Source: a virus
Length of the DNA: 64,000 bases
Direction: 5' to 3' (one strand)
IMG/VR virus record: IMGVR_UViG_3300050821_008818
Coordinates: 1-64,000 of that record
Each line of letters starts with the position of its first letter. Positions within the stretch are counted from its first letter, which is position 1. Position numbers and translations under genes: made by a program. The notes beneath the pieces were generated by a model. That model made no database searches. It was not told the DNA's origin and saw only the letters and a list, made by a program, of their open reading frames with translations. Positions 1 through 64,000 of this stretch are shown here, in pieces.

Positions 1-197
1 GTGTTGAGCGCCGTGAGGGTTGTACTATCTCCGGACGTCGGATGAAGCGCAATCAGCTGAGCGACGAGAAGTTTAAGCTCGGACCCGTGCTGTATGGTGA
101 GATTTTGCAAAGTGGCATAATCATGACCTTTGGTGGCAAGGGCTGCTTTTGCCGCCGCATTTGGTGCCAATGCTTTAATATCTGCTAATGCAGTCAT
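1..197 (-). CDS. Partial structural-region protein, N-terminal part only
   Basis: The reading frame is open from an ATG at 197 to the left window edge, so only about 65 N-terminal residues are visible (begins MTALADIKALAPNAAAKAAL). A good ribosome binding site (AGGAGATATT) lies just upstream. The visible part is alanine- and leucine-rich and probably helical. It is the last gene of the leftward head run that can be seen. Where portal genes lie upstream and tail genes downstream on a circular map, a capsid or connector protein is possible, but no motif supports a specific call. Confidence 0.7.
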   Translation of the reverse strand, partial: MTALADIKALAPNAAAKAALATKGHDYATLQNLTIQHGSELKLLVAQLIALHPTSGDSTTLTALN

Positions 198-209
198 TGT
201 AATATCTCC

Positions 210-515
210 TTATGCCAATACCAAAACGTCAAGAAGGCCGACGCCTAGCGTAGTCGCGGCCAGCACTGGCGTAGTTACAACATTGAAGCCGGCACTTGTC
301 TTCGCCGTAATATTGACCGTAGTTGCTAAGTTGCTCGTGGCGAAGACCGAATAGGTCGCGGGAAGCGGCTCTGAGAATGTGATTGCGGTCGTAACCGCCG
401 AACCGGCACCGCCGCCAGCGATAGTCGCGACGCCAGTCAGGACGCCTAGAATAACCCGATCAGTGAAGGCGCCAGACGACCCGTCTACCACCTGCATCGT
501 ATGTTTATCAATCAT
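210..515 (-). CDS. Small structural protein, decoration-like (hypothetical)
   Basis: This 101-residue protein has a charged N-terminus, then a region rich in Ala, Val, Thr and Gly with alternating hydrophobic residues, as in small beta-rich virion proteins. It has no signal peptide or membrane segment. Its stop lies 12 bases before the next gene leftwards, so it belongs to the head operon. A decoration or head-completion role is inferred from position and composition only. Confidence 0.65.
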   Translation of the reverse strand: MIDKHTMQVVDGSSGAFTDRVILGVLTGVATIAGGGAGSAVTTAITFSEPLPATYSVFATSNLATTVNITAKTSAGFNVVTTPVLAATTLGVGLLDVLVLA

Positions 516-544
516 ATGTATTACTACCTTCTAAAAATTATATC

Positions 545-572
545 TTGACAATACGCTATTCTACTATACTTT
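545..572 (+). promoter_or_regulatory. Sigma-70-type promoter for the small rightward gene
   Basis: TTGACA at 545-550 and TACTTT at 567-572, separated by 16 bases, in an AT-rich stretch 38 bases before the ATG at 611. The same arrangement (TTGACA, 16 bases, TACTTT) occurs at the leftward early promoter near 29.9 kb. Confidence 0.55.
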
Positions 573-610
573 ATTTATGTTACTTTCCACATCCATGAAA
601 GGGTAAAGAA

Positions 611-820
611 ATGGTAACATCAATTACACGTCTAAAGACTGGCGCGCTTGCGTCAGTAAATGAGACAATCGGGCTAAACGATACTCAGAGCGAATTGGAA
701 AAAGCTCGCTTTGACTACGATGCCAAGCTATTCGCGCTCAATCAGGAGTTCTGCGATAGGCGAGACAAAATGCGTAAGGAGTATCACGCAAAGATTGCTG
801 AAATCACAGCAAGCGAATAA
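611..820 (+). CDS. Small charged coiled-coil protein, opposite strand to the head genes
   Basis: This 69-residue protein is probably helical. Residues 27-66 are rich in Glu, Lys, Arg and Ala with heptad-like spacing. It lies alone on the plus strand inside the leftward structural operon, with its own promoter at 545-572 and a hairpin just behind it, the layout of a phage moron (cargo gene). The weak ribosome site AGGGTAAAG precedes the ATG. Function unknown. Confidence 0.6.
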   Translation: MVTSITRLKTGALASVNETIGLNDTQSELEKARFDYDAKLFALNQEFCDRRDKMRKEYHAKIAEITASE

Positions 821-824
821 GCAA

Positions 825-856
825 ATGGCCGCTAAGGAGAAATCCCTAGCGGCCAT
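825..856 (+). terminator. Hairpin after the small rightward gene
   Basis: A perfect 10-base inverted repeat (ATGGCCGCTA at 825-834 and its complement at 847-856) with a 12-base loop starts four bases after the stop at 820. There is no T-run behind it, so it may be a weak terminator or an RNA-stabilising stem. The rest of the gap to 1055 shows no convincing gene. Confidence 0.45.
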
Positions 857-1055
857 TGATCTGACAGCACGCTGCCAGGGAGTTTGGTCGGGACCGCCGG
901 GTAGCTACTCCGGTCTTGCGCAATCAGTCGACATTTGCGCCGTGCGCGCTCACACTACGGTCCCAAATTTGGTGGAGCGCCCTTTCCGCCGGCAGAGTGA
1001 CATCCGCCCAAACGGCACGCCCCAGACGGCACTTGCGCACTGCCGTTGCGGTCAG

Positions 1056-1093
1056 TCATGAAATCTCGTAACAGCTCATGAAATCTTGTTACA
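1056..1093. repeat. Short tandem duplication of a gene 3' end
   Basis: The 18 bases ending the gene at 1076-1402 (1076-1093, covering the last codons and stop) are repeated with two changes at 1056-1073. The offset is 20 bases. A similar 3'-end duplication is seen at the terminase gene. Confidence 0.6.
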
Positions 1094-1402
1094 CTGCAGA
1101 TGCGCATTTAGCGTGCGCGTTCCGGATGGCGTGATCGAAACTGTCGCGATCAAATTATAGGTTACACCACCCACCAACGTTCCTATAACCTGCGACACAA
1201 TATTGCCGCTAAGAGACGGTGGTCCGATTAAATGCGAAGAAGGATTAGTGTCAACCCCTGAAACTACAGAAATAGTCACGGCCGCCGACATCGGCGTGAT
1301 CGTCTCCCCCGTGGCGAGTTGACTCGTGAAATCAAACCCGCGCGCGCCGACGAAATATGGCACCGGATCGACGGGAGTGAAATCAAAAGCTGCCCGCGGC
1401 AC
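1076..1402 (-). CDS. Small virion-associated protein (hypothetical)
   Basis: This 108-residue protein contains the segment YFVGARGFDFTSQL followed by a Thr/Val/Ser-rich beta-type C-terminal half with Gly-Gly-Val-Thr-Tyr, reminiscent of small phage proteins with an immunoglobulin-like fold. Its start is two bases from the stop of the upstream membrane protein, so the two are translated together. Role unknown; a capsid or neck accessory is inferred from its neighbours. Confidence 0.6.
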   Translation of the reverse strand: MPRAAFDFTPVDPVPYFVGARGFDFTSQLATGETITPMSAAVTISVVSGVDTNPSSHLIGPPSLSGNIVSQVIGTLVGGVTYNLIATVSITPSGTRTLNAHLQCNKIS

Positions 1403-1403
1403 A

Positions 1404-1640
1404 TTAGCCTCCAGAAATAGGAATTCCAGCTGGGCACCAGTGCCAGAAGAAATGAACTGCTAAACCACCGGCAAAGACGCCGCAAATCCAAATCGACAAC
1501 GGCCAAGTCGCGCCAATATAGGCAATCGTCTTCGATAGCGTCCATTGCCGTTCGGGATGGCGGAATGCCAAGCCCTCAATTGCAGCAAAAAATAGGATGG
1601 AGCCGACCAGGCCGACGGCCCACATCCATGTTTCGCTCAT
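1404..1640 (-). CDS. Small membrane protein, two to three transmembrane segments
   Basis: This 78-residue protein has hydrophobic segments near residues 5-23, 38-60 and possibly 60-70. The start overlaps the stop of the upstream gene by four bases (ATGA type), which shows coupled translation. No family was recognised. Membrane proteins inside head operons are uncommon, so a role during infection rather than in the particle is possible. Confidence 0.6.
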   Translation of the reverse strand: MSETWMWAVGLVGSILFFAAIEGLAFRHPERQWTLSKTIAYIGATWPLSIWICGVFAGGLAVHFFWHWCPAGIPISGG

Positions 1641-1864
1641 ATTCCTCGCCCGCCCCGATTTGGATCGACAGGCTCACCACTTGCGGGGCCGCCGGGTTCC
1701 GTACCTGGAAACTGGCCAGGAGAAGGCTGTAACGTGCCGCTCTCTGGAAATATCCTGCCATCAAGCCCGGGCGACGGAACCGTAGTTCTAACACCTCCGC
1801 CGTTGCCGGGAGACATGTTGCCTAAACGGCGGCCGCCCCAGAAATTGCTATCTAATTCAGTCAT
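1637..1864 (-). CDS. Gly/Pro-rich low-complexity protein
   Basis: A 75-residue protein dominated by Gly, Pro, Arg and Ser, with no predicted fold. It is squeezed between the Trp/Pro repeat protein upstream (stop four bases before its start) and the membrane protein downstream (four-base overlap). The tight packing is the main support that it is translated. It could be a disordered linker-type virion protein. Confidence 0.5.
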   Translation of the reverse strand: MTELDSNFWGGRRLGNMSPGNGGGVRTTVPSPGLDGRIFPESGTLQPSPGQFPGTEPGGPASGEPVDPNRGGRGI

Positions 1865-1867
1865 TTC

Positions 1868-4800
1868 CTAAACTTTCTTCACAATAGTCACAATATCAGT
1901 GGCGTAAACCACAGAGCTGATCGGCTTACCATTTACAATATTAATGATATCAATATCATAAACTGTAGAGATAACCGGTTCCCCCTTCGCAACAAAGGTT
2001 TGCGTCGGTGCATTTACAATTTGCAGTGGCGGGACAAAAGTCGGCGTCCCAAGAAACGCGAAAAATGGCCCCAGAACCCATTCTTGCGCCGAGCGGCGCC
2101 CTGGTAGCCTCGTATCGAAGAAGCCCGCCTGCCAGCCCTCTAGGACCCCTACAGACGGTGTTATTGACGGATAGAGCCGCCAATCATCGGCGCGGCCGGC
2201 GGCTCGAGCTGTGAGTCCCCACCACGCTTGATCCATGTACGGAACAAGCCGACTACCAGGCGGGAGGAAATCCCACCATTCCGCGCGGCGCCTAACATTT
2301 GGCGCGCCTGTCCACCATTCCGAGCCGATTAGAACCGGTCTCGAGGGCGGGCTTGGTGCTATTCCGTCCCAGCTCGTCTGCGGCCGACGGCCGGAGGCAG
2401 CGGTCCACCACTCCGCACCGATCAACGGCGGCTGAACTAACGGACTTAGAGGCGATACGCCGTCCCAGCTAAGGGCCGCTACCTGTCGCCTTGCCTGGAC
2501 CCAGAACTCAGCGCTGACAAAGCTAGGCGTGACTACGGCCGCAACAAGCGGCCTAAAAACGTCCGGCGTCCACGTCGAGACCGACGGCCAGCGTCGAAGA
2601 GCCGACCACCATTCGGGCGGGAGGGCCGAGGTTGGAACCTGAGTTCCAAACGGCCGCACCCAAGTCGGCTCAAACCCCGGCGGAGCATTCCACCGTTTCG
2701 GTGGATCAAACCACGGCTCCGAAGGCTTCGCCGTAGGAACCGTTGTCCCAAGATTGCGAAACCAGGTAACCTCGAACCATTGGCGTGGCGTCCACCTTTG
2801 CGGCGGATCAAACCAAGGTTGCGGCAACGCCGCAGACGGAGTTGCCGTGTAACTTATTATTGCTTTGAGCGGCTGAGGCTCAAACCCTGGTCCTGCCTGC
2901 CACCTCTTCGGCGGATCGAACCACGGCTCAGATGGTTTCGTCGTCGGGACCGGAATCCCGTAATTCTGAAACCAGGTAACCTCAAACCATGGACGCGGCG
3001 ACCACCGTTGCGGCGGATCGAACCACGGCTCTGATGGCTTCGTAGTAGGGACTGTGGTCCCGAGATTCCGCCAAGGCGGCTCGGCGAATCCCGGCGGCGC
3101 GACCCATCTTTTCGGAGGATCGAACCAGGGCTCAGACGGCTTCGCGGTCGGCACAGTTGTGCCAAATGGCGGTATCGCCGGATGTTCAAAACCTGGTGAC
3201 GCTTTCCACCGTTTTGGCGGATCGAACCAAGGATCGGACGGCGCAGCGGTAGGAACCGCAGTCCCGAGATTACGCCACGGTGGTGGCTCAAATCCAGGTG
3301 GGGCGATCCACCGCTTTGGAGGATCGAACCACGGTTCAGAAGGCTTCGAACTCGGGACCGAAACCCCGAAGAATTGCGGAGTCTGGCTATCCCAAACAAG
3401 TTCCCGATACGGCGCCCTAGAGGTAGTCCACCATTCTTGCGGAATGGTAGGAACTATAACACCTAGTGTTACAAAATTCCCGTCCCAGCTTAGCGTCGAA
3501 TAAGAACGCCTAGCTTGAGACCACCAATCGGTCGGTACAAACGTCGGCTGAACAACTGCGGCCGCGAATGGCTGCAGGACATCTGTATTCCAAACCGCTT
3601 GGCGAGCTACTGGTCTTGAACTCTGCCACCAAGAATCTGGTAGCAGAAACGGCGCCCTTTCAAACGCACCTATGTCATATGCCGGCCCCTGCGGACGAAG
3701 CGTGCCAGCATAATCCGTGGTAACGATAGCTGCTGGCGTGGTGGGCGCAAATACGTCCGTAGCCCAAATCTGGGCCTGAACCTTATATGTCAGCCACCTG
3801 TTTCTTGCGGGCTCCCAGAATGGCTCCGAAGGCATACTCGCGGGGACGCGAATCCCAAGATACTGTATTGCCTGCGTTTCAAACGGCGGCGGCGCTTTCC
3901 ACCGCTTTGGCGGGTCGAACCAAGGCTCTGATGGCTTGACCAGAATCCCGAAGGCTTGCGGAATCTCACCCGTATCAAACCCGGGAGGTGCGACCCATCT
4001 TTTCGGTGGATCAAACCATGGCTGAGGCGGCAGGTTCGTCGGAACAAGAATGCCGTAGTTTCTTGTCCAGGTCGGCTCAAATCCCGGCGGCGCAACCCAC
4101 CGCTTTGGAGGATCGAACCAGGGCGGCGGTAGAATTATTGTCGGGACTAAAATCCCGCGGTTTCGTAATGGCGGCTCGCTATCCCTAACGTAACGCGTAT
4201 CAACCGGAAGGCGGCGTGGACGCCCGTCGTTTGGCCACCAACCTACTTGAGCAAATGTTACTGGCGCAGCGGGTAGAATCGTAACCCCGACGCCGTCCCA
4301 GTTACCTGCGCTGGCCCACGTATAAGTTTCCGTACCAGGTGCCGAACCCGGTGCGGTCGTGCCGATCATGAAGGCTTCGAACGCGCCAGCATTGTAATAA
4401 ATGTTGCTGACCGCCGGCGACGAAGTCGGCTGGGCATTATTGGAGTAGTTAATACTAGCCCAAAGATTCCATTGCCCAGAGGTAAACCCCGAAGGACCTG
4501 GAATGGCAACGGCAGCCAAGGAGTTGACTGATATCGACGTAAAATTGCCGAAAGCCGTCCCGACAGTAGACCCAGTTCCGGAAAGCCCGCGGATCTCGCC
4601 ATCCATACCACCGATGCCAAGAGAGGCTCCGGCGAATACCCCGGTCAATCCTGACGACCAGATGGCACCAAATAAATAAAGCTGTGTTTGCGTGTTGGTT
4701 GTGGCGGCGCCTACAATTGAACCTAGTTTGGTCCATCCGGTAGGGGTTGTGACAGTTGGGGTGAGAATCGTCGTCCCACCAAACTGCGCGCATACCACAG

Positions 4801-4915
4801 CAACGACAGCATTGCCAGTGGCAATACCGGCTGGGAAGGCAAGAGTTACGCTAGCTGTACCTCCTGATGCGGCCGCGCTGTTATAACCTCCATCTCCAAC
4901 ATTCGCGATCGCCAC
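1868..4915 (-). CDS. Large Trp/Pro tandem-repeat virion protein
   Basis: This 1015-residue protein has two parts. Residues 1 to about 215 form a Gly/Thr/Ala-rich domain with a lectin- or tail-like pattern (for example PTGWTKLGS). The rest is a tandem array of about 30-residue units. Ten units carry PWFDPP[K/Q]RW, usually followed by a PPGFEP-like segment and GTxVPT, and about eight more diverged units carry EWW-x-ARR...SWDG. The last about 30 residues contain two copies of a Val/Ile-rich unit (PVISTVYDIDI and PISSVVYATDI). No catalytic motif is visible. The start of the protein at 52416-53378, in the baseplate module, contains one related unit, which links this protein to the particle. An extended fibre or internal structural protein is inferred; I do not recognise a named family. 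Confidence 0.75.
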   Translation of the reverse strand: MAIANVGDGGYNSAAASGGTASVTLAFPAGIATGNAVVAVVCAQFGGTTILTPTVTTPTGWTKLGSIVGAATTNTQTQLYLFGAIWSSGLTGVFAGASLGIGGMDGEIRGLSGTGSTVGTAFGNFTSISVNSLAAVAIPGPSGFTSGQWNLWASINYSNNAQPTSSPAVSNIYYNAGAFEAFMIGTTAPGSAPGTETYTWASAGNWDGVGVTILPAAPVTFAQVGWWPNDGRPRRLPVDTRYVRDSEPPLRNRGILVPTIILPPPWFDPPKRWVAPPGFEPTWTRNYGILVPTNLPPQPWFDPPKRWVAPPGFDTGEIPQAFGILVKPSEPWFDPPKRWKAPPPFETQAIQYLGIRVPASMPSEPFWEPARNRWLTYKVQAQIWATDVFAPTTPAAIVTTDYAGTLRPQGPAYDIGAFERAPFLLPDSWWQSSRPVARQAVWNTDVLQPFAAAVVQPTFVPTDWWSQARRSYSTLSWDGNFVTLGVIVPTIPQEWWTTSRAPYRELVWDSQTPQFFGVSVPSSKPSEPWFDPPKRWIAPPGFEPPPWRNLGTAVPTAAPSDPWFDPPKRWKASPGFEHPAIPPFGTTVPTAKPSEPWFDPPKRWVAPPGFAEPPWRNLGTTVPTTKPSEPWFDPPQRWSPRPWFEVTWFQNYGIPVPTTKPSEPWFDPPKRWQAGPGFEPQPLKAIISYTATPSAALPQPWFDPPQRWTPRQWFEVTWFRNLGTTVPTAKPSEPWFDPPKRWNAPPGFEPTWVRPFGTQVPTSALPPEWWSALRRWPSVSTWTPDVFRPLVAAVVTPSFVSAEFWVQARRQVAALSWDGVSPLSPLVQPPLIGAEWWTAASGRRPQTSWDGIAPSPPSRPVLIGSEWWTGAPNVRRRAEWWDFLPPGSRLVPYMDQAWWGLTARAAGRADDWRLYPSITPSVGVLEGWQAGFFDTRLPGRRSAQEWVLGPFFAFLGTPTFVPPLQIVNAPTQTFVAKGEPVISTVYDIDIINIVNGKPISSVVYATDIVTIVKKV

Positions 4916-4926
4916 ATTAGGCTACC

Positions 4927-5220
4927 TTAAGGAATTAAATGAACTGTCTGGGTTTCAGTTATAGTGATAGGTGGACTGCCAGTGAGGGTCACACTTATCG
5001 TTAATTGAAAATTGTTTCCGCCAATCGCATTAGGGGGAACAGGAGCCGTAATAGTGGTTCCCGCCGCATTAGGCGTGAGAGTGCCAAGGGCCCCAGTAGC
5101 AGACCATGTAGGCACAATAGAGCCAAGAGCTTGAGCACCAACCAAGGATGCATTGACCTGATAAGTCACGCCAAATTTAGCTAGGGGCAACGCACCCATC
5201 GTTATGAACGTGTCTTGCAT
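4927..5220 (-). CDS. Small Ig-like virion protein (hypothetical)
   Basis: This 97-residue protein is rich in Thr, Ala, Gly and Pro. A Thr/Val-rich C-terminal half (ITETQTVHLIP end) suggests an immunoglobulin-like beta sandwich. It lies between the beta-helix protein (13-base gap) and the repeat protein (11-base gap) and is probably co-expressed with them. A head- or spike-decorating role is inferred only from fold type and place. Confidence 0.6.
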   Translation of the reverse strand: MQDTFITMGALPLAKFGVTYQVNASLVGAQALGSIVPTWSATGALGTLTPNAAGTTITAPVPPNAIGGNNFQLTISVTLTGSPPITITETQTVHLIP

Positions 5221-5233
5221 TGGACGGCTACCG

Positions 5234-6703
5234 TTAAAGAGTCATACCAGCATCAATGCAAGGCGACGTATATTTAAGTCGGAACCCATCAGCGACCGAA
5301 CCAGCTGCAACGAACTGTGGGTCAGCGTTGATGCTGCTCGCATCATAGCCAGCCGTCTGCCACTGCGCCCATGTATTGTTGGTACCACTAATTACGGCGA
5401 TTACCGTTCCAGTTTGCAGAAATACGGTATTGAAATTAATTATCGATGTCGTGATGCTGCCAGGAAGTATATAGGGCGCTGCCCCAGAAGGGCCGCCGGA
5501 AACCAAGTAAATAATATTGTTTTTGAATTCGTCGGTCCCAGCAACCGTATTTGCATAAGTGATGCCGTTCCATTGGCCATAAATCGTATTATTCCAGAAC
5601 TTGCACGCCCCGGTCGTAGCACTTGGATTCTGCCGGAAGATGCTAGCCTCGGCCTGCGCCCCTCCGGACATTACGATAATGTTGTTATAGAACCAGAGAG
5701 TTCCGCCATTAACAACGGAGCCGACGATTATCCCGTGATTGTTAAACCCTCCATTTGGATGATAGAGAAAGTTTCTAGAAAAAGTAATATTCGTGTCATT
5801 GCCACTAGACTGGATCGTGTCACTATGCCAGGCGGCATCCGCATTATTAACGATAAACTTATTTCTGCTCACAAGAATTGAAGCGCCAGTGTTATCCTGT
5901 GAGTACCATGTATCGGTTTGCCCTGGCGACAAGGCAGGAGTGTCAACGAAATTATTCAGGACCGATATCGTGCCACCCGTGTTGCTTCGGCAATCAAACC
6001 CACGAACATTAGCAGCCGCGATCCCTATCGAATCACCAAGTCCAACACCTGGACTCGCTACATTCTCGTTCAGCGTTAGGCTTGTTGCGGTCGAGGCGAT
6101 AACGTAGTTGTTTCCAGATGCAGTAGGAATAGCTGCTTGTGTAGTTAGATCTTCAACACCATTCTGGACTGATGCATAGGATGCAAAATTCGGAATCGTG
6201 CCTGACGTAAAGTGAAGAATAGCGCTTCCCGCTGCCGTCGTTGCGCTCGTGGCTACAGTTTGGACAAGCCCCACGCCGGTATGAATCGTAAGGTTTTGGT
6301 AGACGAGAGTTCCGGAACTGATCCCGTGGATAAATACACAACGCTCCACGCAGTTCTGAATTGTCAGATTTTGAAATACAAGATTCGTAAAACTATTGTT
6401 GTCGAGAAGCCCGTTGTCTCCGGGAACTGACGTCGTTGTCCCGTCGATAATAACCGTTCCGGTGTGACCGGCATCAATCCCAGCCGTAACAGTTATGGGA
6501 TTTCCGGCTCCGCCGCTTGCGCCGACGGTAAATTTCTGGGCATTATATGTCTGACTTACCGAACCACCGGAGATATATATCGTATCTCCAGCAAGTACCC
6601 CCGCGCCACCCCAAACAATATTGTTGAAATCTTTCCACGCGGCTGCCCAGCTAGTCCCTGCCCCAGAAGACCCAACAGAATTGTCTACGTACCACAGGGT
6701 CAT
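5234..6703 (-). CDS. Right-handed beta-helix (pectate-lyase-like) surface protein
   Basis: This 489-residue protein shows the short hydrophobic rungs and Asn ladders of parallel beta-helix proteins (for example repeated FxNxTI and WFYNNII segments) from about residue 40 to 440. It opens with WYVDNSVGSSGAGTSW, a start common in parallel beta-helix proteins. It has no signal peptide. Proteins of this fold in phages bind or cleave host polysaccharide as tailspikes; a virion surface role is inferred. It lies in the head-gene segment, three bases after the zinc protein gene and 13 bases before the Ig-like one. Confidence 0.7.
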   Translation of the reverse strand: MTLWYVDNSVGSSGAGTSWAAAWKDFNNIVWGGAGVLAGDTIYISGGSVSQTYNAQKFTVGASGGAGNPITVTAGIDAGHTGTVIIDGTTTSVPGDNGLLDNNSFTNLVFQNLTIQNCVERCVFIHGISSGTLVYQNLTIHTGVGLVQTVATSATTAAGSAILHFTSGTIPNFASYASVQNGVEDLTTQAAIPTASGNNYVIASTATSLTLNENVASPGVGLGDSIGIAAANVRGFDCRSNTGGTISVLNNFVDTPALSPGQTDTWYSQDNTGASILVSRNKFIVNNADAAWHSDTIQSSGNDTNITFSRNFLYHPNGGFNNHGIIVGSVVNGGTLWFYNNIIVMSGGAQAEASIFRQNPSATTGACKFWNNTIYGQWNGITYANTVAGTDEFKNNIIYLVSGGPSGAAPYILPGSITTSIINFNTVFLQTGTVIAVISGTNNTWAQWQTAGYDASSINADPQFVAAGSVADGFRLKYTSPCIDAGMTL

Positions 6704-6706
6704 AGG

Positions 6707-6967
6707 TCATGCCACCCTCATTGACTCCAGCAACCTTGCACGAGCCTCCCACCGATCGAGCTTCTTTTCCATGGGATCGCAGCCCTTATCAACGCAGTCC
6801 TTGCATATGAGACTATCACAGCAAGTGCAGCGCCCGCCCATGTCAGCAGGATCACACATCGGCTTGACAGTCACGATGCAACCGCAATGACCGCATGCAA
6901 AGGTGTCCTCTTCCTTCGTGCCATCAGGCCCAGTCGTAATAAGGACGCCATGACGCGTACCGCGCAC
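6707..6967 (-). CDS. Small zinc-binding protein
   Basis: This 86-residue protein has a cysteine/histidine cluster at residues 23-66 (CGHCGC ... CTCC ... CKDC ... C) that should hold one or two zinc ions, followed by a charged helix. Its start and the preceding stop are two bases apart. Such zinc-ribbon proteins are frequent in alphaproteobacterial phages. Their function is unknown and may be regulatory or in particle assembly. Confidence 0.65.
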   Translation of the reverse strand: MRGTRHGVLITTGPDGTKEEDTFACGHCGCIVTVKPMCDPADMGGRCTCCDSLICKDCVDKGCDPMEKKLDRWEARARLLESMRVA

Positions 6968-6969
6968 GA

Positions 6970-7452
6970 CTATTCCTCAAACGTCACATGATATAGCACT
7001 GGTGCGGCATAAGTCGGAGAGAGAGCGCGGAATACAAACCCAGCGGCTGCCGTTGCGGGCCACGAGATCTTGTCATCTGGACCAGCAACCCATCTCTGCG
7101 TCGCACGCTGATTGAGCGCGAAGGTTTTAACCGATGATGCGGCCGTCACGGTAGGCGCCACTGTGTAATTTACAAATGCGGACGTTTGACAGGCGGCGCT
7201 AAGAGTATCTTGTGGAAGCGGTGTTGCAGCTGTTGCTGTACCTGCGACCGTCATGCGCGATACGTCATAGACGATCTGAGTGTCAGACGCATTCGGTGCG
7301 CCGTCTGCACCAAAGGCAAACTCAACAAGTCTGCCGCGGCAAAGAGCGGCCGTTGTCGCATTAATACCTACAGCCACGGAGGTCGCGCCGAAGGTCGTGC
7401 TGATGTTTTGCTGAGTACCAGCAAGACGGTTGTTAACTTCGTATTTAGCCAT
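6970..7452 (-). CDS. Head decoration-like structural protein
   Basis: This 160-residue protein lacks a signal peptide and is rich in Ala, Thr and Val with alternating beta pattern, ending in YHVTFEE. It is the first gene after the portal gene in the leftward operon. Position and composition suggest a capsid decoration or head-stabilising protein, but it could equally be a neck component. No motif decides this. Confidence 0.6.
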   Translation of the reverse strand: MAKYEVNNRLAGTQQNISTTFGATSVAVGINATTAALCRGRLVEFAFGADGAPNASDTQIVYDVSRMTVAGTATAATPLPQDTLSAACQTSAFVNYTVAPTVTAASSVKTFALNQRATQRWVAGPDDKISWPATAAAGFVFRALSPTYAAPVLYHVTFEE

Positions 7453-7490
7453 TTAAAATCTACCTTCTTCCTTGAAATTCATAATTTAAT

Positions 7491-8882
7491 TCACTTCGTT
7501 GGCTTCCTTGCCCTAGAAGGCCTAGCCGTTGGTTTCGGGGCCGCCTTAGGCTGATTTTGCGCCTTCGGCAGCTCGGTATCATCAATCTGAGCAGATCCGC
7601 GAGCCGCCATTATGGCGATTTGCACATCAGCGTAAGTCAAATCTGCAAACTCGTTGTCCAAGCGCTCCATTCCCTGGGTTTCTCGGTATTCGTTTGGCGT
7701 AAGAGCATTATTCTCGTACTCCATCTTGTATATTTCCGCATTTTCATGCTCGTCCTCGCGCTCGATACCGCGGAACTGGAATTGCAGCTGCGAGAAGCCT
7801 AGCTTAGTATGAATCGCCTCGCGGGTTATGTGCGATTCAAGCAAATGCGCACAGGGCTTAATGGCCTGCTCGCGATCGCGGTCTTCGGCAACCTCGGACG
7901 TGTTGCGATTGAGATCTCGCTCAACACCGAGGTTTTGAGGACTGATATCAAAAGCGGCCGCTAATTCTCGGTGCAAAAATTCCTGGTACTTGAGATAAAG
8001 GCCGTTGTCTCCTTCTGGATAAAGTCTCAGGACATTTGGACCTCGTGACTTACCGGCGCTATCAAATTCCGTCATGCCCATGAGAGGCATTAGTCCCTGG
8101 CCCTCGACCTCATTTCTCCAATACTGACGAAACGCCATTAGCATTTCGGTCGACGCGCCGCTGCCTAGATCCAACGCAATCGATGGACGCGCGTTCGTCG
8201 CAACGTTGCCAGCGAATTCGCCGACGCCTAGAAGGCGCGATATCGTATTAAACGCAATCTCGACCGGACCGCGACCAAAAGGAGTTGAAGAACTAGGATT
8301 TGGCCTAATATACATCAGCTCGTCGTTGCGAAGCAAAACTTGCTGACCAATTCCGTTTCCTACAAAGTTCCCATACCCAACGATTTGGATATAACGCGCC
8401 TCGTTCGAGCCCCCAGCCCAACCGGGGAAAATCTGTATTGTAAGTCCGTCAACCGGCCACATCCACAGCGGACGCAATGGATCGCCGGAAAGCTGCATCT
8501 CGACAGCGCCTGCACCCATAAGAATGTCTTCGACGACCTGCTCCGTAAATGTGCGAAAACTGTCATCGATATTTGGGTTGTCCAAGCAGTAGGCGGCAAT
8601 CTCTGCCTGCCTCTCTAGCTCGGAATTCATCTCGATGCCCTTCAGTGGGACTATTTCCCAGTCTAGAAGGGCGATTGGATTCTTGACCGTATTAATCGCG
8701 CGGCGCGTATAGGGCTGCTGACCAAACCATCGCAAATTTCTAGGCGTCGGCTTGAATGCAATGCGTCTAGCGGTGCCAACTTGCCCCACCTGGACAAGAT
8801 TAGGATATACGATTGTATCGCGTGCCGGCTCTTTACGATTGCGTCCTGGTCGCTTGCCTTTGAAGAAATCGAGGACGCCCAT
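7491..8882 (-). CDS. Portal protein
   Basis: A 463-residue portal protein of the HK97 superfamily type, forming the dodecameric ring through which DNA enters and leaves the capsid. The sequence shows features usual for the family: a basic N-terminus, an early WFGQQPYTRRAINTVK segment, a central IRPNPSSSTPFGRGPVEIA loop region, and the helical stem and crown with LxRELAAAFDISPQNLG. The C-terminal tail is Lys/Pro/Ala-rich. Length is normal. It lies downstream of the terminase and spike genes and upstream of the decoration-like gene; no prohead protease is in the window. Confidence 0.9.
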   Translation of the reverse strand: MGVLDFFKGKRPGRNRKEPARDTIVYPNLVQVGQVGTARRIAFKPTPRNLRWFGQQPYTRRAINTVKNPIALLDWEIVPLKGIEMNSELERQAEIAAYCLDNPNIDDSFRTFTEQVVEDILMGAGAVEMQLSGDPLRPLWMWPVDGLTIQIFPGWAGGSNEARYIQIVGYGNFVGNGIGQQVLLRNDELMYIRPNPSSSTPFGRGPVEIAFNTISRLLGVGEFAGNVATNARPSIALDLGSGASTEMLMAFRQYWRNEVEGQGLMPLMGMTEFDSAGKSRGPNVLRLYPEGDNGLYLKYQEFLHRELAAAFDISPQNLGVERDLNRNTSEVAEDRDREQAIKPCAHLLESHITREAIHTKLGFSQLQFQFRGIEREDEHENAEIYKMEYENNALTPNEYRETQGMERLDNEFADLTYADVQIAIMAARGSAQIDDTELPKAQNQPKAAPKPTARPSRARKPTK

Positions 8883-8887
8883 TCATA

Positions 8888-9070
8888 TTAGCCAGTCAAT
8901 AGCGGTAAGAGTTTAGAAACAAGGAAAATCATCACGCACGCGAAGACTATCACCTGCACAATTTTGGTAACTAACGGGTCCGGCGAAAACCGCTCGGCAA
9001 CCCAAATAATGATTAACGCCACCACAATGACGACAATAATAGGCACAATCAAAGCTACTAAACCACTCAT
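8888..9070 (-). CDS. Small inner-membrane protein, two transmembrane segments
   Basis: A 60-residue protein made of two hydrophobic helices (about residues 5-26 and 35-56) joined by a short charged loop. The ribosome site is a weak AGAGAG. The gene ends five bases before the portal start. Size and topology fit a small holin-like protein, but a dedicated holin candidate exists near the endolysin, so the function is left open. Confidence 0.6.
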   Translation of the reverse strand: MSGLVALIVPIIVVIVVALIIIWVAERFSPDPLVTKIVQVIVFACVMIFLVSKLLPLLTG

Positions 9071-9118
9071 ATCGCTTCTCTCTTGGAGAAAAAAATTAAT
9101 CCCGCAAACTCGTCCATA

Positions 9119-9247
9119 TCAGCTCTTTTTTACTCTCTTGGAAGAGGTCGCCATCTTCCGTGACAAATCATCATCAGTACGCCGAGGAGGGCGGCCATAT
9201 CTCAACCAAATCCGCTTGCCTGCACGGCGAGTCGCAGCAACACTCAT
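9119..9247 (-). CDS. Very small basic protein
   Basis: A 42-codon gene whose ATG shares a base with the stop of the upstream gene (TAATG), a strong sign of coupled translation. The product is Arg/Lys-rich with the central motif GRPPRRTDDD and an SKRVKKS end, suggesting nucleic-acid binding or an unstructured peptide. It is too short for default gene callers. Family unknown. Confidence 0.5.
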   Translation of the reverse strand: MSVAATRRAGKRIWLRYGRPPRRTDDDLSRKMATSSKRVKKS

Positions 9248-9471
9248 TAACTAAGGTTCGTAATCTGCGTGTTGATTGTCGTGATATTACCGGCATCTCC
9301 AGCACCTGGCGTGAGGATATCATTGACGAGATACGTCAGCTGCGTTATCATTTCAGTACAATGCAATTGCAGCTCAGAAATCATGCCGGTGATATCGGCA
9401 CCCATAAGCTCAGCCTGATTTTTGCCGGCGGCAGAAATCGTCAGGCCGGCCAGAGTTGTCTTAACTCCCAT
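9247..9471 (-). CDS. Small helical protein (hypothetical)
   Basis: This 74-residue protein has a hydrophobic, amphipathic helical core (residues 28-55, TGMISELQLHCTEMITQLTY) and a Thr/Asn-rich C-terminus. It is the first of three small genes (this one, the basic peptide and a membrane protein) leading to the portal gene. A role in head assembly is only a guess from position. Confidence 0.6.
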   Translation of the reverse strand: MGVKTTLAGLTISAAGKNQAELMGADITGMISELQLHCTEMITQLTYLVNDILTPGAGDAGNITTINTQITNLS

Positions 9472-9509
9472 TTTGTGTTACTCCATCTAGAAATTAGGAT
9501 TTACTTAAA

Positions 9510-9845
9510 ATGAACCTTGCAGAAATCACCGCCGAGATTGCCGCCCTAGAAAAGCGCCTCGAGCTGCTACGCGCCGCCCGGATGGCCTTGCAGGCACTGG
9601 AGCCAGAAATAGAGAAGGGCGTACGTCTACTATATCCTGACATGGTGCCTGAGAGAGCCACGGGCATCTCAGCGGCCATACGCGAGCTTATTGCCGATAA
9701 AGGACCAATGACCAAGGCCGACATCGATAGGGCCCTCAGCGACCGCTACAGCCTCGGGAAAGGATCAGTATCAGGCGCGCTGCAGGCTATGAAGGTCCGG
9801 GGAGCGGTGGCGCGCACCAGAGCAGGGAAGTGGACGGTTAAATGA
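9510..9845 (+). CDS. Winged-helix-like DNA-binding regulator, opposite strand
   Basis: A 111-residue plus-strand protein. Residues 1-40 form a coiled coil (LAEITAEIAALEKRLELLRAA), and the C-terminal 60 residues resemble a winged helix (IRELIADKGPMTKADIDRAL ... GSVSGALQAMKVRG ... GKWTV). AGGA lies 10 bases before the ATG. Its stop is two bases from the stop of the convergent spike gene. The family is used in phages as small transcription regulators; the target is unknown. It is a second isolated rightward gene inside the leftward late region. Confidence 0.7.
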   Translation: MNLAEITAEIAALEKRLELLRAARMALQALEPEIEKGVRLLYPDMVPERATGISAAIRELIADKGPMTKADIDRALSDRYSLGKGSVSGALQAMKVRGAVARTRAGKWTVK

Positions 9846-9847
9846 AC

Positions 9848-12262
9848 TTATGTTGGGCATAACGCAGGACTCGGAATGCTCGATCCGCCAGAATTAACGG
9901 CAGTTACCGTAGCGTGAATGGTATGTCCAACGTCGGTTGATTGTAATGTATAGGTCGATGCCGTCGCCCCGGTGATGGCAATGCTAGTGTCATCCCAAAA
10001 CCACTGATATGTGAATGAAGTGGGATTGCCTGACCAGGTTCCATTCGACACCGATAAGGCATTACCGACGATTAAAGTTCCGGTAATCACCGGAGGCGCG
10101 CTATTAACCGGAATTGTAACTGCAGCAGTCACCTTTCTGCAAGATGGAGGCGGCGGGGGAGCGACGCCCGCTGTTCCATTTGGCTGATTGACGCTGCCTC
10201 CATTGGGCAGCACGGCTTGCCACAGTGAGCCGTTCCAAGTGAACGGCATAAAAGAACATGTGTTTGGAAGAACGCCCGGATCAACAGCCTGATTCGTATT
10301 GGAAGGCCAATGAAACGTGTTTGTCGAGGTTGCGGTCTGGCAGATGATAAACCCTAGAGACTGACCAGTCACCGTCCCATTCGCGATAGTCGGACTAGGC
10401 GAGCTTCCCGCACTTAAGCTAAAGAATTGTTCTTTGCCGTTTGCTGGATTGAAAGCTGGGTTAATCGTCGGTGGGACGGTGAAGATCCCTTCCGCCGAGT
10501 CGGCAAATATGTTCCCGCTGCTTACGATCGGTATGGGAGGAAGGTTGTTATAATAAACCTCGCCTGCCAATGGCGGCCCCGCGCTTGGTGTGCCAGTTAT
10601 GGTGCACGTGGATGCCTGGTTGCAGAAAAACTTCGTGATGGTGAATTGCTTGCCAGCCGCTGCGCCGGTACCTGTCAGGACTTCACCAATTTCTATGGAC
10701 TGCGTTATGCCGGATGAGAACGGAACCGATAAACTCGTTGCGGTCGGTGCAGGACTTGCAGCTACGATGTAGGTAATTTGGTTGTAGTGGTTCGTTATGC
10801 CGCCAATCCCTGACGTCACATTAAACACGTTATTTGTAAACGTTTGGTTTGGCGTCCACCATGAGCCACCAGTGATGGTCTCATAATTGGCACTCAGCGC
10901 TGGGTTGCAATTGAATGTGTTACCAGTGTAAACCTGGGTCTCGGCAAATAACTGGCACTCCCCCGTAAATGTGGCACCAGTAAAATTGGCAATCTTTATT
11001 CCGGTGCCCTGAATCAAATTTTGATAGGTACCTCCATTAACATTAAGTGTTGGGATGATCTTATCAAACTCCGAATAGCCATCACCTCGAGAATCAAGCT
11101 GGTAAGTTCCACCTGACAAATTGACGGTTTGAGTCTGGCCGGCAAAAATCCCCGTTGCGGTAACGCCGGTCACCGTGATATTAAGGCCGCCTGAAATAGA
11201 GATCGTACCGCTAACTTGGCGAGCGGACGCATTCTGACTGCCCATCCAAGTGAGAAATGTCCCGCCCATGAATGTGATATTATGGGCAAGATGCATGTTA
11301 GTCCGGTCGAGGTCCAACATGCGCGGCGCGCCTGTGGTCACTCCATATACCGGTGTCGCATCGAGCCAATCAGTTAGATAAGCGTATTTCAAAGGATTCT
11401 GGAGAGTCACCGCTCCAGTAGCGGCATTTATGGCCGTGACGGTGTTGAATTCGAAATACCGCGGATTAGGCGGATAGCTAGGGGTGCCTTGCGCATCAAA
11501 ACCAAAGATTAGCACGTCATCACCAACATGAAAATTGCTGGTGTCCGTTGCCGTTATCATGGTAACCGACGAGGCACCTATGGCCGCAGTCTGTATAAGC
11601 TGGCCACTCGTATTCGTGGAGGGATCAAAGGGACCATCTCCAGCATTTGAGAAGAGGTCCCCACCAAAGGACATAGCAGTGCCATCGATCTGATAGCCAG
11701 CATTCGAAGTCATGTTGATAAAACTGGCGCCGGTGGCGACAACATCAACGTTCGTGATGCCCTTCAGCCAGTGCGTCGAATTTAGGCAGTATGCCCCAGC
11801 TGGAACATTAAAGGTGTATTTTGTCGGATTCTTGGTGATCAGGAAATTGCGGGCGTTTATGAAAGCAGAAGTAGTATCAGTGCAGACCTGCGCCAGTCCA
11901 TTGGTGACAGTCGTCAAGGGCGTGGTGGAAAGAATCGCGTTCCCCCCAGACACAGCTGTTATCGTGTAATGAGCCCCTAGCCCGTTGCCAAAAGATGAAC
12001 CACCATTGTAGAGCGATACAACCTTCCCGACATCGGCGGCTACAAACTGGTGACTTGGCGATGAAAGGGTTGTTCCATTGTTCGAAACGTCGCTAAGTTG
12101 GATGGCATCAGCTATCGCGCCATAATCAGTCACAACGTTGATTGATGGCTGTGTTTGCGCCCAAGCGGGCGTGAACAGCGCCAGGCCGAGCACAAATCCA
12201 ATGATACGAGCAATCAATTTCAGTCTCTTGGGGTAAAGAGTTTCAGGATAGCGATGACGCAT
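9848..12262 (-). CDS. Pectate-lyase-fold spike protein with signal peptide
   Basis: This 804-residue protein begins with a basic stretch, a hydrophobic helix (about 15-31) and AWA before Q36, which looks like a cleaved signal peptide. Residues about 40-620 form a pectate-lyase-type beta-helix (VTDYGAIADAIQLSD start; Asn-rich rungs). Residues about 700-804 are an immunoglobulin-like domain with GNALSVSNGTWSG and TYQWFWDD. A signal peptide is odd for a tailspike, since spikes are normally assembled in the cytoplasm. The protein may instead be exported during lysogeny and modify the host surface. Its start lies inside the small membrane gene upstream, pointing to coupled translation. Confidence 0.75.
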   Translation of the reverse strand: MRHRYPETLYPKRLKLIARIIGFVLGLALFTPAWAQTQPSINVVTDYGAIADAIQLSDVSNNGTTLSSPSHQFVAADVGKVVSLYNGGSSFGNGLGAHYTITAVSGGNAILSTTPLTTVTNGLAQVCTDTTSAFINARNFLITKNPTKYTFNVPAGAYCLNSTHWLKGITNVDVVATGASFINMTSNAGYQIDGTAMSFGGDLFSNAGDGPFDPSTNTSGQLIQTAAIGASSVTMITATDTSNFHVGDDVLIFGFDAQGTPSYPPNPRYFEFNTVTAINAATGAVTLQNPLKYAYLTDWLDATPVYGVTTGAPRMLDLDRTNMHLAHNITFMGGTFLTWMGSQNASARQVSGTISISGGLNITVTGVTATGIFAGQTQTVNLSGGTYQLDSRGDGYSEFDKIIPTLNVNGGTYQNLIQGTGIKIANFTGATFTGECQLFAETQVYTGNTFNCNPALSANYETITGGSWWTPNQTFTNNVFNVTSGIGGITNHYNQITYIVAASPAPTATSLSVPFSSGITQSIEIGEVLTGTGAAAGKQFTITKFFCNQASTCTITGTPSAGPPLAGEVYYNNLPPIPIVSSGNIFADSAEGIFTVPPTINPAFNPANGKEQFFSLSAGSSPSPTIANGTVTGQSLGFIICQTATSTNTFHWPSNTNQAVDPGVLPNTCSFMPFTWNGSLWQAVLPNGGSVNQPNGTAGVAPPPPPSCRKVTAAVTIPVNSAPPVITGTLIVGNALSVSNGTWSGNPTSFTYQWFWDDTSIAITGATASTYTLQSTDVGHTIHATVTAVNSGGSSIPSPALCPT

Positions 12263-12348
12263 AGAATGATGAGAATGCCGAGAAAAACCACGATGAAGAA
12301 CGAAAATATACCGGTGTCAACCTGCGGCGCGTAGGTGTCGGCAATCAT
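12220..12348 (-). CDS. Single-pass membrane peptide overlapping the spike start
   Basis: A 42-residue product with a charged N-terminus (MIADTYAPQVDTG) and one strong hydrophobic helix (about 14-37) followed by a basic end. Its last 43 bases overlap the start of the 804-residue spike in another frame, so translation is likely coupled. The gene begins three bases after the stop of the upstream spike. Too short for default gene callers. Holin-like or export-helper roles are possible but unsupported. Confidence 0.55.
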   Translation of the reverse strand: MIADTYAPQVDTGIFSFFIVVFLGILIILCVIAILKLFTPRD

Positions 12349-12351
12349 TAC

Positions 12352-13443
12352 TTACCCAGTTGCATTATTTGCACTAACATAATTAACTACCGCTGGCACC
12401 GTGCTATACATCTGACCGGCAACACCATCGCCATACCAATTGTTGCCGATGTCTATCATGGTATTAATCCACTTGCCGGCAGGCGGAACTCCAGCTACTA
12501 TTCCGATATGAGCGAGATTAAAAATATTATTCGCTATGATAACGCCACCGAATGGGTTTGGCACCGCACCAGCAGGCCAGAAACCAATGGCAGCCTGGGA
12601 GCATCCATCGATCGAATTCCACCCTATTTGCATCTGGCGAGTGTTGGCTCCAGCTTGGAGATTGCATAAAACCCCATATTGATGAGTGGCGATTTTGTTA
12701 TTGAGAATGCTAATCGCACCGCCGCCGGTCCATTTAATTCCAATCGGACCTGTGAGGCTAGCCCCGAGAAGCACGCAATTAGAAATTACGCTATCGCCGG
12801 AATCTGGCCAGTCATGGTTCTCACAGACAAAGGCAGCTTGAGAATGGAAGAACGAATCAACACGATCGATTACGAAAAATGCAGCCTTGGCAAGATGAAT
12901 GCTGGTTGCCGCATTCGTAATTTGCATGTCCCTAAAAACTGAGCTACTGTTGCCGTATATCGAAGTGCCGCCCGTATTTGCACAGGTGACGCTAATTGCC
13001 TGTGTGCCCGCGGTGGCTGACGAGGCATAGGAAATAGCTAATTCACTCAGCTTGACAGGGTTTTGAGTATTAATATCAATCCCGTCTATGCCTACATCGG
13101 GCTGAAGAATTGTTGAACCGAAATCCCCATAGAAATGAAGAGACCCAATTATCTGAAGAGTTGAAGCTAGCCGATATTTTGCAGCTGGCGCATAACACCT
13201 TCCTATCCGACCGGATACAGCTTGGCCAAACATGGCCTGGAAGGCTGGCGCATCATCAGTTGTGCCGTCTGCTATAGCTCCGAAGTCCCGCACGTTAAGA
13301 CATGATGGGCTTGAACTAGATGCGGGTGGCGTAACCGGTGGAGAGCTTGAACTAGATATACCGCTATCCACAAAATTCCCCGACGGGTCAACGGTGATAA
13401 AATTGCCGGGCTTAATGCCCTGAAGCGTAACAAATGCTGTCAA
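12352..13443 (-). CDS. Pectate-lyase-fold tailspike
   Basis: This 363-residue protein has a short N-terminal attachment-type region (about 1-30), a Ser/Pro linker, then the classic pectate lyase 3 opening (LNVRDFGAIADGTTDDAPAF) from about residue 48 and beta-helix rungs to the end. The linker resembles those separating virion-binding and receptor-binding parts. It should recognise or cleave a surface polysaccharide. No signal peptide, unlike its downstream neighbour. Confidence 0.8.
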   Translation of the reverse strand: MTAFVTLQGIKPGNFITVDPSGNFVDSGISSSSSPPVTPPASSSSPSCLNVRDFGAIADGTTDDAPAFQAMFGQAVSGRIGRCYAPAAKYRLASTLQIIGSLHFYGDFGSTILQPDVGIDGIDINTQNPVKLSELAISYASSATAGTQAISVTCANTGGTSIYGNSSSVFRDMQITNAATSIHLAKAAFFVIDRVDSFFHSQAAFVCENHDWPDSGDSVISNCVLLGASLTGPIGIKWTGGGAISILNNKIATHQYGVLCNLQAGANTRQMQIGWNSIDGCSQAAIGFWPAGAVPNPFGGVIIANNIFNLAHIGIVAGVPPAGKWINTMIDIGNNWYGDGVAGQMYSTVPAVVNYVSANNATG

Positions 13444-13444
13444 A

Positions 13445-13558
13445 TCATCGACTCTTGCGTGAATAGATTTTCTTGGACGGAATGACCTTGAGCCGCAACC
13501 GCTTCACAGCCTTGGCAATCGGGTTGCGCCTCTTACGCAAACACAAAATTCGGCGCAT
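13445..13558 (-). CDS. Very basic small peptide, ArfA-like C-terminal pattern
   Basis: A 37-residue product with 17 Arg/Lys residues. It contains RNPIAKAVKRLRLKV then PSKKIYSRK. The order (NP-x-A, basic helix, KK-x-YSRK) is reminiscent of the ribosome-rescue factor ArfA and of short basic phage peptides. There is no ribosome binding site; the ATG follows directly on the 12-base-pair hairpin at 13564-13605. Ribosome or RNA binding is inferred from charge only. Confidence 0.5.
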   Translation of the reverse strand: MRRILCLRKRRNPIAKAVKRLRLKVIPSKKIYSRKSR

Positions 13559-13563
13559 AAATT

Positions 13564-13605
13564 AGCCCTGCATATTTCAAGTCTGTGCGACGGATATGCA
13601 GGGCT
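13564..13605 (-). promoter_or_regulatory. Perfect 12-bp hairpin before the basic peptide
   Basis: AGCCCTGCATAT at 13564-13575 and its exact complement at 13594-13605, with an 18-base loop. It sits between the terminase-side genes and the ATG at 13558 with only five bases between stem and ATG. It could end upstream transcription, be an RNase processing site, or control translation of the peptide. Confidence 0.55.
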
Positions 13606-13647
13606 CATAAGCGCACCCGTAAGGCCTGGTGAGAAATGCCGTACACG

Positions 13648-13758
13648 CTAACGCTTACGTGTAGGCAATACTCCAGTCAATCGGCACAATGCCAATGTTC
13701 CTAAGATCGACCCGAAGAAACAGGCAATGGTAAGTAAGACGAAGCTCATTGGCACCAT
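13648..13758 (-). CDS. Single-pass membrane peptide
   Basis: A 36-residue product with one hydrophobic helix (FVLLTIACFFGSILGTLAL) and an RKR end. The ATG shares a base with the stop of the upstream 54-residue gene (TGATG), so the two are translated together. Unknown function; one of many membrane micro-proteins in this phage. Confidence 0.5.
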   Translation of the reverse strand: MVPMSFVLLTIACFFGSILGTLALCRLTGVLPTRKR

Positions 13759-13922
13759 CAGATCAGAGCCACATCGAAGAGTTGATGGAACCGGGCTATC
13801 ACCCGAGCAATGTCCTCTTCCCCGAAATAATCCGGGTTCGATGGCGAAATACGAGCCATGTGCTCATCATACTGACCCAACTCTTCGCGGATTGCCATTG
13901 CTATTGCTTCGTCTAAGTCCAT
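13758..13922 (-). CDS. Small acidic protein (hypothetical)
   Basis: A 54-residue soluble helical protein (MDLDEAIAMAIREELGQYD ... EEDIARVIARF). AGGAAAAT precedes the ATG. It is preceded by a copy of the terminase 3' end and followed, with one base overlap, by a membrane peptide. Unknown family. Confidence 0.6.
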   Translation of the reverse strand: MDLDEAIAMAIREELGQYDEHMARISPSNPDYFGEEDIARVIARFHQLFDVALI

Positions 13923-13926
13923 ATTT

Positions 13927-14075
13927 TCCTCATGCAAACACGAACTGCGGTGCGTCTACTTCCAGCTCCAAATTTCTCTCAACGTAATTCCTAGGAGTAT
14001 CGCCCCAAGGAAAATGCCGGTTATCATCTCGATCATGATGCCAATCTCCTCATGCAAACACGAACTGCGGCGCGT
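13927..14075. repeat. Direct repeat of the terminase 3' end flanking a micro-gene
   Basis: The 29 bases at 14047-14075 (end of the terminase gene, codons for APQFVFA and stop) recur at 13927-13955 with one change. The offset is exactly 120 bases. Between the copies lies a 26-codon membrane peptide gene. The layout fits insertion or tandem duplication of a small unit at the terminase end. Confidence 0.75.
13956..14036 (-). CDS. Membrane micro-peptide between repeat copies
   Basis: A 26-residue product (MIEMITGIFLGAILLGITL plus a REIWSWK end) with a good ribosome site (GAGGAG) formed by the terminase end. One hydrophobic helix. It lies between the two copies of the terminase 3' end. Short length makes the call uncertain. 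Confidence 0.4.
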   Translation of the reverse strand: MIEMITGIFLGAILLGITLREIWSWK

Positions 14076-15378
14076 ATACCGCAACCATCAGATCTGATAG
14101 CGCCCAGACAAGCGCATCGCAAGCATCTGGTGAGCCCGAGCCCAGAAAACCGGTGCTCGACATCTGACACATCTGGTCCTCGAGCGAGGAAAGATCGCCG
14201 ATATGCGAGACGCGGCCCTGTTCGTAGAGAGCGGCGACTGGTTCTGCTCGGGCGATCTTTCCTCTAGAGGCTATAACTTCACGATAGGCTATATTCGAAT
14301 CCGCGGTGCGTATCGTATGCTCTACAAGAGCACCGCCAAAATTACGTTCCGCGATAAGACGATCAGCGCGAAACTCATGGTAAGCATCACAGGCCATTCT
14401 AGCCCAGCCAGCGGGCGAAAGCTTGCATGATCGATCAGCAAGTACGTAGCCACGCCCATCTGTGCCCAGAGCAGCAACAACAATACCGATAGCGTCAGCA
14501 GCTTCGTCATCCATACTCCTTGCGCCGCTGGGATCCACAGCTACAACGACGCGCTGCATTCCTGGCAGTGTTACCTTGCGGCGAGCTATGTCAATAGTAT
14601 CACGCGTCCATAATGCGCCGGGAACATCGTCTAAAATCTCAGCATTTAGCTCCTGCCGGCCTAGGCGGGTGCCGTCGTACCGCTTCACAACTTGCGAGAA
14701 AAAGCTTGGCGCCAAATTCGCCTTGTTTTGGATCGTCGAGCCGCGCGTCGTAACAGTGGAAGAATCTACGAGAATGCGTTTTAGTATAGGAATTGGTCTA
14801 GGCGTTGTTGCGACTATTTGCCGCGGATGTTTTCCCAGTCTTAGTCCGAATTGAAGCTGGTCCCATGTAGCTTCAGCGTATTGCCATTTAGCCAGCTCGT
14901 CGCACCACGCAAGTCCGTGTTGAGGGCCTCTAAGCTGATCCGGCTCCGTTGCATTAAAGAGTGTAGCTCTGGCTCCATTTGGCCAAGTGAGGCGTCGCTT
15001 ACTCGGTTCATATTGAGGTCGAAATGATTTAGGGTGGACTGAAAGGATTCCAGACTCTCCCTCAACGCAGACATCTCGTGCATCAGCCGCTGTTTCTGCG
15101 ACAATCGCAATGTGTCCATATTCGGTTCCTTCGAGTGGAGTAGGTCCGCATACCAGCTGGCGAACTGCTTCGGCGGCCGCTCTAGTCTTACCGAATCCTC
15201 GTCCGGCCAGCAACAGCCAAGTGAGCCAATCACCGGGCGGCAGAAGCTGATTGGGCCTGGCGTAGAAGGACCAGTCGTATTTTAGCTGCTCGGCCTGGTC
15301 TTCAGTCAGAAGTGAGAGTATAGCTTCTCGCTTCGCAGCGGGTAGCTGCGTCAGAGATTCGAGCAGAGAAAGTGTCAA
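14050..15378 (-). CDS. terL: Terminase large subunit
   Basis: The 442-residue ATP-driven packaging motor and nuclease that fills the prohead with DNA. Walker A AGRGFGKT is at 58-65, Walker B with catalytic Glu LAWCDE at about 156-161, coupling motif TTPRP at about 191, nuclease Asp in VAVDPSG at about 282, and later acidic residues in AERNFGG and PDACDALVWAL. Length is typical. The frame has no ATG upstream; the start used is TTG at 15378, two bases from the start of a gene on the opposite strand. The small subunit lies about 0.9 kb upstream, separated by accessory genes. Confidence 0.93.
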   Translation of the reverse strand: MTLSLLESLTQLPAAKREAILSLLTEDQAEQLKYDWSFYARPNQLLPPGDWLTWLLLAGRGFGKTRAAAEAVRQLVCGPTPLEGTEYGHIAIVAETAADARDVCVEGESGILSVHPKSFRPQYEPSKRRLTWPNGARATLFNATEPDQLRGPQHGLAWCDELAKWQYAEATWDQLQFGLRLGKHPRQIVATTPRPIPILKRILVDSSTVTTRGSTIQNKANLAPSFFSQVVKRYDGTRLGRQELNAEILDDVPGALWTRDTIDIARRKVTLPGMQRVVVAVDPSGARSMDDEAADAIGIVVAALGTDGRGYVLADRSCKLSPAGWARMACDAYHEFRADRLIAERNFGGALVEHTIRTADSNIAYREVIASRGKIARAEPVAALYEQGRVSHIGDLSSLEDQMCQMSSTGFLGSGSPDACDALVWALSDLMVAVYAPQFVFA

Positions 15379-15379
15379 A

Positions 15380-15727
15380 ATGAACCCAGCCAGGGATATA
15401 GGTTACACTACCATAAAAGGCGCCTTCGGTCTTCCTATTGGTGTAAACTTTCTGCAGCGCGAAAGCGGTGCGCTTCCAAAGTTCGTAACCATTTCTACGG
15501 TCTGTCTAGAAAATGGCCACCTAGAGGATCCGCTTGGTATCTGCGAGCCGGAACACGGATATGAAACTATGGTGTTCCTCGAGGACTGTACATTCTTCGC
15601 CTTGCACACTGCTAAATACAAAACTCGCAAGGCCGCCAAGGCCGGGCATGAAACTATCGTGCAAAAAATCCTTTCCGGAGAATTGCCTCTGGCAATTCAG
15701 ATAGGCCACTATCACGCTTGGGATTAA
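15380..15727 (+). CDS. Small soluble protein divergent from terL
   Basis: A 115-residue protein on the plus strand with a C-terminal half YETMVF ... TAKYKTRKAAKAGHETIVQKI, a pattern seen in short proteins of many phages. AGAGAAAG precedes the ATG at 15380. The gene faces away from terL with starts two bases apart, so both must use overlapping control regions. Function unknown. Confidence 0.6.
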   Translation: MNPARDIGYTTIKGAFGLPIGVNFLQRESGALPKFVTISTVCLENGHLEDPLGICEPEHGYETMVFLEDCTFFALHTAKYKTRKAAKAGHETIVQKILSGELPLAIQIGHYHAWD

Positions 15728-15743
15728 CAGGAATTAAAGCGTC

Positions 15744-16028
15744 TCAGCCACTCTTCTTATCCGCCCGAGACCGCCTCTTGCGTTCTGCAGCAGTCATCGG
15801 CTTGGCGCCCTTGGCCGGCCGACCACCGCGAGGTTTAGTGACATCCTTGGGTTTCGTGACATCGTCTATTTTCGTGACTATTTTCGTGACAGGTTTCGTG
15901 ACATCCACGAAAAGGACGCGGCGTGGCAGTTCTGGAAATGGGTCAGTCATAACTATTTCAGCCCCAGCAAGCCAAGCCCAAACGAACTCTTCCGGTGTGA
16001 AATAAAGGTAGTCACCACGCTGTAACAT
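15744..16028 (-). CDS. Basic repeat protein with VTK motifs
   Basis: A 94-residue protein. The N-terminal half (YFTPEEFVWAWLAGAEIV) is acidic and aromatic. The centre has six VTK units (VTKPVTKIVTKIDDVTKPKDVTKP), and the C-terminus (RPAKGAKPMTAAERKRRSRAD) resembles the basic tail common in small rhizobial and phage proteins. The repeats are visible in DNA as repeated TTCGTGAC. Nucleic-acid binding is plausible. It lies between terL and terS. Confidence 0.6.
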   Translation of the reverse strand: MLQRGDYLYFTPEEFVWAWLAGAEIVMTDPFPELPRRVLFVDVTKPVTKIVTKIDDVTKPKDVTKPRGGRPAKGAKPMTAAERKRRSRADKKSG

Positions 16029-16147
16029 GGCAGCCTTAAGCTTAGCAGTAACTATTTTTTATTTAGCGTAAAAATGGGGGGACATGGCGCTTTCGAGGCC
16101 ACCGTCACTGGAGATATCTCCTGTGTGTGTGTAACAATATGTGACTA

Positions 16148-16279
16148 TCACAGCTTCGTGACTATGATAACCCACATCACGAAGACCGCGAACGACAGCA
16201 AAAGGCCAATTACATCAACAAGCAGCTTCACGAAGTCCGACCTCGATAATCCAATGATATCAATGGCCTGTTTTGGCAT
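16148..16279 (-). CDS. Single-pass membrane peptide between terS and the VTK gene
   Basis: A 43-residue product, soluble N-terminus (MPKQAIDIIGLSRSDFVK) and a long hydrophobic helix (LLVDVIGLLLSFAVFVMWVI). The ATG lies 15 bases after the terS stop. The following 119 bases to 16029 hold no convincing gene. Unknown role. Confidence 0.5.
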   Translation of the reverse strand: MPKQAIDIIGLSRSDFVKLLVDVIGLLLSFAVFVMWVIIVTKL

Positions 16280-16294
16280 TATCTCGGGGTAACG

Positions 16295-16759
16295 CTACCC
16301 AGACTTCTTATCCGTTGTTATTGCTGGTATATCTACTGTCTGCATATCAGGAGACTCAGGCTGAGAATCAGTCTCTAACCGCGCCTGCGCTTCCTCAATA
16401 CGTGAACGAATCAAGTCTACCGCACTCACATCCCGAACATCAATCGGCCCACCATCAGCACCGGTGTGCTGCAGGCCCACGTCCTCTTTCCAACCCATGC
16501 GGCGCGCGGCATAAAAGCGAGCGGCATCAAGACGAACACGCTCGTCCTCGGCCTGACCCATCGATTTCTTAATCGTGTTGCCAGCCAGCATGTCAAGCTT
16601 AAACTTACCATAGTCAAGCTCTTGCCGAAAATACTTGTACAGCGTTAACTTGTCTATAGCCATAAACCCAGCGATATCAGTCTGTTTTAGACCGTAACCC
16701 GCAGCTTCCTCGACCAATTGCCGCTGTTTGGGTGTGGGTTTAAACTCTCTGCCACGCAT
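16295..16759 (-). CDS. terS: Terminase small subunit-like DNA-binding protein
   Basis: A 154-residue protein. A helix-turn-helix (about residues 10-50, LVEEAAGYGLKQTDIAGFMA ... LYKYF) is followed by LDAARFYAARRMGWKE, a segment typical of phage small terminase subunits and related proteins, and an acidic tail. It should recognise the packaging site and deliver it to the large subunit. It lies upstream of terL with two small genes and a divergent gene between them, an unusually loose terS-terL pair. Confidence 0.7.
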   Translation of the reverse strand: MRGREFKPTPKQRQLVEEAAGYGLKQTDIAGFMAIDKLTLYKYFRQELDYGKFKLDMLAGNTIKKSMGQAEDERVRLDAARFYAARRMGWKEDVGLQHTGADGGPIDVRDVSAVDLIRSRIEEAQARLETDSQPESPDMQTVDIPAITTDKKSG

Positions 16760-16827
16760 TACACACCAATTAGAAGACTAAAGCCGCGCGCAGAGGTTGA
16801 AAGTCCGCGCGAAACATCTTACCCATC

Positions 16828-16932
16828 CTACCCCGGAATTGCATCACGGATCATAATATAAACACTGAGAACGAATAACAGACCAGCAAAAATAACTGGT
16901 AATAATAATACTGCCTCATCTCGCCTACTCAT
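16828..16932 (-). CDS. Single-pass membrane peptide
   Basis: A 34-residue product with a charged start (MSRRDEA) and one helix (VLLLPVIFAGLLFVLSVYIMI). Its ATG overlaps the stop of the upstream zinc protein by eight bases. Unknown role. Confidence 0.5.
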   Translation of the reverse strand: MSRRDEAVLLLPVIFAGLLFVLSVYIMIRDAIPG

Positions 16933-17116
16933 CAATTTCGGGAGGATAATGAACCGCCATCAAGAAATCTATGTCAAGATCTGCCCAGTGAATTAATCCA
17001 TAGCCCGCACACTTGGGGCATGCGCTGAATATGAGCGCCATGCACATATCGGCAATGTGTCCGCGCCCCTCGCAGCGATCGCATTGCACTAAATCAGAAG
17101 CCCCCGGTCTAATCAT
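16925..17116 (-). CDS. DnaJ-type zinc-ribbon small protein
   Basis: A 63-residue protein with two CxxCxGxG-type motifs (CDRCEGRGH at about 12-20, CPKCAGYG at about 33-40), the arrangement of one DnaJ zinc module. There is no J domain. Such stand-alone zinc ribbons are frequent in phages and have no assigned function. A related one is at 21605-21814. Confidence 0.65.
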   Translation of the reverse strand: MIRPGASDLVQCDRCEGRGHIADMCMALIFSACPKCAGYGLIHWADLDIDFLMAVHYPPEIDE

Positions 17117-17123
17117 CTAGTTT

Positions 17124-17468
17124 TCAAACCAATGGCCGCGCTGAGACCCAAGCATTCACAGTGGCATTATATGGATTTTGGATAATGTTTACCCTCAGGT
17201 GGTTTACATGCGGCCCACCGCCGCCACCCCCAGTGCGAGTGCCAGAATCAGTCGGCAATGGTGCGCTTTCGAAATCAAAATTCGACCATAATGTTCCATC
17301 TATGGAACCTTCAAGGCTAAGTATAAGACTTACTTCACTTGGATGAACGCCGTTGCCGCTCCAGCCAAAAATCATTCCCACATCAGAATTATCACCAACA
17401 GTAATTGCGGCCCCCGGACCGATTGCTGTTGCATTAATCAAGCTTTGGCCCGAAAATACTTGAGGCAT
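17124..17468 (-). CDS. Small beta-rich structural protein (hypothetical)
   Basis: The start chosen is the ATG at 17468 (MPQVFSGQSLINAT), which has GGATAGG upstream and follows the stop of the preceding gene; a longer frame exists but would run into that gene. The 114-residue product resembles a small beta-sandwich protein with a Gly-rich loop (GTRTGGGGGGPH) and an SLEGSIDGTLWSNF segment. Function unknown. Confidence 0.6.
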   Translation of the reverse strand: MPQVFSGQSLINATAIGPGAAITVGDNSDVGMIFGWSGNGVHPSEVSLILSLEGSIDGTLWSNFDFESAPLPTDSGTRTGGGGGGPHVNHLRVNIIQNPYNATVNAWVSARPLV

Positions 17469-17473
17469 CTTAC

Positions 17474-17635
17474 CTATCCCTTCGGAACAGCTGCGCCTAT
17501 ACAATACGCTGCAGCCACGCGATATTGCGTATGAGCGTTAATGATCGCCGCTGCAGCATAGCAGGAGTCAAAGCTTTCCATCGGCAGCTTATCAATACCC
17601 CCAGCTGCAGCAATTATGACCAGGAACACCTGCAT
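17474..17635 (-). CDS. Small Ala-rich protein with N-terminal hydrophobic segment
   Basis: A 53-residue product beginning MQVFLVIIAAAGGIDKLPM, followed by an Ala/Tyr/Cys-containing part. It may be a short exported or membrane-attached protein. Its ATG shares a base with the stop of the upstream membrane peptide (TAATG). Confidence 0.5.
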   Translation of the reverse strand: MQVFLVIIAAAGGIDKLPMESFDSCYAAAAIINAHTQYRVAAAYCIGAAVPKG

Positions 17636-17760
17636 TATTTGATTCCCCCGCCTTCAAGGCTCCTAGCTAACAATCTGGCATGATAGTGTCGTCCGCGTGA
17701 TGTCGATGCTAGGATGACAAAGATCAGCAAAAATATCGGAGTTAGCAACCAATTGATCAC
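17635..17760 (-). CDS. Membrane peptide with GTG start
   Basis: A 41-residue product, one hydrophobic helix (INWLLTPIFLLIFVILAS) and a basic, Arg-rich end. The GTG at 17760 overlaps the upstream stop (GTGA), and the gene's own stop overlaps the next ATG. It is held in place by overlaps on both sides. Confidence 0.5.
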   Translation of the reverse strand: MINWLLTPIFLLIFVILASTSRGRHYHARLLARSLEGGGIK

Positions 17761-17936
17761 CGTATTACCACCACATCTTGACTGATCGCTTCCCCTGTCA
17801 GACCGCGCCAGCTAATCGCCTTATCAACAAATATCCATTCCCAGGCCTGCTCTTCCGTCTTGCACGAAGCTTGCAGTTTACCATCCTTGTCTAGCACTTC
17901 CCAATGATTACTCTCAATCTGCTTGATTGTTTTCAT
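17757..17936 (-). CDS. Small soluble protein (hypothetical)
   Basis: A 59-residue product with an alpha/beta pattern (IKQIESNHWEVLDKDGKLQA ... AWEWIFVDKAISW). The ATG directly follows the stop of the upstream gene (TAGATG). No family recognised. Confidence 0.6.
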   Translation of the reverse strand: MKTIKQIESNHWEVLDKDGKLQASCKTEEQAWEWIFVDKAISWRGLTGEAISQDVVVIR

Positions 17937-18044
17937 CTATCTGAGCCAATTCCATAAACTCCACACGATCAAAACTTCGGCCCAACTGAAGGCTAGAATC
18001 CATCCAAATATGCTCACGGTAACGAAAATGTCTTTCCTGGTCAC
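17937..18044 (-). CDS. Trp-rich membrane peptide, GTG start
   Basis: A 35-residue product dominated by a hydrophobic helix with five Trp residues (FVTVSIFGWILAFSWAEVLI). The GTG follows directly on the stop of the upstream gene (TAGGTG). Unknown role. Confidence 0.45.
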   Translation of the reverse strand: MTRKDIFVTVSIFGWILAFSWAEVLIVWSLWNWLR

Positions 18045-18191
18045 CTAACGCACACGCCTTCCGTCTTTATTTGACTTGCCTGCCTTATCAAGCGCGATTG
18101 CGACCGCTTGCTTTTGTGGCGTGCCGGCCTCTTTCTCGATCTTAATATTCTCGCTTACCGTCTTTTGGCTGGAGCCTTCTTTAAGTGGCAT
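18045..18191 (-). CDS. Small conserved phage/bacterial protein, PQKQAVAIA family
   Basis: A 48-residue product [16 protein letters not shown] ... [18 protein letters not shown]. This matches a short, widespread protein family in proteobacteria and phages (MPLK.G.S..T.S.NI ... [12 protein letters not shown]). The family's function is not known to me. Its recognisable sequence confirms that this dense stretch is really coding. Confidence 0.75.
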
Positions 18192-18194
18192 TAT

Positions 18195-18350
18195 CTACCC
18201 CAAAATCTTATAAGCGGTTGATGCCGCAAGGAAAGCCAGAATTACCATACGCCCAAATACCACTCCAAGCTGGTCCAATTTCGGCGGCAAGGAGCTATGC
18301 AGCCGCAATTCCATCCATATCGCAATTAGAACTAACCAAATCGCGGTCAA
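18195..18350 (-). CDS. Membrane protein, TTG start
   Basis: A 51-residue product with two hydrophobic segments (AIWLVLIAIWMEL and MVILAFLAASTAYKIL) joined by a polar loop. The TTG overlaps the upstream stop (TTGA). Unknown role. Confidence 0.45.
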   Translation of the reverse strand: MTAIWLVLIAIWMELRLHSSLPPKLDQLGVVFGRMVILAFLAASTAYKILG

Positions 18351-18496
18351 TCCACATCTCTCTGTAGGTCAATATGGCTCTTCAAGTCAGGCATGAAGAT
18401 ATTGCCAACTAGAGCGCTACCATGCCTTCGTCCGATCATGTAGCCGATTGCAGCGATTACAAGGTCGCTTAGTATCAGTAGAATAATCACTGCCAT
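18347..18496 (-). CDS. Single-pass membrane protein
   Basis: A 49-residue product: hydrophobic helix MAVIILLILSDLVIAAIGYM, then a basic RRH and a soluble tail. It begins nine bases after the upstream stop. Unknown role. Confidence 0.5.
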   Translation of the reverse strand: MAVIILLILSDLVIAAIGYMIGRRHGSALVGNIFMPDLKSHIDLQRDVD

Positions 18497-18504
18497 TTGG
18501 TCAC

Positions 18505-18672
18505 CTATGATTCACTAAGTTTCACACCTTCTATTTGCTCCATCATTGCCTTGAAAACCTTTTCTGCAATGAAGTTAGAGTCGCTCACCCAATCACGAGA
18601 GTCCCGCACCACCTCGGCGCCAGCCCTGATCATCTCAGGCGTAACAGTAATATGTACGTCAGTACGGATCAC
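18505..18672 (-). CDS. Small helical protein with TPEMIRAGAEVV motif
   Basis: A 55-residue product beginning with GTG at 18672 that overlaps the upstream stop (GTGA). It has a short beta strand (DVHITVTPEMIRAGAEVV) followed by helices. The TPEM-x-RAGAEVL pattern occurs in small phage proteins of unknown function. Confidence 0.6.
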   Translation of the reverse strand: MIRTDVHITVTPEMIRAGAEVVRDSRDWVSDSNFIAEKVFKAMMEQIEGVKLSES

Positions 18673-19049
18673 TTATCTCTCTCAATAAATAGATCGGTGC
18701 ATCCCTTAGGTATCGGCGTGATCTGCTTGCCATCGCGGTCGTAGCAGGTATTAGCAGCATTATTATAATTCGTGATATCAGTCTCATGGGTCAGCTTGCG
18801 GCTACGACGCACATGGGGCCGATCTGGCATATATGCAATATGATCACGACCCCAAAGCTCTTCCGCGCGTTCGAATTCAAACTCATATGGAGCCCGCCGC
18901 GGCTGTGGAGGACTCTGGGGGCGCATCTCTATTTGGACAACCTCGCTGTGATTCTTGCTACTCTCAGTAAAGGCCCATATTCCGAGTGTCAAGATGGTTG
19001 CGAGCCCAGCTAATATTACAACTGCGCGCTTGAATCCCCACCCATTCAT
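18669..19049 (-). CDS. Membrane-anchored small protein (hypothetical)
   Basis: The start chosen is the ATG at 19049 (MNGWGFKRAVVILAGLATIL), 17 bases after the upstream stop; the longer frame overlaps the upstream gene. The 126-residue product has an N-terminal transmembrane helix (about 8-28) and a charged periplasm-facing part with Arg/Pro and Asn-rich stretches and a CYDRDGKQITPIPKGC segment whose two Cys could pair. It is part of the exported set that includes the beta-propeller. Confidence 0.55.
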   Translation of the reverse strand: MNGWGFKRAVVILAGLATILTLGIWAFTESSKNHSEVVQIEMRPQSPPQPRRAPYEFEFERAEELWGRDHIAYMPDRPHVRRSRKLTHETDITNYNNAANTCYDRDGKQITPIPKGCTDLFIERDK

Positions 19050-19065
19050 GCGGGAGTTTTCCAAG

Positions 19066-19377
19066 TCATTTTCCCATTCCTCCCTTATGAACCGCCCCCG
19101 CGAAGAATTTATCACCGCGATACCAGCCATGCACAACCACTACGCGACCAACCTCAATCGGTGAGCCAATATGATCTTCAGACTTCGCGGCTGAAATATT
19201 GACGACCAATTGTTTGCCTGGAGAAGTCTCAATCGCAATATTTTGGGCATCGATCCCAATGATCACACCTGAAACCATCTCTGGATATGCTTGCGCTTGT
19301 GCATAAGGAATCGACGTGTCTCTAAAATCCCCAGCTATAACAGTAAAGGCTAAGATGATCAGAAGAACTTGTAGCAT
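19066..19377 (-). CDS. Exported small OB-fold-like protein
   Basis: The ATG at 19377 (MLQVLLIILAFTVIAG) has GGTG upstream; a TTG six bases earlier overlaps the beta-propeller stop. The 103-residue product has a signal peptide or anchor (about 1-17) and a beta-barrel pattern (VSGVIIGIDAQNIAIETSPG ... IEVGRVVVVHGWYRGDKF) like the DUF5666/OB-fold exported proteins. It directly follows the PQQ-type propeller gene and is probably exported with it. Confidence 0.6.
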   Translation of the reverse strand: MLQVLLIILAFTVIAGDFRDTSIPYAQAQAYPEMVSGVIIGIDAQNIAIETSPGKQLVVNISAAKSEDHIGSPIEVGRVVVVHGWYRGDKFFAGAVHKGGMGK

Positions 19378-19379
19378 CT

Positions 19380-20915
19380 TCAATTCACCCCGAATATCGA
19401 GAGCACCTTGTATGCACCAACATAGACGCGGCCATTTGCAACCAGAGGCACCGTGTTTGGACTAGCGCCGGAGCCGACAAAACCAAATGACCAAGCGCCA
19501 GCATTAGCCGAAAATAGCTGGGTCAGACTGGAGTTGAAAGCATATAGAACCAGTGGATCTTCCTTGGCAACAGCCCAGATTATCTGGCTTCCGGCTGTGG
19601 TACCATTAGAAGAGACAGCAGTGAAAAACCCAGCCTGAATGCCAGTCGTGATAGTGACGTTAAATTCTAGCGGGATCGTAGTCGTGGTAACCTTGCGTGT
19701 TTTGAGAACTGTTCCAAAGCTGGTAACAACTCTTGGCAGCCCATCAGAACCCATGAAATAGCTTTCACCGCACCAGCAACCGCCAAGACCGGTGACAGTT
19801 GTAATCTGCGCTAATGTGTCGCGGTTGAGAAGATAGAGAATGCCATCCTTTCCACCAGCCACAGCCAAATGCGGACTGGTTCCGGCAGCATCAGGCAGCA
19901 ACATCATACCGCCGGCACCAAAGTCATTATCAGCGGTATCAAGGGTGCCAGGATTTGGCTCAGTGAAAATATGGTTTATCGCGAACGTGGTGCTGTTTAG
20001 ACTGAGTGCGCTTTCCTGAACGCTAGTCGTGCCGTTGTAAGTTCCAGAGCCGCCATTGCCGGTCGTGAAGAATATAGTCCCCGGAACACCAGCCAGGCCA
20101 TAGCCAGACATCCAAATCGTGGCCATGTAATAGCCGCCAGTGTTTTGGGTGTCAGTCAGCTCGTTGGCCGCGAGTGGTGCCAACGTATTGACTTTGTAGC
20201 CGATTATCCAGCCTCGGGTAGATCCCGGCGAATCATCACAAAAGCTTGTGAACGCGACATAAACATTGCCATCCTGCAAAAGCAAGGCGACACGCTGGCG
20301 CGCTGTTGACGCGTTGAAGGTGTACTGGGTCGAATCAGTCAGAGTATGCGACGCCGTTATCGTAACCGGAGCCACAACATCGGCAAGTGTCGTAACATCG
20401 ATTGCGTGAATCTGATAGCTCGGCGTCGCTCCGAGATAGGCAACCACATACATTGTGGGAGGCGAAGTAGAAGTATCAATGACAGGAGTGGAGTTGATAC
20501 CTACGTTTGGCCCATTGTTGGTGCATCCTAGTGGAGTAGCTCGAGGAGCGCCAAAATTCCGGCTGTTCAGAACATTCCCAGTATCCGCATCAATGGAATA
20601 GACTGTATTGTTTTCAGTTACGGTATAAACTACGTTATGAGGCGCGCCAGAAATGAAAACGTTATTAAGATACAGCGGTTCTGCATCGATCTGATCGTCG
20701 ACAACAACAGAATGCTGCAAGGCAAAGGCTGCCGGAAATGACGTAGCAGTTAAGAGCGTCTCGTTGCTATTCCATCCGGTACGCAGATTGTCATTATGGT
20801 AGGTGGTTACATTTACCGTTGAAGGCGGAGGCGGCGGCGGAGAAACACACGCGTAAACCGCAATCGCGCCACCAAGTAACAAGAATGCAATAACAATGCA
20901 CCATAAGCTCTTCAT
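19380..20915 (-). CDS. Exported PQQ-dehydrogenase-like beta-propeller
   Basis: A 511-residue protein. Residues 1-22 are a signal sequence ending VYA before Cys23, so it may be a lipoprotein; a run of prolines follows. The rest shows repeating propeller blades, including VVYTVTENNTVYSIDADTG, the Ala/Asp-x-x-Thr-Gly blade motif of PQQ-type proteins, and GKDGILYLLNRDTL. The opening YHNDNLRTGWNSNE is typical of exported bacterial proteins related to quinoprotein dehydrogenases. The adjacent-Cys pair of methanol dehydrogenase is not seen (there is CWC). The ATG shares one base with the stop of the pqqA-like gene and has no ribosome site of its own, so its translation depends on pqqA. Whether it binds PQQ is not shown by the sequence. 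Confidence 0.8.
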   Translation of the reverse strand: MKSLWCIVIAFLLLGGAIAVYACVSPPPPPPSTVNVTTYHNDNLRTGWNSNETLLTATSFPAAFALQHSVVVDDQIDAEPLYLNNVFISGAPHNVVYTVTENNTVYSIDADTGNVLNSRNFGAPRATPLGCTNNGPNVGINSTPVIDTSTSPPTMYVVAYLGATPSYQIHAIDVTTLADVVAPVTITASHTLTDSTQYTFNASTARQRVALLLQDGNVYVAFTSFCDDSPGSTRGWIIGYKVNTLAPLAANELTDTQNTGGYYMATIWMSGYGLAGVPGTIFFTTGNGGSGTYNGTTSVQESALSLNSTTFAINHIFTEPNPGTLDTADNDFGAGGMMLLPDAAGTSPHLAVAGGKDGILYLLNRDTLAQITTVTGLGGCWCGESYFMGSDGLPRVVTSFGTVLKTRKVTTTTIPLEFNVTITTGIQAGFFTAVSSNGTTAGSQIIWAVAKEDPLVLYAFNSSLTQLFSANAGAWSFGFVGSGASPNTVPLVANGRVYVGAYKVLSIFGVN

Positions 20916-21004
20916 TAGAGATCAGCCGATTTGTCTGTTCCAGCGTAGCTGGTAACTTCCATGCCTAGGCAAATTTCAATGATAATAGGCGTAGTCCAAG
21001 TCAT
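20915..21004 (-). CDS. pqqA: PqqA-like PQQ precursor peptide
   Basis: A 29-residue peptide too short for default gene callers. It begins MTWTTP and contains EICLGMEVTSY. The PqqA signature is an N-terminal Trp-x-x-Pro and Glu-x-x-x-Tyr, whose side chains are joined by PqqE to build pyrroloquinoline quinone. Here they are Glu16 and Tyr20, as I recall them in the 29-residue Methylobacterium PqqA, whose core (EICVGMEVTSY) is nearly the same. The ATG overlaps the upstream stop (ATGA), and the stop overlaps the propeller ATG (TAATG). No pqqB, C, D or E is in the window, so host enzymes would be needed. Chance formation of all these residues in a doubly coupled frame is very unlikely. Confidence 0.85.
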   Translation of the reverse strand: MTWTTPIIIEICLGMEVTSYAGTDKSADL

Positions 21005-21195
21005 GATTCCAAATCCCTTAATTCCCTAGCACGATTTGACTCAGCTACCGCAATCCTGACCTGCAATTCCATGCGCAGCAGCAGCACTCCAATATCGTGC
21101 TGATTCTTGAAATCAGATATCATATAGTCGTATCGTGCTTTTATCTCTTGACGCTTACGGTGCGTATCTAAGCCAATCGGATCTCCCGGACACAA
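21001..21195 (-). CDS. Small coiled-coil protein upstream of pqqA
   Basis: A 64-residue helical, charged product (RKRQEIKARYDYMISDF ... AVAESNRARELRDLES). The start is TTG at 21195 directly after the upstream stop, with GGAAGG nine bases before it. The stop overlaps the pqqA ATG. It is unlike PqqD. Unknown role, but co-translated with pqqA. Confidence 0.6.
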   Translation of the reverse strand: MCPGDPIGLDTHRKRQEIKARYDYMISDFKNQHDIGVLLLRMELQVRIAVAESNRARELRDLES

Positions 21196-21357
21196 TTATT
21201 TGCCTTCCGGCGCGGGAGTGCTTCCCTGCATCATATACGCAACTACTGCAACTGTTATCTCGTCCGCTAGCTGCTTTTGCACATCCTCAGGCCATACTGA
21301 GCAATCCATTTCAGATTTCTGGATAGCGTCTAAAATGTAATCTTCCAATAAGATCAT
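21196..21357 (-). CDS. Small acidic protein (hypothetical)
   Basis: A 53-residue helical product (LLEDYILDAIQKSEM ... EITVAVVAYMMQG) with a flexible Pro-rich end. Its ATG overlaps the end of the upstream gene by four bases. Unknown family. Confidence 0.6.
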   Translation of the reverse strand: MILLEDYILDAIQKSEMDCSVWPEDVQKQLADEITVAVVAYMMQGSTPAPEGK

Positions 21358-21602
21358 TTCTTTGGCTCTAGCATATCACGAAGATTGAAATATTCACGGG
21401 CCATAACGCCGCTCTCATGCTCTTCGGTGAATGGCACCTGCGAGAGATAATAGGAAAGCATACCATCCTGCATCGAGTCATGAGATATCTCACCATCCAA
21501 ATCGAAAGGCTGAGGCGCTCCCTTGCCTTGATAGACATATCGCGTCTTTATGTGGCGCGTATCCACCTGATTGAATGGCTGATCCTTTAGCATCCCAACC
21601 AT
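21354..21602 (-). CDS. Small soluble protein (hypothetical)
   Basis: The start is the ATG at 21602, with GAGGAG six bases upstream; a GTG at 21608 overlapping the upstream stop is the alternative. The 82-residue product has a mixed beta/helical pattern (VDTRHIKTRYVYQGKGAPQP ... FTEEHESGVMAREYF). Second gene of the leftward accessory operon that contains pqqA. Confidence 0.65.
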   Translation of the reverse strand: MVGMLKDQPFNQVDTRHIKTRYVYQGKGAPQPFDLDGEISHDSMQDGMLSYYLSQVPFTEEHESGVMAREYFNLRDMLEPKK

Positions 21603-21604
21603 GG

Positions 21605-21814
21605 TCACTCCTCTATCCGAACAGGAACCCGAAGGCCATACTCAGAAGAAATAATCCTACGGCTCCCGATACAAATGTCTTCCAATGCTCGCGGCTGGTC
21701 ATTGGCCACCTCTCCCTCGCAACAATGAACTATTCCAGTACCACCACAATCAGCACATGGATATGGCGACTGGTGGCAGCTATTACCAGTCCCATGGCAT
21801 CGATAGCATTGCAT
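21605..21814 (-). CDS. Zinc-ribbon small protein, first gene of the pqqA operon
   Basis: A 69-residue protein with CYRCHGTGNSC and CADCGGTG, a DnaJ-type zinc module, and a soluble C-terminal half. It is the first gene leftwards from the divergent control region at 21.8-22.1 kb and so heads the run of small genes leading through pqqA to terS. Confidence 0.65.
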   Translation of the reverse strand: MQCYRCHGTGNSCHQSPYPCADCGGTGIVHCCEGEVANDQPRALEDICIGSRRIISSEYGLRVPVRIEE

Positions 21815-21849
21815 TAGGCAAACTATTTTCCCCTAGCTGCATTATGTCA

Positions 21850-21877
21850 TTGACATTTCAGCAAATATGCATATATT
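21850..21877 (+). promoter_or_regulatory. Rightward promoter with palindromic operator
   Basis: TTGACA at 21850-21855 and TATATT at 21872-21877, 16 bases apart. The -35 box lies in the inverted repeat TGTCA-T-TGACA (21845-21855), a likely repressor site. On the opposite strand a TATAAT (21881-21886) may serve the leftward pqqA operon. Confidence 0.6.
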
Positions 21878-21899
21878 AGTATTATAGACAGCAGGGAGG

Positions 21900-22075
21900 G
21901 ACAGGAAGAGTTTCGCCATGGGCCGCGCGCTGCAGCGCAATGTCAGCGACCCATAGCGAAGCCCGTAACCACTCGAGCAAGACGGCGGCTGGGCAGACTG
22001 TGCCAACTATCACGCATCAGCTAGTGCTCACGCGTGACCGGCATGGAGCCGCCGAATACATCAAACAGGAGAAAC
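21900..22075 (+). promoter_or_regulatory. Structured 5' leader RNA
   Basis: About 200 bases between the promoter and the ATG at 22082 contain a 12-base palindrome (GCGCTGCAGCGC, 21927-21938). They also contain two nested stems, CGGCGGCT/AGCCGCCG (21983-21990 with 22047-22054) enclosing TCACGC/GCGTGA (22010-22015 with 22032-22037). A 12-codon reading frame (MGRALQRNVSDP) with a GGAAGAG site starts at 21918. Together they suggest a cis-acting leader or a small RNA. Confidence 0.45.
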
Positions 22076-22081
22076 TCAACC

Positions 22082-22267
22082 ATGCTAACACTTTCCGCTC
22101 TTGAAGAGATCATAAGCAGCTTTGTCGACATAGTGATGAAGAATCATCCGGATTTGGACAAATTCGATCTTGCTTACATGATGGAAGAGATTGCTAATCA
22201 GATCAAGGAAGGGCGCTGTCCTTCATGCGGCCAGCATAAACCAGCTCATAAACCAAACGAGTGCTGA
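22082..22267 (+). CDS. Small helical protein with C-terminal zinc motif
   Basis: The start is the ATG at 22082 preceded by AGGAGAAAC; a longer frame lacks a ribosome site. The 61-residue product is helical (LTLSALEEIISSFVDIVM) and ends CPSCGQHKPAHKPNEC, a likely zinc site. First gene of a short rightward operon of three. Confidence 0.65.
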   Translation: MLTLSALEEIISSFVDIVMKNHPDLDKFDLAYMMEEIANQIKEGRCPSCGQHKPAHKPNEC

Positions 22268-22355
22268 TTAGACCGTAAATGAACATTGACGCTAGCCTCT
22301 GTCGCCTCCGGGCGGCAGACACGAGCGCCAAGCTCGAAACCAAAGGAGAGAGACG

Positions 22356-22589
22356 ATGAACTATGAAGTTAGTGAGGCTCTCGGATATATCTCGACAGAT
22401 AAGGTTGAACGCATAGCGCGAGGGCACGAGCGAAGATTTGGCAAATCCATGCTCTTGCTAAAAATTAGCCGCTCATGCGAATCCTTCGCAGACACTCGCC
22501 TGAAGGTATTCGATCCTGAAACTGGCAGCTCAAGCCTGTGGGATTGCAGCGGTTGGCGAGTACGTTGCGTTAGGAAACACGCGCCATGA
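22356..22589 (+). CDS. Small protein of the rightward control operon (hypothetical)
   Basis: A 77-residue product with an excellent ribosome site (AAGGAGAGAG). Mixed alpha/beta composition with Cys near the C-terminus (CSGWRVRCV). The stop overlaps the next start by four bases. The preceding 88 bases hold no convincing gene. Unknown family. Confidence 0.6.
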   Translation: MNYEVSEALGYISTDKVERIARGHERRFGKSMLLLKISRSCESFADTRLKVFDPETGSSSLWDCSGWRVRCVRKHAP

Positions 22590-22789
22590 CCCCCGCGTCA
22601 CTCAAAGCATGGCGTGAGCGGCTATACGGAACAGGCTATGGGACACGCAGCAAACAAAAGGCTGCGAAATCTCTTGGCCTGTCCCAACGCGCCTATGACT
22701 CATATGAAGCCGGCGAGCATCGGATACCGCGATATATCGAGCTTGCCTGCAAGGAGCTAAGGAGATCAGCTAGATCTCTTCCGATATAG
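22586..22789 (+). CDS. Helix-turn-helix regulator (XRE-like)
   Basis: A 67-residue product: WRERLYGTG then KQKAAKSLGLSQRAYDSYEAG and RIPRYIELACKEL, the XRE-type DNA-binding fold seen in small phage regulators. It ends 24 bases inside the convergent gene. It could act on the palindromes at 21.85 kb. Confidence 0.7.
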   Translation: MTPASLKAWRERLYGTGYGTRSKQKAAKSLGLSQRAYDSYEAGEHRIPRYIELACKELRRSARSLPI

Positions 22790-22969
22790 GCTCACCAGAA
22801 CCTCAAGCAGCCGGCGTTCGGCTATTTCTACCTCGTTATGCACTGGCGCCCCCGCAAAATATGCAGCATAAATTTGCGCGGCTTCCCTCCTCGCATTGTT
22901 AATCGATATGGATATTTCGATCGGCGCCGTCACTTTCTCGACCATATGCCAATCCAAAGACATACGCAC
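22766..22969 (-). CDS. Small helical protein, convergent gene (hypothetical)
   Basis: A 67-residue protein starting at GTG 22969 or ATG 22963. Residues 20-60 are a long helix (ISINNARREAAQIYAAYFAG ... VEIAERRLLEVLVSLY). The 3' end overlaps the convergent regulator gene. Unknown role. Confidence 0.55.
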   Translation of the reverse strand: MRMSLDWHMVEKVTAPIEISISINNARREAAQIYAAYFAGAPVHNEVEIAERRLLEVLVSLYRKRSS

Positions 22970-23022
22970 ATAACTAATGGCACAATCGTGTCGCGGTGCG
23001 CGAGCATGAACTGCGTCATTTT

Positions 23023-23205
23023 CTAAAATACATTTTTGTCAAATACCAAATCAACGAGACGCAGTACATCATCGTCGCGACCAGCACGAATGAAATCACC
23101 TGGAGTGCTATTGCTAAGCAAATAATGCGGCTGCTCAAGCCAGAGCTTAATCTCGTCGTCGCTAAGGAATTGCGCAAGCTTTTCCTTTACACAGTCATCA
23201 GACAT
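23023..23205 (-). CDS. Orphan Xre/MbcA/ParS-type toxin-binding domain
   Basis: A 60-residue protein whose whole length matches the C-terminal toxin-binding domain of Xre/MbcA/ParS antitoxins (DUF2384): FLSDDEIKLWLEQPH ... NSTPGDFIRAGRDDDVLRLVDLV. No DNA-binding part and no RES-type toxin are nearby. The ATG overlaps the upstream stop by eight bases. It may neutralise a host or superinfecting-phage toxin (an anti-defence idea, inferred). Confidence 0.65.
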   Translation of the reverse strand: MSDDCVKEKLAQFLSDDEIKLWLEQPHYLLSNSTPGDFIRAGRDDDVLRLVDLVFDKNVF

Positions 23206-23611
23206 TCGGAGGGCACATTTTAGCTAAAAGCTTCTTGCCTTCATGCGGCGTAGTCTTGCGATATGCTTCGTCCATGAGGCGAATTTCCTCGGCACTTCGA
23301 TGCTGACAGATTGTAGCAAGGAATAGCTGCCCATAATCTGGCGTAAGCTCGCGATAAAGAGAATCAATCTTGCGAAAGATATCGTCTCGCTTCTCATGAT
23401 AGGGTAGCGTATCTGTTACCAAATTATTATGTATATCTCTAAATAATGGATCATCGCTTTCCTCATAAATCTCATGAATAGGCAATGGGTCCTTAAGTAA
23501 ATATACCTCATCGAAAGTAAAGTGATATTCTTCTATAGGCAATTCCATCAAATCATCATGCAGCCTGAAAATCTTATTAAGGGTTATTTCAGGCCGAACG
23601 CGAATTGACAT
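23198..23611 (-). CDS. Acidic helical protein (hypothetical)
   Basis: Start ATG 23611 (MSIRVRPEITLNKI) with GGTGAAC upstream. The 137-residue product is acidic and helical, with ELTPDYGQLFLATICQHRSA and a related second segment TPHEGKKLLAKMCPPNV, so it may contain a short repeat. It is not RES-like. Coupled to the antitoxin-domain gene. Function unknown. Confidence 0.6.
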   Translation of the reverse strand: MSIRVRPEITLNKIFRLHDDLMELPIEEYHFTFDEVYLLKDPLPIHEIYEESDDPLFRDIHNNLVTDTLPYHEKRDDIFRKIDSLYRELTPDYGQLFLATICQHRSAEEIRLMDEAYRKTTPHEGKKLLAKMCPPNV

Positions 23612-23894
23612 AATGTTCACCTTTTGTTCCAAATTTAAGCAAATTTTTAGGTGATATAAATAACCGCCCATACCTCTCTTAGAAAGGCGCGCTCGCGAAG
23701 CATCATTGCTGGGCGGATTAGGCTACCCCAGAAGTCAGGGGTGTTTCCCGTAACTTTTACAGCTTATGTGTGTGTGTTTACGATGCCAGCGTCTGACGCC
23801 TGGGGTATCTGATAAACTATACTTCCCCTATTATATATATCACACTACTGCTGCAACTTGGCCAAAAGATACGCATATTACCAAAATTTAATTA
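23612..23894. promoter_or_regulatory. Control region with leftward promoter
   Basis: No gene is visible in these 283 bases. On the minus strand a TATAAT (23830-23835) is preceded by TTGCAG (23851-23856), spacing 15, a possible promoter for the genes to the left. The imperfect palindrome CCAGCGTCTGACGCCTGG (about 23785-23802) and the CCCC/GGGG stem near 23727-23741 could be an operator and a weak terminator. Confidence 0.35.
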
Positions 23895-24425
23895 TTAATC
23901 CGCAATGAATAGGCCATATAGTTGCAGCATCGCGCTTTCATACCGTCTTTTCGCAGTATCATGAGACAATCGCGTGTCCCAAACTCTCAGCATCCGATCG
24001 GCGATCTCAGTAAAGAAAAACCCACGCGCGCGAAGCCAAATTATCCGGAAATCTTTCTTTTCTATCGTGGCGCACCACCCCATAACGGTTTCCCAGTCGG
24101 CAATTTGCTCTCGACTAGGCGTAAATCTAACCTTAACTTCTTCTGCGCCGTATTCCGACCATTCTTTAACCGCCTCTCGCCATACCGCGTGACGCAATGG
24201 ACGCACCCCTTGGAACCGGCTGTCAGGATCGGAAAGCGCGCGATCAGTCATGCAGGCCGTCCAAATACGGCGCTCAAATTCTGCCGGTATACCGGGATTA
24301 GCCAGATCATCTATAAATGCATGCAGATGAGACCTGGCAATGCGATTGCGATTGCGTCTCATTCCAGGCGGACGACGCTCGCGCCATGCGCTACCAGAAC
24401 AAACCATAGTGTCATCGCGAAGCAT
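23895..24425 (-). CDS. DUF6362-like / sigma-factor-like HTH protein
   Basis: Start ATG 24425 with GAGGAAA upstream. The 176-residue protein has a basic N-terminus, a WETVMGWCATIEKKDFRIIW segment and an HTH-like end (EIADRMLRVWDTRLSHDTAKRRYESAM), like the DUF6362 and sigma-like proteins of alphaproteobacterial phages. These may switch on late transcription, but that is not proven. Confidence 0.6.
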   Translation of the reverse strand: MLRDDTMVCSGSAWRERRPPGMRRNRNRIARSHLHAFIDDLANPGIPAEFERRIWTACMTDRALSDPDSRFQGVRPLRHAVWREAVKEWSEYGAEEVKVRFTPSREQIADWETVMGWCATIEKKDFRIIWLRARGFFFTEIADRMLRVWDTRLSHDTAKRRYESAMLQLYGLFIAD

Positions 24426-24436
24426 CTTGCTTTTCC

Positions 24437-25399
24437 TCAATACTTCACATGCCTCAACAACTGCCGGTAAATCACGTCTGCCCAGTCCCCGTGCTCCTCC
24501 GGAATCCGCACATCTACGGATATCAACTTCCGCGCAAGCCGCTTCGCCAACGCGTAAGCAGATCCTTGGCCGATAAACTTCTCGTCATTGTCGCCAAATA
24601 TCGTGATGGCAACACCATCCGGCGGTTCCCAGTGTTCTAGCCCGTGAGCGCATACAGCCGCCCAGCATGGGATTCCCGTCAGCTCCGTGGCCGCTAACGC
24701 GGTCTCTATTCCCTCCGCGATACCAAGCCCTGTTGGAACCCAGCCTCCTAGATAGCTAATTGCAGAAATCGGCGCCAAACGAATTGCGCTACCCTTGGGC
24801 ATTGAGCCCGCGCATAGCTTCTTTGGCTGCGGCACCTCGGCCTTATGCCCGTCATGCGTCAAATAGGTACGGTGAAGATTACAAACCGCACCGTCAACGG
24901 CAATAACAGGCGCAACCATAGCCGGGTGAAATGTCTGAGTCCCATCGCCGTGGGAATAGGATAGCTCTGGATGGTACTTTAAACAGGGAGGGATGGCCCG
25001 TAGGGGCCCAAGTCTGTTTTCTAGGTACTGCCACACCGGATCTCCACGAGTTACCGGTCCAGCGGCCTGTAAAATAGAATTTAGCATTCTGCGATTGTCT
25101 TGGCCTGGGTTAATCATAGGCTTGGCTGCTTTCACGTTTGCTGCGATCGGCTCAATTCGCCTGACTGCTTCCTTAAAATCCCTGCCCAGAGCCCGCTTAA
25201 CGAATTCGAAGCCATCGCCGGCACCACATTGGTTGCATATCCACTCGCCATTCCCGCGGTAGTCGGTGAAGCGAAATCGATCCGTGCCGCCGCAAAACGG
25301 ACATGGCCCGTGCTTGCCGTTAAGCAGTTTCAGGTCCAGACCAAAATGCGGTAGGATTCCCTTCCACCGGTTGCGGAACTGCTCTTTGTGCGGAAGCAT
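24437..25399 (-). CDS. DNA primase (zinc-binding and Toprim)
   Basis: Start ATG 25399 with AGGGA upstream (a longer frame would cover the palindromic control region). The 320-residue protein has a CHC2-type zinc finger (CPFC at about 33-36, CNQC at about 55-58), a linker, and a Toprim domain with GIAEGIETALAATE and the acidic IFGDND. It should make RNA primers for phage replication. No helicase domain follows, so the helicase must be the host's or lie outside the window. Confidence 0.85.
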   Translation of the reverse strand: MLPHKEQFRNRWKGILPHFGLDLKLLNGKHGPCPFCGGTDRFRFTDYRGNGEWICNQCGAGDGFEFVKRALGRDFKEAVRRIEPIAANVKAAKPMINPGQDNRRMLNSILQAAGPVTRGDPVWQYLENRLGPLRAIPPCLKYHPELSYSHGDGTQTFHPAMVAPVIAVDGAVCNLHRTYLTHDGHKAEVPQPKKLCAGSMPKGSAIRLAPISAISYLGGWVPTGLGIAEGIETALAATELTGIPCWAAVCAHGLEHWEPPDGVAITIFGDNDEKFIGQGSAYALAKRLARKLISVDVRIPEEHGDWADVIYRQLLRHVKY

Positions 25400-25421
25400 G
25401 GTGGTCCCTCGCGCGCGCATA

Positions 25422-25494
25422 TAGAATATATCAATATATATTCTAAGATAGTACCTATTCCTGATACTACCGTACTGTAAGGTAGACAGTATCA
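25422..25494. promoter_or_regulatory. Palindromic control region upstream of the primase
   Basis: A 10-base inverted repeat with four-base spacer (TAGAATATAT/ATATATTCTA, 25422-25445) and a second symmetric block (TGATACT/AGTATCA with inner CTACC/GGTAG, 25462-25494). They lie just upstream of the primase start and could be repressor operators or part of a replication origin; the very AT-rich block fits either. Confidence 0.5.
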
Positions 25495-25521
25495 GAAGGG
25501 GAGGGTCAAGCTTGAACGTAG

Positions 25522-25920
25522 TCATGCGGCTAAGGGCTCGCCTTTATCAGCGATGCCCAATATGTCTGGGAAATCACTGTTTGTGATAAACCCAGCATAA
25601 AAAGCCATAGCTATGTTAAGGACATAAACACGCGCTTGGCCTGCTTCCCATGTTCGTCTAGCACCAGGCGGCAGTGGAAGGGCAAAGGCTATTTGATGCT
25701 GTACTGCATCGCCACTATTAGCGCCAATAGCTTTTGCAAACACACTACAAAACTCGCGATATTCATCATCTTTGCCATAGCCAGGAGTGTGAACTTTTTG
25801 CCAACTAGCATAAGGTCCGAACCGTAAAACAAGAGATTCATAAAGAAGTTCGCTCGCGATTTTCGTCCAGATTGTGGTTCTCAAGATGATACTCCGTTGT
25901 TGCCAGCTCTCGTATTCCAT
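25522..25920 (-). CDS. Hypothetical early protein
   Basis: A 132-residue protein with SGDAVQHQIAFALPLPPGARRTWEAGQ, an aromatic-rich N-terminal half (RFGPYASWQKVH) and a helical C-terminus. The start used overlaps the nuclease gene by 40 bases. Neighbours suggest a role in replication or recombination. Family not recognised. Confidence 0.6.
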   Translation of the reverse strand: MEYESWQQRSIILRTTIWTKIASELLYESLVLRFGPYASWQKVHTPGYGKDDEYREFCSVFAKAIGANSGDAVQHQIAFALPLPPGARRTWEAGQARVYVLNIAMAFYAGFITNSDFPDILGIADKGEPLAA

Positions 25921-26294
25921 AGGTCGCGAAGGGTGACGGTGACTCCCTTGGTTGGATTACTACCGCGAATGCATTCCTTCCTAGCATCAAGTCGATGATA
26001 TGCACGCCTGGCGGCTCTCTTAAGCCAAGCAGTCTCAATAACAAGAGCCCCAGGGAGATCGCCGAATTTGAAGGTGTAAAAACCTGACTTTGATACTTTG
26101 ATTCCGGAGGGATACCACTTGCCATCGCGACCCATACATTCGTATTCGACATAAACGTGTCCTAGTCTTAACGCGGGTTCATCCCATTTTACTTCGATAT
26201 GCGCTGTTTCATTTGAAAATAGTTCTTTCACCCATTCCTCAGCTTTGGCGCCTATTGGTAGGTCTATGTCAAAATCAGGCTCGCGTTTAGTCAT
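25881..26294 (-). CDS. PD-(D/E)XK-like nuclease (putative)
   Basis: Start ATG 26294 overlaps the methylase stop (ATGA). The 137-residue product has the order E..E (GAKAEEWVKELF), IEVKWDE, and VEYECMGRDGKWYPSGI, the pattern of small PD-(D/E)XK endonucleases: an Asp-containing strand, then E-x-K. Resolvase-type or restriction-like activity is inferred. A RusA resolvase is also present. Confidence 0.55.
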   Translation of the reverse strand: MTKREPDFDIDLPIGAKAEEWVKELFSNETAHIEVKWDEPALRLGHVYVEYECMGRDGKWYPSGIKVSKSGFYTFKFGDLPGALVIETAWLKRAARRAYHRLDARKECIRGSNPTKGVTVTLRDLWNTRAGNNGVSS

Positions 26295-27358
26295 GCGGGG
26301 ATTTCGTTTCCCCAAACCGTCCAGCCCTCTACAGGCTCACGCGCAAACAATTCGAGATATGGCCCTAGCAAAAGGCGCTCAATACGTTTCCGCGCCTCCC
26401 CCGGCTTGACGCTGTGCTCGCCGACTGGTGATAGGATGACTTGAGGCACATCTTTGGCTATGCGTTGCGGAGAACCGCGCGTTGCGAATAGGCAAAGTTC
26501 CGCATTTGCACGGGTCCAATAGCCCATCCCCGTGAAGATGCCTTCGCCGCTTTTATTCTGTTTTATCCATGCGAATCCTGCTGTCTTGTATTCAAAGCCC
26601 CAAGCCCTGATTACCTCTAGCGCCCCCGGAAGTTCCGGCATAACGGCCCACATAAAAAGCGCGCAGTCGTCTGCGGCAAGAGCGGCTACTGGCAATGCAC
26701 AAATTGCTTTGACTGATGATGTGTCATAATAGCGCTCGGCGCTGCGTTGCTTGCCCTTGCCGCTATAAACCTTGAATTCCCATGGCGGATCTGCATAGAT
26801 AACTGCGAATTTCTCGCCAGCCATGGCGAGTTCTCTTAAGTCACCAGATTTGGCCCCCTTGTCAGCTCTAGCCTCATAGGCTGCCCGCTTATTTTTTATT
26901 TCGCCATCCTTAAGCATGCGGAGCACGGCGCTGACCGTTGCGTCGCCACCGGATTCCTGTATACTTGTTGCAATGGCTTTGAGTTCTGGTTTGGGAATAG
27001 CGGCAATCTTTTGAAGGCGCGAACGATTGGTGCCCGGAATGCCAGTCTCTGTCTTGCCAAAAACATTTACCGCAGCTGGTAAATGTTTTCCGCGACCTGG
27101 GCCATGACGTTTAGGTATCGCCCTTATTTCCTCCCCAATGCGCGCGTTAGCAGCAAGAACGACAAGCTCGGCCTTGTTTTTTACCTCGGCAACATCTTGG
27201 AAGAGAATCTTTAAGGCCTCGGCCGCATCAGCGAGCTTGCGAATCTGTTTATAGCTTTTTGCAGAATCTAATTCGCGTTCCATATTTGCAAGCGCGGCGA
27301 CGGCCTGTGGGATAGTCACGAATTGTTTTCTATTGGCAGAAGGTATCATCGCAGTCAT
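26291..27358 (-). CDS. MT-A70 family adenine DNA methyltransferase
   Basis: A 355-residue protein with two parts. Residues 1 to about 170 are helical (LADAAEALKILFQDVAEVKN ... ANARIGEEIRAIPKRHGPGR), a partner-type or DNA-binding domain common before phage MT-A70 domains. The catalytic part has FAVIYADPPWEFKVY, with the signature DPPW, then YWTRANAELCLFATRG and EHSVKPGEARKRIERLL. It should methylate adenine N6, protecting phage DNA from restriction or regulating genes. Confidence 0.88.
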   Translation of the reverse strand: MTAMIPSANRKQFVTIPQAVAALANMERELDSAKSYKQIRKLADAAEALKILFQDVAEVKNKAELVVLAANARIGEEIRAIPKRHGPGRGKHLPAAVNVFGKTETGIPGTNRSRLQKIAAIPKPELKAIATSIQESGGDATVSAVLRMLKDGEIKNKRAAYEARADKGAKSGDLRELAMAGEKFAVIYADPPWEFKVYSGKGKQRSAERYYDTSSVKAICALPVAALAADDCALFMWAVMPELPGALEVIRAWGFEYKTAGFAWIKQNKSGEGIFTGMGYWTRANAELCLFATRGSPQRIAKDVPQVILSPVGEHSVKPGEARKRIERLLLGPYLELFAREPVEGWTVWGNEIPA

Positions 27359-27826
27359 TCAAAGTGCCTCAACCATAGCCTTTCTTGCGGAAGGCTTCAC
27401 ATATGTTGTGCAATCAAAATACCTGATAATTGGATCATACACCGCGGCCGCAGGCTCATCACCAGGCGGCGCAACCAGATCTAACGCAGCGCCAATAATG
27501 CTTGCTGCACTATTATCATTGAGTCGCGTGATTGAATGACGTAGAGTATCAATGCTGACGCCATGCTGCAGTGCTAGCGAAATGATTATCGACGCGTCGC
27601 GGATAACATCGGCCATTGGGCTTGATGGTCGTGCTGAGGCAACGAATATCTCATAGATGGTTCCTGCGTCGCTCTTAGAACTGCTAACGAAATAGGTGGG
27701 TGAACGCAATGAATTCGGCGGCCATTTGAACGTTAGAGTTTCAGACTGTCTCCTATTCGGAGGCGCCTTTCTGACGCTCAAGGAGCCATTGTTGCCATTC
27801 ACGATATGATACTGTTCTTCCGTCAT
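27359..27826 (-). CDS. TSCPD-domain protein related to class II ribonucleotide reductase tail
   Basis: A 155-residue protein. IYEIFVASARPSSPMADVIRD and SIIISLALQHGVSIDTLRHSI match the TSCPD domain found at the end of B12-dependent ribonucleotide reductases and as stand-alone proteins in alphaproteobacteria and phages. No reductase is in the window. It may modulate the host enzyme (inference). Confidence 0.65.
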   Translation of the reverse strand: MTEEQYHIVNGNNGSLSVRKAPPNRRQSETLTFKWPPNSLRSPTYFVSSSKSDAGTIYEIFVASARPSSPMADVIRDASIIISLALQHGVSIDTLRHSITRLNDNSAASIIGAALDLVAPPGDEPAAAVYDPIIRYFDCTTYVKPSARKAMVEAL

Positions 27827-28145
27827 TTAAGTTCCTCACACCTTCTTGTATGATCTTGCTACAAAGCCTTCCAATCGACACGCCTTGTGAGGCTGCCGAA
27901 GATTTAAGTTGGTCGTACGCCTCCCCTGGAATGCAAACAGGCACTGTTAGCGGCGCCTTCCAATTAGGATTGTCATTCATTGCCATACCGCCGCGACGCA
28001 ACGCATGGTGTATGGAGGCCGGCGTTCTATGCTTAAGAACAGTCGATGAAATACCCTTCGCACTCATCCCGCGGACCCATGAGTCTCGAAGTATTTTCAA
28101 TTCTAGATCTGTCCAAGGTCTCCAATGGGCGGACCTCATAATCAC
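27753..28145 (-). CDS. GcrA-like DNA-binding protein
   Basis: A 130-residue protein beginning WRPWTDLELKILRDSWVRG and AKGISSTVLKHRTPASIHHAL. This is a GcrA/SANT-like helix-turn-helix, as in the alphaproteobacterial cell-cycle regulator GcrA. The C-terminal part (YDQLKSSAASQGVSIGRLCS) resembles a small ribbon-helix domain. The gene overlaps the next by 74 bases. A GcrA mimic could act at host promoters together with the methylase (inference). Confidence 0.6.
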   Translation of the reverse strand: MIMRSAHWRPWTDLELKILRDSWVRGMSAKGISSTVLKHRTPASIHHALRRGGMAMNDNPNWKAPLTVPVCIPGEAYDQLKSSAASQGVSIGRLCSKIIQEGVRNLNDGRTVSYREWQQWLLERQKGASE

Positions 28146-28378
28146 ATGCCTTTCGCCAATCGCATTTGCTCGATCAAAAAGGCCCGTAATTGTTCCTTAA
28201 ATGGCGCAAGGTCTCTAAGCACGCGCGCGGCCTGCAGGGTTTTCTCGCGTGAAAAGTCTTTATCGTCTAGAATTAGACCGCTTTCAGAAATAAAACGCGC
28301 GATGATGTCTTGGCCTTCGGCCATCAGTTCAAGATGCGTGGCTAATTCGGCGAGGGACCATTTGCGTGTTGCCATCAC
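28142..28378 (-). CDS. Small helical protein (hypothetical)
   Basis: A 78-residue all-helical charged protein (WSLAELATHLELMAEGQDII ... KTLQAARVLRDLA). The stop overlaps the next start by four bases. Unknown family; early-region placement. Confidence 0.6.
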   Translation of the reverse strand: MMATRKWSLAELATHLELMAEGQDIIARFISESGLILDDKDFSREKTLQAARVLRDLAPFKEQLRAFLIEQMRLAKGM

Positions 28379-28384
28379 ATGGGC

Positions 28385-28666
28385 TCAAGGGAATGCTATG
28401 CGGCTATATTCGCGTACACGATAGCCGTGGTGGAGATACAAGTCTGCAAGGTGCATGGCGCAGCATATCTTAAACCTTGCCTTATCACGCTTATCATCGT
28501 CTACGTCGTATGCATTTAATTTGGTTAATAAGCCAAGCTCTCTTAACCTACGCAGATGCTGTCCAATTGTCTGCGGTGCTATGTTGTAGAATTTAGCAAT
28601 TTGCACATAAGTTAATCCTTCCGAATACAACTCTGCCATCTCTTCAGATTGGTCATTAGTCATCAT
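28385..28666 (-). CDS. Helix-turn-helix protein
   Basis: Start ATG 28666 or 28663; a longer frame overlaps RusA. The 93-residue product has EEMAELYSEGLTYVQIAKFY, NIAPQTIGQHLRRLRELGLL, a clear winged or resolvase-type HTH, then a Cys-containing tail. Likely a small regulator coupled to RusA. Confidence 0.65.
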   Translation of the reverse strand: MMTNDQSEEMAELYSEGLTYVQIAKFYNIAPQTIGQHLRRLRELGLLTKLNAYDVDDDKRDKARFKICCAMHLADLYLHHGYRVREYSRIAFP

Positions 28667-29120
28667 TGCAGAGACTCCAGATTTTGACGGTAGTTCGCGC
28701 AATTGGCGCATAGGTTTTCTGAGCTGCAAGAAGCGAAATTTGAGCATCGTCATAAAAGACGACGCCATTCATTGCGTCCTCCAAAATTTTGATTATGTTG
28801 GACGTATCGCTCCTTGTTTCCTTCCAATAGGTCGTTATCTTCTTCTTGGGCGACCAAGATTTCGGAAATAGAAATTCCGCATGAACAGACATTGCAAGCG
28901 GACCGCCGAGCGGTGAGAGATTATCAGTCGTCATTGCTAGCCATGCATAGTGTTTCACCGATTGCATGTAATCGGCTTGCTTTTCGGGGGTGTACCTCAG
29001 CTTGCCTCCCGGCTTACGTTTGCTAGGCGGAATATTTTCAGGCCTGGCAAACGGAACGGCCTCGCCCGGCACCACGAATTCAATTAGCGGCGGACGAGGA
29101 CAGAGAAAATCAGTTACCAT
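28656..29120 (-). CDS. rusA: RusA-family Holliday junction resolvase
   Basis: A 154-residue protein with VVPGEAVPFARP, a YTPEKQADYMQSV segment, SDTSNIIKILEDAMNGVVFY and DDAQI. These are the conserved RusA elements (D..N..K..D...GVV..DD). It cuts four-way junctions during phage recombination and before packaging. Confidence 0.88.
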   Translation of the reverse strand: MVTDFLCPRPPLIEFVVPGEAVPFARPENIPPSKRKPGGKLRYTPEKQADYMQSVKHYAWLAMTTDNLSPLGGPLAMSVHAEFLFPKSWSPKKKITTYWKETRSDTSNIIKILEDAMNGVVFYDDAQISLLAAQKTYAPIARTTVKIWSLCNDD

Positions 29121-29149
29121 TCAGCAGCCGCTCCAACTCAGCAGCAAGC

Positions 29150-29584
29150 TTAGTCCTTTCGTCGGCCTTCATCCAAAGGTGTGCCGCTGAGCGCGCCAAT
29201 CGACGAATAATCAAACGAAGGATCCAGTTTTTTAATCTGCCTAGCCAACGCGGCCAGGGCCTCTCGAAGATCGTCAATAGTGATGTCATTAGTCTGCTCC
29301 TGCCGATGCCACACATCAGCGGTTCGTTTCGACATTGCACTGACTGCGCTTCTAATTGCGTCCATCTCCAGGGACGAAACTTTGTTGCGCGAATAAGTCT
29401 CTCCATAGAAAAGTTCCTTGACTCTATTTCGGGAAAATATCCCAAAATGAGATAGGCGCATGTAGGCTAGATTAATCGCTTCCTTGCTTCTTACGTTCTT
29501 GTAGTTTCCTAACTGTCGAACCAAAAACGACGCCTCGGAAAGGGGTGTCCCAAAATCCTTTCCATCCAACGCAAAATTGGCCAT
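29150..29584 (-). CDS. Hypothetical early protein
   Basis: Start ATG 29584 (MANFALDGKDFG, GGAG nearby). A 144-residue protein with MRLSHFGIFSRNRVKELFYG and an acidic helical end; it may contain a DNA-binding helix around residues 45-75. It precedes rusA. Family not recognised. The 121 bases upstream hold no convincing gene. Confidence 0.55.
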   Translation of the reverse strand: MANFALDGKDFGTPLSEASFLVRQLGNYKNVRSKEAINLAYMRLSHFGIFSRNRVKELFYGETYSRNKVSSLEMDAIRSAVSAMSKRTADVWHRQEQTNDITIDDLREALAALARQIKKLDPSFDYSSIGALSGTPLDEGRRKD

Positions 29585-29705
29585 CTCCAAAATCCCCTGT
29601 GTCAAGTTGCGGGCATGGAAAACGCAACTCAGCAACCCCCGGAAGACGACGACGGTGACCTATGGATTTCATTGTCTGAGGTAACCGTTTTGATTTTCAA
29701 GAAGG

Positions 29706-29867
29706 CTAGCGGCGAGCGCGAGTTACCGCATTCGCCGAAACCAAGGACTTATTGGAAACGTACCTTCGATAGCCGGCATCCCCGATCAGCCAGACAGTGG
29801 CGATGGCGACGCCGATAGGACAAAAGTCGTGGAAGCTATGAGCCCAGTTTAGAAAAGCTTCTGCCAT
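29706..29867 (-). CDS. Small membrane protein, first gene of the leftward early operon
   Basis: A 53-residue product (MAEAFLNWAHSFHDFCPIGV ...) with one hydrophobic helix and a basic C-terminus. Strong ribosome site (AAGGGGGG). It lies 29 bases after the leftward promoter, the usual place for an early regulator or exclusion gene. Unknown role. Confidence 0.55.
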   Translation of the reverse strand: MAEAFLNWAHSFHDFCPIGVAIATVWLIGDAGYRRYVSNKSLVSANAVTRARR

Positions 29868-29895
29868 GTGAACCCCCCTTAAAAGGATTGTGATA

Positions 29896-29923
29896 AAAGT
29901 ACTACGGTTTTAACCCATGTCAA
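29896..29923 (-). promoter_or_regulatory. Leftward early promoter
   Basis: On the minus strand TTGACA (29918-29923) and TACTTT (29896-29901) are 16 bases apart. The 10-base palindrome GGTTTTAACC (29906-29915) lies between the boxes and is a candidate operator for the divergent repressor. Confidence 0.65.
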
Positions 29924-29934
29924 GAAATATTAAA

Positions 29935-29947
29935 GTTGGCCGCCAAC
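29935..29947. promoter_or_regulatory. Operator-like palindrome next to the repressor gene
   Basis: GTTGGC-C-GCCAAC, a perfect six-base inverted repeat with one central base, 23 bases before the repressor ATG. Likely bound by the repressor itself. Confidence 0.5.
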
Positions 29948-29969
29948 ATGACACGCCGTAAATTGCGTC

Positions 29970-30416
29970 ATGGATGAAGAATCGGAATTAACTCGCAAGG
30001 CTGAGGAAATAGGAGAGCGCATACGCACGTTTATGCGCCATAAGGGTATGACTCAGGAGCAGCTAGGCGCAGCTCTAGGATTAACCGCCAATGCTGTGGC
30101 TCAAATTTTAAGCGGAAAGGGAACCGTCCAATGGGCCAAATTGTCCAACTTTGCGGACGTGCTCGGGGTTGAGCCTAACGATATTTTAGGCTTCCCTCCA
30201 CGAGGCCGGGATTTGCTTATGGGTGCTGTGGAGGGCATGCTGCTCGCCCTAAATTATTCTCACGTTGAGGCGTCTGAAATCGCGTTAATTGTTCTAAGAG
30301 TGTTAGACACACCCTCAGGCGCTCATCTAGACACTGCGTCTCCCAAGCATACTGGGAAAGTAATTTCTGAATTTTTAATTCGGCAATACGTCGATGCAAA
30401 ACGGCGGCAGACGTGA
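29970..30416 (+). CDS. CI-like HTH repressor
   Basis: A 148-residue protein. Residues about 12-70 form an XRE helix-turn-helix (IRTFMRHKGMTQEQLGAALG ... NAVAQILSGKGTVQWAKL ... LGVEPNDILGF). The C-terminal 75 residues are probably a dimerisation domain; no LexA-type peptidase motif is seen. Position between divergent early promoters fits a lysogeny repressor. Confidence 0.8.
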   Translation: MDEESELTRKAEEIGERIRTFMRHKGMTQEQLGAALGLTANAVAQILSGKGTVQWAKLSNFADVLGVEPNDILGFPPRGRDLLMGAVEGMLLALNYSHVEASEIALIVLRVLDTPSGAHLDTASPKHTGKVISEFLIRQYVDAKRRQT

Positions 30417-30485
30417 CACGCACGTGCATGTTGCTTTTGCTCCAAAACGTCACCCCGATCCGGGTATGACGACATTACGCGCAGA

Positions 30486-30532
30486 TGACACATGTGTGTC
30501 ATTTTAAAAAGTGACAAATTTGTTAGGGTCAC
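30486..30532. promoter_or_regulatory. Operator cluster of the rightward early region
   Basis: Three symmetric sites: TGACACAT/GTGTGTCA (30486-30501), GTGAC/GTCAC (30511-30515 and 30528-30532), and the 10-base palindrome ACAAATTTGT (30514-30523). The TGACA half-sites resemble those at 21845-21855. Confidence 0.5.
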
Positions 30533-30576
30533 CTAGCTAAGCCAAAGATCGTTAACTGTCACCTTTAAAATTGTTG

Positions 30577-30604
30577 TTGCCAAATAATTTTTTTGGGGTA
30601 TAAC
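30577..30604 (+). promoter_or_regulatory. Rightward early promoter
   Basis: TTGCCA at 30577-30582 and TATAAC at 30599-30604 with 16 bases between them, 30 bases before the first gene of the rightward operon and just after the operator cluster. Confidence 0.6.
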
Positions 30605-30633
30605 GTCTCCGTCACTCAGATGGAGAACGTACT

Positions 30634-30957
30634 GTGCGTACTGAAACAGAGCGACGCATCCTAGCAACAATCGAGGCACGTGCCCGCGCCGTGGCAATCG
30701 ATAACGTCAAGCGACGTGCTCGGCATTACGCCCTCTACCCTTCCAGCCTTGAAAGCATAAAGCCCGGACTCTCGCTACTGCGTCCGCGCGGAATCGTCAA
30801 CCAACTTCAGAGTATCACCGAGGTCGAATTGCCGATTGAGCGCTACTTCGGTTTCGGCGGAGAAATCCGCGCGGTCAATCGCAGGGGTGCGATGCTTTAT
30901 GCGCGTTTTTCACGGCTCCTTGCTCACAAGGCGCGCAAGATAGCCAAGGTCGCGTGA
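30634..30957 (+). CDS. Basic hypothetical protein
   Basis: GTG start with GGAG upstream. A 107-residue Arg-rich protein (RRILATIEARARAVAIDNVK ... RFSRLLAHKARKIAKVA), helical at both ends, possibly DNA-binding. First gene of the rightward early operon. Family not recognised. Confidence 0.55.
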   Translation: MRTETERRILATIEARARAVAIDNVKRRARHYALYPSSLESIKPGLSLLRPRGIVNQLQSITEVELPIERYFGFGGEIRAVNRRGAMLYARFSRLLAHKARKIAKVA

Positions 30958-31145
30958 TGAACAAATTCCGTGTGCTTCGAAACGGAAAGTTCGTTCGAGA
31001 AATCGAAGCAGAAAATCTTGCGGAAGCTCAGAAAAAAGCCCCCCGCTTAATTGATGGACGTAGAGGTAAGGACGGCCATTGGATGGCATATGAGTGGCAA
31101 AAGCTCGAAGGCAGCAAGGGATGGATTTGGATAGGAAGTAGATGA
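30957..31145 (+). CDS. Small hypothetical protein
   Basis: The ATG at 30957 overlaps the upstream stop (TGATG); a GTG three bases earlier is possible. A 62-residue product, beta-type start (MNKFRVLRNGKFVREIEAEN) with an aromatic-rich end. Its stop codon is the first three bases of the first palindromic element. Confidence 0.6.
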   Translation: MNKFRVLRNGKFVREIEAENLAEAQKKAPRLIDGRRGKDGHWMAYEWQKLEGSKGWIWIGSR

Positions 31146-31190
31146 CGTTTCGGCCTGCCGCTACTAGCCCGGCGGCAGTACGAAGCACCA
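31143..31190 (+). repeat. Palindromic intergenic element, copy A
   Basis: Starts at the stop codon of the preceding gene. TGACGTTTCGGCCTGCCGC, loop, GGCGGCAGTACGAAGC. Two stems: an outer GTTTCG/CGAAGC (one G-T pair) and an inner CTGCCGC/GCGGCAG. See copies B-D. Confidence 0.75.
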
Positions 31191-31212
31191 TGCTTCAGAA
31201 AGTAGGGATACT

Positions 31213-31563
31213 ATGAGTGCTATTACACAACTAACTTTAGCTGCTTTATTGGCTTCAACTATCACCGCATCTGCTTGTCAGATTGAGGTCGTAGACAATG
31301 CTGCCTTTGGCTGGGTCCGCTCGCGTCCAAACCTATATGCGAATCAGTTGTGGAAACTTGGCGCTGGCGTGAAGGTCGTCTACTGCGGCCGGTCAGCAAT
31401 AGACGATCGCAACATCGAATGGCGGTGGATTGCCTTTGCTTATGCTCAAGAGCAATGGCCGCATAAGGGCTGGGTTTCGGCTCGCATTCTTTCGCCAGAC
31501 GTTCCCGTAATCACACGGCGCGCGCCTCCGCAGGATCCTTCTTTTGAGGAAGGTGGCGAGTAG
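31213..31563 (+). CDS. Exported SH3-like protein
   Basis: A 116-residue protein with signal peptide (about 1-21, ending SAC). The mature part has WVRSRPNLYANQLWKLGAGVKV, YCGRS and KGWVSARIL, the pattern of bacterial SH3 domains that bind cell wall. It may coat the host envelope during lysogeny, for example to exclude other phages (inferred). Confidence 0.65.
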   Translation: MSAITQLTLAALLASTITASACQIEVVDNAAFGWVRSRPNLYANQLWKLGAGVKVVYCGRSAIDDRNIEWRWIAFAYAQEQWPHKGWVSARILSPDVPVITRRAPPQDPSFEEGGE

Positions 31564-31569
31564 CACAAA

Positions 31570-31617
31570 TGACGTTTCGGCCTGCCGCCGCGGTGCTGAG
31601 GCGGCAGTGCGAAGCGC
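31570..31617 (+). repeat. Palindromic intergenic element, copy B
   Basis: Begins seven bases after the stop of the SH3 gene. TGACGTTTCGGCCTGCCGCC, loop, GGCGGCAGTGCGAAGCGCC. Inner stem of eight pairs, outer CGTTTCG/CGAAGCG of seven. The next 85 bases to 31701 hold no clear gene. Confidence 0.75.
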
Positions 31618-31701
31618 CCGTGATGGAGTGAGGAAATGCGTGGATAGCGGGATTGGCGACGCCCACGACGCTTTTTACTAGCAACTCAGAAAAGAGGAAA
31701 A

Positions 31702-32016
31702 ATGACCATTCGTATAATAGCATTTGTTTTAGTAGTCACGGCAATGTTTGCCTTCGGAATGACTGCGCACGCTCATGGATGGGGCGGCGGGGGCGGTGGC
31801 TGGCATGGCGGTGGTGGAGGCTGGCACGGCGGCGGAGGCTGGCATGGTGGTGGAGGCGGCTGGCATGGCGGCGGAGGCTGGCATGGTGGTGGAGGCGGCT
31901 GGCATGGCGGCCATGGTTGGCATGGCGGAGGCTGGCATGGTGGCGGAGCCTGGCACGGCAGCAGCTGCTGGTATTGGGACGAATATGAAGGAGAATGGCG
32001 GCGTCGCTGCTATTGA
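31702..32016 (+). CDS. Exported Gly/His/Trp repeat protein
   Basis: A 104-residue protein: signal peptide (MTIRIIAFVLVVTAMFAFG, ending AHA), then about ten GGWHGG-type repeats and a short Trp/Tyr/Arg/Cys-containing end. The His-rich repeats could bind metal ions such as Cu, Ni or Zn, or form a surface film. No known family. The stop codon coincides with palindromic copy C. Confidence 0.7.
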   Translation: MTIRIIAFVLVVTAMFAFGMTAHAHGWGGGGGGWHGGGGGWHGGGGWHGGGGGWHGGGGWHGGGGGWHGGHGWHGGGWHGGGAWHGSSCWYWDEYEGEWRRRCY

Positions 32017-32054
32017 CGTTTCGGCCTGTCGCCTCGAGCGGCAGAGCGAAGCGC
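32014..32054 (+). repeat. Palindromic intergenic element, copy C
   Basis: Begins at the stop codon of the Gly/His gene. The inner stem is CTGTCGC/GCGGCAG: the C-to-T change is tolerated as a G-T pair, so the stem is kept. The loop is shorter than in copies A, B and D. The flanking CAATGCGCGGATGA and CGCTTCACTA segments recur after copy D. Confidence 0.7.
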
Positions 32055-32136
32055 CAGAAATGGAGCCGAGGCCCCGTCAATGCGCGGATGAAAGTCGGGA
32101 ACGGCCCGCGCCGCTTCACTAACAAAGGAGTGTACA

Positions 32137-32316
32137 TTGACTAAGGAAGATATGATCCAACAGCTACCATCGCATGGACGCTGGCGGAGCTACTTAAGGA
32201 ACTGGACAAACGCCTATGGCGATACGAATGGCTGGGATGGACATATCATGTCTATCTGGCCGGACTTCTGGCGGCGCTGCCACAAGGCCAGCCCGAGGAA
32301 ACTTTCAAAGGCGTGA
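32137..32316 (+). CDS. Trp-rich small protein between palindromic copies
   Basis: TTG start with a strong AAAGGAG six bases upstream; 59 residues, Trp/Arg-rich (GRWRSYLRNWTNAYGDTNGW ...). Its stop codon is the first base triplet of copy D. Another frame across the same bases is also open (reading TIAWTLAELLKELDKRLW) but has no start, so a frame error or pseudogene cannot be excluded. Confidence 0.45.
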   Translation: MTKEDMIQQLPSHGRWRSYLRNWTNAYGDTNGWDGHIMSIWPDFWRRCHKASPRKLSKA

Positions 32317-32362
32317 CGTTTCGGCCTGTCGCCTAGCCATTTGGCGGCAGTGCGAAGCGCCA
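32314..32362 (+). repeat. Palindromic intergenic element, copy D
   Basis: Begins at the stop of the preceding gene. Inner stem CTGTCGCC/GGCGGCAG, again with the G-T pair. The following AGCGCCAGAAATGGAGCCG is shared with copy C. No gene is seen from here to 32527. Confidence 0.75.
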
Positions 32363-32418
32363 GAAATGGAGCCGCCCGCAAGGGAGCCCGGTTTCGCCGC
32401 GCCGCGGATCGGTTAGCG

Positions 32419-32452
32419 GCGACGCTTCGTGAAGCGCCAGAAAATGGAGCAG
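32419..32452 (+). repeat. Partial palindromic element (copy E)
   Basis: GCGACGCTTCGTGAAGCGCC followed by AGAAAATGGAGC: keeps the outer stem (GCTTC/GAAGC) and the downstream tag of the family but lacks the inner GC stem. Confidence 0.5.
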
Positions 32453-32527
32453 GTGCTGCAGGTCGCTCCTGCACAATGCGCGGATGATCGCCCGCGACGC
32501 TTCACTATAAGCCATGATGGGTGGAAA

Positions 32528-32719
32528 ATGAGCCACAACGATTTCAGCGAAACGGAAATCAAACGGATCGAATCCGCGCTCCTTGATGCTTTAGAGGAGA
32601 TTGGCTTTAGCTCGGAAGATTTCATGCTTGATGAAATGCGGGTGCTGGCCATGGCTGCAATCCAAGCGGTTACGATGGAGTGCGGACGCTGCGATCCCGG
32701 GTTGTATAGCAATGACTGA
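32528..32719 (+). CDS. Small acidic helical protein
   Basis: Start ATG 32528 (MSHNDFSETEIKRIESALLD) with GGTGG upstream. A 63-residue product, acidic helices and a CGRCDPG motif near the end. Overlaps the next gene by eight bases. Unknown. Confidence 0.55.
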   Translation: MSHNDFSETEIKRIESALLDALEEIGFSSEDFMLDEMRVLAMAAIQAVTMECGRCDPGLYSND

Positions 32720-32939
32720 TGCTGAACGGGTTATGATACTGCTCACGGCAATCCGTTGCATTCTATCGTTGGATGATCAGAAGGACGTGCTTCGTTTGAA
32801 ACTTATCAAGTCCGTACTTTTCGAGGCGGTGCAACAGTGCGCGCGCGGCCATTTTGGGAACGACTGGAATGCTGGCAACCCTATTTGCACTTTAATACGC
32901 GCAATCGAAGAAGAGGTTGCTATGAGGGAGGTGGTTTAA
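32712..32939 (+). CDS. Small helical protein (hypothetical)
   Basis: Start ATG 32712. A 75-residue helical product (TDAERVMILLTAIRCILSLD ... AVQQCARGHFGND) ending in acidic residues. Its stop shares a base with the next ATG (TAATG). Unknown. Confidence 0.55.
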   Translation: MTDAERVMILLTAIRCILSLDDQKDVLRLKLIKSVLFEAVQQCARGHFGNDWNAGNPICTLIRAIEEEVAMREVV

Positions 32940-33139
32940 TGAAATTTAGATTCACATTTTTTACCATAACCGCCTGCCTAGGGATACTTGTCGGATACCT
33001 TTGGGGCTATCACGATGGCGACAAACACGCAGCCTGCTGGCACTCAGATCTCGAGTCGTTCCAAATGCAGGAAATACCGGCCCCTGGAACTGATCCATTC
33101 CCTAAAGGTCCTGACATAGAAAGGGGTGACCCATTGTGA
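32939..33139 (+). CDS. Single-pass membrane protein
   Basis: A 66-residue product: MKFRFTFFTITACLGILVGY is one membrane helix, followed by a soluble, acidic and Pro-rich tail. GGGAGG precedes the ATG. The stop overlaps the ERF start by four bases. Unknown role. Confidence 0.55.
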   Translation: MKFRFTFFTITACLGILVGYLWGYHDGDKHAACWHSDLESFQMQEIPAPGTDPFPKGPDIERGDPL

Positions 33140-33792
33140 TCACTTCACAAGAGACTGGCGAAATCGCCGCCGCAATGGCGAAAGCCCAAGAGAAAATCGA
33201 GAACCCAACAAAACACAAGACAGCAAAAGTCAGGAGCGATAAGGGCAATTACGATTACATGTACACCGATCTTGCGGCCGGTCTAGAGTGTATTCGCCCC
33301 GTGCTATCAGCCCAATCAATCGCCGTGTTCCAGGTCCCAACGACTGACCGAAATGGCAATATAATTTTGTTAACGCGGCTTATTCATTCGTCAGGACAAT
33401 GGGTTGAGGGCGAATATTTCGTCTGCAAGACCGGTGATCTGCTTACGAAAGAAGGTACCGTAGATCACCAGAAAAGAGGATCCGCCCTAACCTACGCAAG
33501 GCGCCATTCATTATTTGCAATTGTCGGCATTGCTGGCGCTGATGACGATGATGATGGGAAGAGCGCTAGCATTAGCAGCAATGGTGATCGGGTGCAACGC
33601 ATTGAGAGCCAACTTGTATCTAATGATCAGGCAAAACTAATCCGTGATAAGATAGCTGCAGCCGGCGCAGACGTGGCGAAGTTTCTTGCGTTTTTCAAAG
33701 TGGATTCGGTTGTAAATCTTCGATCCAGCCAGTTCCGCGAGGCCATGACTTTGCTCAGCGCTAAGAAAATTTCGGCGAAGGAGGCGCCATGA
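33136..33792 (+). CDS. erf: ERF-family single-strand annealing protein
   Basis: GTG start. A 218-residue recombinase that anneals single-stranded DNA. ERF hallmarks: residues 8-60 (AAAMAKAQEKIENPTKHKTA ... YDYMYTDLAAGLECIRPVLS), GQWVEGEYFV, and KRGSALTYARRHSLFAIVGI, followed by an acidic stretch (DDDDDG). It works with the YqaJ exonuclease two genes downstream. Confidence 0.88.
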   Translation: MITSQETGEIAAAMAKAQEKIENPTKHKTAKVRSDKGNYDYMYTDLAAGLECIRPVLSAQSIAVFQVPTTDRNGNIILLTRLIHSSGQWVEGEYFVCKTGDLLTKEGTVDHQKRGSALTYARRHSLFAIVGIAGADDDDDGKSASISSNGDRVQRIESQLVSNDQAKLIRDKIAAAGADVAKFLAFFKVDSVVNLRSSQFREAMTLLSAKKISAKEAP

Positions 33793-34109
33793 CTTTCAGG
33801 ACTATAGGAGGATTCGTTTTACGCATTGTCGGCGCATACGTCCTAGCTGAAGCGGGATCGCTCATGAATACCGCAGCAATGTCTGCGAATGGCGGGAAAA
33901 TGCCTTATTGGGCTGACTGGGCTATTCAGGTTCCGGAAAGTCCGACACATGTTCATGAAACTGTGAAAGAAATGAATTTGTGGCCTCTCTGCGATATCAT
34001 ATTCGGATCTGTGAGTATAGGGGACGTGTTTGTTTTTTTTGCTGCTTATCTCTTTGCTAAAGCAATCGTTGACCTTGCCAGATCAGCTTGGAAATGGAGT
34101 TTTTCGTGA
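33789..34109 (+). CDS. Membrane protein between erf and exonuclease genes
   Basis: A 106-residue product with hydrophobic segments near residues 6-28 and 73-97. The four-base overlap with erf and one-base overlap with the exonuclease gene show co-translation. Role in recombination is unclear; it may be cargo. Confidence 0.55.
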   Translation: MTFRTIGGFVLRIVGAYVLAEAGSLMNTAAMSANGGKMPYWADWAIQVPESPTHVHETVKEMNLWPLCDIIFGSVSIGDVFVFFAAYLFAKAIVDLARSAWKWSFS

Positions 34110-34729
34110 TGGAAATTTTCCATTGCGAGCAGGGCTCCGACGAATGGTTCGCGGTCCGCATGGGAATACCGACAGCATCGAACTTCGCAGCTGTTTTAGC
34201 GGGCGGCAAGGGCGGCGACGCAAGCAAAACGCGCCAGACATATCTTTACAAACTTGCAGGAGAAATTATCACAGGCAGGCAACCTTCGGAGGGCTTTTCG
34301 AATATTCACACCGAACGCGGGCACGCCATGGAGAACGACGCGCGACAGTTCTATGCATACATGAATGATGTTGAGCCCAAGCAGGTTGGATTTATCCGCA
34401 ACGGCCGCAAGGGAGGCAGCCCGGACGCGCTGATAGGAGAGAACGGCTTACTAGAGATAAAGACTAAGCTTCCACATCTCATGATAGAAACACTTCTGAA
34501 AGGCGAATTTCCGCCCGCGCACAAAGCGCAGTGTCAGGGAAATATATGGATAACGAAGCGCGAATGGATCGACCTATTTGTTTACTGGCCAGCCATTCCG
34601 CCATTCATCATTCGTGCGGAACGCGACGAGAATTACATTTGCAAGCTGGAAAACGCGATCGATGAGTTCAACTGGGAGCTTGACGAGGTAGTAACTAAGG
34701 TTGTGGCTGTGGGTGAGTTTTCGTTATGA
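34109..34729 (+). CDS. YqaJ/lambda-type exonuclease
   Basis: Start ATG 34109. A 206-residue nuclease with QGSDEWFAVRMGIPTASNFA, SPDALIGENGLLEIKTKLP (the catalytic D...E-x-K) and AQCQGNIWITKREWIDLFVY. It degrades one strand of DNA ends to give tails for ERF. Typical family length. Confidence 0.88.
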   Translation: MEIFHCEQGSDEWFAVRMGIPTASNFAAVLAGGKGGDASKTRQTYLYKLAGEIITGRQPSEGFSNIHTERGHAMENDARQFYAYMNDVEPKQVGFIRNGRKGGSPDALIGENGLLEIKTKLPHLMIETLLKGEFPPAHKAQCQGNIWITKREWIDLFVYWPAIPPFIIRAERDENYICKLENAIDEFNWELDEVVTKVVAVGEFSL

Positions 34730-34824
34730 TAGATCCTCAACTCGCCGGCATCGGCGTAATGATTTTTAGCCTTCTTGCTGGGCTGGCTCTTTGTATCTGG
34801 ACTATTGGGAATGCTGGGAAATGA
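34726..34824 (+). CDS. Membrane micro-peptide
   Basis: A 32-residue product with one hydrophobic helix (GIGVMIFSLLAGLALCIW). Overlaps of four bases at both ends with the flanking genes fix the frame. Unknown role. Confidence 0.5.
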   Translation: MIDPQLAGIGVMIFSLLAGLALCIWTIGNAGK

Positions 34825-35222
34825 GCCGCGCACTCATAGTTATCAATAATTCAGGACATAACTCGTCGCGCTCACGAGCGATTGATTGGGTAGTTAAGGC
34901 GCCACTTGGAACACGTGTTGAATTCAAGGGTCCTAGGCGCACACTACCACAAAACGATCGCATGTGGGCGATGCTAACCGATATTGCCACGCAAAAAGAG
35001 CATTTCGGCAGACGCTATTCGCCAGATCAATGGAAGGCGATTTTCATGCACGCTATCGGCCGCGAGATTCAATTCATCCCAACTATGGCAGGCGATGAAA
35101 TTATTTCATGGGGCCTTAACTCGTCGGATTTATCCAAGGAAGAGATGAGCGATTTAATCGCGTTCATGCAAGCTTGGGGTGATCAATTAGGAGTCATTTG
35201 GCATGACAAAACTGAGGTATGA
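34821..35222 (+). CDS. ninB: NinB-like recombination protein
   Basis: Start ATG 34821 overlapping the upstream stop. A 133-residue product with RTLPQNDRMWAMLTDIATQ, a central WKAIFMHAIG, and EEMSDLIAFMQAWGDQLGVI ending WHDKTEV, the NinB (lambda Orf) pattern. It binds single-stranded DNA and helps load recombinase. Confidence 0.85.
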   Translation: MSRALIVINNSGHNSSRSRAIDWVVKAPLGTRVEFKGPRRTLPQNDRMWAMLTDIATQKEHFGRRYSPDQWKAIFMHAIGREIQFIPTMAGDEIISWGLNSSDLSKEEMSDLIAFMQAWGDQLGVIWHDKTEV

Positions 35223-35418
35223 CATGGGCGCGTATTCTATTGGAGAGGTCTTCGAAAAGCTGCAGCAAGAGAATACATCGCTCAAAGCGCAGCGTGATGA
35301 TCTTCTCGAGGTGGCGAAGGCTCTCTTCTATTGGATTCCGCTTTCAGATAGCGAAGGATACGCATTAGCTAAACGGCTAGAAGCCGCCATAGAGAAGGCC
35401 GAAGGTCGCGTATCATGA
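35203..35418 (+). CDS. Small coiled-coil protein
   Basis: A 71-residue product starting at 35203 (GGAG nine bases before) or at 35224. Central coiled coil (EVFEKLQQENTSLKAQRDDL). Unknown role. Confidence 0.55.
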   Translation: MTKLRYDMGAYSIGEVFEKLQQENTSLKAQRDDLLEVAKALFYWIPLSDSEGYALAKRLEAAIEKAEGRVS

Positions 35419-35504
35419 TGCTTTTTTACTGTGCGCTCATTCGCTATCTTGGCCCAGTTATCATCGTCATGCTATACTGGTTCTCGGTGAGCAGTGACGC
35501 GTAA
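35415..35504 (+). CDS. Membrane micro-peptide
   Basis: A 29-residue product, almost entirely one hydrophobic helix (LFYCALIRYLGPVIIVMLYW). Overlaps both neighbours. Unknown role. Confidence 0.45.
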   Translation: MMLFYCALIRYLGPVIIVMLYWFSVSSDA

Positions 35505-35850
35505 GGAGTTCCCGACAAAGGTTCGCGTTGCGGTCATCAAGCGAGCGACGAAGAATTTCGTAATCTATTGCGAAGGATGCGAACTGCCAACTAAGGACTT
35601 CCAGATTGATCACGTAATTCCGGACTCGCAGGGCGGACCTGCAACGTTAGAAAACGCGCAGTTGTTAGGACGGTGCTGCTATTCGGCTAAGAATTCTGGC
35701 GACACTAGGAAGGCAGCAAAGACAAAGCGAGTTGAAGCAAAGCACCTTGGCGCCGATCCACCAAAGCAGCAGATCAAATCAAGAGGATTTCGGAGGGCTG
35801 AAAGGAAAGAAAAGTTGCCAGTACCGCCAGTGCGGCAGATCTACCAATAG
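35494..35850 (+). CDS. HNH endonuclease
   Basis: GTG start. A 118-residue protein with CEGC, QIDHVIPDSQGGP (HNH histidine region), an Asn-containing LENAQLL, and C and K residues that follow, then a basic tail. It may be a homing or recombination-linked nuclease. The 180 bases to the SSB gene contain no convincing gene; a frame overlapping the 3' end runs to 36028 but lacks a start of its own. Confidence 0.75.
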   Translation: MTRKEFPTKVRVAVIKRATKNFVIYCEGCELPTKDFQIDHVIPDSQGGPATLENAQLLGRCCYSAKNSGDTRKAAKTKRVEAKHLGADPPKQQIKSRGFRRAERKEKLPVPPVRQIYQ

Positions 35851-36030
35851 GAATTTGAAGAATCACCCAGGCGGTCCCTCCTTTCCGGCAGCCGGAGCGA
35901 GAACACGGGCTATTGTTCAAGGCAATACAAGACAGAGTTCGGTTGGACCGCTTGGGCCGGCAAGGCCGGGCATACTCATTACCGTGAAACTCTGTAAATT
36001 CTCGCAACTAGATTATGGAAGGAATTAAAA

Positions 36031-36462
36031 ATGGCAGGCAGTCTCAACAAGGTACTTCTAATCGGCAACGTAGGCCGAGATCCAGAAGTTCACCACACCA
36101 CCAATGGCAATATGATCGCTAGATTTTCTCTCGCAACGTCCGAGACATGGCGAGACAAGGCAACCGGCGAACGCAAGGAGCGAACTGAGTGGCACAATGT
36201 GGTGATCTTCAATGAAAACTTAGGCAAGGTCGTCGAAGCGTATGTGAGGAAGGGCTCTAAATTGTACCTAGAGGGCCAATTGCAGACGCGCAAATTCCAA
36301 GACCGCGATAGCGGCAGCGACCGGTACACCACAGAGGTTGTCTTGCAGCGGTATCAAGGAACGCTTGCCTTGCTCGATAGCAAAAATGAATCGTCTGGCT
36401 CGTCGCAGGCGCCAGATACGCGAAGCTCGGCCGATATCATTGGCGACGATTTGCCATTTTGA
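36031..36462 (+). CDS. ssb: Single-stranded DNA-binding protein
   Basis: A 143-residue SSB: N-terminal OB fold ([20 protein letters not shown] ... [20 protein letters not shown] ... [15 protein letters not shown]), a Ser-rich linker and the acidic DDLPF tip that binds partner proteins. AAGGAATTAAAA is upstream. It coats single-stranded DNA in replication and recombination. Confidence 0.95.
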
Positions 36463-36476
36463 GGAGATAGCTATTG

Positions 36477-36632
36477 ATGTTTATTTTCAATCTAGGGTGC
36501 GGAATTGGCGCTTATTGGATATGCGAAGAGACAGGCGTCTATGTGATGGCATGGGAGAATATCGACGACTGCATAGCGGTGCAGTTTGTACCGCCTATGG
36601 CTGAGGCTGAGGAGCACGCATGTCAGTTTTGA
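36477..36632 (+). CDS. Small acidic protein (hypothetical)
   Basis: A 51-residue product with several Cys (GCGIGAYWICEE ... CIAVQF ... CQF) and GAGGAGATAG upstream. Overlaps the next gene by 13 bases. Unknown. Confidence 0.55.
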   Translation: MFIFNLGCGIGAYWICEETGVYVMAWENIDDCIAVQFVPPMAEAEEHACQF

Positions 36633-37111
36633 GCGCCCAATCAATCCGAAGTCTTTGCATGATCTATCCCGAGGGCTTTTCGGACCGGCCGCTGATATCG
36701 CCATTTGTCGAGCGCGGCACGGCCAACGGGCGATCATATGGCCTATCTGCATGCTCGTATGATGTCAGAATAGATCATTTCCTCGTGCTCCGGCCAGGGC
36801 ATTGCGCGCTTGCCAGCACAATGGAGCGCTTTATTTTCCCGGACGATGTATGCGGCCATGTTCGTGATAAATCTAGCTTAGCACGTAATTTTGTCAGCGT
36901 ATTGAATACGCATTTCGATCCCGGCTTCGAGGGCTTTGCGACCATCGAGATCATCAATCATGGTTCAAGAACGATGACATTTCAAAAAGGCGATCCGCTT
37001 TGCCAATTCGTGTTCAGCTCGCTCGACGAACCAACGTTGTTCCCATACCGCGGGAAATATTTCAACCAAGAGCGCGGTCCGCAAGAGGCGAGATATGAGG
37101 AGGCGAAATGA
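36620..37111 (+). CDS. dCTP deaminase / dUTPase family protein
   Basis: A 163-residue trimeric-enzyme-type protein: SYDVRIDHFLVLRPG, HVRDKSSLARNFVSVLNTHF, DPGFEGFATIEIIN and a GDPLCQFVF strand match the dCTP deaminase (Dcd) family. It should keep dUTP low or supply dUMP for thymidylate synthesis in the infected cell. Confidence 0.82.
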   Translation: MSVLSAQSIRSLCMIYPEGFSDRPLISPFVERGTANGRSYGLSACSYDVRIDHFLVLRPGHCALASTMERFIFPDDVCGHVRDKSSLARNFVSVLNTHFDPGFEGFATIEIINHGSRTMTFQKGDPLCQFVFSSLDEPTLFPYRGKYFNQERGPQEARYEEAK

Positions 37112-37308
37112 CCAAGGAAGAACTCTTTGAGGCGATGGAGAATTGCATGATCGCACTTGGCCATAATGCGCCGTGGAGAGAGCGCGCGGCAGTTGCATTC
37201 TATGCCATCCGCGCAAAGGGGTGCGCCGTGGTGGATCGGCATGAACTCGAGATTTTAAAAAGCACTTACGGATTCAATCTGCCAGATCTTACGGAACCGC
37301 AGGAATGA
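37108..37308 (+). CDS. Small helical protein (hypothetical)
   Basis: A 66-residue product (TKEELFEAMENCMIALGHNA ...) with four-base overlaps to both neighbours. Unknown. Confidence 0.55.
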   Translation: MTKEELFEAMENCMIALGHNAPWRERAAVAFYAIRAKGCAVVDRHELEILKSTYGFNLPDLTEPQE

Positions 37309-37628
37309 AAGCACTGCGGCCCAAGGAAGTTGCAGAGCGTTGGAAATGCAGTGAGCGTCATGTTTACAAGTTAATCGCAAATGGGTCATTGGACGCTTTT
37401 AGAATTGGGGGTAGGCTCTGGCGCATCACAGAAGGTGCCGTCGAAGAGTTTGAAAAATGCCACCCAAGTTCAGGGCTGTCCTCTTTAGGGGACACTTTTA
37501 TGCAGCCTGGCGAGACCGCGGCGAAACTCGTCGAGTCTCCCTCCGCACCCAAAGTCGTGAGACTGCCGAGCAGGCGTTACGCGGTTTTGCCGAGCAATAC
37601 GAAATTTCCAACCGGCCGCAAATCATAA
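37305..37628 (+). CDS. xis: Excisionase-family DNA-binding protein
   Basis: A 107-residue product. Residues 1-52 are the excisionase/MerR-like domain (LRPKEVAERWKCSERHVYKL ... FRIGGRLWRITEGAVEEF). The rest overlaps the integrase gene by 172 bases in another frame, so the long tail may be a by-product. It should direct excision by the integrase at attP. Confidence 0.75.
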   Translation: MKALRPKEVAERWKCSERHVYKLIANGSLDAFRIGGRLWRITEGAVEEFEKCHPSSGLSSLGDTFMQPGETAAKLVESPSAPKVVRLPSRRYAVLPSNTKFPTGRKS

Positions 37629-38479
37629 CAGTGGAGTTTTGCTGGGATGGGTATCGCGAGACGCTTAAGGGCAGACCTGCGTTTCAGACTATGGGCTTTG
37701 AAGGGCGCTCTATTTTGCCTTTCTTTGGCACTATGGCCACGGACAGTATCAGGGATGACACTTGCCTGGCTTACGTATCTGAACGAAGGGCCAGAGGCCG
37801 TAAAGACGGAACTATATGGACGGAACTGGGACGATTAAGAAGCGCGCTAAAATGGGCGGAGAGAAAGAACCTGATAGCCAAGGCGCCTTTCATATCCCGC
37901 CCGGCTATGTCACCACCACGGGATTTGCGCTTAAGCCGGGAACAAGCTTTGGCTTTTCTATCTTCATCCATCACCCCGCACATACGACTGTTCACCGTCT
38001 TGTCAATGACAACGGGTGCCCGCGCTGGAGCCTTGCTTGGCTTGACATGGAACCAAGTGGACTTCGAAAGGCGTATCATCCATCTTGGGACGAGCGGCCA
38101 GAGTCCAAAAGCTAAAAGGCGCCCCGTAGTTCCGATTAACCAAACCCTAATGGCAGCCCTCCAGGAGGCCAAAAGAGGCGCGCTGACAGACTTTGTGGTG
38201 GAGTGGAGTGGTAGACCAGTCAAATCAGTCAAGAAGGGCCTGGCAGCCGCCGGAAAGCGTTGTGGTCTACCGTGGGTCACTGCTCATGTGTTCCGGCACT
38301 CCGCCGCCTCATGGATGGCTGAAGCCGGTATCAGTATGGATCGAATTGCCAGCTTCCTCGGGCATAGCGACAGTAGAATCACCGCCCGTGTATATGCTAA
38401 GTTTTCGCCGGATTATCTGAGGGACGCGGCCGAGGCGCTGGAGATTGAGACAATTCACGAGATAAAGGTGGCGAAATGA
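37457..38479 (+). CDS. int: Tyrosine integrase
   Basis: A 340-residue phage integrase: arm-binding N-terminus, core-binding helices (60-150), and a catalytic domain with Arg189 (TTGARAGALLGLTW), His277 and Arg280 (HVFRH), His303 (LGHSD) and Tyr313 (ARVYAKF). It integrates at a tRNA gene through the attP lying 213 bases downstream of its stop codon. Confidence 0.92.
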   Translation: MPPKFRAVLFRGHFYAAWRDRGETRRVSLRTQSRETAEQALRGFAEQYEISNRPQIITVEFCWDGYRETLKGRPAFQTMGFEGRSILPFFGTMATDSIRDDTCLAYVSERRARGRKDGTIWTELGRLRSALKWAERKNLIAKAPFISRPAMSPPRDLRLSREQALAFLSSSITPHIRLFTVLSMTTGARAGALLGLTWNQVDFERRIIHLGTSGQSPKAKRRPVVPINQTLMAALQEAKRGALTDFVVEWSGRPVKSVKKGLAAAGKRCGLPWVTAHVFRHSAASWMAEAGISMDRIASFLGHSDSRITARVYAKFSPDYLRDAAEALEIETIHEIKVAK

Positions 38480-38556
38480 TCGCCGATGGTTTTTGGTGGC
38501 GCATTGGATTGTTTGTATTGTCAGTGTTGCTCGCTGCACATTTTTGGGGACAATAA
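38476..38556 (+). CDS. Membrane micro-peptide after int
   Basis: A 26-residue hydrophobic product (MIADGFWWRIGLFVLSVLLA ...). ATGA overlap with int. Unknown role; low support because of its size. Confidence 0.4.
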   Translation: MIADGFWWRIGLFVLSVLLAAHFWGQ

Positions 38557-38578
38557 AATATGACTTGCGGAGTGCTCC

Positions 38579-38792
38579 GGTGTTCAAATGAACAGTACAC
38601 AGGGACATACAAAGGACAAAACGGCACCAGATGCACAACAAAATGGACAGGAAGGCACCAAAAGCCCTTAGATTCCAATAGAACCACAATTTTGGTAAGG
38701 GAGAGGTCGCCGGTCCGATCCCGGCCCGCAGCATCATAAGAAACAAGAAAGTAGACAACTGATGAAATCACCTTGGGGTGTTCAAATGAACA
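38579..38792. other. attP region with flanking palindromes
   Basis: The core is the 3' half of a tRNA-Thr(GGT): anticodon loop TTGGTAA at 38692-38698, then GGGAGAGG, the T-arm and CCCGCAGCA ending 38732. Two identical 16-base sites, GG then TGTTCA-AA-TGAACA, lie at 38579-38594 and 38777-38792, likely integrase/excisionase arm sites. Repeated GGACA and GGCACCA lie between. Confidence 0.75.
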
Positions 38793-39142
38793 TTGATGTT
38801 GCTAGCGATATTCTCGCGCTAGAGCGGCGCATCGTCGCGCTTGAAAAATGGAAGGAATGTCGTTTCGATGAAATAGAGGAGCGCATCGCCGCGCTTGAGG
38901 ATAGATTCGATAAAACGGCCATTGAATTTGCTAATCGCATCGCCGCGCTTGAGGATCATGTCGAAACGATTGATGCAAAATTGGAGTCCCTGATTCTAAA
39001 AACAACATCGACTGAGTGGGGACGGAAGATAGAAGAGCGCATCGACGCGCTTGAGATGAAGGTAGCTAATGAATGGGCCGCGGCCATTGTCATGAAAGAT
39101 TTTGAAGGACGCATCGCCGAACTAGAGGGCAGGGAGGCGTAA
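38786..39142 (+). CDS. Coiled-coil protein with ERIAALED repeats
   Basis: Start ATG 38786 lies inside the right-hand attP palindrome; an ATG at 38762 is the alternative. The 118-residue product is one long coiled coil with four ER(I)-x-ALE repeats. GGGGTG is upstream. It may be a scaffold or tether. Unknown family. Confidence 0.6.
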   Translation: MNIDVASDILALERRIVALEKWKECRFDEIEERIAALEDRFDKTAIEFANRIAALEDHVETIDAKLESLILKTTSTEWGRKIEERIDALEMKVANEWAAAIVMKDFEGRIAELEGREA

Positions 39143-39187
39143 TCCAACAAAAATTTGCCCATCTCCAAACCTCTTCATTTTAAAAAG

Positions 39188-39217
39188 GTCTCCTAGGCGT
39201 AGCAACGCAGAGGAGAC
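39188..39217 (+). promoter_or_regulatory. Hairpin hiding the ribosome binding site
   Basis: GTCTCCT (39188-39194) pairs with AGGAGAC (39211-39217), enclosing a second stem GCGT/ACGC (39197-39200 and 39205-39208, loop AGCA). The AGGAG for the ATG at 39219 is inside the stem, so translation should be repressed until the stem opens. Confidence 0.6.
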
Positions 39218-39218
39218 A

Positions 39219-39359
39219 ATGAAGAAAATATTTATTTGTATAATCGTTGGGATCGCTCTCTTATGGCCATATCCTGTAATTGTCTATTACCCGATCGTGG
39301 GGATACCAATATTCATAATAATGGTGGCGTTAGCTATGAGTACCAAAGAGAGATGGTGA
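39219..39359 (+). CDS. Membrane protein under RBS hairpin control
   Basis: A 46-residue product with two hydrophobic segments (IFICIIVGIALLW and PIVGIPIFIIMVALAM). Its ribosome site is in the hairpin 39188-39217. Unknown; such control is typical of toxic or timed lysis-type proteins. Confidence 0.55.
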   Translation: MKKIFICIIVGIALLWPYPVIVYYPIVGIPIFIIMVALAMSTKERW

Positions 39360-39361
39360 AA

Positions 39362-39457
39362 ATGGATATATTCGATTATTGGAATATTGCGCTGCTTGTT
39401 TTCGTTTTTATTTGGGGATTTCTTTGTGGGATTCATGCCAGAGGGAAGACGAATTAA
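39362..39457 (+). CDS. Single-pass membrane peptide
   Basis: A 31-residue product (MDIFDYWNIALLVFVFIWGF ...) starting three bases after the previous stop. Last gene of the rightward operon; it ends four bases before the convergent operon's last gene. Confidence 0.45.
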   Translation: MDIFDYWNIALLVFVFIWGFLCGIHARGKTN

Positions 39458-39461
39458 GATC

Positions 39462-39713
39462 TCACAATTTGCTCAAGGCGCGTTCAAGTCGCGGGTAAGT
39501 AATATTTGTTTCTGGGACTTCTCGAGGTTTCCTGATTTTTTTCGCCCGCTCAGCAATATCAAGCACGATTGCCGCAAGTGCGTTCATCTCGTTCTCTTCG
39601 GTAGCGGAATCGCCGTCATTCGTGCATGTGGCGATCGCGCATGCGACAGGAATGATTTTGCGCAGATCACGCTCGAACTTGTTCCGGAATGTATGAACCT
39701 TCACATTTGTCAT
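39462..39713 (-). CDS. Small protein, end of the leftward nucleotide operon
   Basis: Start ATG 39713. An 83-residue mixed protein (VKVHTFRNKFERDLRKIIPV ... LAAIVLDIAERAKKIRKP) overlapping the kinase gene by 47 bases. Unknown. Confidence 0.5.
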   Translation of the reverse strand: MTNVKVHTFRNKFERDLRKIIPVACAIATCTNDGDSATEENEMNALAAIVLDIAERAKKIRKPREVPETNITYPRLERALSKL

Positions 39714-40248
39714 GACCCAGCTCCTCGAGCCAAATCTCAATCGCGCCCTCAACCCGAGCGAATAGGATGTCCTTGCTAAATCCATCATTTAGAACGCGCA
39801 TGTCAGCTCGCCAATCTTGAACTTCTGAAATATGCGCGTCATATGTCCCGGGAAATGCAGGCCGGCGTATTTCGATCACCGCACCATTGCGCTTGTGAAT
39901 CGCCCACGCTTCGTTAATAAAGCGGCAATCATCGACGACAACAAGATCGTATTTGAGCGCTTCCCGGCGCCAGAGGCTTACCCAAAAATCAGGATGAATG
40001 GCACGCCCCCATTCCGTTCCGAGTGTCTGCATTGCAAAGCGAGGCGTAGTACCGGACAGGATAATCGCCGGCATCTCTTTGAGCGCGCCATCTATCTGCT
40101 CTTCGGAAAGCCCGATCGCACGCAGCATGTTCTTTATCGGATCAGCGAACCTTATAAGCTTATAACCGCGCTCGATGAAATATTGAGCCGCCGTGGATTT
40201 GCCGGCACCTATTTTGCCCTTGAGACCAATTACCTTGGGAAAATTCAT
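39667..40248 (-). CDS. Deoxynucleotide monophosphate kinase-like P-loop protein
   Basis: Start ATG 40248 (MNFPKVIGLKGKIGAGKST). A 193-residue protein with a P-loop at about 9-18, FADPIKNMLRAIGL, and DLVVVDDCRFINEA (Walker B type), as in phage T4 gp1-like dNMP kinases. It feeds nucleotide pools for phage replication. Confidence 0.8.
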   Translation of the reverse strand: MNFPKVIGLKGKIGAGKSTAAQYFIERGYKLIRFADPIKNMLRAIGLSEEQIDGALKEMPAIILSGTTPRFAMQTLGTEWGRAIHPDFWVSLWRREALKYDLVVVDDCRFINEAWAIHKRNGAVIEIRRPAFPGTYDAHISEVQDWRADMRVLNDGFSKDILFARVEGAIEIWLEELGHDKCEGSYIPEQVRA

Positions 40249-40250
40249 TT

Positions 40251-40487
40251 CTAGCGCCCTGCAAGTGCGGCGTCGATCATGCCCCACCAAACAACCCTAG
40301 GACACGAATCTTCCCACCATTCCCCTCCAGCATCCCACCCGGCAAGTTCCATATTTTCTGTCGGCTCACGCATAGCCTTTACTGCAGCGACTGCTAAAGT
40401 TTCATAGGGGTAAGGGCCAGATGCCCAAACGGTAGTGTCGTCTATTTCCTCAATTGCTTTGGCCACACGCTTAACCATCTCGTTCAT
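40251..40487 (-). CDS. Small hypothetical protein
   Basis: A 78-residue Trp-rich product (DDTTVWASGPYPYETLAVAA ... WWGMIDAALAGR). The start overlaps the phosphoesterase stop; the stop is two bases before the kinase ATG. Unknown. Confidence 0.6.
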   Translation of the reverse strand: MNEMVKRVAKAIEEIDDTTVWASGPYPYETLAVAAVKAMREPTENMELAGWDAGGEWWEDSCPRVVWWGMIDAALAGR

Positions 40488-41488
40488 TTTTTCTCCAATT
40501 GCTGCGCCGTAACAGTGGTTCTGTATCTTTCCCCGTAATCTTTATGGAATGCGATCGCTGTCATACTCCGACCGCAAATAGGCCCCGCACCATATCCCTG
40601 GCGTTTATGCCAAGCGTCAGGAGGACAAAGCGTCTCAAATGCTTCAACGATAGCGCCGCCCTTGCGAAATTTATCTATGTGATGGGTGTGTCCGACGAGC
40701 GCATAACGATAGTCTGATTCCCCCCATTCCCTTGGAAAGTCTCTCGCCATTATCTCGGGAGCATTCTTCGGTCTGGCATTGTTGCCATGATATGAAACAA
40801 TGAAGTTTTTCCCGAAAGTCCACTTCCAAAAGTGGCCCGGATCGCAATTGATTTGGACGCGCGGCTCATTGTGAAACCATGACCAAAGGCCCAAAGCAAG
40901 CCATGGGGTGCTAAACTCGTCGTGATTGCCTGGGAGGAATTCAACTTCAATCTCTTGATACTTTTGCAGTGCAAGCTCAATCATTGAGAGCGCGGAGATT
41001 AAGGCCGCATGGCATACCCTAGAACGCCGCGTATCAACATCAACTTGCGTCCCTGCCGTAGTCGTTCCACCGGCAGTATCAAAGTGGATGAAGTCGCCAA
41101 GGCCAAGAATGAATGCTTTTTGAGTAGCCGGCATGGAATTAACAAGATCACACATGGCATCATGGTGCATGCGTTCCGCTATCTTGGTATCCCAATTTGC
41201 AACCTTGGTTTCAAACGCGTCGGCATATCCTCCGAAATGAGCATCACCAATGATGAACCCGACGGCAAGGTCGTCAATAACGTGCTCTGGTGGCGGAGTA
41301 AGCTCTGCTCTTCCCTTGTACTCTTCAAAGGTCTGTTTTAGAGACTCAATTGCTAGACTAACGAGATCGGCATTTGGCGCATAGCGTGGCCATTGCCTTT
41401 CAACTCGACCGTCGGGACCGGTTTGAACCGTCACCTTTTGCAGAGCGAAACCCGGCGGCGGAGCGAACTCAGATTCGGCTTCAGGCAT
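40484..41488 (-). CDS. Calcineurin-like metallophosphoesterase
   Basis: A 334-residue protein with the motifs GDAHFG (about 80), GDFIH (about 135), GNHDE (about 192), SYHGNN and GHTHHID in the usual order, so both metal sites are complete. Phage members may cleave nucleic acids, cyclic nucleotides or phosphoproteins; the substrate is unknown. Many phages place it beside lysis or replication genes. Confidence 0.88.
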   Translation of the reverse strand: MPEAESEFAPPPGFALQKVTVQTGPDGRVERQWPRYAPNADLVSLAIESLKQTFEEYKGRAELTPPPEHVIDDLAVGFIIGDAHFGGYADAFETKVANWDTKIAERMHHDAMCDLVNSMPATQKAFILGLGDFIHFDTAGGTTTAGTQVDVDTRRSRVCHAALISALSMIELALQKYQEIEVEFLPGNHDEFSTPWLALGLWSWFHNEPRVQINCDPGHFWKWTFGKNFIVSYHGNNARPKNAPEIMARDFPREWGESDYRYALVGHTHHIDKFRKGGAIVEAFETLCPPDAWHKRQGYGAGPICGRSMTAIAFHKDYGERYRTTVTAQQLEKK

Positions 41489-41494
41489 TAAGCA

Positions 41495-41665
41495 TCACTT
41501 TAATGGTGAGACCAAGTGAGGTATATGATAATAACGAACACCGCGATGATGAACGTAGTGATGATGGGTGTGATGTGGCGAATAAGAAAATAGAAGCCAT
41601 CCGGCATGCAATGGAGTTACCGCAAAGAATATAATTATCAATAGGGTTATGAGAGCAAAGTGCAT
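41495..41665 (-). CDS. His-rich small exported protein, overlaps a nested frame
   Basis: A 56-residue product: signal-type helix (MHFALITLLIIIFFAVTPLH, ending HAG), then a His/Tyr-rich tail (SPHHTHHHYVHHRG). The ATG is coupled to the upstream stop (TGATG). In another frame of the same strand lies a 35-codon membrane peptide (41500-41607). Only one may be real. Confidence 0.5.
   Translation of the reverse strand: MHFALITLLIIIFFAVTPLHAGWLLFSYSPHHTHHHYVHHRGVRYYHIPHLVSPLK
41500..41607 (-). CDS. Nested membrane peptide (alternative frame)
   Basis: A 35-residue hydrophobic product (TPIITTFIIAVFVIIIYLTW), inside the His-rich gene in another frame. ATC-rich repeats give Ile here and His in the other frame, so one of the two is a by-product. 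Spanin pairs sometimes overlap like this, but no lipobox is seen. Confidence 0.35.
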   Translation of the reverse strand: MPDGFYFLIRHITPIITTFIIAVFVIIIYLTWSHH

Positions 41666-42003
41666 CATAATTTAACGTCGGTTAGCCCCCCCCGTTCGCG
41701 CTTTAGCATCTCTTTCAATTCCTCTATTTCAGCTGACGCCCTGTTTAGCCTCTCGACCGCCTGGGATAATTGATTGTTGACCAGCACATGAATGGTGTCC
41801 AGCTTCTCATTGGTATTGTGGCTAGTTTCAACGAGCGTTGTTTTGACCTCCGCAACCTTCTGAGCTGCCAAAACCGCAAGGCTTGCTGCTTTTATCGCAT
41901 TCTTGTTCGCAATATAGCCAGCCCATATGCTGGAAAGTGTCGGCGCCATTGCGGCGCCCGCAATCGTGGCCAAGGCCAAATATGGCTGTAGTTCGATTGT
42001 CAT
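41665..42003 (-). CDS. Spanin- or holin-like protein with coiled coil
   Basis: Start ATG 42003 with GGAG upstream; a longer frame overlaps the next gene. The 112-residue product has a hydrophobic N-terminal part (LALATIAGAAMAPTLSSIWA), then a coiled coil (KLDTIHVLVNNQLSQAVERL ... EIEELKEML). Inner-membrane spanins have this plan. It lies at the end of the lysis operon. Confidence 0.55.
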   Translation of the reverse strand: MTIELQPYLALATIAGAAMAPTLSSIWAGYIANKNAIKAASLAVLAAQKVAEVKTTLVETSHNTNEKLDTIHVLVNNQLSQAVERLNRASAEIEELKEMLKRERGGLTDVKL

Positions 42004-42049
42004 GTTATGCTCCAGAAATACATCAATCGCATCCCAGAAATCCACCGTT

Positions 42050-42316
42050 CTAGCTCTGAAAATTTCCGTCTGGTCCGATCCTGGAATTTGTAGATGGAAC
42101 CCATCCGCCGGCCCCATCCGGGACAACATGTTGCGGAGCGGTTAAGCTATTGATCTGAATAAACGAATCCAGCACCTTCTTGGCGATCAGGGCGGCGGGA
42201 AAGGTTGCGCCCGCAATCTGAAGTATTTCGTCCAGGGTCCCGATTTCCTCTTTGTACTTCCCGTGCGCGAGGTCGAGTAGAAATGTGCTCGCAATTTCAG
42301 AAGGGGATGTGCTCAT
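42050..42316 (-). CDS. Small lysis-region protein (hypothetical)
   Basis: An 88-residue product with a hydrophobic-amphipathic part (ILQIAGATFPAALIAKKVLD) and a polar Gly/Pro/Ser tail. Its ATG overlaps the end of the upstream micro-peptide. Unknown. Confidence 0.6.
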   Translation of the reverse strand: MSTSPSEIASTFLLDLAHGKYKEEIGTLDEILQIAGATFPAALIAKKVLDSFIQINSLTAPQHVVPDGAGGWVPSTNSRIGPDGNFQS

Positions 42317-42396
42317 TTAGATATCCAATAGCCATAGGCAATTATGGCGAAGAGGATAACGGCCGCCATAAGCGGCCAAGATCCATCACCGCTCAC
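42313..42396 (-). CDS. Membrane micro-peptide of the lysis operon
   Basis: A 27-residue product with GTG start overlapping the holin stop (GTGA) and a stop overlapping the next ATG. One helix (LMAAVILFAIIAYGYWI). Unknown. Confidence 0.45.
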   Translation of the reverse strand: MSGDGSWPLMAAVILFAIIAYGYWISK

Positions 42397-42620
42397 TTGA
42401 TAATCGTCTTTCCATCCGGGACGACTACAACCGTCTTCTTTGTTTCCGGCATAAGAGTAGCAAGCATGCCGGCTACTGCGACCATAACTGTCGAGATGCC
42501 CTGAACCAATGTCGGATCATTCGGAATTATTTTCATAGCAACCGCAACAGATGCGATACCCGCATATGTACTAGGCTCTCTCATGCGCTCGAGGATATAA
42601 GTAATTACTGGATTATCCAT
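42393..42620 (-). CDS. Holin-like protein
   Basis: A 75-residue product opening ILERMREPSTYAGIASVAVA, then TLVQGISTVMVAVAGMLATL and a charged tail. The early RxREPSTYAG segment followed by two helices is common in small phage holins of alphaproteobacteria. It lies just downstream of the endolysin, whose release it would allow. Confidence 0.65.
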   Translation of the reverse strand: MDNPVITYILERMREPSTYAGIASVAVAMKIIPNDPTLVQGISTVMVAVAGMLATLMPETKKTVVVVPDGKTIIK

Positions 42621-42641
42621 AATTCTACCTTTTGTTTGTGG

Positions 42642-43517
42642 TTAATGCTGCACGGGAGCTTGTATTTTCCCGAGCAGATCGGCAATTTCAGCTACCATAG
42701 CTTGAACAGTTGGCTGCAGTTGCGCGATTTTGGCATCAATGTCCGCCCGTTGCGCGATAAGCGCCTTGAGCTGATCGATCGACGATGTTAAATGAGCTGG
42801 AGTTGGGGTTGCCTGAGTATTAGGCGCCGCAATTGGTTCCGCCGGATCATCCCAAGCTTCATGGATTGGGGCGGCGGGTGCAATAACCGGCGGCTTCCTA
42901 TTCATGACAAGGCTTGCAATCAGCATTACTATGCCGGTTCCAACCGTCATTAAAATATGGCTGGGCTGGACATCCTTGAGAAGATATTGGAGTAGTGGAG
43001 CTAGCGCAACGAGAGCCCCGCCAACTGATGCTGCTGCTATGTTTGGAGCAGCCGGCGAGGGGGCAGGAACAACCTTTGGTAGGGCATCCATATGGTCAAG
43101 CAGCGCATGCGCATAGGTTATTCGACGGTCGAGTGCCGCCGCTGCTAAATTTGGCCGCTCATATTGCACCATAACATTTGCAGTAAGTGTCTCTAGAGAC
43201 TTCTTCCCAGCGACTAAATCAGTCCACAAACGAGGATAATCACGTTGGCATTCGGTTTTGAAAAATTGAGCTTGGACTTGCAGCGTATTCCAATTCGGGA
43301 GACGTTCAAGCTCCGTCAGCCGGCTCAGTCTCCATTGCATGACACCGTCGGACCCATGATCTTTAGCCCCAAGAGTCAGGGGGCGCAGCAAGTTCTCTTG
43401 CCACCCGTTGCCGCCTACCGCGCAAGCGCTTGGGAGCGGAAGCGGTCCAGGACCAGCCATAAGTGCTTGGATGAAGACGCGTCCACGAGCAAGAATATCT
43501 GACTGAGTGTCGGGCAT
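42642..43517 (-). CDS. Membrane-anchored endolysin (tail-lysozyme-type)
   Basis: A 291-residue protein. Residues about 25-135 resemble the phage tail lysozyme fold (GGNGWQENLLRPLTLGAKDH, GVMQWRLSRLTELERLPNWN, YERP and AALDRRITYAHALL). Residues about 155-208 hold two membrane-type segments (GGALVALAPLLQYLL and ILMTVGTGIVMLIASLVM). The C-terminus is a Pro-rich linker plus coiled coil. Most endolysins lack internal membrane helices. Confidence 0.7.
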   Translation of the reverse strand: MPDTQSDILARGRVFIQALMAGPGPLPLPSACAVGGNGWQENLLRPLTLGAKDHGSDGVMQWRLSRLTELERLPNWNTLQVQAQFFKTECQRDYPRLWTDLVAGKKSLETLTANVMVQYERPNLAAAALDRRITYAHALLDHMDALPKVVPAPSPAAPNIAAASVGGALVALAPLLQYLLKDVQPSHILMTVGTGIVMLIASLVMNRKPPVIAPAAPIHEAWDDPAEPIAAPNTQATPTPAHLTSSIDQLKALIAQRADIDAKIAQLQPTVQAMVAEIADLLGKIQAPVQH

Positions 43518-43536
43518 ATTTCCTCAAATATTGAAT

Positions 43537-43573
43537 AAATCCCGCACCGCCAAAGCGTGACGATGCGGGATTT
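43537..43573 (-). terminator. Terminator-like hairpin between giant protein and endolysin
   Basis: AAATCCCGCA (43537-43546) and its complement TGCGGGATTT (43564-43573), 10 perfect pairs with a 17-base loop, ending in TTTATT on the minus strand. Confidence 0.65.
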
Positions 43574-43582
43574 AATTATTAG

Positions 43583-46500
43583 TTATGGATGGTAGGTGAG
43601 AACCAGCACGCCTTGGGCACCAACTGACCCTCCAGCGCCATTAGCAGATGCGGCCGCTCCGCCATAAAGACCACCGGCACCGGCAATATGAGTTCCGCCG
43701 CCGCCGTTTCCACCGCCTCCGCCGCCGGAGCCGGCACTGACGGAGGGCCACTCATTGCCGTTGCCGCCATTACCGCCAGCTGAGGATGTTGTACCATTGC
43801 CGAAGCCACCACCACCGCCTCCGCCAGCAGTTCCGATTGCTCCGGGGGCAGCTGTGGAAGTTGCGCCTGTGCCGCCGCCACTCCCGCCTGAGTTGTTGCC
43901 ACCGGCTCCGCCATTGCCACCGGTGCTCGCGGTTGCGCCTATCGTGCCGCCGCCACCTCCTCCGCCGCCACCGCCGCCATAGCCTGGCGTAAGATTATCA
44001 CCGTTTGCCCCGCCAACACCATTTGGGCCTCCAGCGCCTGCGCCTCCTGTGGTTCCTTGACCAGAAGAGACGATATGCGAGGTAGACCCACCGGCGTTAC
44101 ATGTACCGGTGCCGCCAGTGCCGCCTGTGCCACCCGAGGGGTTGGTGCCGCCACCACCTCCATGAGCAATGAGCGAAGAGGTATTCCATGTGGTGTTGGT
44201 TCCGGAACCAACGCTACCCGCCCCAATGGTATAGGAAACGGTTGTAACGCCGGGAGTGGCAACAGTGAAGTTACTGATCTTGCAGTATTCGCCGCCGCCT
44301 CCGCCGTAGCCAGTAGTTCCGTTTCCACCGCCGGCCCCAATTCCTTCGATTGTGTTATTGGAGTTGTTCCAATCCGGCGGAGAAGTCCATGTGGTGCCAG
44401 AAAGGAGGGCCTGCTGGCAGAATCCGCCTGCAATTGAAGTCCATCCAGCCTGACAGCTTGGCGGAGCAATAGCGGCAGCTGCTATGGATGGCGTCGGATC
44501 TCCAACCCAAGTACATGAAAGCGGTGGTCCGGCTGTGCAGCTAAGTTGCGGCACAATGACCTGTACTGAAGCAGGAGCTGAAGTGTCACATGTGACTGTG
44601 TAAGTTGTAGTTACCAATGGCGTGACTTGCACGCTTCCAGAGGTCGCTCCACCAGTTGAGAAGTTTGTCCCTGTGCAAGCAGACGCATTGACCGAAGACC
44701 ACGAAATTGTGGCTGCATTGCTTGGAACCGCCGTCACATTCGACATTATCGATGCTGACGAACTGGCATTCACAGTAACCGTAGCGGTTGCTGGCGTAGT
44801 CGCCCCACCAGCATCGCACGCGACCGAGTAAGTCGTTGTGCTAGTTGGGCTGACCACAAGAGTTCCCGACGCGGCATTGCCGGTCGAAAAGCCAGTTCCT
44901 ACGCAGCGTGTACCATTTGAGGACCATGCCAGTGTGCTGTTATCTCCCGAAAGCACCGCCGGCGAACCAATGTTTGCAGGATCAAAGGTGGTCGTTGGTC
45001 CCCACGCCGTGAACCCAGATGGAGGGGTTACAATATTAAATGTGGGGCCGGTATTTAAAGAGAGCGATTCACCATTTACCGCGCCAACGTCTGCCGTAAT
45101 AAAATACGGCCCAGCATTTAAACCGGCAATTGAATACCCTCCAGTGTTCGTCGCTGGATTCTGATTAGCTATAACATCGTTGTTCCATCCACCGCCTTGA
45201 GTGATATTTTTCACCCAAAGTTTATTATTCGTGAAATCAACCGCGAAACCGATAACATCGTTGGCAACTCCTGTTACGAAGTTCGTATTGGTGTGCGCAT
45301 TGTTTATAAAGATATTGCCATTATTCCACTCCCAACCAATTCCGTTTAAATCAACGCCAACAAAATTTGTCAGGCTTTCCGACGAATTGGCAATTCCTAC
45401 CATCGTGTTTGCTGAACTAATTCCGGTTCCGAGCTTAACCTCGAAATAGGCTTGTGCCGGAGCAGCTCCTGAAGAAGTCGTCGAACGAGATGCTCCAATC
45501 GATGCGCCGGTAGAATTAGTAAGAACCGAATTCATCGATATCGTGGGCGGCGTAGCGGAGAGACTCGCCGTAACTGGGTTTACAGTAATCGTAGTGCTTG
45601 CTGGAGTCGTCGCGCCTCCATTATCGCACGCCACGCCATATGTGGTTGTAGTCGTGGGAGTAACCAAAAGCGATCCCGACGGAGCATTCCCAGTCGAGAA
45701 ATTTGTCCCTACGCACCTAGTTCCATTGGTGCCCCATGTGAGCGTGGTGTTTTGCCCATTGAGAATTGTATTAGAACTAGCGGTCAAGGTGGCTGTTACT
45801 GCCGATACGTTGACAGTGACACTCGAATTAACCGGAGTTCCTCCGCTATCGCATGCAATGCTATATGTGGTATTAACAGTAGGATGGACTACAAGAGTTC
45901 CATTGGTGGCATTGCCAGTCGAGAAATTAGTCCCTACACATTTTACCGTAGCGTTTGATTGCCATGTAAGCGTATCGGCACCACCGCTGATGACAGTTGG
46001 GGAAGACGCGGTCAAGGTTGCGTTCAATGCGGAATTTACCGTGACCGTTTGACTTGCTGTGGCCGCTACCCCACCAGCATCGCAGGAGATACTATAAGTG
46101 GTTGTAGCGGTTGGATTAACCACCAATGAACCTGAAGTCGCGTTATTGGTATTAGTAAATCCGGTGCTAATACAGCGGGTAGAATTCATAGAATTCCACA
46201 TTAGTGTGCTGGGTTGACCAACATTGACGGCTGTGGGAGTTGCCGACAGCATGGCCGTCGGCATATTAAGAACTTCTACACCGTCTATCTTTGCATTGGC
46301 ATCTGTATGACCTGCAACGGCAGTTAAGGTAATAGTAATCTTTCCAAACGAGTCAGCGACTTGGCTGAAGCATTCAACAACTGCTTTGTTTTTAGCTCCG
46401 GCCGTTGCAAAAATATCAAAGTTTGAAAGAACCGTTGTACCATTCAATGCGATATTGAAGACGCGCGCACCGATAGCAAAATCAGGAGCATAATCTTCCG

Positions 46501-48286
46501 TAAAATGGAGTCTCACCGAATAAGCCTTGCCAGGCGTCAATCCATCTACCGTATACGTGAGGGGATTATCCCAACGTTCCGTGCGATAAACGGCTGTGGG
46601 AGCCGGATTCACCACCAAGCTTGTATCAACAGTACCAGTTGGATTATTATTTGCTACGTTGCCATGGACCACCGTAAAGTGAGTATCAGCAATAAATGAT
46701 GCTTGCGGTGGAGCACCGGTTACCGCCGGGCCACCGGAATTTATGCTTGCCGGACCCAAACCAGGGCAGGGCGGCAACGGAGATATTCCGCACCCTGAAG
46801 TCGCAACATTGAACGCGCCCACGTTAGGAGGGCTCGGAGGAGACAGGCCATCCGGAGTCATGAACGCAAAGTGAGAGGTTATCAGAGTCGCGCCGGAACC
46901 TAGAGCTGGCGATCCACTCTGCGGATGCATATCTCTCGGACTGCCGTTGAGATTTGCAACGTTCGGGTTAACCCCCAAAAGAGGATTCGCGGCCGCTACG
47001 GCAAGACCGCCCTGAAAGCTAGCTCCGCCGCTGACCGTGTCAAAAGACTCATTATTCGTGATCCCAGTAGCGTTGGCGCCGACGACATTGTAAGCGGCTT
47101 GAGAACCCGTCCCTAGCCGGATTGCCAAATTGTTTTGCAGTGTGCTTAACGTGCCGTTTTGATTCCAGCCGGGGATGCCGAGTGATACGATGCCGGCCGA
47201 TTCAAATTCCTTACAGCCGCGATTCGTTACCACTGTGGGATCTAAACAGTTATTTACAAGCGTGTTGTTTTCGAATACCACATTACCGGAGGTGTATTGT
47301 AGAATACCCTTTCCACCTGTGTTATAGACATAATTAAAGGCTACAAGTCCCTTCCCAGTGTATTGTACATGGGGGGCATTTTGGCTATCGTTCCAATCGT
47401 CAAGGATAATCCCCTCCCCATCGGTATGGGGATTGGTGCCGTTATTGATGCTGGCAGTCTCGCCGCCGTCGTGGATCACATTGCCTAAGATCTGTACGAC
47501 ATATGTATCACTCTCCCACGTTCCTGTTCCCGTAGTAGCTTTTTCTTCATAAAAATTAACACCTGATGTGTGGTTGCCATTTACCCCGGAAAAGTCATAT
47601 ACCTCGTTTGCAATAAGATAATCATGATCATTCGATCCAGACGTCCCAAGAACACCAGCGCCGCACCCGTGAAGAATGCTGTTCATAACGATATGATGGC
47701 TGCTGTTATTTGCAAACATCTGGTTACAGGAATATGTGTTTGTATTAGTTTCTTTGTAACCGGTGTACCCCTGGATGTTGTGACCGTCTATTTCAAATCC
47801 ATCTAATGCAATATACGTGGCATTAAGATTGATCGGGTTATTGGCGGTTGAACCGATGTAACAACCATGGTTTACCGAGCATACATAGGTGATGAAACCG
47901 TTTGCTTGGTTGGCAGTTCCACCGCGGCTAAACGTTGCTGTGGTGGTTTTATTATAGGCGGTCCAACCGCTTGAGCCGAGGGTCGTCTCTGTTGGCGTAG
48001 TTCCCAAAACATTGACGCAATCACCACCGGTTAGTGTAGTTCCTGTAGCCCCGATGCTTGTGGCTGCATCTGCGCCCCATGGTGTAGCGCAATTAGAGGC
48101 GCCATATGGATTTGTCCCGGCAGAAGCGCCGCAAGTAGCCGTGTCAGCGCCGGCCGGCGAAACATAGAAATTGCGGGTGCACGTGAGCGGAGAGGTATAG
48201 TGCGCTGGCGCAGCCGTGGTTGCAAAGGCCTGCCCGGAAAAAAGAAAAGCACCAAACGCGGCACCAAGTAAAGCCTTGAAATTCAT
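43583..48286 (-). CDS. Giant exported multidomain protein with beta-helix, malectin and Ig-like repeats
   Basis: Start ATG 48286 with AAGGGAAT upstream (1567 residues). A signal peptide ends QAFA. Then, roughly: a right-handed beta-helix (40-480); a malectin-like sugar-binding domain (about 570-720, with YRTERWDNPLTYTVDGLTPG and RVFNIALNGTTVL); Ig-like repeats (units with GTNFSTGNA and TTTYSVACD, about six); a SPRY/lectin-like domain (about 950-1130); and a Gly-rich end (from about 1340). Gly-rich ends and helices are known from phage fibres, but a signal peptide is not. It may be a receptor-binding fibre or a protein exported by the lysogen. Confidence 0.75.
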   Translation of the reverse strand: MNFKALLGAAFGAFLFSGQAFATTAAPAHYTSPLTCTRNFYVSPAGADTATCGASAGTNPYGASNCATPWGADAATSIGATGTTLTGGDCVNVLGTTPTETTLGSSGWTAYNKTTTATFSRGGTANQANGFITYVCSVNHGCYIGSTANNPINLNATYIALDGFEIDGHNIQGYTGYKETNTNTYSCNQMFANNSSHHIVMNSILHGCGAGVLGTSGSNDHDYLIANEVYDFSGVNGNHTSGVNFYEEKATTGTGTWESDTYVVQILGNVIHDGGETASINNGTNPHTDGEGIILDDWNDSQNAPHVQYTGKGLVAFNYVYNTGGKGILQYTSGNVVFENNTLVNNCLDPTVVTNRGCKEFESAGIVSLGIPGWNQNGTLSTLQNNLAIRLGTGSQAAYNVVGANATGITNNESFDTVSGGASFQGGLAVAAANPLLGVNPNVANLNGSPRDMHPQSGSPALGSGATLITSHFAFMTPDGLSPPSPPNVGAFNVATSGCGISPLPPCPGLGPASINSGGPAVTGAPPQASFIADTHFTVVHGNVANNNPTGTVDTSLVVNPAPTAVYRTERWDNPLTYTVDGLTPGKAYSVRLHFTEDYAPDFAIGARVFNIALNGTTVLSNFDIFATAGAKNKAVVECFSQVADSFGKITITLTAVAGHTDANAKIDGVEVLNMPTAMLSATPTAVNVGQPSTLMWNSMNSTRCISTGFTNTNNATSGSLVVNPTATTTYSISCDAGGVAATASQTVTVNSALNATLTASSPTVISGGADTLTWQSNATVKCVGTNFSTGNATNGTLVVHPTVNTTYSIACDSGGTPVNSSVTVNVSAVTATLTASSNTILNGQNTTLTWGTNGTRCVGTNFSTGNAPSGSLLVTPTTTTTYGVACDNGGATTPASTTITVNPVTASLSATPPTISMNSVLTNSTGASIGASRSTTSSGAAPAQAYFEVKLGTGISSANTMVGIANSSESLTNFVGVDLNGIGWEWNNGNIFINNAHTNTNFVTGVANDVIGFAVDFTNNKLWVKNITQGGGWNNDVIANQNPATNTGGYSIAGLNAGPYFITADVGAVNGESLSLNTGPTFNIVTPPSGFTAWGPTTTFDPANIGSPAVLSGDNSTLAWSSNGTRCVGTGFSTGNAASGTLVVSPTSTTTYSVACDAGGATTPATATVTVNASSSASIMSNVTAVPSNAATISWSSVNASACTGTNFSTGGATSGSVQVTPLVTTTYTVTCDTSAPASVQVIVPQLSCTAGPPLSCTWVGDPTPSIAAAAIAPPSCQAGWTSIAGGFCQQALLSGTTWTSPPDWNNSNNTIEGIGAGGGNGTTGYGGGGGEYCKISNFTVATPGVTTVSYTIGAGSVGSGTNTTWNTSSLIAHGGGGGTNPSGGTGGTGGTGTCNAGGSTSHIVSSGQGTTGGAGAGGPNGVGGANGDNLTPGYGGGGGGGGGGGTIGATASTGGNGGAGGNNSGGSGGGTGATSTAAPGAIGTAGGGGGGGFGNGTTSSAGGNGGNGNEWPSVSAGSGGGGGGNGGGGTHIAGAGGLYGGAAASANGAGGSVGAQGVLVLTYHP

Positions 48287-48305
48287 AACAAATTCCCTTA
48301 TAAAA

Positions 48306-48602
48306 TCAAGCCGCAACAGCGGCGTCTGTAGATTGAACACGCCAAAGTGCGTTCGAAAAATACACAGGAACACCGGTTCCCAATCCAGCACCCTCACCGA
48401 CCTTTCGCCCGTTAGTGGCGTAGGCTCTCATGCCTTCACTTCCCGCTGGAAGCGTGGCAACTGTGAATGTATTGAGGCCTTGAGAATCGAGAATGTCCTG
48501 AGTTACACCACGCAAGACACCGGGGGTAATAGCTCCCACCGTATTGTCTGCAAGCGACGTTCCTATTTCTGTCGTAAGAGCTGCATATGTTTTAAGCGTC
48601 AT
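48306..48602 (-). CDS. Small fibre-associated protein
   Basis: A 98-residue product with TLKTYAALTTEIGTSLADNT and VLRGVTQDILDSQGLNTFT, similar in style to small tail fibre connector proteins of phages. It lies between the Gly-rich tail fibre and the giant protein. Role inferred from position. Confidence 0.6.
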   Translation of the reverse strand: MTLKTYAALTTEIGTSLADNTVGAITPGVLRGVTQDILDSQGLNTFTVATLPAGSEGMRAYATNGRKVGEGAGLGTGVPVYFSNALWRVQSTDAAVAA

Positions 48603-48616
48603 CTAATCGTTTCCTA

Positions 48617-50377
48617 TTAACCAAATTCAATCACAACAATCAATCCGTCGCCGCCTGGTTGTCCCGGAATGCTAGGTGCGTGCGCCGAACCGCCGCCGCT
48701 TCCATTAGATCCTATTGTTGGATTTCCACCAGGAACATTACTACCAGCTGCGCCGCCGCCCGCCCAGAATGATGAGCCTCCGCCTCCTCCTTGATTGCCA
48801 CCGGTTGGATATTCACCGGCGCCACCCTGCAACCACAAATTTCCAGCAAGGCCCGTTCCGGGAAGAGTGTCGGCGAAGCCGGAAGGCCCCCATCCTCCAG
48901 GACCGCCGGAAGCCTGGCAGTAAATTCCAAATATGGTAGCACCGCCGCGATATCCGCTTAGTGTCGGTACTGTCTGCTGGGCGCCACCGTGTCCTATTGT
49001 AAAGGCAACAGAAGCCACTCCGACCATAGACATGAATGTAAATGCTGTGCCTCCGCCCCAACCGCCAGCAGCATTATTTACTGGGCCAGCGCATCCCGCA
49101 GATCCGCCGCCACCCGTCGCCAACACGATAGCTGAACGCGTGCCAGTGGTTGGAACATATGTTCCTGAATATCCAACTGTGAACGGTGTGAGGAACTGAA
49201 CATTAAGGAGGGAAAGAGTTAAACCATTTCGGATATTGGCAAGGAGTTGCGCCCATGTCTCAACGCGGTGATGAGTATCAGCTGCGCTGTAAAAACCAAA
49301 CAGATCTGTATTGGCGATGATCGGCTGATCAACCAAACCTGGCAAATACCAATTGACGACGGCACCTCCAGTTACGTTGATGCCTTCTCCAGAACTTGCC
49401 GATAGAGACCCGACTGCCGTAGCAATCTTTGAGTTCATCAGTCGATAAGAGGTGCCATCCCAATTCAGGTGCATCATAAAATTGCCAGGAACGTCGCCGC
49501 TGGCAATTGCTGCTCCTGATGCATGAATTACGGAATAAGGACCTAAAAGACCGGCCGAACCTACGATCGTAATGACCATAGCGCCGGTATTGGTAAAGTT
49601 TATCCTTCTGACGAACAAATTAGCAGGCTGCGTAGAAGGAACGGGGATAGGCGAAACGACTATCCCGTTACCTGCTCCAGCATCGATGCACTGCCAATAT
49701 GTACCTTGCTGAACCCAGTAGGGAAGCTGCGGCAATTTTACGAGAATGAATGGCGCCGCCGCATATTGCGATATCTGTGCACTCGTCAGCTGTGTCGCAC
49801 CATTGGCGACGGTAACAACCCACATCCCGACATAGCCAACATCGGGAGCTGGTGTAACTTGGGTTCCTGCGGTTGCCGCGACACCAGCTTTTGCGACTAG
49901 GCTTATGAGACCTTGCCTCAAAGTAGGCTGGGATACGCCGGAGCCAGCGGGGCCACTAAATGGAATAAGCGGATTTGCAGAATTGAAATAAGGCAGCACC
50001 TGAGTGCCGGTATCTTGTTCTGAGAACGCCGCTTCGATCAAATAATTGATCGCCTGTCCTGATGTCCCGGGCGGGATTAGCGTGAGATTGACAGCATCAA
50101 GGCTAATGCCTTGTTTGATTATCTGATGAACAGTATCAAGTGGAAGTGAACTCCAGGAGGTGCTATCTACCGGCTCAAGCTGATATATTGAACCAGGATT
50201 GATCGTCACCGCGAGGGATGCTGGAATTGTTGGAATACAGCTTAGGCCATCTACTACGGTGCTTGTTCCGAGGATACCCTGCGCGAGATAGCCCTGCGCT
50301 ATCATCTTCGCTTTCTCGGCCCCCAACCAAGTGGTAGCTGTAGGTTGCTCGGTCGGGTAGACAGTAGTCCTATCCAT
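48617..50377 (-). CDS. Tail fibre with Gly-rich tip
   Basis: A 586-residue protein. The N-terminal 120 residues look like a phage attachment region (QPTATTWLGAEKAKMIAQGY), the centre is beta-rich, and residues from about 430 are a Gly-rich receptor-type tip (VLATGGGGSAGCAGPVNN, GGGGGSSFWAGGG). Likely binds host receptors. The terminator at 50391-50415 separates it from the upstream spike. Confidence 0.75.
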   Translation of the reverse strand: MDRTTVYPTEQPTATTWLGAEKAKMIAQGYLAQGILGTSTVVDGLSCIPTIPASLAVTINPGSIYQLEPVDSTSWSSLPLDTVHQIIKQGISLDAVNLTLIPPGTSGQAINYLIEAAFSEQDTGTQVLPYFNSANPLIPFSGPAGSGVSQPTLRQGLISLVAKAGVAATAGTQVTPAPDVGYVGMWVVTVANGATQLTSAQISQYAAAPFILVKLPQLPYWVQQGTYWQCIDAGAGNGIVVSPIPVPSTQPANLFVRRINFTNTGAMVITIVGSAGLLGPYSVIHASGAAIASGDVPGNFMMHLNWDGTSYRLMNSKIATAVGSLSASSGEGINVTGGAVVNWYLPGLVDQPIIANTDLFGFYSAADTHHRVETWAQLLANIRNGLTLSLLNVQFLTPFTVGYSGTYVPTTGTRSAIVLATGGGGSAGCAGPVNNAAGGWGGGTAFTFMSMVGVASVAFTIGHGGAQQTVPTLSGYRGGATIFGIYCQASGGPGGWGPSGFADTLPGTGLAGNLWLQGGAGEYPTGGNQGGGGGSSFWAGGGAAGSNVPGGNPTIGSNGSGGGSAHAPSIPGQPGGDGLIVVIEFG

Positions 50378-50390
50378 TAAAAAACCTCAA

Positions 50391-50415
50391 TAAAAAACCC
50401 GGCGCGATAGCCGGG
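50391..50415 (-). terminator. Rho-independent terminator between spike and fibre genes
   Basis: On the minus strand CCCGGC-TATCGC-GCCGGG followed by TTTTTTATT. A textbook terminator inside the tail operon; it may reduce expression of the fibre and giant-protein genes. Confidence 0.85.
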
Positions 50416-50441
50416 CTTGTTGATTAATTTTAGAAAATTGA

Positions 50442-52412
50442 TTAGAATTCGATCGCTGTAATCTTCACATTGACAACTTGGGCAGTGAAGGAAGCTGAAT
50501 TAGATTCAAGAGCAATATCTAACCAAATAGCGACACCCACACTTAAGCCAGTAACTATGGCATGAGTCGCAAATGAATTGACAAAATTCTGGCCATCATA
50601 TGTGCATTGCTCTGTAGTACTTATTTGCGTTCCAGTTACAGCAGCTCCATTAACTGGCGCCGTTCCAGTTCCGCGCCTAAGCATGAGAAAGGCACCCTGT
50701 CCCTGACAAGCGGCAGTTGGAGAAAAAACTCCACCTGTAGCGACTACTAAAATTCTACCGGTAACCGATGGGGTTATGGATGCGGTGCTGCCAATTCCCA
50801 TCATTACGAAGGCCGACGCGCTAGTCGTTCCAGCTGGGCTCGTATTTCCGGAATCAACGAAGGCCGCCGCCACCGAGGCTCCTGCCGTGACATTGCCTGA
50901 CGCATCAGTTAGCAGTGTGCCGGCCCCGTAGTGGCTTAATTGCAGCGTACCTCCTATAACGGATTTGGTTTCCGCGGTGGCTGGGAAATTCCCGAGGAAC
51001 TGCTTGGTTGTGCCGGAACCGCCATCAATCATACTAGCAGTAACATTGTCGTTAAGATCGTTACCGATAATTGCGTAATTGTTTGAGGTTCCAGCAGCTA
51101 TCTCGATTCCATATTTTTGGGTCGCGGCCGAAGTTGGCGACTTACCAATCCTGCACGTCCGAATATCGAAGCTGTTTACGTTGGCCGCAACCTTAATTCC
51201 CGAGAGTGTGCCAGATGCCGATGTTGAGTTTCCGCCGATATAACAACCATCAAAAAGAGAATAGGTGCTGGCAGTGGCTTGCAAATTTATACCGGAAAGC
51301 GCATTGTCGAGAATCTGACATCCGTGGAGTTGCGCACTCGTAATCGTACCGGTAGTACCGAAATTCACACCGTTGCCACTGTTCAGTGATGAGCGCAAGG
51401 CGCTAAACCTAACTCCTTGAACAGTTCCGCCGGCTGCGGGGTTGAGATAGATGCCGTCATTCGTACAACTTGCCACAGCGGTGTTATTCACCGTAAGTCT
51501 TTGAACGGTAGTAGTTGCCGGATTTACAATGATGCCATATCCTGTCGAAAGAAAATGGCTGTTGTCCACCCAGCATGAATCTGTAGCTAGAAGCTGAAGC
51601 CCATAGAGAGGTTGGGTCGAGGTCGAGTAAACGAGCACCTTATCAAGGAAATGATTATTGCCGCCGTTTATGACTATGCCAGTGCCCGTCGTCACTTCCG
51701 GATTTTTGACTGTGACGCTATCCAAAACAACATTGGTTGATGCAAGCATATTCACGCCGATAAATGTGCCCTCTATCTCAACTCGAGAAAGAGCAACAAT
51801 CGACACGTCATTGAGTTTGATTGCGGCCCCGGCCGTGTTGACTACCGACGACCAAATGGAGAGATCGGAAACAGAGAGATAGCTGAATAGAGTTGAGCCA
51901 TTACCGAAGCTTATCGTATCTAATGTCGTCGAGCTTTGTTGTATAACACTTACGCCAATTCCGGCGCCCATAAGACGGACGCTACTTTGGACGATTGGAA
52001 TTGTGCCACTGACGAGATATATACCAGGCGGGAAATAGATAATTCCTCCAGTTGCAGGAAGGGCTGATATTGCACTATTAATCGCTCCAGTATCATCAGC
52101 AATACCGTTTCCAACCGCTCCATAACCTACTACATCAATCCACGGCTTGGGTCCCTTGACGGAAAAATTACCGGGGAGAATAGGTGGGACTTGCGTAGAA
52201 GTTAGATGAGCAGCACCGTCAAGTGTCGCGATTCCGTTCGGCGCCCCCAGGGTTGTTAGATTAGGAATACCCAGGAGGCTCAACCAGTGTGCATTATCAA
52301 TCTGAGCAAGTACGGTTGCACTATAAGCCGAGACAGCTGACGCAGGAAAAGATTGCGCAAAGGCGGAGTTAAGATCAGCCGACTTTAAAAGCTGTCCCTG
52401 TTGCCAGATCAT
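50442..52412 (-). CDS. Pectate-lyase-fold tailspike
   Basis: A 656-residue protein: short N-terminal attachment region (MIWQQGQLLKSADLNSAFAQ), a GDGAAHL-like linker, then VVGYGAVGNGIADDTGAINS, the pectate lyase 3 opening, and beta-helix rungs to about residue 500. A C-terminal beta domain (about 530-656) may trimerise or bind sugars. Likely a polysaccharide-binding or depolymerising spike. Confidence 0.82.
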   Translation of the reverse strand: MIWQQGQLLKSADLNSAFAQSFPASAVSAYSATVLAQIDNAHWLSLLGIPNLTTLGAPNGIATLDGAAHLTSTQVPPILPGNFSVKGPKPWIDVVGYGAVGNGIADDTGAINSAISALPATGGIIYFPPGIYLVSGTIPIVQSSVRLMGAGIGVSVIQQSSTTLDTISFGNGSTLFSYLSVSDLSIWSSVVNTAGAAIKLNDVSIVALSRVEIEGTFIGVNMLASTNVVLDSVTVKNPEVTTGTGIVINGGNNHFLDKVLVYSTSTQPLYGLQLLATDSCWVDNSHFLSTGYGIIVNPATTTVQRLTVNNTAVASCTNDGIYLNPAAGGTVQGVRFSALRSSLNSGNGVNFGTTGTITSAQLHGCQILDNALSGINLQATASTYSLFDGCYIGGNSTSASGTLSGIKVAANVNSFDIRTCRIGKSPTSAATQKYGIEIAAGTSNNYAIIGNDLNDNVTASMIDGGSGTTKQFLGNFPATAETKSVIGGTLQLSHYGAGTLLTDASGNVTAGASVAAAFVDSGNTSPAGTTSASAFVMMGIGSTASITPSVTGRILVVATGGVFSPTAACQGQGAFLMLRRGTGTAPVNGAAVTGTQISTTEQCTYDGQNFVNSFATHAIVTGLSVGVAIWLDIALESNSASFTAQVVNVKITAIEF

Positions 52413-52415
52413 TTG

Positions 52416-53378
52416 TTATCCCAAAAGACTTAAATCGAGAAAGAAATCAAAATCGAGTGTCCCGGCCTTAATAGGCGGGGGCGCAATATATACCCAGCAC
52501 GTCACACCGGCTGCGCGTGTGGCCTCGATCGTGTCGTAAATATCTTGATTGGTGACTGTTCCCTGAATTTGCGATAAATCCGCAAGAGCAAACGCGCCAC
52601 CGGTTCCAAATAATCCGTATAGGTACCCAAACCCGTTCGAGAATCCTTTGCTAAATGCTACCCCTAACATCGCAGAAGTAACACCTTGCGGTACGCCCCA
52701 ACCGCCAGAATAAGAATCAAAACCAGCAAGGCTCGGAATGCCGGCACCAATTGGCTCGACTGCCGTGATAAACATGGTGTACGGTAAATCGGCACCCCAT
52801 GCGCCACCGGCGTCAAATGCAAATAGAACGCCCCATCCTCCGCTATCTTGCGGATTCATTGGCTCGAAAATGGTTACTTCGGTTTGCGTTAGGTCCTCGA
52901 CAGCCTGCTCAACGCCATGGCGGGTGACCTTCTCGCGGAAAATTTCCTTCTGAATGGTCGCGATTAACGAGGAATCTGTCTGACTTGGCTTGCGCTTAAT
53001 GCGAAGACCAAAGAAATCATAGGCTGAAAGATCGAGGAAGAAGTCCGACGACGTCGTTAGGCGAGTTTGATTCTTGACGTATTGAAATAGGGAATAGATC
53101 CATGCAAGTCCGTCACCGAGTCCGCCTTTGATTGCGGTTATAAATGATGCGTCTAGAACGTTGAATGAACCGTCGTTCCACCACCCGGTAGGGAGCAACC
53201 GCGTTAAGCGGCTGACCATATCGTTTGAATTGCCAGTTGCAATCGGCGGCGCAGGTGGCGCAACCAATGGCCCGGGCACAAGAGCTGAGGCCGGAAATGG
53301 CGGCCAGACTTCCGTGGACCAAACAAGAGCCTGATATGGGCGCCGCCGGTTTTCCCAAAATGAATCCGGTGCAGCCAT
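52416..53378 (-). CDS. Baseplate/tail protein I-like, with Trp-repeat N-terminus
   Basis: A 320-residue protein. Residues 1-40 (SFWENRRRPYQALVWSTEVW) match the diverged repeat unit of the 1015-residue protein at 1868-4915. Residues 60-200 fit the tail protein I family (LLPTGWWNDGSFNVLDASF ... FREKVTRHGVEQAVEDLTQT). P2 gene order V-W-J-I-H supports this. It connects the baseplate to fibres. Confidence 0.65.
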   Translation of the reverse strand: MAAPDSFWENRRRPYQALVWSTEVWPPFPASALVPGPLVAPPAPPIATGNSNDMVSRLTRLLPTGWWNDGSFNVLDASFITAIKGGLGDGLAWIYSLFQYVKNQTRLTTSSDFFLDLSAYDFFGLRIKRKPSQTDSSLIATIQKEIFREKVTRHGVEQAVEDLTQTEVTIFEPMNPQDSGGWGVLFAFDAGGAWGADLPYTMFITAVEPIGAGIPSLAGFDSYSGGWGVPQGVTSAMLGVAFSKGFSNGFGYLYGLFGTGGAFALADLSQIQGTVTNQDIYDTIEATRAAGVTCWVYIAPPPIKAGTLDFDFFLDLSLLG

Positions 53379-53383
53379 TTATT

Positions 53384-54517
53384 TCACACGACCGTTAGTG
53401 TGCCAATCTTGACCACATTGCGAAGAGTTCCGACGAGATCGATAGTGTTGCCGTTAATCGAAAGTGGCGATATGTTCAGCACACCAGGTGTTGCGTCGAA
53501 GATCACTTGCGCAAGGCGATTGTAATAAAGCGGCTGCCCGAGTGGCAATGTGTTAACGTAATCCAACACTGCCGTACTGACGACGCTAACGACAAAACCA
53601 TGATCATATCCGGCTACGGATGTAAGAATAATACCGATATTCGCGTATATAATTACGGGCGGGAAAACGCCCCACATTACGCCACCAGCGCGAGTTGCTC
53701 CAACAGCAAGAGCCGCATTGGTTATAAAAGTTGCATTTGGTGCGCCGGTCCCGTCGTCGACAGTGACAGTCAGGAACCCTGGATTGGCGGTAAGATCAGC
53801 GTTAACGTTTTCAAGCACAGTCACTTGCGCGCCAAGCTGCGTAGTTGTGACGGAAAACTCAATCGCTGCAACCGTTCCCTTGCTCAGAGCGGCGATAAAT
53901 CCAATGAACCTGCTGCGGTATGCGGCGTCAGTTTCAGATGCGAATCCGTTAGTGAAAGCTATGGCATTAACAACTGTGTCAATGCCAACAAGTGGCGTCG
54001 TGATCTGGCTTAGCGCCCCAGCAACAACGTTTCCAGCCGTGCCAACTGTAGTGCATTGCACGGGAACAGTAATGCTTGCGATGTTCGCAGGCATGTTGTA
54101 ACCGGCTATGGGAGTTCCTACGTAATTGGGATTGCCCAGATCGACCGTGACTGTGAATGTTGCGGTGCCATCAATGCTTTGAATCGTCGCGCCGATCGGA
54201 ATAAATGGCGCGTTCGTTCCGGCAGTATTTCGCGAAAACGTAACCGTTCCAGTAGCTGACTGTGCACCAAGACGCAAAAAATTCCAATCGGCCATCCAGC
54301 TGTCTAGATCGGAACCCTGCGACGTCGATGCACGCGTTAGTTGAGCTATCTGGAGAGCTAGCGCCTGAAGCCAAAGCAAAATTCCGCTGAAGCCTTCAGC
54401 CAATGCCCTAAGGCTTGAACCTATCGAAAAATCAAGAATAGTGTTCGCGCGGCCTTGTATCCCCGTCGCGATGTTCGTCACGATCGTGGTAAAGGATTTT
54501 GTCGGTAGAATCGCCAT
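53384..54517 (-). CDS. Baseplate wedge protein, gpJ-like
   Basis: Start ATG 54517. A 377-residue baseplate J protein: DFSIGSSLRALAEGFSGILL, the beta-rich centre, and GTAGNVVAGALSQITTPL followed by ASETDAAYRSRFIGF, all typical of the family. It forms the baseplate wedge with the gpW/gp25-like protein. Confidence 0.88.
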   Translation of the reverse strand: MAILPTKSFTTIVTNIATGIQGRANTILDFSIGSSLRALAEGFSGILLWLQALALQIAQLTRASTSQGSDLDSWMADWNFLRLGAQSATGTVTFSRNTAGTNAPFIPIGATIQSIDGTATFTVTVDLGNPNYVGTPIAGYNMPANIASITVPVQCTTVGTAGNVVAGALSQITTPLVGIDTVVNAIAFTNGFASETDAAYRSRFIGFIAALSKGTVAAIEFSVTTTQLGAQVTVLENVNADLTANPGFLTVTVDDGTGAPNATFITNAALAVGATRAGGVMWGVFPPVIIYANIGIILTSVAGYDHGFVVSVVSTAVLDYVNTLPLGQPLYYNRLAQVIFDATPGVLNISPLSINGNTIDLVGTLRNVVKIGTLTVV

Positions 54518-54782
54518 CAAATCTTGACTTCTTTGATATGAGCAGATAATTTAAAATAGTTGGGTTAAATGGCGTGACCGATAGACTTGGTTTGCTCTCT
54601 AGAAATAGATCATGAGCAATAAGGGGCGGTAATCGGCGCTCGATCCAGAGCGACAAAGTGGAACGGATCTGATACCACGGCGGAGGCTTGGGCGGTTCAA
54701 ATCCCCCAACATTTAACCCAACACCATCAGACCGCGATCGTAAGAGAGAGCTGCTGGCTACTTCCAGCCGAAGTGTAACCAA
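54432..54782 (-). CDS. Possible small protein between gpW and gpJ
   Basis: An open frame from TTG 54782 to 54432 that fills the 200-base gap between the gpW-like and gpJ-like genes and overlaps both. The unique part reads GGFEPPKPPPWYQIRSTLSL and PPLIAHDLFLESKPSLSVTP. No ATG is available in this frame. A real start is unclear. Confidence 0.35.
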   Translation of the reverse strand: MVTLRLEVASSSLLRSRSDGVGLNVGGFEPPKPPPWYQIRSTLSLWIERRLPPLIAHDLFLESKPSLSVTPFNPTILNYLLISKKSRFDGDSTDKILYHDRDEHRDGDTRPREHYS

Positions 54783-55089
54783 TACTGATGATAAACAGGC
54801 CGCCAGGCTGCTGAACCACGCTAATCGTCGGCGCGGGATTGGGTGCTACCGAAGACTCCAAGGCAATTTGCGAACGCACAATGCTTTCTAGAAATTGCGT
54901 TGTCATCGGCCGACCTATCTTTTGCGGTAGGCCGGCGCCGTAATCTTGGTGGAATACATATCCACCGACGACCGTGAACAAACGGCGCAAAATTCGCTGG
55001 CGTGCATAGATGTCGCCATCTACAAGCGCAAGATCGTGACTGGGGGACAGTTTATAGTCGGTATCCCATTCAAGTGAAGGTTCTGGCAT
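54727..55089 (-). CDS. Baseplate protein, gpW/gp25-like
   Basis: A 120-residue protein: LSPSHDLALVDGDIYARQRI, RLFTVVGGYVFHQDYGAGLP, and IVRSQIALESSVAPNPAPTI, the gp25/gpW pattern. Part of the baseplate wedge that triggers sheath contraction, evidence that the phage has a contractile tail. Confidence 0.8.
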   Translation of the reverse strand: MPEPSLEWDTDYKLSPSHDLALVDGDIYARQRILRRLFTVVGGYVFHQDYGAGLPQKIGRPMTTQFLESIVRSQIALESSVAPNPAPTISVVQQPGGLFIISIGYTSAGSSQQLSLTIAV

Positions 55090-56358
55090 TTAGCAGTACC
55101 TCCAGGACGCACCATTATAAGCCACCGGACAATTTACTGCCGTTGCGCCTCCGCCGGTTGGAATAGCATTGAACGCTGCTGCCGCATTAGAAACTGTGTC
55201 GCTACAATAAACCATCATCCCTCTTTGTGGGGATGCAATGCCTGCTAATCCTGCAATAGTGTAGACGGGAAGTTGTATCCATGACGTTGCGACTGCAGTA
55301 TCAGTTGTAAACCCTTGGGTAACCGTAAGACCCTGAGTTGCTTGCGCAAGTCCGCCCGCACCATCTGATGCCACCTCAAAAGCGCCAGTGCTTAAACCAC
55401 CCAAAACGCTTGCGAGTCCCGAGACGCCAAGCGTGCCGGTGACATTGGTATTCCCATTATGAAGAATGCTTGATGCTGCATCGGTGATCGATGTTCCGGC
55501 CGTACGCGTATGGGTTGTGCCCGCAGTATCACTAATTGAAGTGGCTGCGGTGCGAGAATGTGCAGCTGACGTGTTTGTGATAATCCCGTTGACGAGATCA
55601 AGAACGATAGAATGAGAAGAACCTCCGCCAGATGCCTTGTGCGTTAATGTCTTTGCCAATAGATCAAGGATCATCGTGTGCGTGTTGGTTCCGTCAGTAG
55701 AGGAGTGTATTACGCTATTTTTGGTTGACCTTAATCCACTCGAAAATCCGGTGCTAAACGCGCTACTGTCTGACTTCGGATCCATCGTTATGGAATGGGA
55801 GATTTGAGCCCCATCTGACGCCGTGTGCGTCATCTTCCCGCCCTTGCCATTCGCCTTCGTTGCAGCGGCGGCATAATTTCCCGCTGTCGCACTATGGCTC
55901 ATGTTAGGCTGAGTATTATCAGTCTGCCCGTCGGCCTGCTTTTGTGTTGTCGCGGTTGATAGAGAACCGTCCATATTCATCTTGAGGGAAGAATTGAACT
56001 TCGTAATGTGAACATGCTCGCCTGATTGGGCTTGCGGAGGCATGTCAACGTCAGAATGAAGACGCGCGGCAATCTTGCCGCTTTCGAAATCTCCCTCTTG
56101 ATATCGAACTATAACCTGATCGCCAGTCGTCTTGCCGTCGCCTGGCACGAGTCCGGTAACCGTCCCATAGTTTGGGCCCGCCAAATGAGTTTCAATCGGA
56201 ATTTGCCCGGATTCTAATTGCTCGGGCTGAAACATTACCTTGGCAGTGTAAGTTTTAGGATCGTAACTAGTTACTAGCCCGATGCGCTCATGTCTCCGGC
56301 CGGCCGCCCAGTTCTCAATGCACCGATAAATCATCGGCTCGAGATCGGCGACAGTCAT
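55090..56358 (-). CDS. Baseplate spike protein, gpV-like
   Basis: A 422-residue protein. The N-terminal OB fold (RIGLVTSYDPKTYTAKVMFQ ... GPNYGTVTGLVPGDGKTTGD) is typical of gpV/gp45 spikes. Then come many short repeats rich in Ser/Thr/His (TKNSVIHSSTDGTNTHTMIL), which form a beta-helical needle, and an apical C-terminal domain. It pierces the outer membrane on contraction. Confidence 0.85.
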   Translation of the reverse strand: MTVADLEPMIYRCIENWAAGRRHERIGLVTSYDPKTYTAKVMFQPEQLESGQIPIETHLAGPNYGTVTGLVPGDGKTTGDQVIVRYQEGDFESGKIAARLHSDVDMPPQAQSGEHVHITKFNSSLKMNMDGSLSTATTQKQADGQTDNTQPNMSHSATAGNYAAAATKANGKGGKMTHTASDGAQISHSITMDPKSDSSAFSTGFSSGLRSTKNSVIHSSTDGTNTHTMILDLLAKTLTHKASGGGSSHSIVLDLVNGIITNTSAAHSRTAATSISDTAGTTHTRTAGTSITDAASSILHNGNTNVTGTLGVSGLASVLGGLSTGAFEVASDGAGGLAQATQGLTVTQGFTTDTAVATSWIQLPVYTIAGLAGIASPQRGMMVYCSDTVSNAAAAFNAIPTGGGATAVNCPVAYNGASWRYC

Positions 56359-57404
56359 TCTGCGCTGCGTCCCTCGCCGGCAGTCGCTGCATTGATTATC
56401 ATCGTGTAGCCGCCCATGCCGAATGAATGCTTAATCTCGTCAATCTGATATTGCTGATCGAACGGGCCTGTTCCGGAAAGCTGAAGAGACATTGAGACGT
56501 CGATCGACGTGTCCCCAACGACTTCAGCCTCAAGGTGAAAGGTATGGCGCGTCATCTCTTGCGCCCTCATTTTTGCAAAATTCTGGATTTGATCCTGCAC
56601 GAAAGCAGGAATATGATAGGAGGTAGTTGTTTTGCCACCAGTACCTTGCACGGTTGCGGTATTCTCAAGCATTTTCTTTTTGCGAGAATGCCAGCTTTTC
56701 GCAGTTGTTTCGTTAGTCTTGGCAGCCTGCGCATTGTAGGAGATGGTAAGATGCAGGCAGTCCGAAATCATTGGACTGCCAGGAGTTGGCGGGACATAAT
56801 TGAGGGAATAGCTGCCGCCAGAACTGCCCTGGCTCACGTAGTTGAGAGAAGTTCCCTTGACGAACCAGCGAGCGCCATCTAGTTCGGCGAGTTTATGGAT
56901 AACTGATGCAAAACTTTGGCCGTCCGTAAGTTTCGCGTATTCATCTTTCAGGATTCGGCCGGCCTTAATCATTCCTTCGCCGACTTGCGCCTGAAGGCCA
57001 GCACGCTGCGCCAAGTCCTGAACGATATCGGTTGTCTTCTTATTTACCCATTTTTCGGCTGACTTCATTTCGTGCAGTTTGGCCGAGCTGTCGCGACCCG
57101 TCGCGGTAATTACGCGCTGGGTAAAATCGAAACTGACGTTGTCCAACTCTCCCTGAACTAAGGTAGAACCGTTTACGATGATGCTAGCACTTGTTTGGCT
57201 GCCGCCGGCGAGTGCGCTAAGAGCGCCTCCATCCATCGGCAGATTTGCGGTGAATGTTGCGCTTCGCCGTGTCGCCGTTTGACAAACTTGGCCACTGGTA
57301 AGCAAGAACTGGCCGCCGCAAACCAGATAGGCGGTGTGCGGCTTAACGCCAGTCGAGATCGCCAAATTACGCCCCCAAGATACCGCTCGTATCCGTAGTG
57401 TCAA
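56355..57404 (-). CDS. Tail hub protein, gpD-like
   Basis: A 349-residue protein of the late-control-D/gp27 type: VQGELDNVSFDFTQRVITAT, VQDLAQRAGLQAQVGEGMI, SVIHKLAELDGARWFVKGTS, and GPFDQQYQIDEIKHSFGMGG. It forms the hub between tube and spike. The first 38 bases overlap the LysM gene; a start slightly downstream is possible. Confidence 0.82.
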   Translation of the reverse strand: MTLRIRAVSWGRNLAISTGVKPHTAYLVCGGQFLLTSGQVCQTATRRSATFTANLPMDGGALSALAGGSQTSASIIVNGSTLVQGELDNVSFDFTQRVITATGRDSSAKLHEMKSAEKWVNKKTTDIVQDLAQRAGLQAQVGEGMIKAGRILKDEYAKLTDGQSFASVIHKLAELDGARWFVKGTSLNYVSQGSSGGSYSLNYVPPTPGSPMISDCLHLTISYNAQAAKTNETTAKSWHSRKKKMLENTATVQGTGGKTTTSYHIPAFVQDQIQNFAKMRAQEMTRHTFHLEAEVVGDTSIDVSMSLQLSGTGPFDQQYQIDEIKHSFGMGGYTMIINAATAGEGRSAE

Positions 57405-57597
57405 AAAGAGCCGGTATAGCTATTTGCGTCAGTCCGTTGATCCACGGATCGACAAGATTATTTTCCTTAGCCAGCACGGGCCAATACATGGCATTGCCAA
57501 GCTCTGTCGCAGCAATATGAAACAAAGTCGTGTTTGAAACCAGAATAGTCCGGAACGGAACGGCCTCTCCGACATAAGGTTGAGCGACGGTTGCCAT
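57367..57597 (-). CDS. LysM-like tail protein, gpX-like
   Basis: Start ATG 57597, with AAGGA 12 bases upstream (an ATG at 57609 touches that site directly). The 76-residue product has LFHIAATELGNAMYWPVLAK, a LysM-type fold as in P2 gpX, which connects tube and hub. Short length is typical. Confidence 0.75.
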   Translation of the reverse strand: MATVAQPYVGEAVPFRTILVSNTTLFHIAATELGNAMYWPVLAKENNLVDPWINGLTQIAIPALFDTTDTSGILGA

Positions 57598-57609
57598 TTG
57601 AACAAACAT

Positions 57610-57807
57610 TCCTTATATAAAACTGGTGAGCGGCGGCGTGGAAAGCAGACACGCCTTGATAATTTAGCAATCAAAGCCGCACCTTGAAGAGCGACGGGCC
57701 TTTAACCCGGAAGTGCGGGGAGTTGGTGTACCCCCTGCGGCACGACAGATGCTAAAGGCCGCGGTAGCTCAGAAGAGGTAAGCCGGGATAGCGTCCGGCC
57801 CGCTCAC
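57610..57807. other. Structured gap in the tail operon with tRNA-like fragments
   Basis: A 198-base gap in an otherwise packed operon. On the plus strand GCCGCGGTAGCTCAG (57758-57772) looks like a tRNA 5' end and D-arm, and CGGGCCTTTAACCCG (about 57695-57709) like an anticodon arm, but no full cloverleaf can be folded. GC-rich hairpins are present. No convincing gene. Confidence 0.4.
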
Positions 57808-58119
57808 TTACCCGGTTATCTCAATATTCAGCACCATACGGCCGATGACGCCGCGAAGATCGGATAGCGTTTGTTCGTCTTGGGCGCTCGTTAGAAGGGC
57901 AAGGAGGCCATTAACCGTGTCTCCGGGCATCTTGGATCCCTGAAACGTATCAAGGGCGCCAGCGGCGGTTTTTTCGGCCGCATCAATGGCCATAGCTAGC
58001 GTTGAAGCTTGCTGAAGTAGCGCGCGACGAATTGTTACGCTTGCCGACAGGTATGACCCCATAGCCACAAGCGCCGCATTAAGATTTGAGACGCCAGTCG
58101 TAACGGAGGAAGGGATCAT
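57808..58119 (-). CDS. Small tail protein (hypothetical)
   Basis: A 103-residue helical protein (LLQQASTLAMAIDAAEKTAA ... LLTSAQDEQTLSDLRGVIGR). Four-base overlap with the gpU-like gene. Perhaps a tail or baseplate accessory. Confidence 0.6.
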   Translation of the reverse strand: MIPSSVTTGVSNLNAALVAMGSYLSASVTIRRALLQQASTLAMAIDAAEKTAAGALDTFQGSKMPGDTVNGLLALLTSAQDEQTLSDLRGVIGRMVLNIEITG

Positions 58120-58562
58120 AGCCCAACCAAGCTCATTCCTGTGGCCATGTCCGCCCCCAAAAGCTGATCAATTCCCTGCGTAATCGCGCCAAGCGCGCCA
58201 GACATAGTATCAACAGCCACGACAACCGTTATATCGTAATGCCACAGCTGAGGGTAACGCTCCGGCTTTGCCGTAAAATGAGAGACGATAACCGTCCAGA
58301 AATTTCCGCCCCAAACGAGAGGAACCGGCGCCCCGGATACACGCAAAGCGTCAAGCGCACGAACATTCTCTCGAGCGTCCGATCCATAGAATGTTCCGGA
58401 CCAGGAATAGTCGTCATCATCAGGGCCAAGAGTATCAATAACACGCGAGCCGCCTGGCAGCTTGTGAATTGCCATAGCTTGCGCGCCGCCGAGATGAATA
58501 TCATGCGGCGTCGACCACTCGTCGAAGGAAATTCCGCCAAGGGTGAGAGTATCAGTGGCCAT
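58116..58562 (-). CDS. Tail protein, gpU-like
   Basis: A 148-residue protein: ISFDEWSTPHDIHLGGAQAM, IHKLPGGSRVIDTLGPDDDD, SWSGTFYGSDARENVRALDA, like the P2 gpU family. Probably ends the tail tube or joins it to the hub. Confidence 0.7.
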   Translation of the reverse strand: MATDTLTLGGISFDEWSTPHDIHLGGAQAMAIHKLPGGSRVIDTLGPDDDDYSWSGTFYGSDARENVRALDALRVSGAPVPLVWGGNFWTVIVSHFTAKPERYPQLWHYDITVVVAVDTMSGALGAITQGIDQLLGADMATGMSLVGL

Positions 58563-58563
58563 C

Positions 58564-59274
58564 TCAAATCAGCATCCCATTTTCTCTAGCAAACTCGATT
58601 GGATCTTTTGACCACTTGGTGCCATTGCATTTAGCACACAACCACTGAAGATTGCGCGGCCAATTAGAGCCACCCCGCACTAATGGAATGATGTGATCTA
58701 TATGGCCCCTCCCGCGTAATTTCTTACGGCAGTATGCGCAGCGGTCTTTTTGAAGAGCACGAATAGATGCTATATCAGCGGCGGTGTGAGTTCCGGGCGC
58801 AAGCAATTTCCTCGCGCGTCTGTTGCGAACTCCTTCCGCCTTTTTGTCAGCATTGTTCTTGCGGTACTTGGCGGCATAAGCCTTTACCTTGTCAGGATTA
58901 GCCAATCTCCACGCGGCCGCCAGAGATCTTACCCTGTCAGGATTAGCCTTTTTCCACACTAGATTACGTGCGTTAATCTCATCCGGATTGGCTTTGTAAT
59001 GTCCGCGTCTTTGGGCATTGTATTTATTAGCATTAGCCTTCCACCGTTCGGTATCTTTGGCTTTCTCCCTGTCTGCGTTAGCCTTACGCCACTTGGCATA
59101 ATAATCCGGATCAGATTGCCGCCGCGCGGCGGCACGGGCCCTCTCCTTTTCCGCGTTGGCTTTGTACCACTCATCATAATAGGTTGGATTATTCTTGCGC
59201 CATTTGGCAGTACGGGCTCGCGCATTGGCTTTCTTAATCTCTTGCCGTTCAAGAGAATCTCGTGCAATTTTCAT
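58564..59274 (-). CDS. HNH homing endonuclease with N-terminal repeats
   Basis: Start ATG 59274. A 236-residue protein. The N-terminal half has about seven repeats of a KxNPDxVxA-type unit (for example WRKANADREKAKDTERWKAN), each about 17-20 residues, which may be DNA-binding. The C-terminal HNH domain has CAYCRKKLRGRGHIDHIIPL and CAKCNGTKWSKDP. A free-standing mobile gene between tape measure and gpU-like genes, on the same strand. Confidence 0.85.
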   Translation of the reverse strand: MKIARDSLERQEIKKANARARTAKWRKNNPTYYDEWYKANAEKERARAAARRQSDPDYYAKWRKANADREKAKDTERWKANANKYNAQRRGHYKANPDEINARNLVWKKANPDRVRSLAAAWRLANPDKVKAYAAKYRKNNADKKAEGVRNRRARKLLAPGTHTAADIASIRALQKDRCAYCRKKLRGRGHIDHIIPLVRGGSNWPRNLQWLCAKCNGTKWSKDPIEFARENGMLI

Positions 59275-59287
59275 TATCAGAATATGG

Positions 59288-61471
59288 TTAAGCAGTGGCT
59301 GTTTGTCGATCTGCTCCTGCGAAAGTGTGATAGCCGTCGAAGTAAGCTGCACCTCGGCTATGCTCGCTCGACTTCAAGATGTGAGTAACACTGTTAGAGG
59401 CTATCATTTTCCCATCAAGATATACTGGGTTGTGGATGTTTGCTTGAACAGTCTGCTGACCCTTGTACGAAGGAGCATGCGGCTGGGTCGACATATATTT
59501 CCTATAGGCCCCTGAATTATACGTCGACCAGTCTCGATAACCACCGGCCCGCCGATGCATAGCAAGCGCAACCCGGGCGTTTGTCGCCGGATCGTACAAA
59601 TCTTCGTTACTACTCAAGCCAAATTGTCGGCGCCTTTGAGGCCCCATCGCACCAAGCATGTTAATTTGCCAAAGCCCGTAAGAATTGTCACCGGTCCTAA
59701 AATTGGCATTATGCGCTAGAGGATTGCCGCCTGATTCCGGCTGAGCGAGTGCTGCAAACGTGCGCGCTTCCTCATCAGTTGCGCCTTGGGCTTTCATAAG
59801 ATCATAAGCTTTTGCAACGTTATAGGCGCCCCCTCCGGCCTGGCCGCCATACGACGCGTTAATGAGACCGCCACCGCCTCCTAACCCGCCCCCGCCGAAG
59901 CTCGCCTTTTTAAGCAGGCCACCAAGGGTTGTGATCCAATCCGAAATCATCTGGCCGATACCATGAAGCCATTCCGCAAATTTTGTGATCGCATCCTTAA
60001 TGGTGTTGAATCCTGTCGATACCGTATCCCAATTGAGCGCAGCTAATGCTGTTATCGAGGCGATCAACGCGCCAACCAAACCACCAACGGCCGCTCCTGG
60101 TGGTCCGAACAGCAGCCCAATTAGCGATCCTGCACCAGCTCCAATGCCGATGGCCCCAAGCTGTGCAAACAGTTTACCCAAACTTTGGATGAGTTCAGGA
60201 TTTGAATTCGCAAGGGAGCCTATCGATGTGAACATAGAAGTGAGGTTTTTCATCACAGGCATCGCGGCCAACATGAGTGGCGCACCAATCGCCGACAACA
60301 TTGACTCGAATTGATCGCTAAATGCCTTCTTAACACCTACCGGGTTGCGAGTGGTAAAATCCTGGTAAGCTTGCTCAAGTGGCTTAACCTGGCCCGCGAG
60401 TCCAAGATCTTTTGCTATCTGATCTCGGAACCCCTTATCGCCAAACATTTGTATCATCTTGGCGGCATTTCGGTTGGGCGCTTCCTTGCCTAGCATGTTC
60501 TGATATAGCGCTTCGTCGCCGCCTGCAGCCTTCATCATATGAGGATAGACAATTTCCTTAACCCAGCCCGGAAGGTCCCCCATATATTCTAGCGAGCCAA
60601 GTATCGCGCCCGGCTGAAGTTGCAACTTGCCACCGCCGAAGCCCGTCTTTGTCGTTTTAGACATATCCAACAAGCCGGCCTTTTCCAAAGCAGCCGCCTG
60701 TTGCTTTGAGAGAGTCATTGTTCCCTGCTGCAATTGCTGCAAGGTCTGCATAGCGGTGCCAGCACGAAAACCACCAAGATCCGCCATTGCAACAGCGGCT
60801 GGACCGAAGGCCTCTGGCTTCAAATTCATCCACGCCGTGCCGCCGGTCTTCGCAAATGTCTGGAAATCTTGCGGTGTCAACTTGCCGCCAAACGCCGTGA
60901 TATATGAAAATGCCTGATCGGTTAATTGCTGTAGCTTCTTCGGATCAGTGGAAATACCTTTCATTTCCGCCGAACGCAGTAGCTTATAATAGGCGCCTGA
61001 TTGATCGCTACCAAGCGCATTAGATATTAGCGCGTCAGCCATCATTGCACGAGGTGCAAGCGCTGCTGCCGCAGCCTGGCTACCAGTGACCGAACGAAGC
61101 TCATTAACTGTTTTCAGATATTCCGAAGCCGTCGAAGTCGGAACAGCCTTGGCTACTCGCTCAAAATAGTCGGCTTGAAGTTTCAGGACATCGTTAAGGA
61201 CCACACCGGACCGCTGTAGTTTATCTTGCTGGTTAAGCAGCTCAGTTCCCTTGTCAGCAAGTTTGGTCAAACCAACAACAACTGCAGTGCCAGCCGCTGC
61301 GCCAAGGGCGGAGAAAGCAGCCTTACCGGCTGCACCCATTTTCTCAAAACTATTTTCTAGATTTCTAATCCCCCCTGAGAGCTTAAACATATCCTCGCGA
61401 ATCACATGCAGAACGGGACTTATCGCGTTCATCATGCTGATTTTTGTGGCCATTTCGTAAAGTATAGACAT
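59288..61471 (-). CDS. Tape measure protein with lytic transglycosylase-like domain
   Basis: A 727-residue protein. The N-terminal 400 residues are helical (MFKLSGGIRNLENSFEKMGA), with hydrophobic stretches at about 425-465 (IGAGAGSLIGLLFGPPGAAV). Residues about 560-650 form a cell-wall hydrolase of the SLT/lysozyme type: FAALAQPESGGNPLAHNANF and NSYGLWQINMLGAMG. It sets tail length and helps the tail cross the cell wall. Confidence 0.88.
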   Translation of the reverse strand: MSILYEMATKISMMNAISPVLHVIREDMFKLSGGIRNLENSFEKMGAAGKAAFSALGAAAGTAVVVGLTKLADKGTELLNQQDKLQRSGVVLNDVLKLQADYFERVAKAVPTSTASEYLKTVNELRSVTGSQAAAAALAPRAMMADALISNALGSDQSGAYYKLLRSAEMKGISTDPKKLQQLTDQAFSYITAFGGKLTPQDFQTFAKTGGTAWMNLKPEAFGPAAVAMADLGGFRAGTAMQTLQQLQQGTMTLSKQQAAALEKAGLLDMSKTTKTGFGGGKLQLQPGAILGSLEYMGDLPGWVKEIVYPHMMKAAGGDEALYQNMLGKEAPNRNAAKMIQMFGDKGFRDQIAKDLGLAGQVKPLEQAYQDFTTRNPVGVKKAFSDQFESMLSAIGAPLMLAAMPVMKNLTSMFTSIGSLANSNPELIQSLGKLFAQLGAIGIGAGAGSLIGLLFGPPGAAVGGLVGALIASITALAALNWDTVSTGFNTIKDAITKFAEWLHGIGQMISDWITTLGGLLKKASFGGGGLGGGGGLINASYGGQAGGGAYNVAKAYDLMKAQGATDEEARTFAALAQPESGGNPLAHNANFRTGDNSYGLWQINMLGAMGPQRRRQFGLSSNEDLYDPATNARVALAMHRRAGGYRDWSTYNSGAYRKYMSTQPHAPSYKGQQTVQANIHNPVYLDGKMIASNSVTHILKSSEHSRGAAYFDGYHTFAGADRQTATA

Positions 61472-61481
61472 GTGTCTGCCC

Positions 61482-61510
61482 TTGACAATTAATTAGGCGG
61501 TGCTTATATA
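61482..61510 (+). promoter_or_regulatory. Promoter of the plus-strand cargo cassette
   Basis: TTGACA (61482-61487) and TATATA (61505-61510), 17 bases apart. The expected start of RNA, six to seven bases behind the -10 box, coincides with the ATG at 61517, so the first gene is probably translated from a leaderless message. Confidence 0.75.
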
Positions 61511-61516
61511 CACCAC

Positions 61517-61663
61517 ATGACTAAGAACCCGAGACTATCGATAACATTTACCAAGCGACAGCTTGTCTTTATTGAGCGGGAGGCTACTAGGCTTGGTATC
61601 ACGGTTGCGGAGACCGTTCGCCGCATCGTTGATTTTCACATAGAACGCAAGGAGAAATCATAA
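61517..61663 (+). CDS. Ribbon-helix-helix regulator, leaderless
   Basis: A 48-residue Arc/CopG-like protein: NPRLSITFTKRQLVFIEREA, then GITVAETVRRIVDFHIERK. The beta strand plus two helices are complete. It probably represses its own promoter, 7-35 bases upstream. First gene of a rightward cassette placed inside the leftward tail operon. Confidence 0.75.
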   Translation: MTKNPRLSITFTKRQLVFIEREATRLGITVAETVRRIVDFHIERKEKS

Positions 61664-61896
61664 TGAAAACTTTTATCGCAATCGCGCTTATCTTAGCCGT
61701 CCTGCATAGCAGCTCATACGCCAAAGAATCTTGCCCCGAATTCAAGGGGGCTGATAAGGTCATCTATCATACATGCAAATCTCGTTGGCCAGACGATTTC
61801 CACATGCTCAAATACTGCATAGACAATCAGGAAGAAGCCCTTTCCGATCTAAAGAAAAGGTTTTGCAGTGTCACAAAGGATGAGGAAAAACTCTGA
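61663..61896 (+). CDS. Small exported Cys-containing protein
   Basis: A 77-residue product with a signal peptide (MKTFIAIALILAVLHSSSYA) and a mature part with four Cys (SCPEFKGADKVIYHTCKSRW ... KYCID ... RFCS) that could form two disulfides. Its ATG overlaps the regulator stop. It resembles small periplasmic helical proteins. Unknown role. Confidence 0.65.
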   Translation: MKTFIAIALILAVLHSSSYAKESCPEFKGADKVIYHTCKSRWPDDFHMLKYCIDNQEEALSDLKKRFCSVTKDEEKL

Positions 61897-62156
61897 TGAC
61901 CAAAATGAGAACTTCTATTGCAATCGCGTTTGCGCTCGCAACGCTGATCAGCACACCAATCCGCGCCGGCGGCTGGTACGACGGATACGGTGGCGCCTGG
62001 CACTCCGACAGTACGGGGTACGGCGACGACGGTATGCTGCATTATGGCGGTGAGCGGCCCTACGGAAGCGAAAGGAGCGGCCATTTGAATGGGCACCGTC
62101 ACCGGCACTGCTGGATCACTTACGATGAAGGCTATCAGATCAGGATTTGTCGATAA
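61896..62156 (+). CDS. Small exported Gly/Tyr/His-rich protein
   Basis: An 86-residue product: signal peptide (TSIAIAFALATLISTPIRAG), then Gly/Tyr/Asp/His-rich (GGWYDGYGGAWHSDSTGYGD) and a HRHRHC end. It resembles the Gly/His protein at 31702-32016 in style. Unknown; metal or surface binding possible. Confidence 0.65.
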   Translation: MTKMRTSIAIAFALATLISTPIRAGGWYDGYGGAWHSDSTGYGDDGMLHYGGERPYGSERSGHLNGHRHRHCWITYDEGYQIRICR

Positions 62157-62407
62157 TGCGCTTCTGGTTTAGTGTCCCATTCATCCGCCGTACTCGTATT
62201 GGCATCAGCGTATCGGACCGCGAAATCGCGCGAGCATTTCACCGTAATCCGCCAACGCCTACTGAAATGGAACAGCGCGCAATAGAAGAAGCGATAGTCG
62301 ACGCAAAATCAAAGGCATTTGCCGCGCGCTGGTCGCCATGGGTAGCCTTTGTTATGTGGGTGATAATTTTGTGGACAATATGGCATGCGATCCTATGGCT
62401 TTTTTGA
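62156..62407 (+). CDS. Membrane protein ending the cargo cassette
   Basis: Start ATG 62156 overlapping the upstream stop. An 83-residue product with an acidic helical centre and a Trp-rich C-terminal membrane segment (WVAFVMWVIILWTIWHAILW). It overlaps the convergent gp10-like gene by 15 bases. Confidence 0.6.
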   Translation: MRFWFSVPFIRRTRIGISVSDREIARAFHRNPPTPTEMEQRAIEEAIVDAKSKAFAARWSPWVAFVMWVIILWTIWHAILWLF

Positions 62408-62857
62408 AAGAGCCTTAATACCAAGCGCCGCCGCTAAGCTCAAATGAAGGGAATGACTTATTTCCTCGTGAATTTCATGCTCCTTGGCGCGCGCTGCGCC
62501 GGCAAGAAATGACCTCGGCGGAATGCGGCTGGTTCCTAGTTCTTGATAGACTGCTATCTTGCTATTCGTTCCGACATAACAGGCGTGTTCGAGATCAACA
62601 ACGGTGTGCTCGATAGTGTCTCTTATGTGAGTCCCATCTCGCAACAATGGTTCATTGGCTGAGTAGCCAAGGTGTTCGCGTTGCATCTGAGTTGACTCCG
62701 CAAGCTCCGGCCAGCCATAGTCATACGTCCCGATGACGCGTTTAGCTTCTTCCTCAACGATCTTGCCGGCATGCTCGAGTGCCTCGTGCTCCCACAGAAG
62801 ATATCCGGCCTCAAACCCTGCCAAAGACGCTGCAAATTCTCCTATGCTATGAGCCAC
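62393..62857 (-). CDS. HK97 gp10-like tail/head completion protein
   Basis: A 154-residue protein: GWPELAESTQMQREHLGYSA, LLRDGTHIRDTIEHTVVDLE and KIAVYQELGTSRIPPRSFL, the conserved segments of the gp10 family. It helps finish the head-tail joint or tail end. It is downstream of the tail chaperone, an unusual place for this family. Confidence 0.75.
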   Translation of the reverse strand: MAHSIGEFAASLAGFEAGYLLWEHEALEHAGKIVEEEAKRVIGTYDYGWPELAESTQMQREHLGYSANEPLLRDGTHIRDTIEHTVVDLEHACYVGTNSKIAVYQELGTSRIPPRSFLAGAARAKEHEIHEEISHSLHLSLAAALGIKALSKKP

Positions 62858-63044
62858 GTTCGTCCATATCTTTCCAGCGCAGTTGGCGCCAATCGAACTC
62901 GCCGCCCTCTAATTCGCCCATAATCACAGTCCATGCTATGACATCGGCAGTCATGCCGCATTCAACCATCGACCACGCAACGTCAAACGGGACACCGCCC
63001 TTAATCAAGCCGAGTGCCTGGCGGGTCGCGGTGTCCTCACTAAG
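62847..63044 (-). CDS. Tail assembly chaperone, -1 frame extension (G-T)
   Basis: After a -1 slip at 63044-63050, the frame continues for 65 codons (LSEDTATRQALGLIKGGVPF ... WRQLRWKDMDERGS). The slip-derived protein would be about 199 residues. This part lacks its own good start and ribosome site (only TTG 63008), as expected for a frameshift extension. Confidence 0.75.
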   Translation of the reverse strand, partial: LSEDTATRQALGLIKGGVPFDVAWSMVECGMTADVIAWTVIMGELEGGEFDWRQLRWKDMDERGS

Positions 63045-63445
63045 TTTTTTGCTTCTTCTACTATATCGGCTGGAGGCTCAACGGTTGTCATGAGTTTCGA
63101 AAATGCCGTCGCGGCGGCTTCCATTCCTTCTTCGTCAAGCCGATCTAGGATAGCGTCTAGCTCTTCGCGGTTTTTGGGAAATGGTAGAGGATTTTCGTCG
63201 ATCTCTCGTACATGTGCGGCTAGAACTAGACGCCAATTGCGAGGTATAGACGACTCGTCACCGGTATCCGGGTTAGTGACTTTCGTAACGCCCTGCAGGT
63301 CTGATGTGAGCCCTTGGATTTTCTCCATTTGCGACTGTTTTAGCCGCTGAACGCTAATAAGGCGCCCCCACTTGTCAGCAGATTTTTCTTTTTGCTGATA
63401 GCGAGCTGCACGCGCTAGAAATTCGTCGCTCTTTGTTTCTGTCAT
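63005..63445 (-). CDS. Tail assembly chaperone (G)
   Basis: A 146-residue acidic/basic helical protein (SDEFLARAARYQQKEKSADK ... ELDAILDRLDEEGMEAAATA) between the tail tube and gp10/tape measure genes, the standard place of the G gene. It helps tape measure folding. Some ribosomes slip at 63044-63050 to make the longer G-T form. Confidence 0.75.
   Translation of the reverse strand: MTETKSDEFLARAARYQQKEKSADKWGRLISVQRLKQSQMEKIQGLTSDLQGVTKVTNPDTGDESSIPRNWRLVLAAHVREIDENPLPFPKNREELDAILDRLDEEGMEAAATAFSKLMTTVEPPADIVEEAKNLVRTPRPARHSA
63044..63050 (-). other. -1 ribosomal slippery site
   Basis: A AAA AAC on the minus strand, in the correct frame (codons GCA AAA AAC of the chaperone gene), 38 bases before the zero-frame stop begins. 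One of the most efficient -1 slip heptamers known. Confidence 0.8.
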
Positions 63446-63882
63446 TACGCGATCTGCACCCTGTCAGAAGCCTTACCAGTTAGTGTCATCGTGACCGGCT
63501 TTTTACGATCAACATCACCATGATCTGAGAGGCGGAACACAAACTTAGTGTACTGGTAGTGTGACACTGTACCGTCGGGGTTATTGATCGTTTCGTTAAG
63601 ATAGCCGGGGGACAGTGCCAATCCGGCATTGAATTGCTTGTCGAGATTTATGATGAAATTCTCAAGCGCCGGAGTTGTGCGTGTGATAGTCATCGAGATG
63701 GACCACCCAGCAGGCACATAATCAAACCGCGGAACGGCGTTATATGGCTCCGATGAGATATCGTGATAGTGAGGGGTGATCTTGACATTCTGAACATCGC
63801 CGAGATCGACAGTTGACGCTGTATTCCCGTCATAATAGATGAAGGAATAATCAACGCCAATGCCCATTGTATTGGCGGACAT
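63445..63882 (-). CDS. Tail tube protein
   Basis: A 145-residue beta-rich protein (NVKITPHYHDISSEPYNAVP, VPAGWSISMTITRTTPALEN, FVFRLSDHGDVDRKKPVTMT). Size and place directly before the chaperone and tape measure genes fit a tail tube subunit. Start overlaps nothing; AGGAGAT is upstream. The next chaperone start overlaps its stop. Confidence 0.72.
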   Translation of the reverse strand: MSANTMGIGVDYSFIYYDGNTASTVDLGDVQNVKITPHYHDISSEPYNAVPRFDYVPAGWSISMTITRTTPALENFIINLDKQFNAGLALSPGYLNETINNPDGTVSHYQYTKFVFRLSDHGDVDRKKPVTMTLTGKASDRVQIA

Positions 63883-63922
63883 TTATATCTCCTAAAATAA
63901 ATTTTACGGGAATGACGGGAAA

Positions 63923-64000
63923 TTAAACTATGAATGCAGCCGGGGGCGGAGTCGTTTGCACGGTAACCGTGACGATACCCGCGGGACCTCCGGCAATTTT
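63923..64000 (-). CDS. Partial structural protein, C-terminal end only
   Basis: Only the last 25 codons are in the window (ends TTPPPAAFIV and stop at 63923). It lies directly upstream of the tail tube gene, where contractile-tailed phages have the tail sheath, but too little is visible to say. Confidence 0.6.
   Translation of the reverse strand, partial: KIAGGPAGIVTVTVQTTPPPAAFIV

Follow-up and report, generated by a model that had tools for sequence, protein, structure and literature searches.

Bacteria synthesize the redox cofactor PQQ from a small peptide, PqqA. A glutamate and a tyrosine of PqqA are joined by PqqE, and the peptide is consumed stoichiometrically, one molecule per PQQ. 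The PQQ-type dehydrogenases are periplasmic, eight-bladed beta-propellers with a PQQ pocket. A virus from Lake Baikal carrying pqqA together with a methanol dehydrogenase gene was described previously, and a boost of PQQ-dependent oxidation in the host was proposed (Coutinho et al. 2020, PMC7678222). In addition, viral pqqA, pqqE and pqqD genes were listed in a 2026 reservoir study (PMC13188868). Phage pqqA itself is already known, and the remark of the earlier note that no phage unit of this kind had been described could not be upheld, since the Baikal virus was already published and many virus contigs contain pqqA. A phage pqqA gene paired with a beta-propeller gene was not found in full-text literature searches; this pairing, and a distribution of phage pqqA broader than found described, are new.

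The stretch of 64,000 nucleotides analysed here (the window) covers most of a virus contig of 71,363 bases (G000; IMG/VR record IMGVR_UViG_3300050821_008818). Genes for a large terminase, portal, baseplate, tape measure, neck protein, primase, repressor and tyrosine integrase were recognized in the record, and this gene content identifies it as a temperate tailed phage. The terminase relatives in named genomes were mostly alphaproteobacterial, many of them from Hyphomicrobiales, and PqqA is encoded in five of eight such genomes. The phage host, as judged from these relatives, is probably a Hyphomicrobiales-like alphaproteobacterium and would be capable of making PQQ. The genes of the pqqA locus are all located on the minus strand (Table 1).

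Table 1. Coordinates of the pqqA locus and of further frames in the window
Feature	Position	Strand	Remarks
64-codon frame	21001..21195	-	TTG start; stop overlaps pqqA start codon; no match in family profile searches
pqqA	20915..21004	-	29 codons; PF08042 and TIGR02107 matches
Beta-propeller, exported, probable lipoprotein, quinoprotein/BamB fold class	19380..20915	-	511 codons
Small exported-looking protein	19066..19383	-	105 codons; TTG start; overlaps propeller end; hydrophobic N-terminus (hydropathy); no match in Pfam, PHROG or NCBIfam
Mini-frame	19046..19069	-	7 codons; ATGA overlaps on both sides
Next downstream gene	18669..19136	-	C-terminal part common to sister phage; marks cargo end
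Large frame with repeated blocks	43583..48397	-	1604 codons

The stop of the upstream frame is located at 21001 within the ATG of the peptide (ATGA junction), and the stop of the peptide shares one base with the ATG of the propeller gene (TAATG junction). A Shine-Dalgarno-like AAGGG precedes pqqA, and the propeller frame starts with a hydrophobic N-terminus. The 29-codon frame with W3, P6, E16 and Y20 and its overlaps at both ends, as described in the earlier note, were borne out by this reading of the sequence. The mini-frame ATGACTTGGAAAACTCCCGCATGA (MTWKTPA*), located between the 105-codon gene and the next gene, has the same first codons as pqqA and may be what is left of a second, truncated copy of this gene. 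The sequence ATGACTTGG occurs in the window only at pqqA and at the mini-frame; about 0.5 such sites are expected by chance. The large frame contains SATPTAVNVGQPSTLMWNS-like and Gly-rich blocks and resembles a large tail or adhesin-like protein.

The peptide MTWTTPIIIEICLGMEVTSYAGTDKSADL contains W3, P6, G14, E16 and Y20, and the cross-link pair E16/Y20 with three residues between is intact. It was matched by PF08042 with 39.2 bits (cut-off 21.1, E = 6.4e-10) and by the equivalog model TIGR02107 with 38.5 bits (cut-off 20, E = 7.3e-10). The motif W..P...E[IV]..G[ML]E[VI]T.Y was found once in the real window and in none of 200 shuffled windows. On the basis of these matches the peptide is classified as a genuine PqqA, as proposed before. 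PqqE was not detected by profile search in the whole phage record, which extends the previous observation on the window, and pqqA has no adjoining pqqBCDE; this neighbourhood is usual, not universal, for PqqA and is not required for membership. The fate of the peptide thus depends on the host, which would also agree with a decoy or with the precursor of a modified product other than PQQ. Such a role is most improbable given the strong TIGR02107 match and the intact E-x-x-x-Y pair, and no other RiPP maturase was recognized among the genes checked.

Among 297 genomes of the Hyphomicrobiales (the order of a Xanthobacter), 20 encode a PqqA that resembles the one from the phage (E <= 1e-3), and the nearest ones, of the EICVGMEVTSY type, have 61-63% identity over 23-24 residues. 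Neither the peptide nor the propeller was found by sequence search of phage records or the PDB.

The closest viral relative found, a sister phage (G001), has a terminase 93% identical to that of the window phage and is collinear with it over the aligned stretches. It contains neither pqqA nor the propeller gene, and the alignment jumps from window position 18746 to 21959; the stretch 18668-18746 has 88.6% nucleotide identity to the sister phage (L221). The genes flanking the pair are common to both phages, so that, as in auxiliary metabolic genes, the pair lies between phage genes and is non-essential. Because the collinear sister phage is devoid of both genes, pqqA and the propeller gene are regarded, from this genome comparison, as accessory cargo within a phage region and not as contig contamination. 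The absence of pqqA from the sister phage would also agree with a functionless host fragment that was picked up recently, and tandem pqqA copies are present in some Hyphomicrobiales. This explanation is very unlikely, since the frame is full-length, is preceded by a ribosome site, overlaps both neighbours, diverges by about 40% from the nearest cellular PqqA found, and belongs to a gene under purifying selection in phages elsewhere (see below).

An earlier strict DNA pattern for PqqA had yielded mostly chance frames and one true PqqA. With a wider pattern, 118 PqqA-like short frames were obtained among the 120 viral stretches listed; one contig was added from the earlier scan. PqqA peptides are thus present in at least 119 IMG/VR contigs, with 70 distinct peptides besides that of the window, and mostly of the betaproteobacterial type. 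All 70 match both PqqA HMMs (PF08042 and TIGR02107); one further variant with unknown residues was left out of this test. W, P, G, E and Y are invariant across the viral peptides, these five positions being required by the search pattern. The invariance of Glu16 and Tyr20 is therefore in part built into the search. At codons unconstrained by the pattern, pN/pS was 0.29 in the largest group, which is betaproteobacterial-like, and reached 0.47 in the GLEI group; both values are indicative at such high divergence. In the representative contigs and clusters checked, pqqA was accompanied by genes for exonuclease, endolysin, Sak-like annealing protein, major head protein, terminase, portal, holin and recombination functions. 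PqqE above cut-off was found in none of 50 PqqA-bearing virus records tested, and a PQQ dehydrogenase in one of them; many of these records are fragments, which makes the absences soft. The survey indicates that pqqA carriage is a common viral strategy. Viral pqqA has probably been missed by gene callers because it is so short.

The one record with a PQQ dehydrogenase (G057, IMGVR_UViG_3300025120_009955; 72 kb) combines pqqA with genes for a PQQ methanol dehydrogenase (607.9 bits, cut-off 480) and for a formate dehydrogenase-like protein, a possible set for the oxidation of methanol to CO2. It resembles the published Baikal virus with pqqA and a PQQ methanol dehydrogenase. In the section G057:C1:26000-45000 (L315), the 624-aa methanol dehydrogenase is followed directly by the 946-aa formate dehydrogenase-like protein. 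The section also encodes curlin-like repeat proteins, and pqqA is located about 6 kb downstream.

The propeller scored 16.8 bits against PQQ_2 (cut-off 27.6), remained below the cut-off of the Pfam PQQ family as well, and had no NCBIfam match at E <= 1. Its best relatives, with 31-39% identity over most of the length, are encoded on chromids or plasmids of Caballeronia, Paraburkholderia and Acidisarcina, and some of them are annotated as 'PQQ-binding-like beta-propeller'; most of the bacterial relatives are also below the PQQ and PQQ_2 cut-offs. Judged by these matches, the propeller belongs, within the quinoprotein/BamB fold class, to a family of lipoprotein-like proteins that is represented in Caballeronia, Paraburkholderia and Acidobacteria. 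It was detected in none of the 297 Hyphomicrobiales genomes, with seven of seven positive controls detected, which points to another origin; the propeller is probably not derived from this lineage. Sequence-profile searches with the propeller reached quinoprotein ethanol dehydrogenase and BamB (E about 1e-3). A model built by AlphaFold from a three-sequence alignment had a propeller fold at low confidence (pLDDT 42, pTM 0.53); its best PDB matches were BamB, with XoxF at rank 30. The single-sequence model reached a pLDDT of 33, and a PQQ pocket was not inferred from either model because of these low values.

These results favour a protein devoid of PQQ binding, either an 'empty' quinoprotein or a BamB-like envelope lipoprotein, which alters the lysogen surface, e.g. 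by superinfection exclusion, adhesion or envelope protection, with pqqA as independent cargo in the same cassette; for this explanation the evidence is evenly balanced. It is also favoured by the absence from the propeller of the vicinal Cys-Cys pair of methanol/ethanol-type dehydrogenases (a single Cys131 is present in that stretch) and by the replacement, in the global alignment, of the metal-binding Glu and of the second-blade PQQ-contact Arg. However, N287, D331 and K356 are invariant in all eight propeller family members and, in a weak alignment, fall on three dehydrogenase residues, the metal Asn, the catalytic Asp and a PQQ-contact Arg; the sequence-profile search covered the same stretch. 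Membrane glucose dehydrogenase has the catalytic Asp, Lys in place of this Arg, and no Cys-Cys pair, so that the residue combination of the propeller is compatible with, but not evidence for, PQQ use. Furthermore, one propeller relative adjoins a PQQ glucose dehydrogenase gene on a Caballeronia plasmid.

Use of PQQ by the propeller is rather doubtful, and the same applies to a true PQQ-dependent oxidoreductase for which the phage supplies both cofactor precursor and apoenzyme. For such an enzyme speak the translational overlap with pqqA, the three invariant active-site-like residues, the pairing of pqqA with a PQQ dehydrogenase in the 72-kb record, and a single global profile comparison in which the propeller was collinear over its whole length with PQQ dehydrogenases of the methanol/ethanol family (probability 88.5). 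The best local profile comparison was nevertheless weak (probability 55.6, first blades only), Trp268 does not fall on the floor tryptophan of the dehydrogenases in the global alignment, the structure model is poor, and the host-lineage genomes are devoid of the propeller. The points listed for an empty or BamB-like protein count against the enzyme as well.

The peptide-propeller pair, for which the earlier note had proposed a search, was not recovered from other phages. Profile and pattern searches of viral contigs revealed propeller relatives, 35-37% identical, in only two others (L313 and L314), which each contain a terminase gene but no pqqA, an outcome which the earlier note had named as speaking against its reading and which likewise favours a propeller independent of PQQ; a search for close relatives in viral contigs gave no match. 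These two contigs and the sister phage with neither gene led to the rejection of pqqA and propeller as a fixed pair in phages. In both contigs the propeller gene is located downstream of a large terminase gene. It is near terminase genes in the window as well; this site may be a shared cargo site for the propeller.

The reading preferred here, which we consider somewhat more probable than its negation, is that of an accessory operon of a temperate phage in which pqqA feeds the PQQ pathway of the host and the overlapping propeller gene is co-translated and its product exported. PqqA would be produced in infected cells or in lysogens and then be processed by the host's own PqqD, PqqE, PqqB and PqqC enzymes. 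Because one PqqA is consumed per PQQ, extra PqqA would raise the PQQ output without any phage enzyme, provided that precursor supply is limiting. More PQQ would then be available in the periplasm, where quinoproteins deliver electrons to respiration. Stop-start coupling would allow the propeller to be translated from the pqqA message; after export it would probably be held in the periplasm by a lipid anchor. Two points speak against this reading: the sister phage does well without the cargo, and the constancy of E16 and Y20 in the viral peptides is partly a product of the search pattern. In most cases the metabolic genes of phages code for enzymes; PqqA, in contrast, is a consumed substrate of a host pathway, and therefore a single gene of 23-29 codons could raise cofactor supply. 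A more specific version, a two-gene unit of cofactor and apoenzyme in which the phage provides the PQQ precursor and its own exported PQQ-dependent oxidoreductase of an uncharacterised family, is unlikely; if true, lysogens would gain a new periplasmic oxidation. The pairing allows a direct test of whether this quinoprotein-fold family uses PQQ.

Compared with the PqqA family (PF08042, TIGR02107), the phage peptide has the full HMM match, the length and the W/P/G/E/Y pattern, but is phage-borne, is not accompanied by pqqBCDE, and ends, after Tyr20, in a sequence (AGTDKSADL) that differs from the tails common in hosts. The propeller resembles the TIGR03075 PQQ dehydrogenases and the TIGR04528 'acido-empty-quinoprotein' group in its predicted fold and in the weakly aligned Asn, Asp and Lys, and differs from them in the missing NCBIfam match, the missing Cys-Cys pair and the replaced metal Glu and PQQ-contact Arg. 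With the 'PQQ-binding-like beta-propeller repeat' lipoproteins of Caballeronia, Paraburkholderia and Acidobacteria it has the invariant W268, N287, D331 and K356 in common; among viral contigs the family was found in only three, including the window, and beside pqqA only here. The closest described systems are the Baikal virus populations VP_266 and VP_139 (PMC7678222), which, like the window phage, carry pqqA (VP_266) and a quinoprotein gene in a phage genome. The Baikal quinoprotein is the methanol dehydrogenase of a methylotroph virus, whereas the window phage combines pqqA with an overlapping gene for a divergent exported propeller and, in addition, encodes an integrase.
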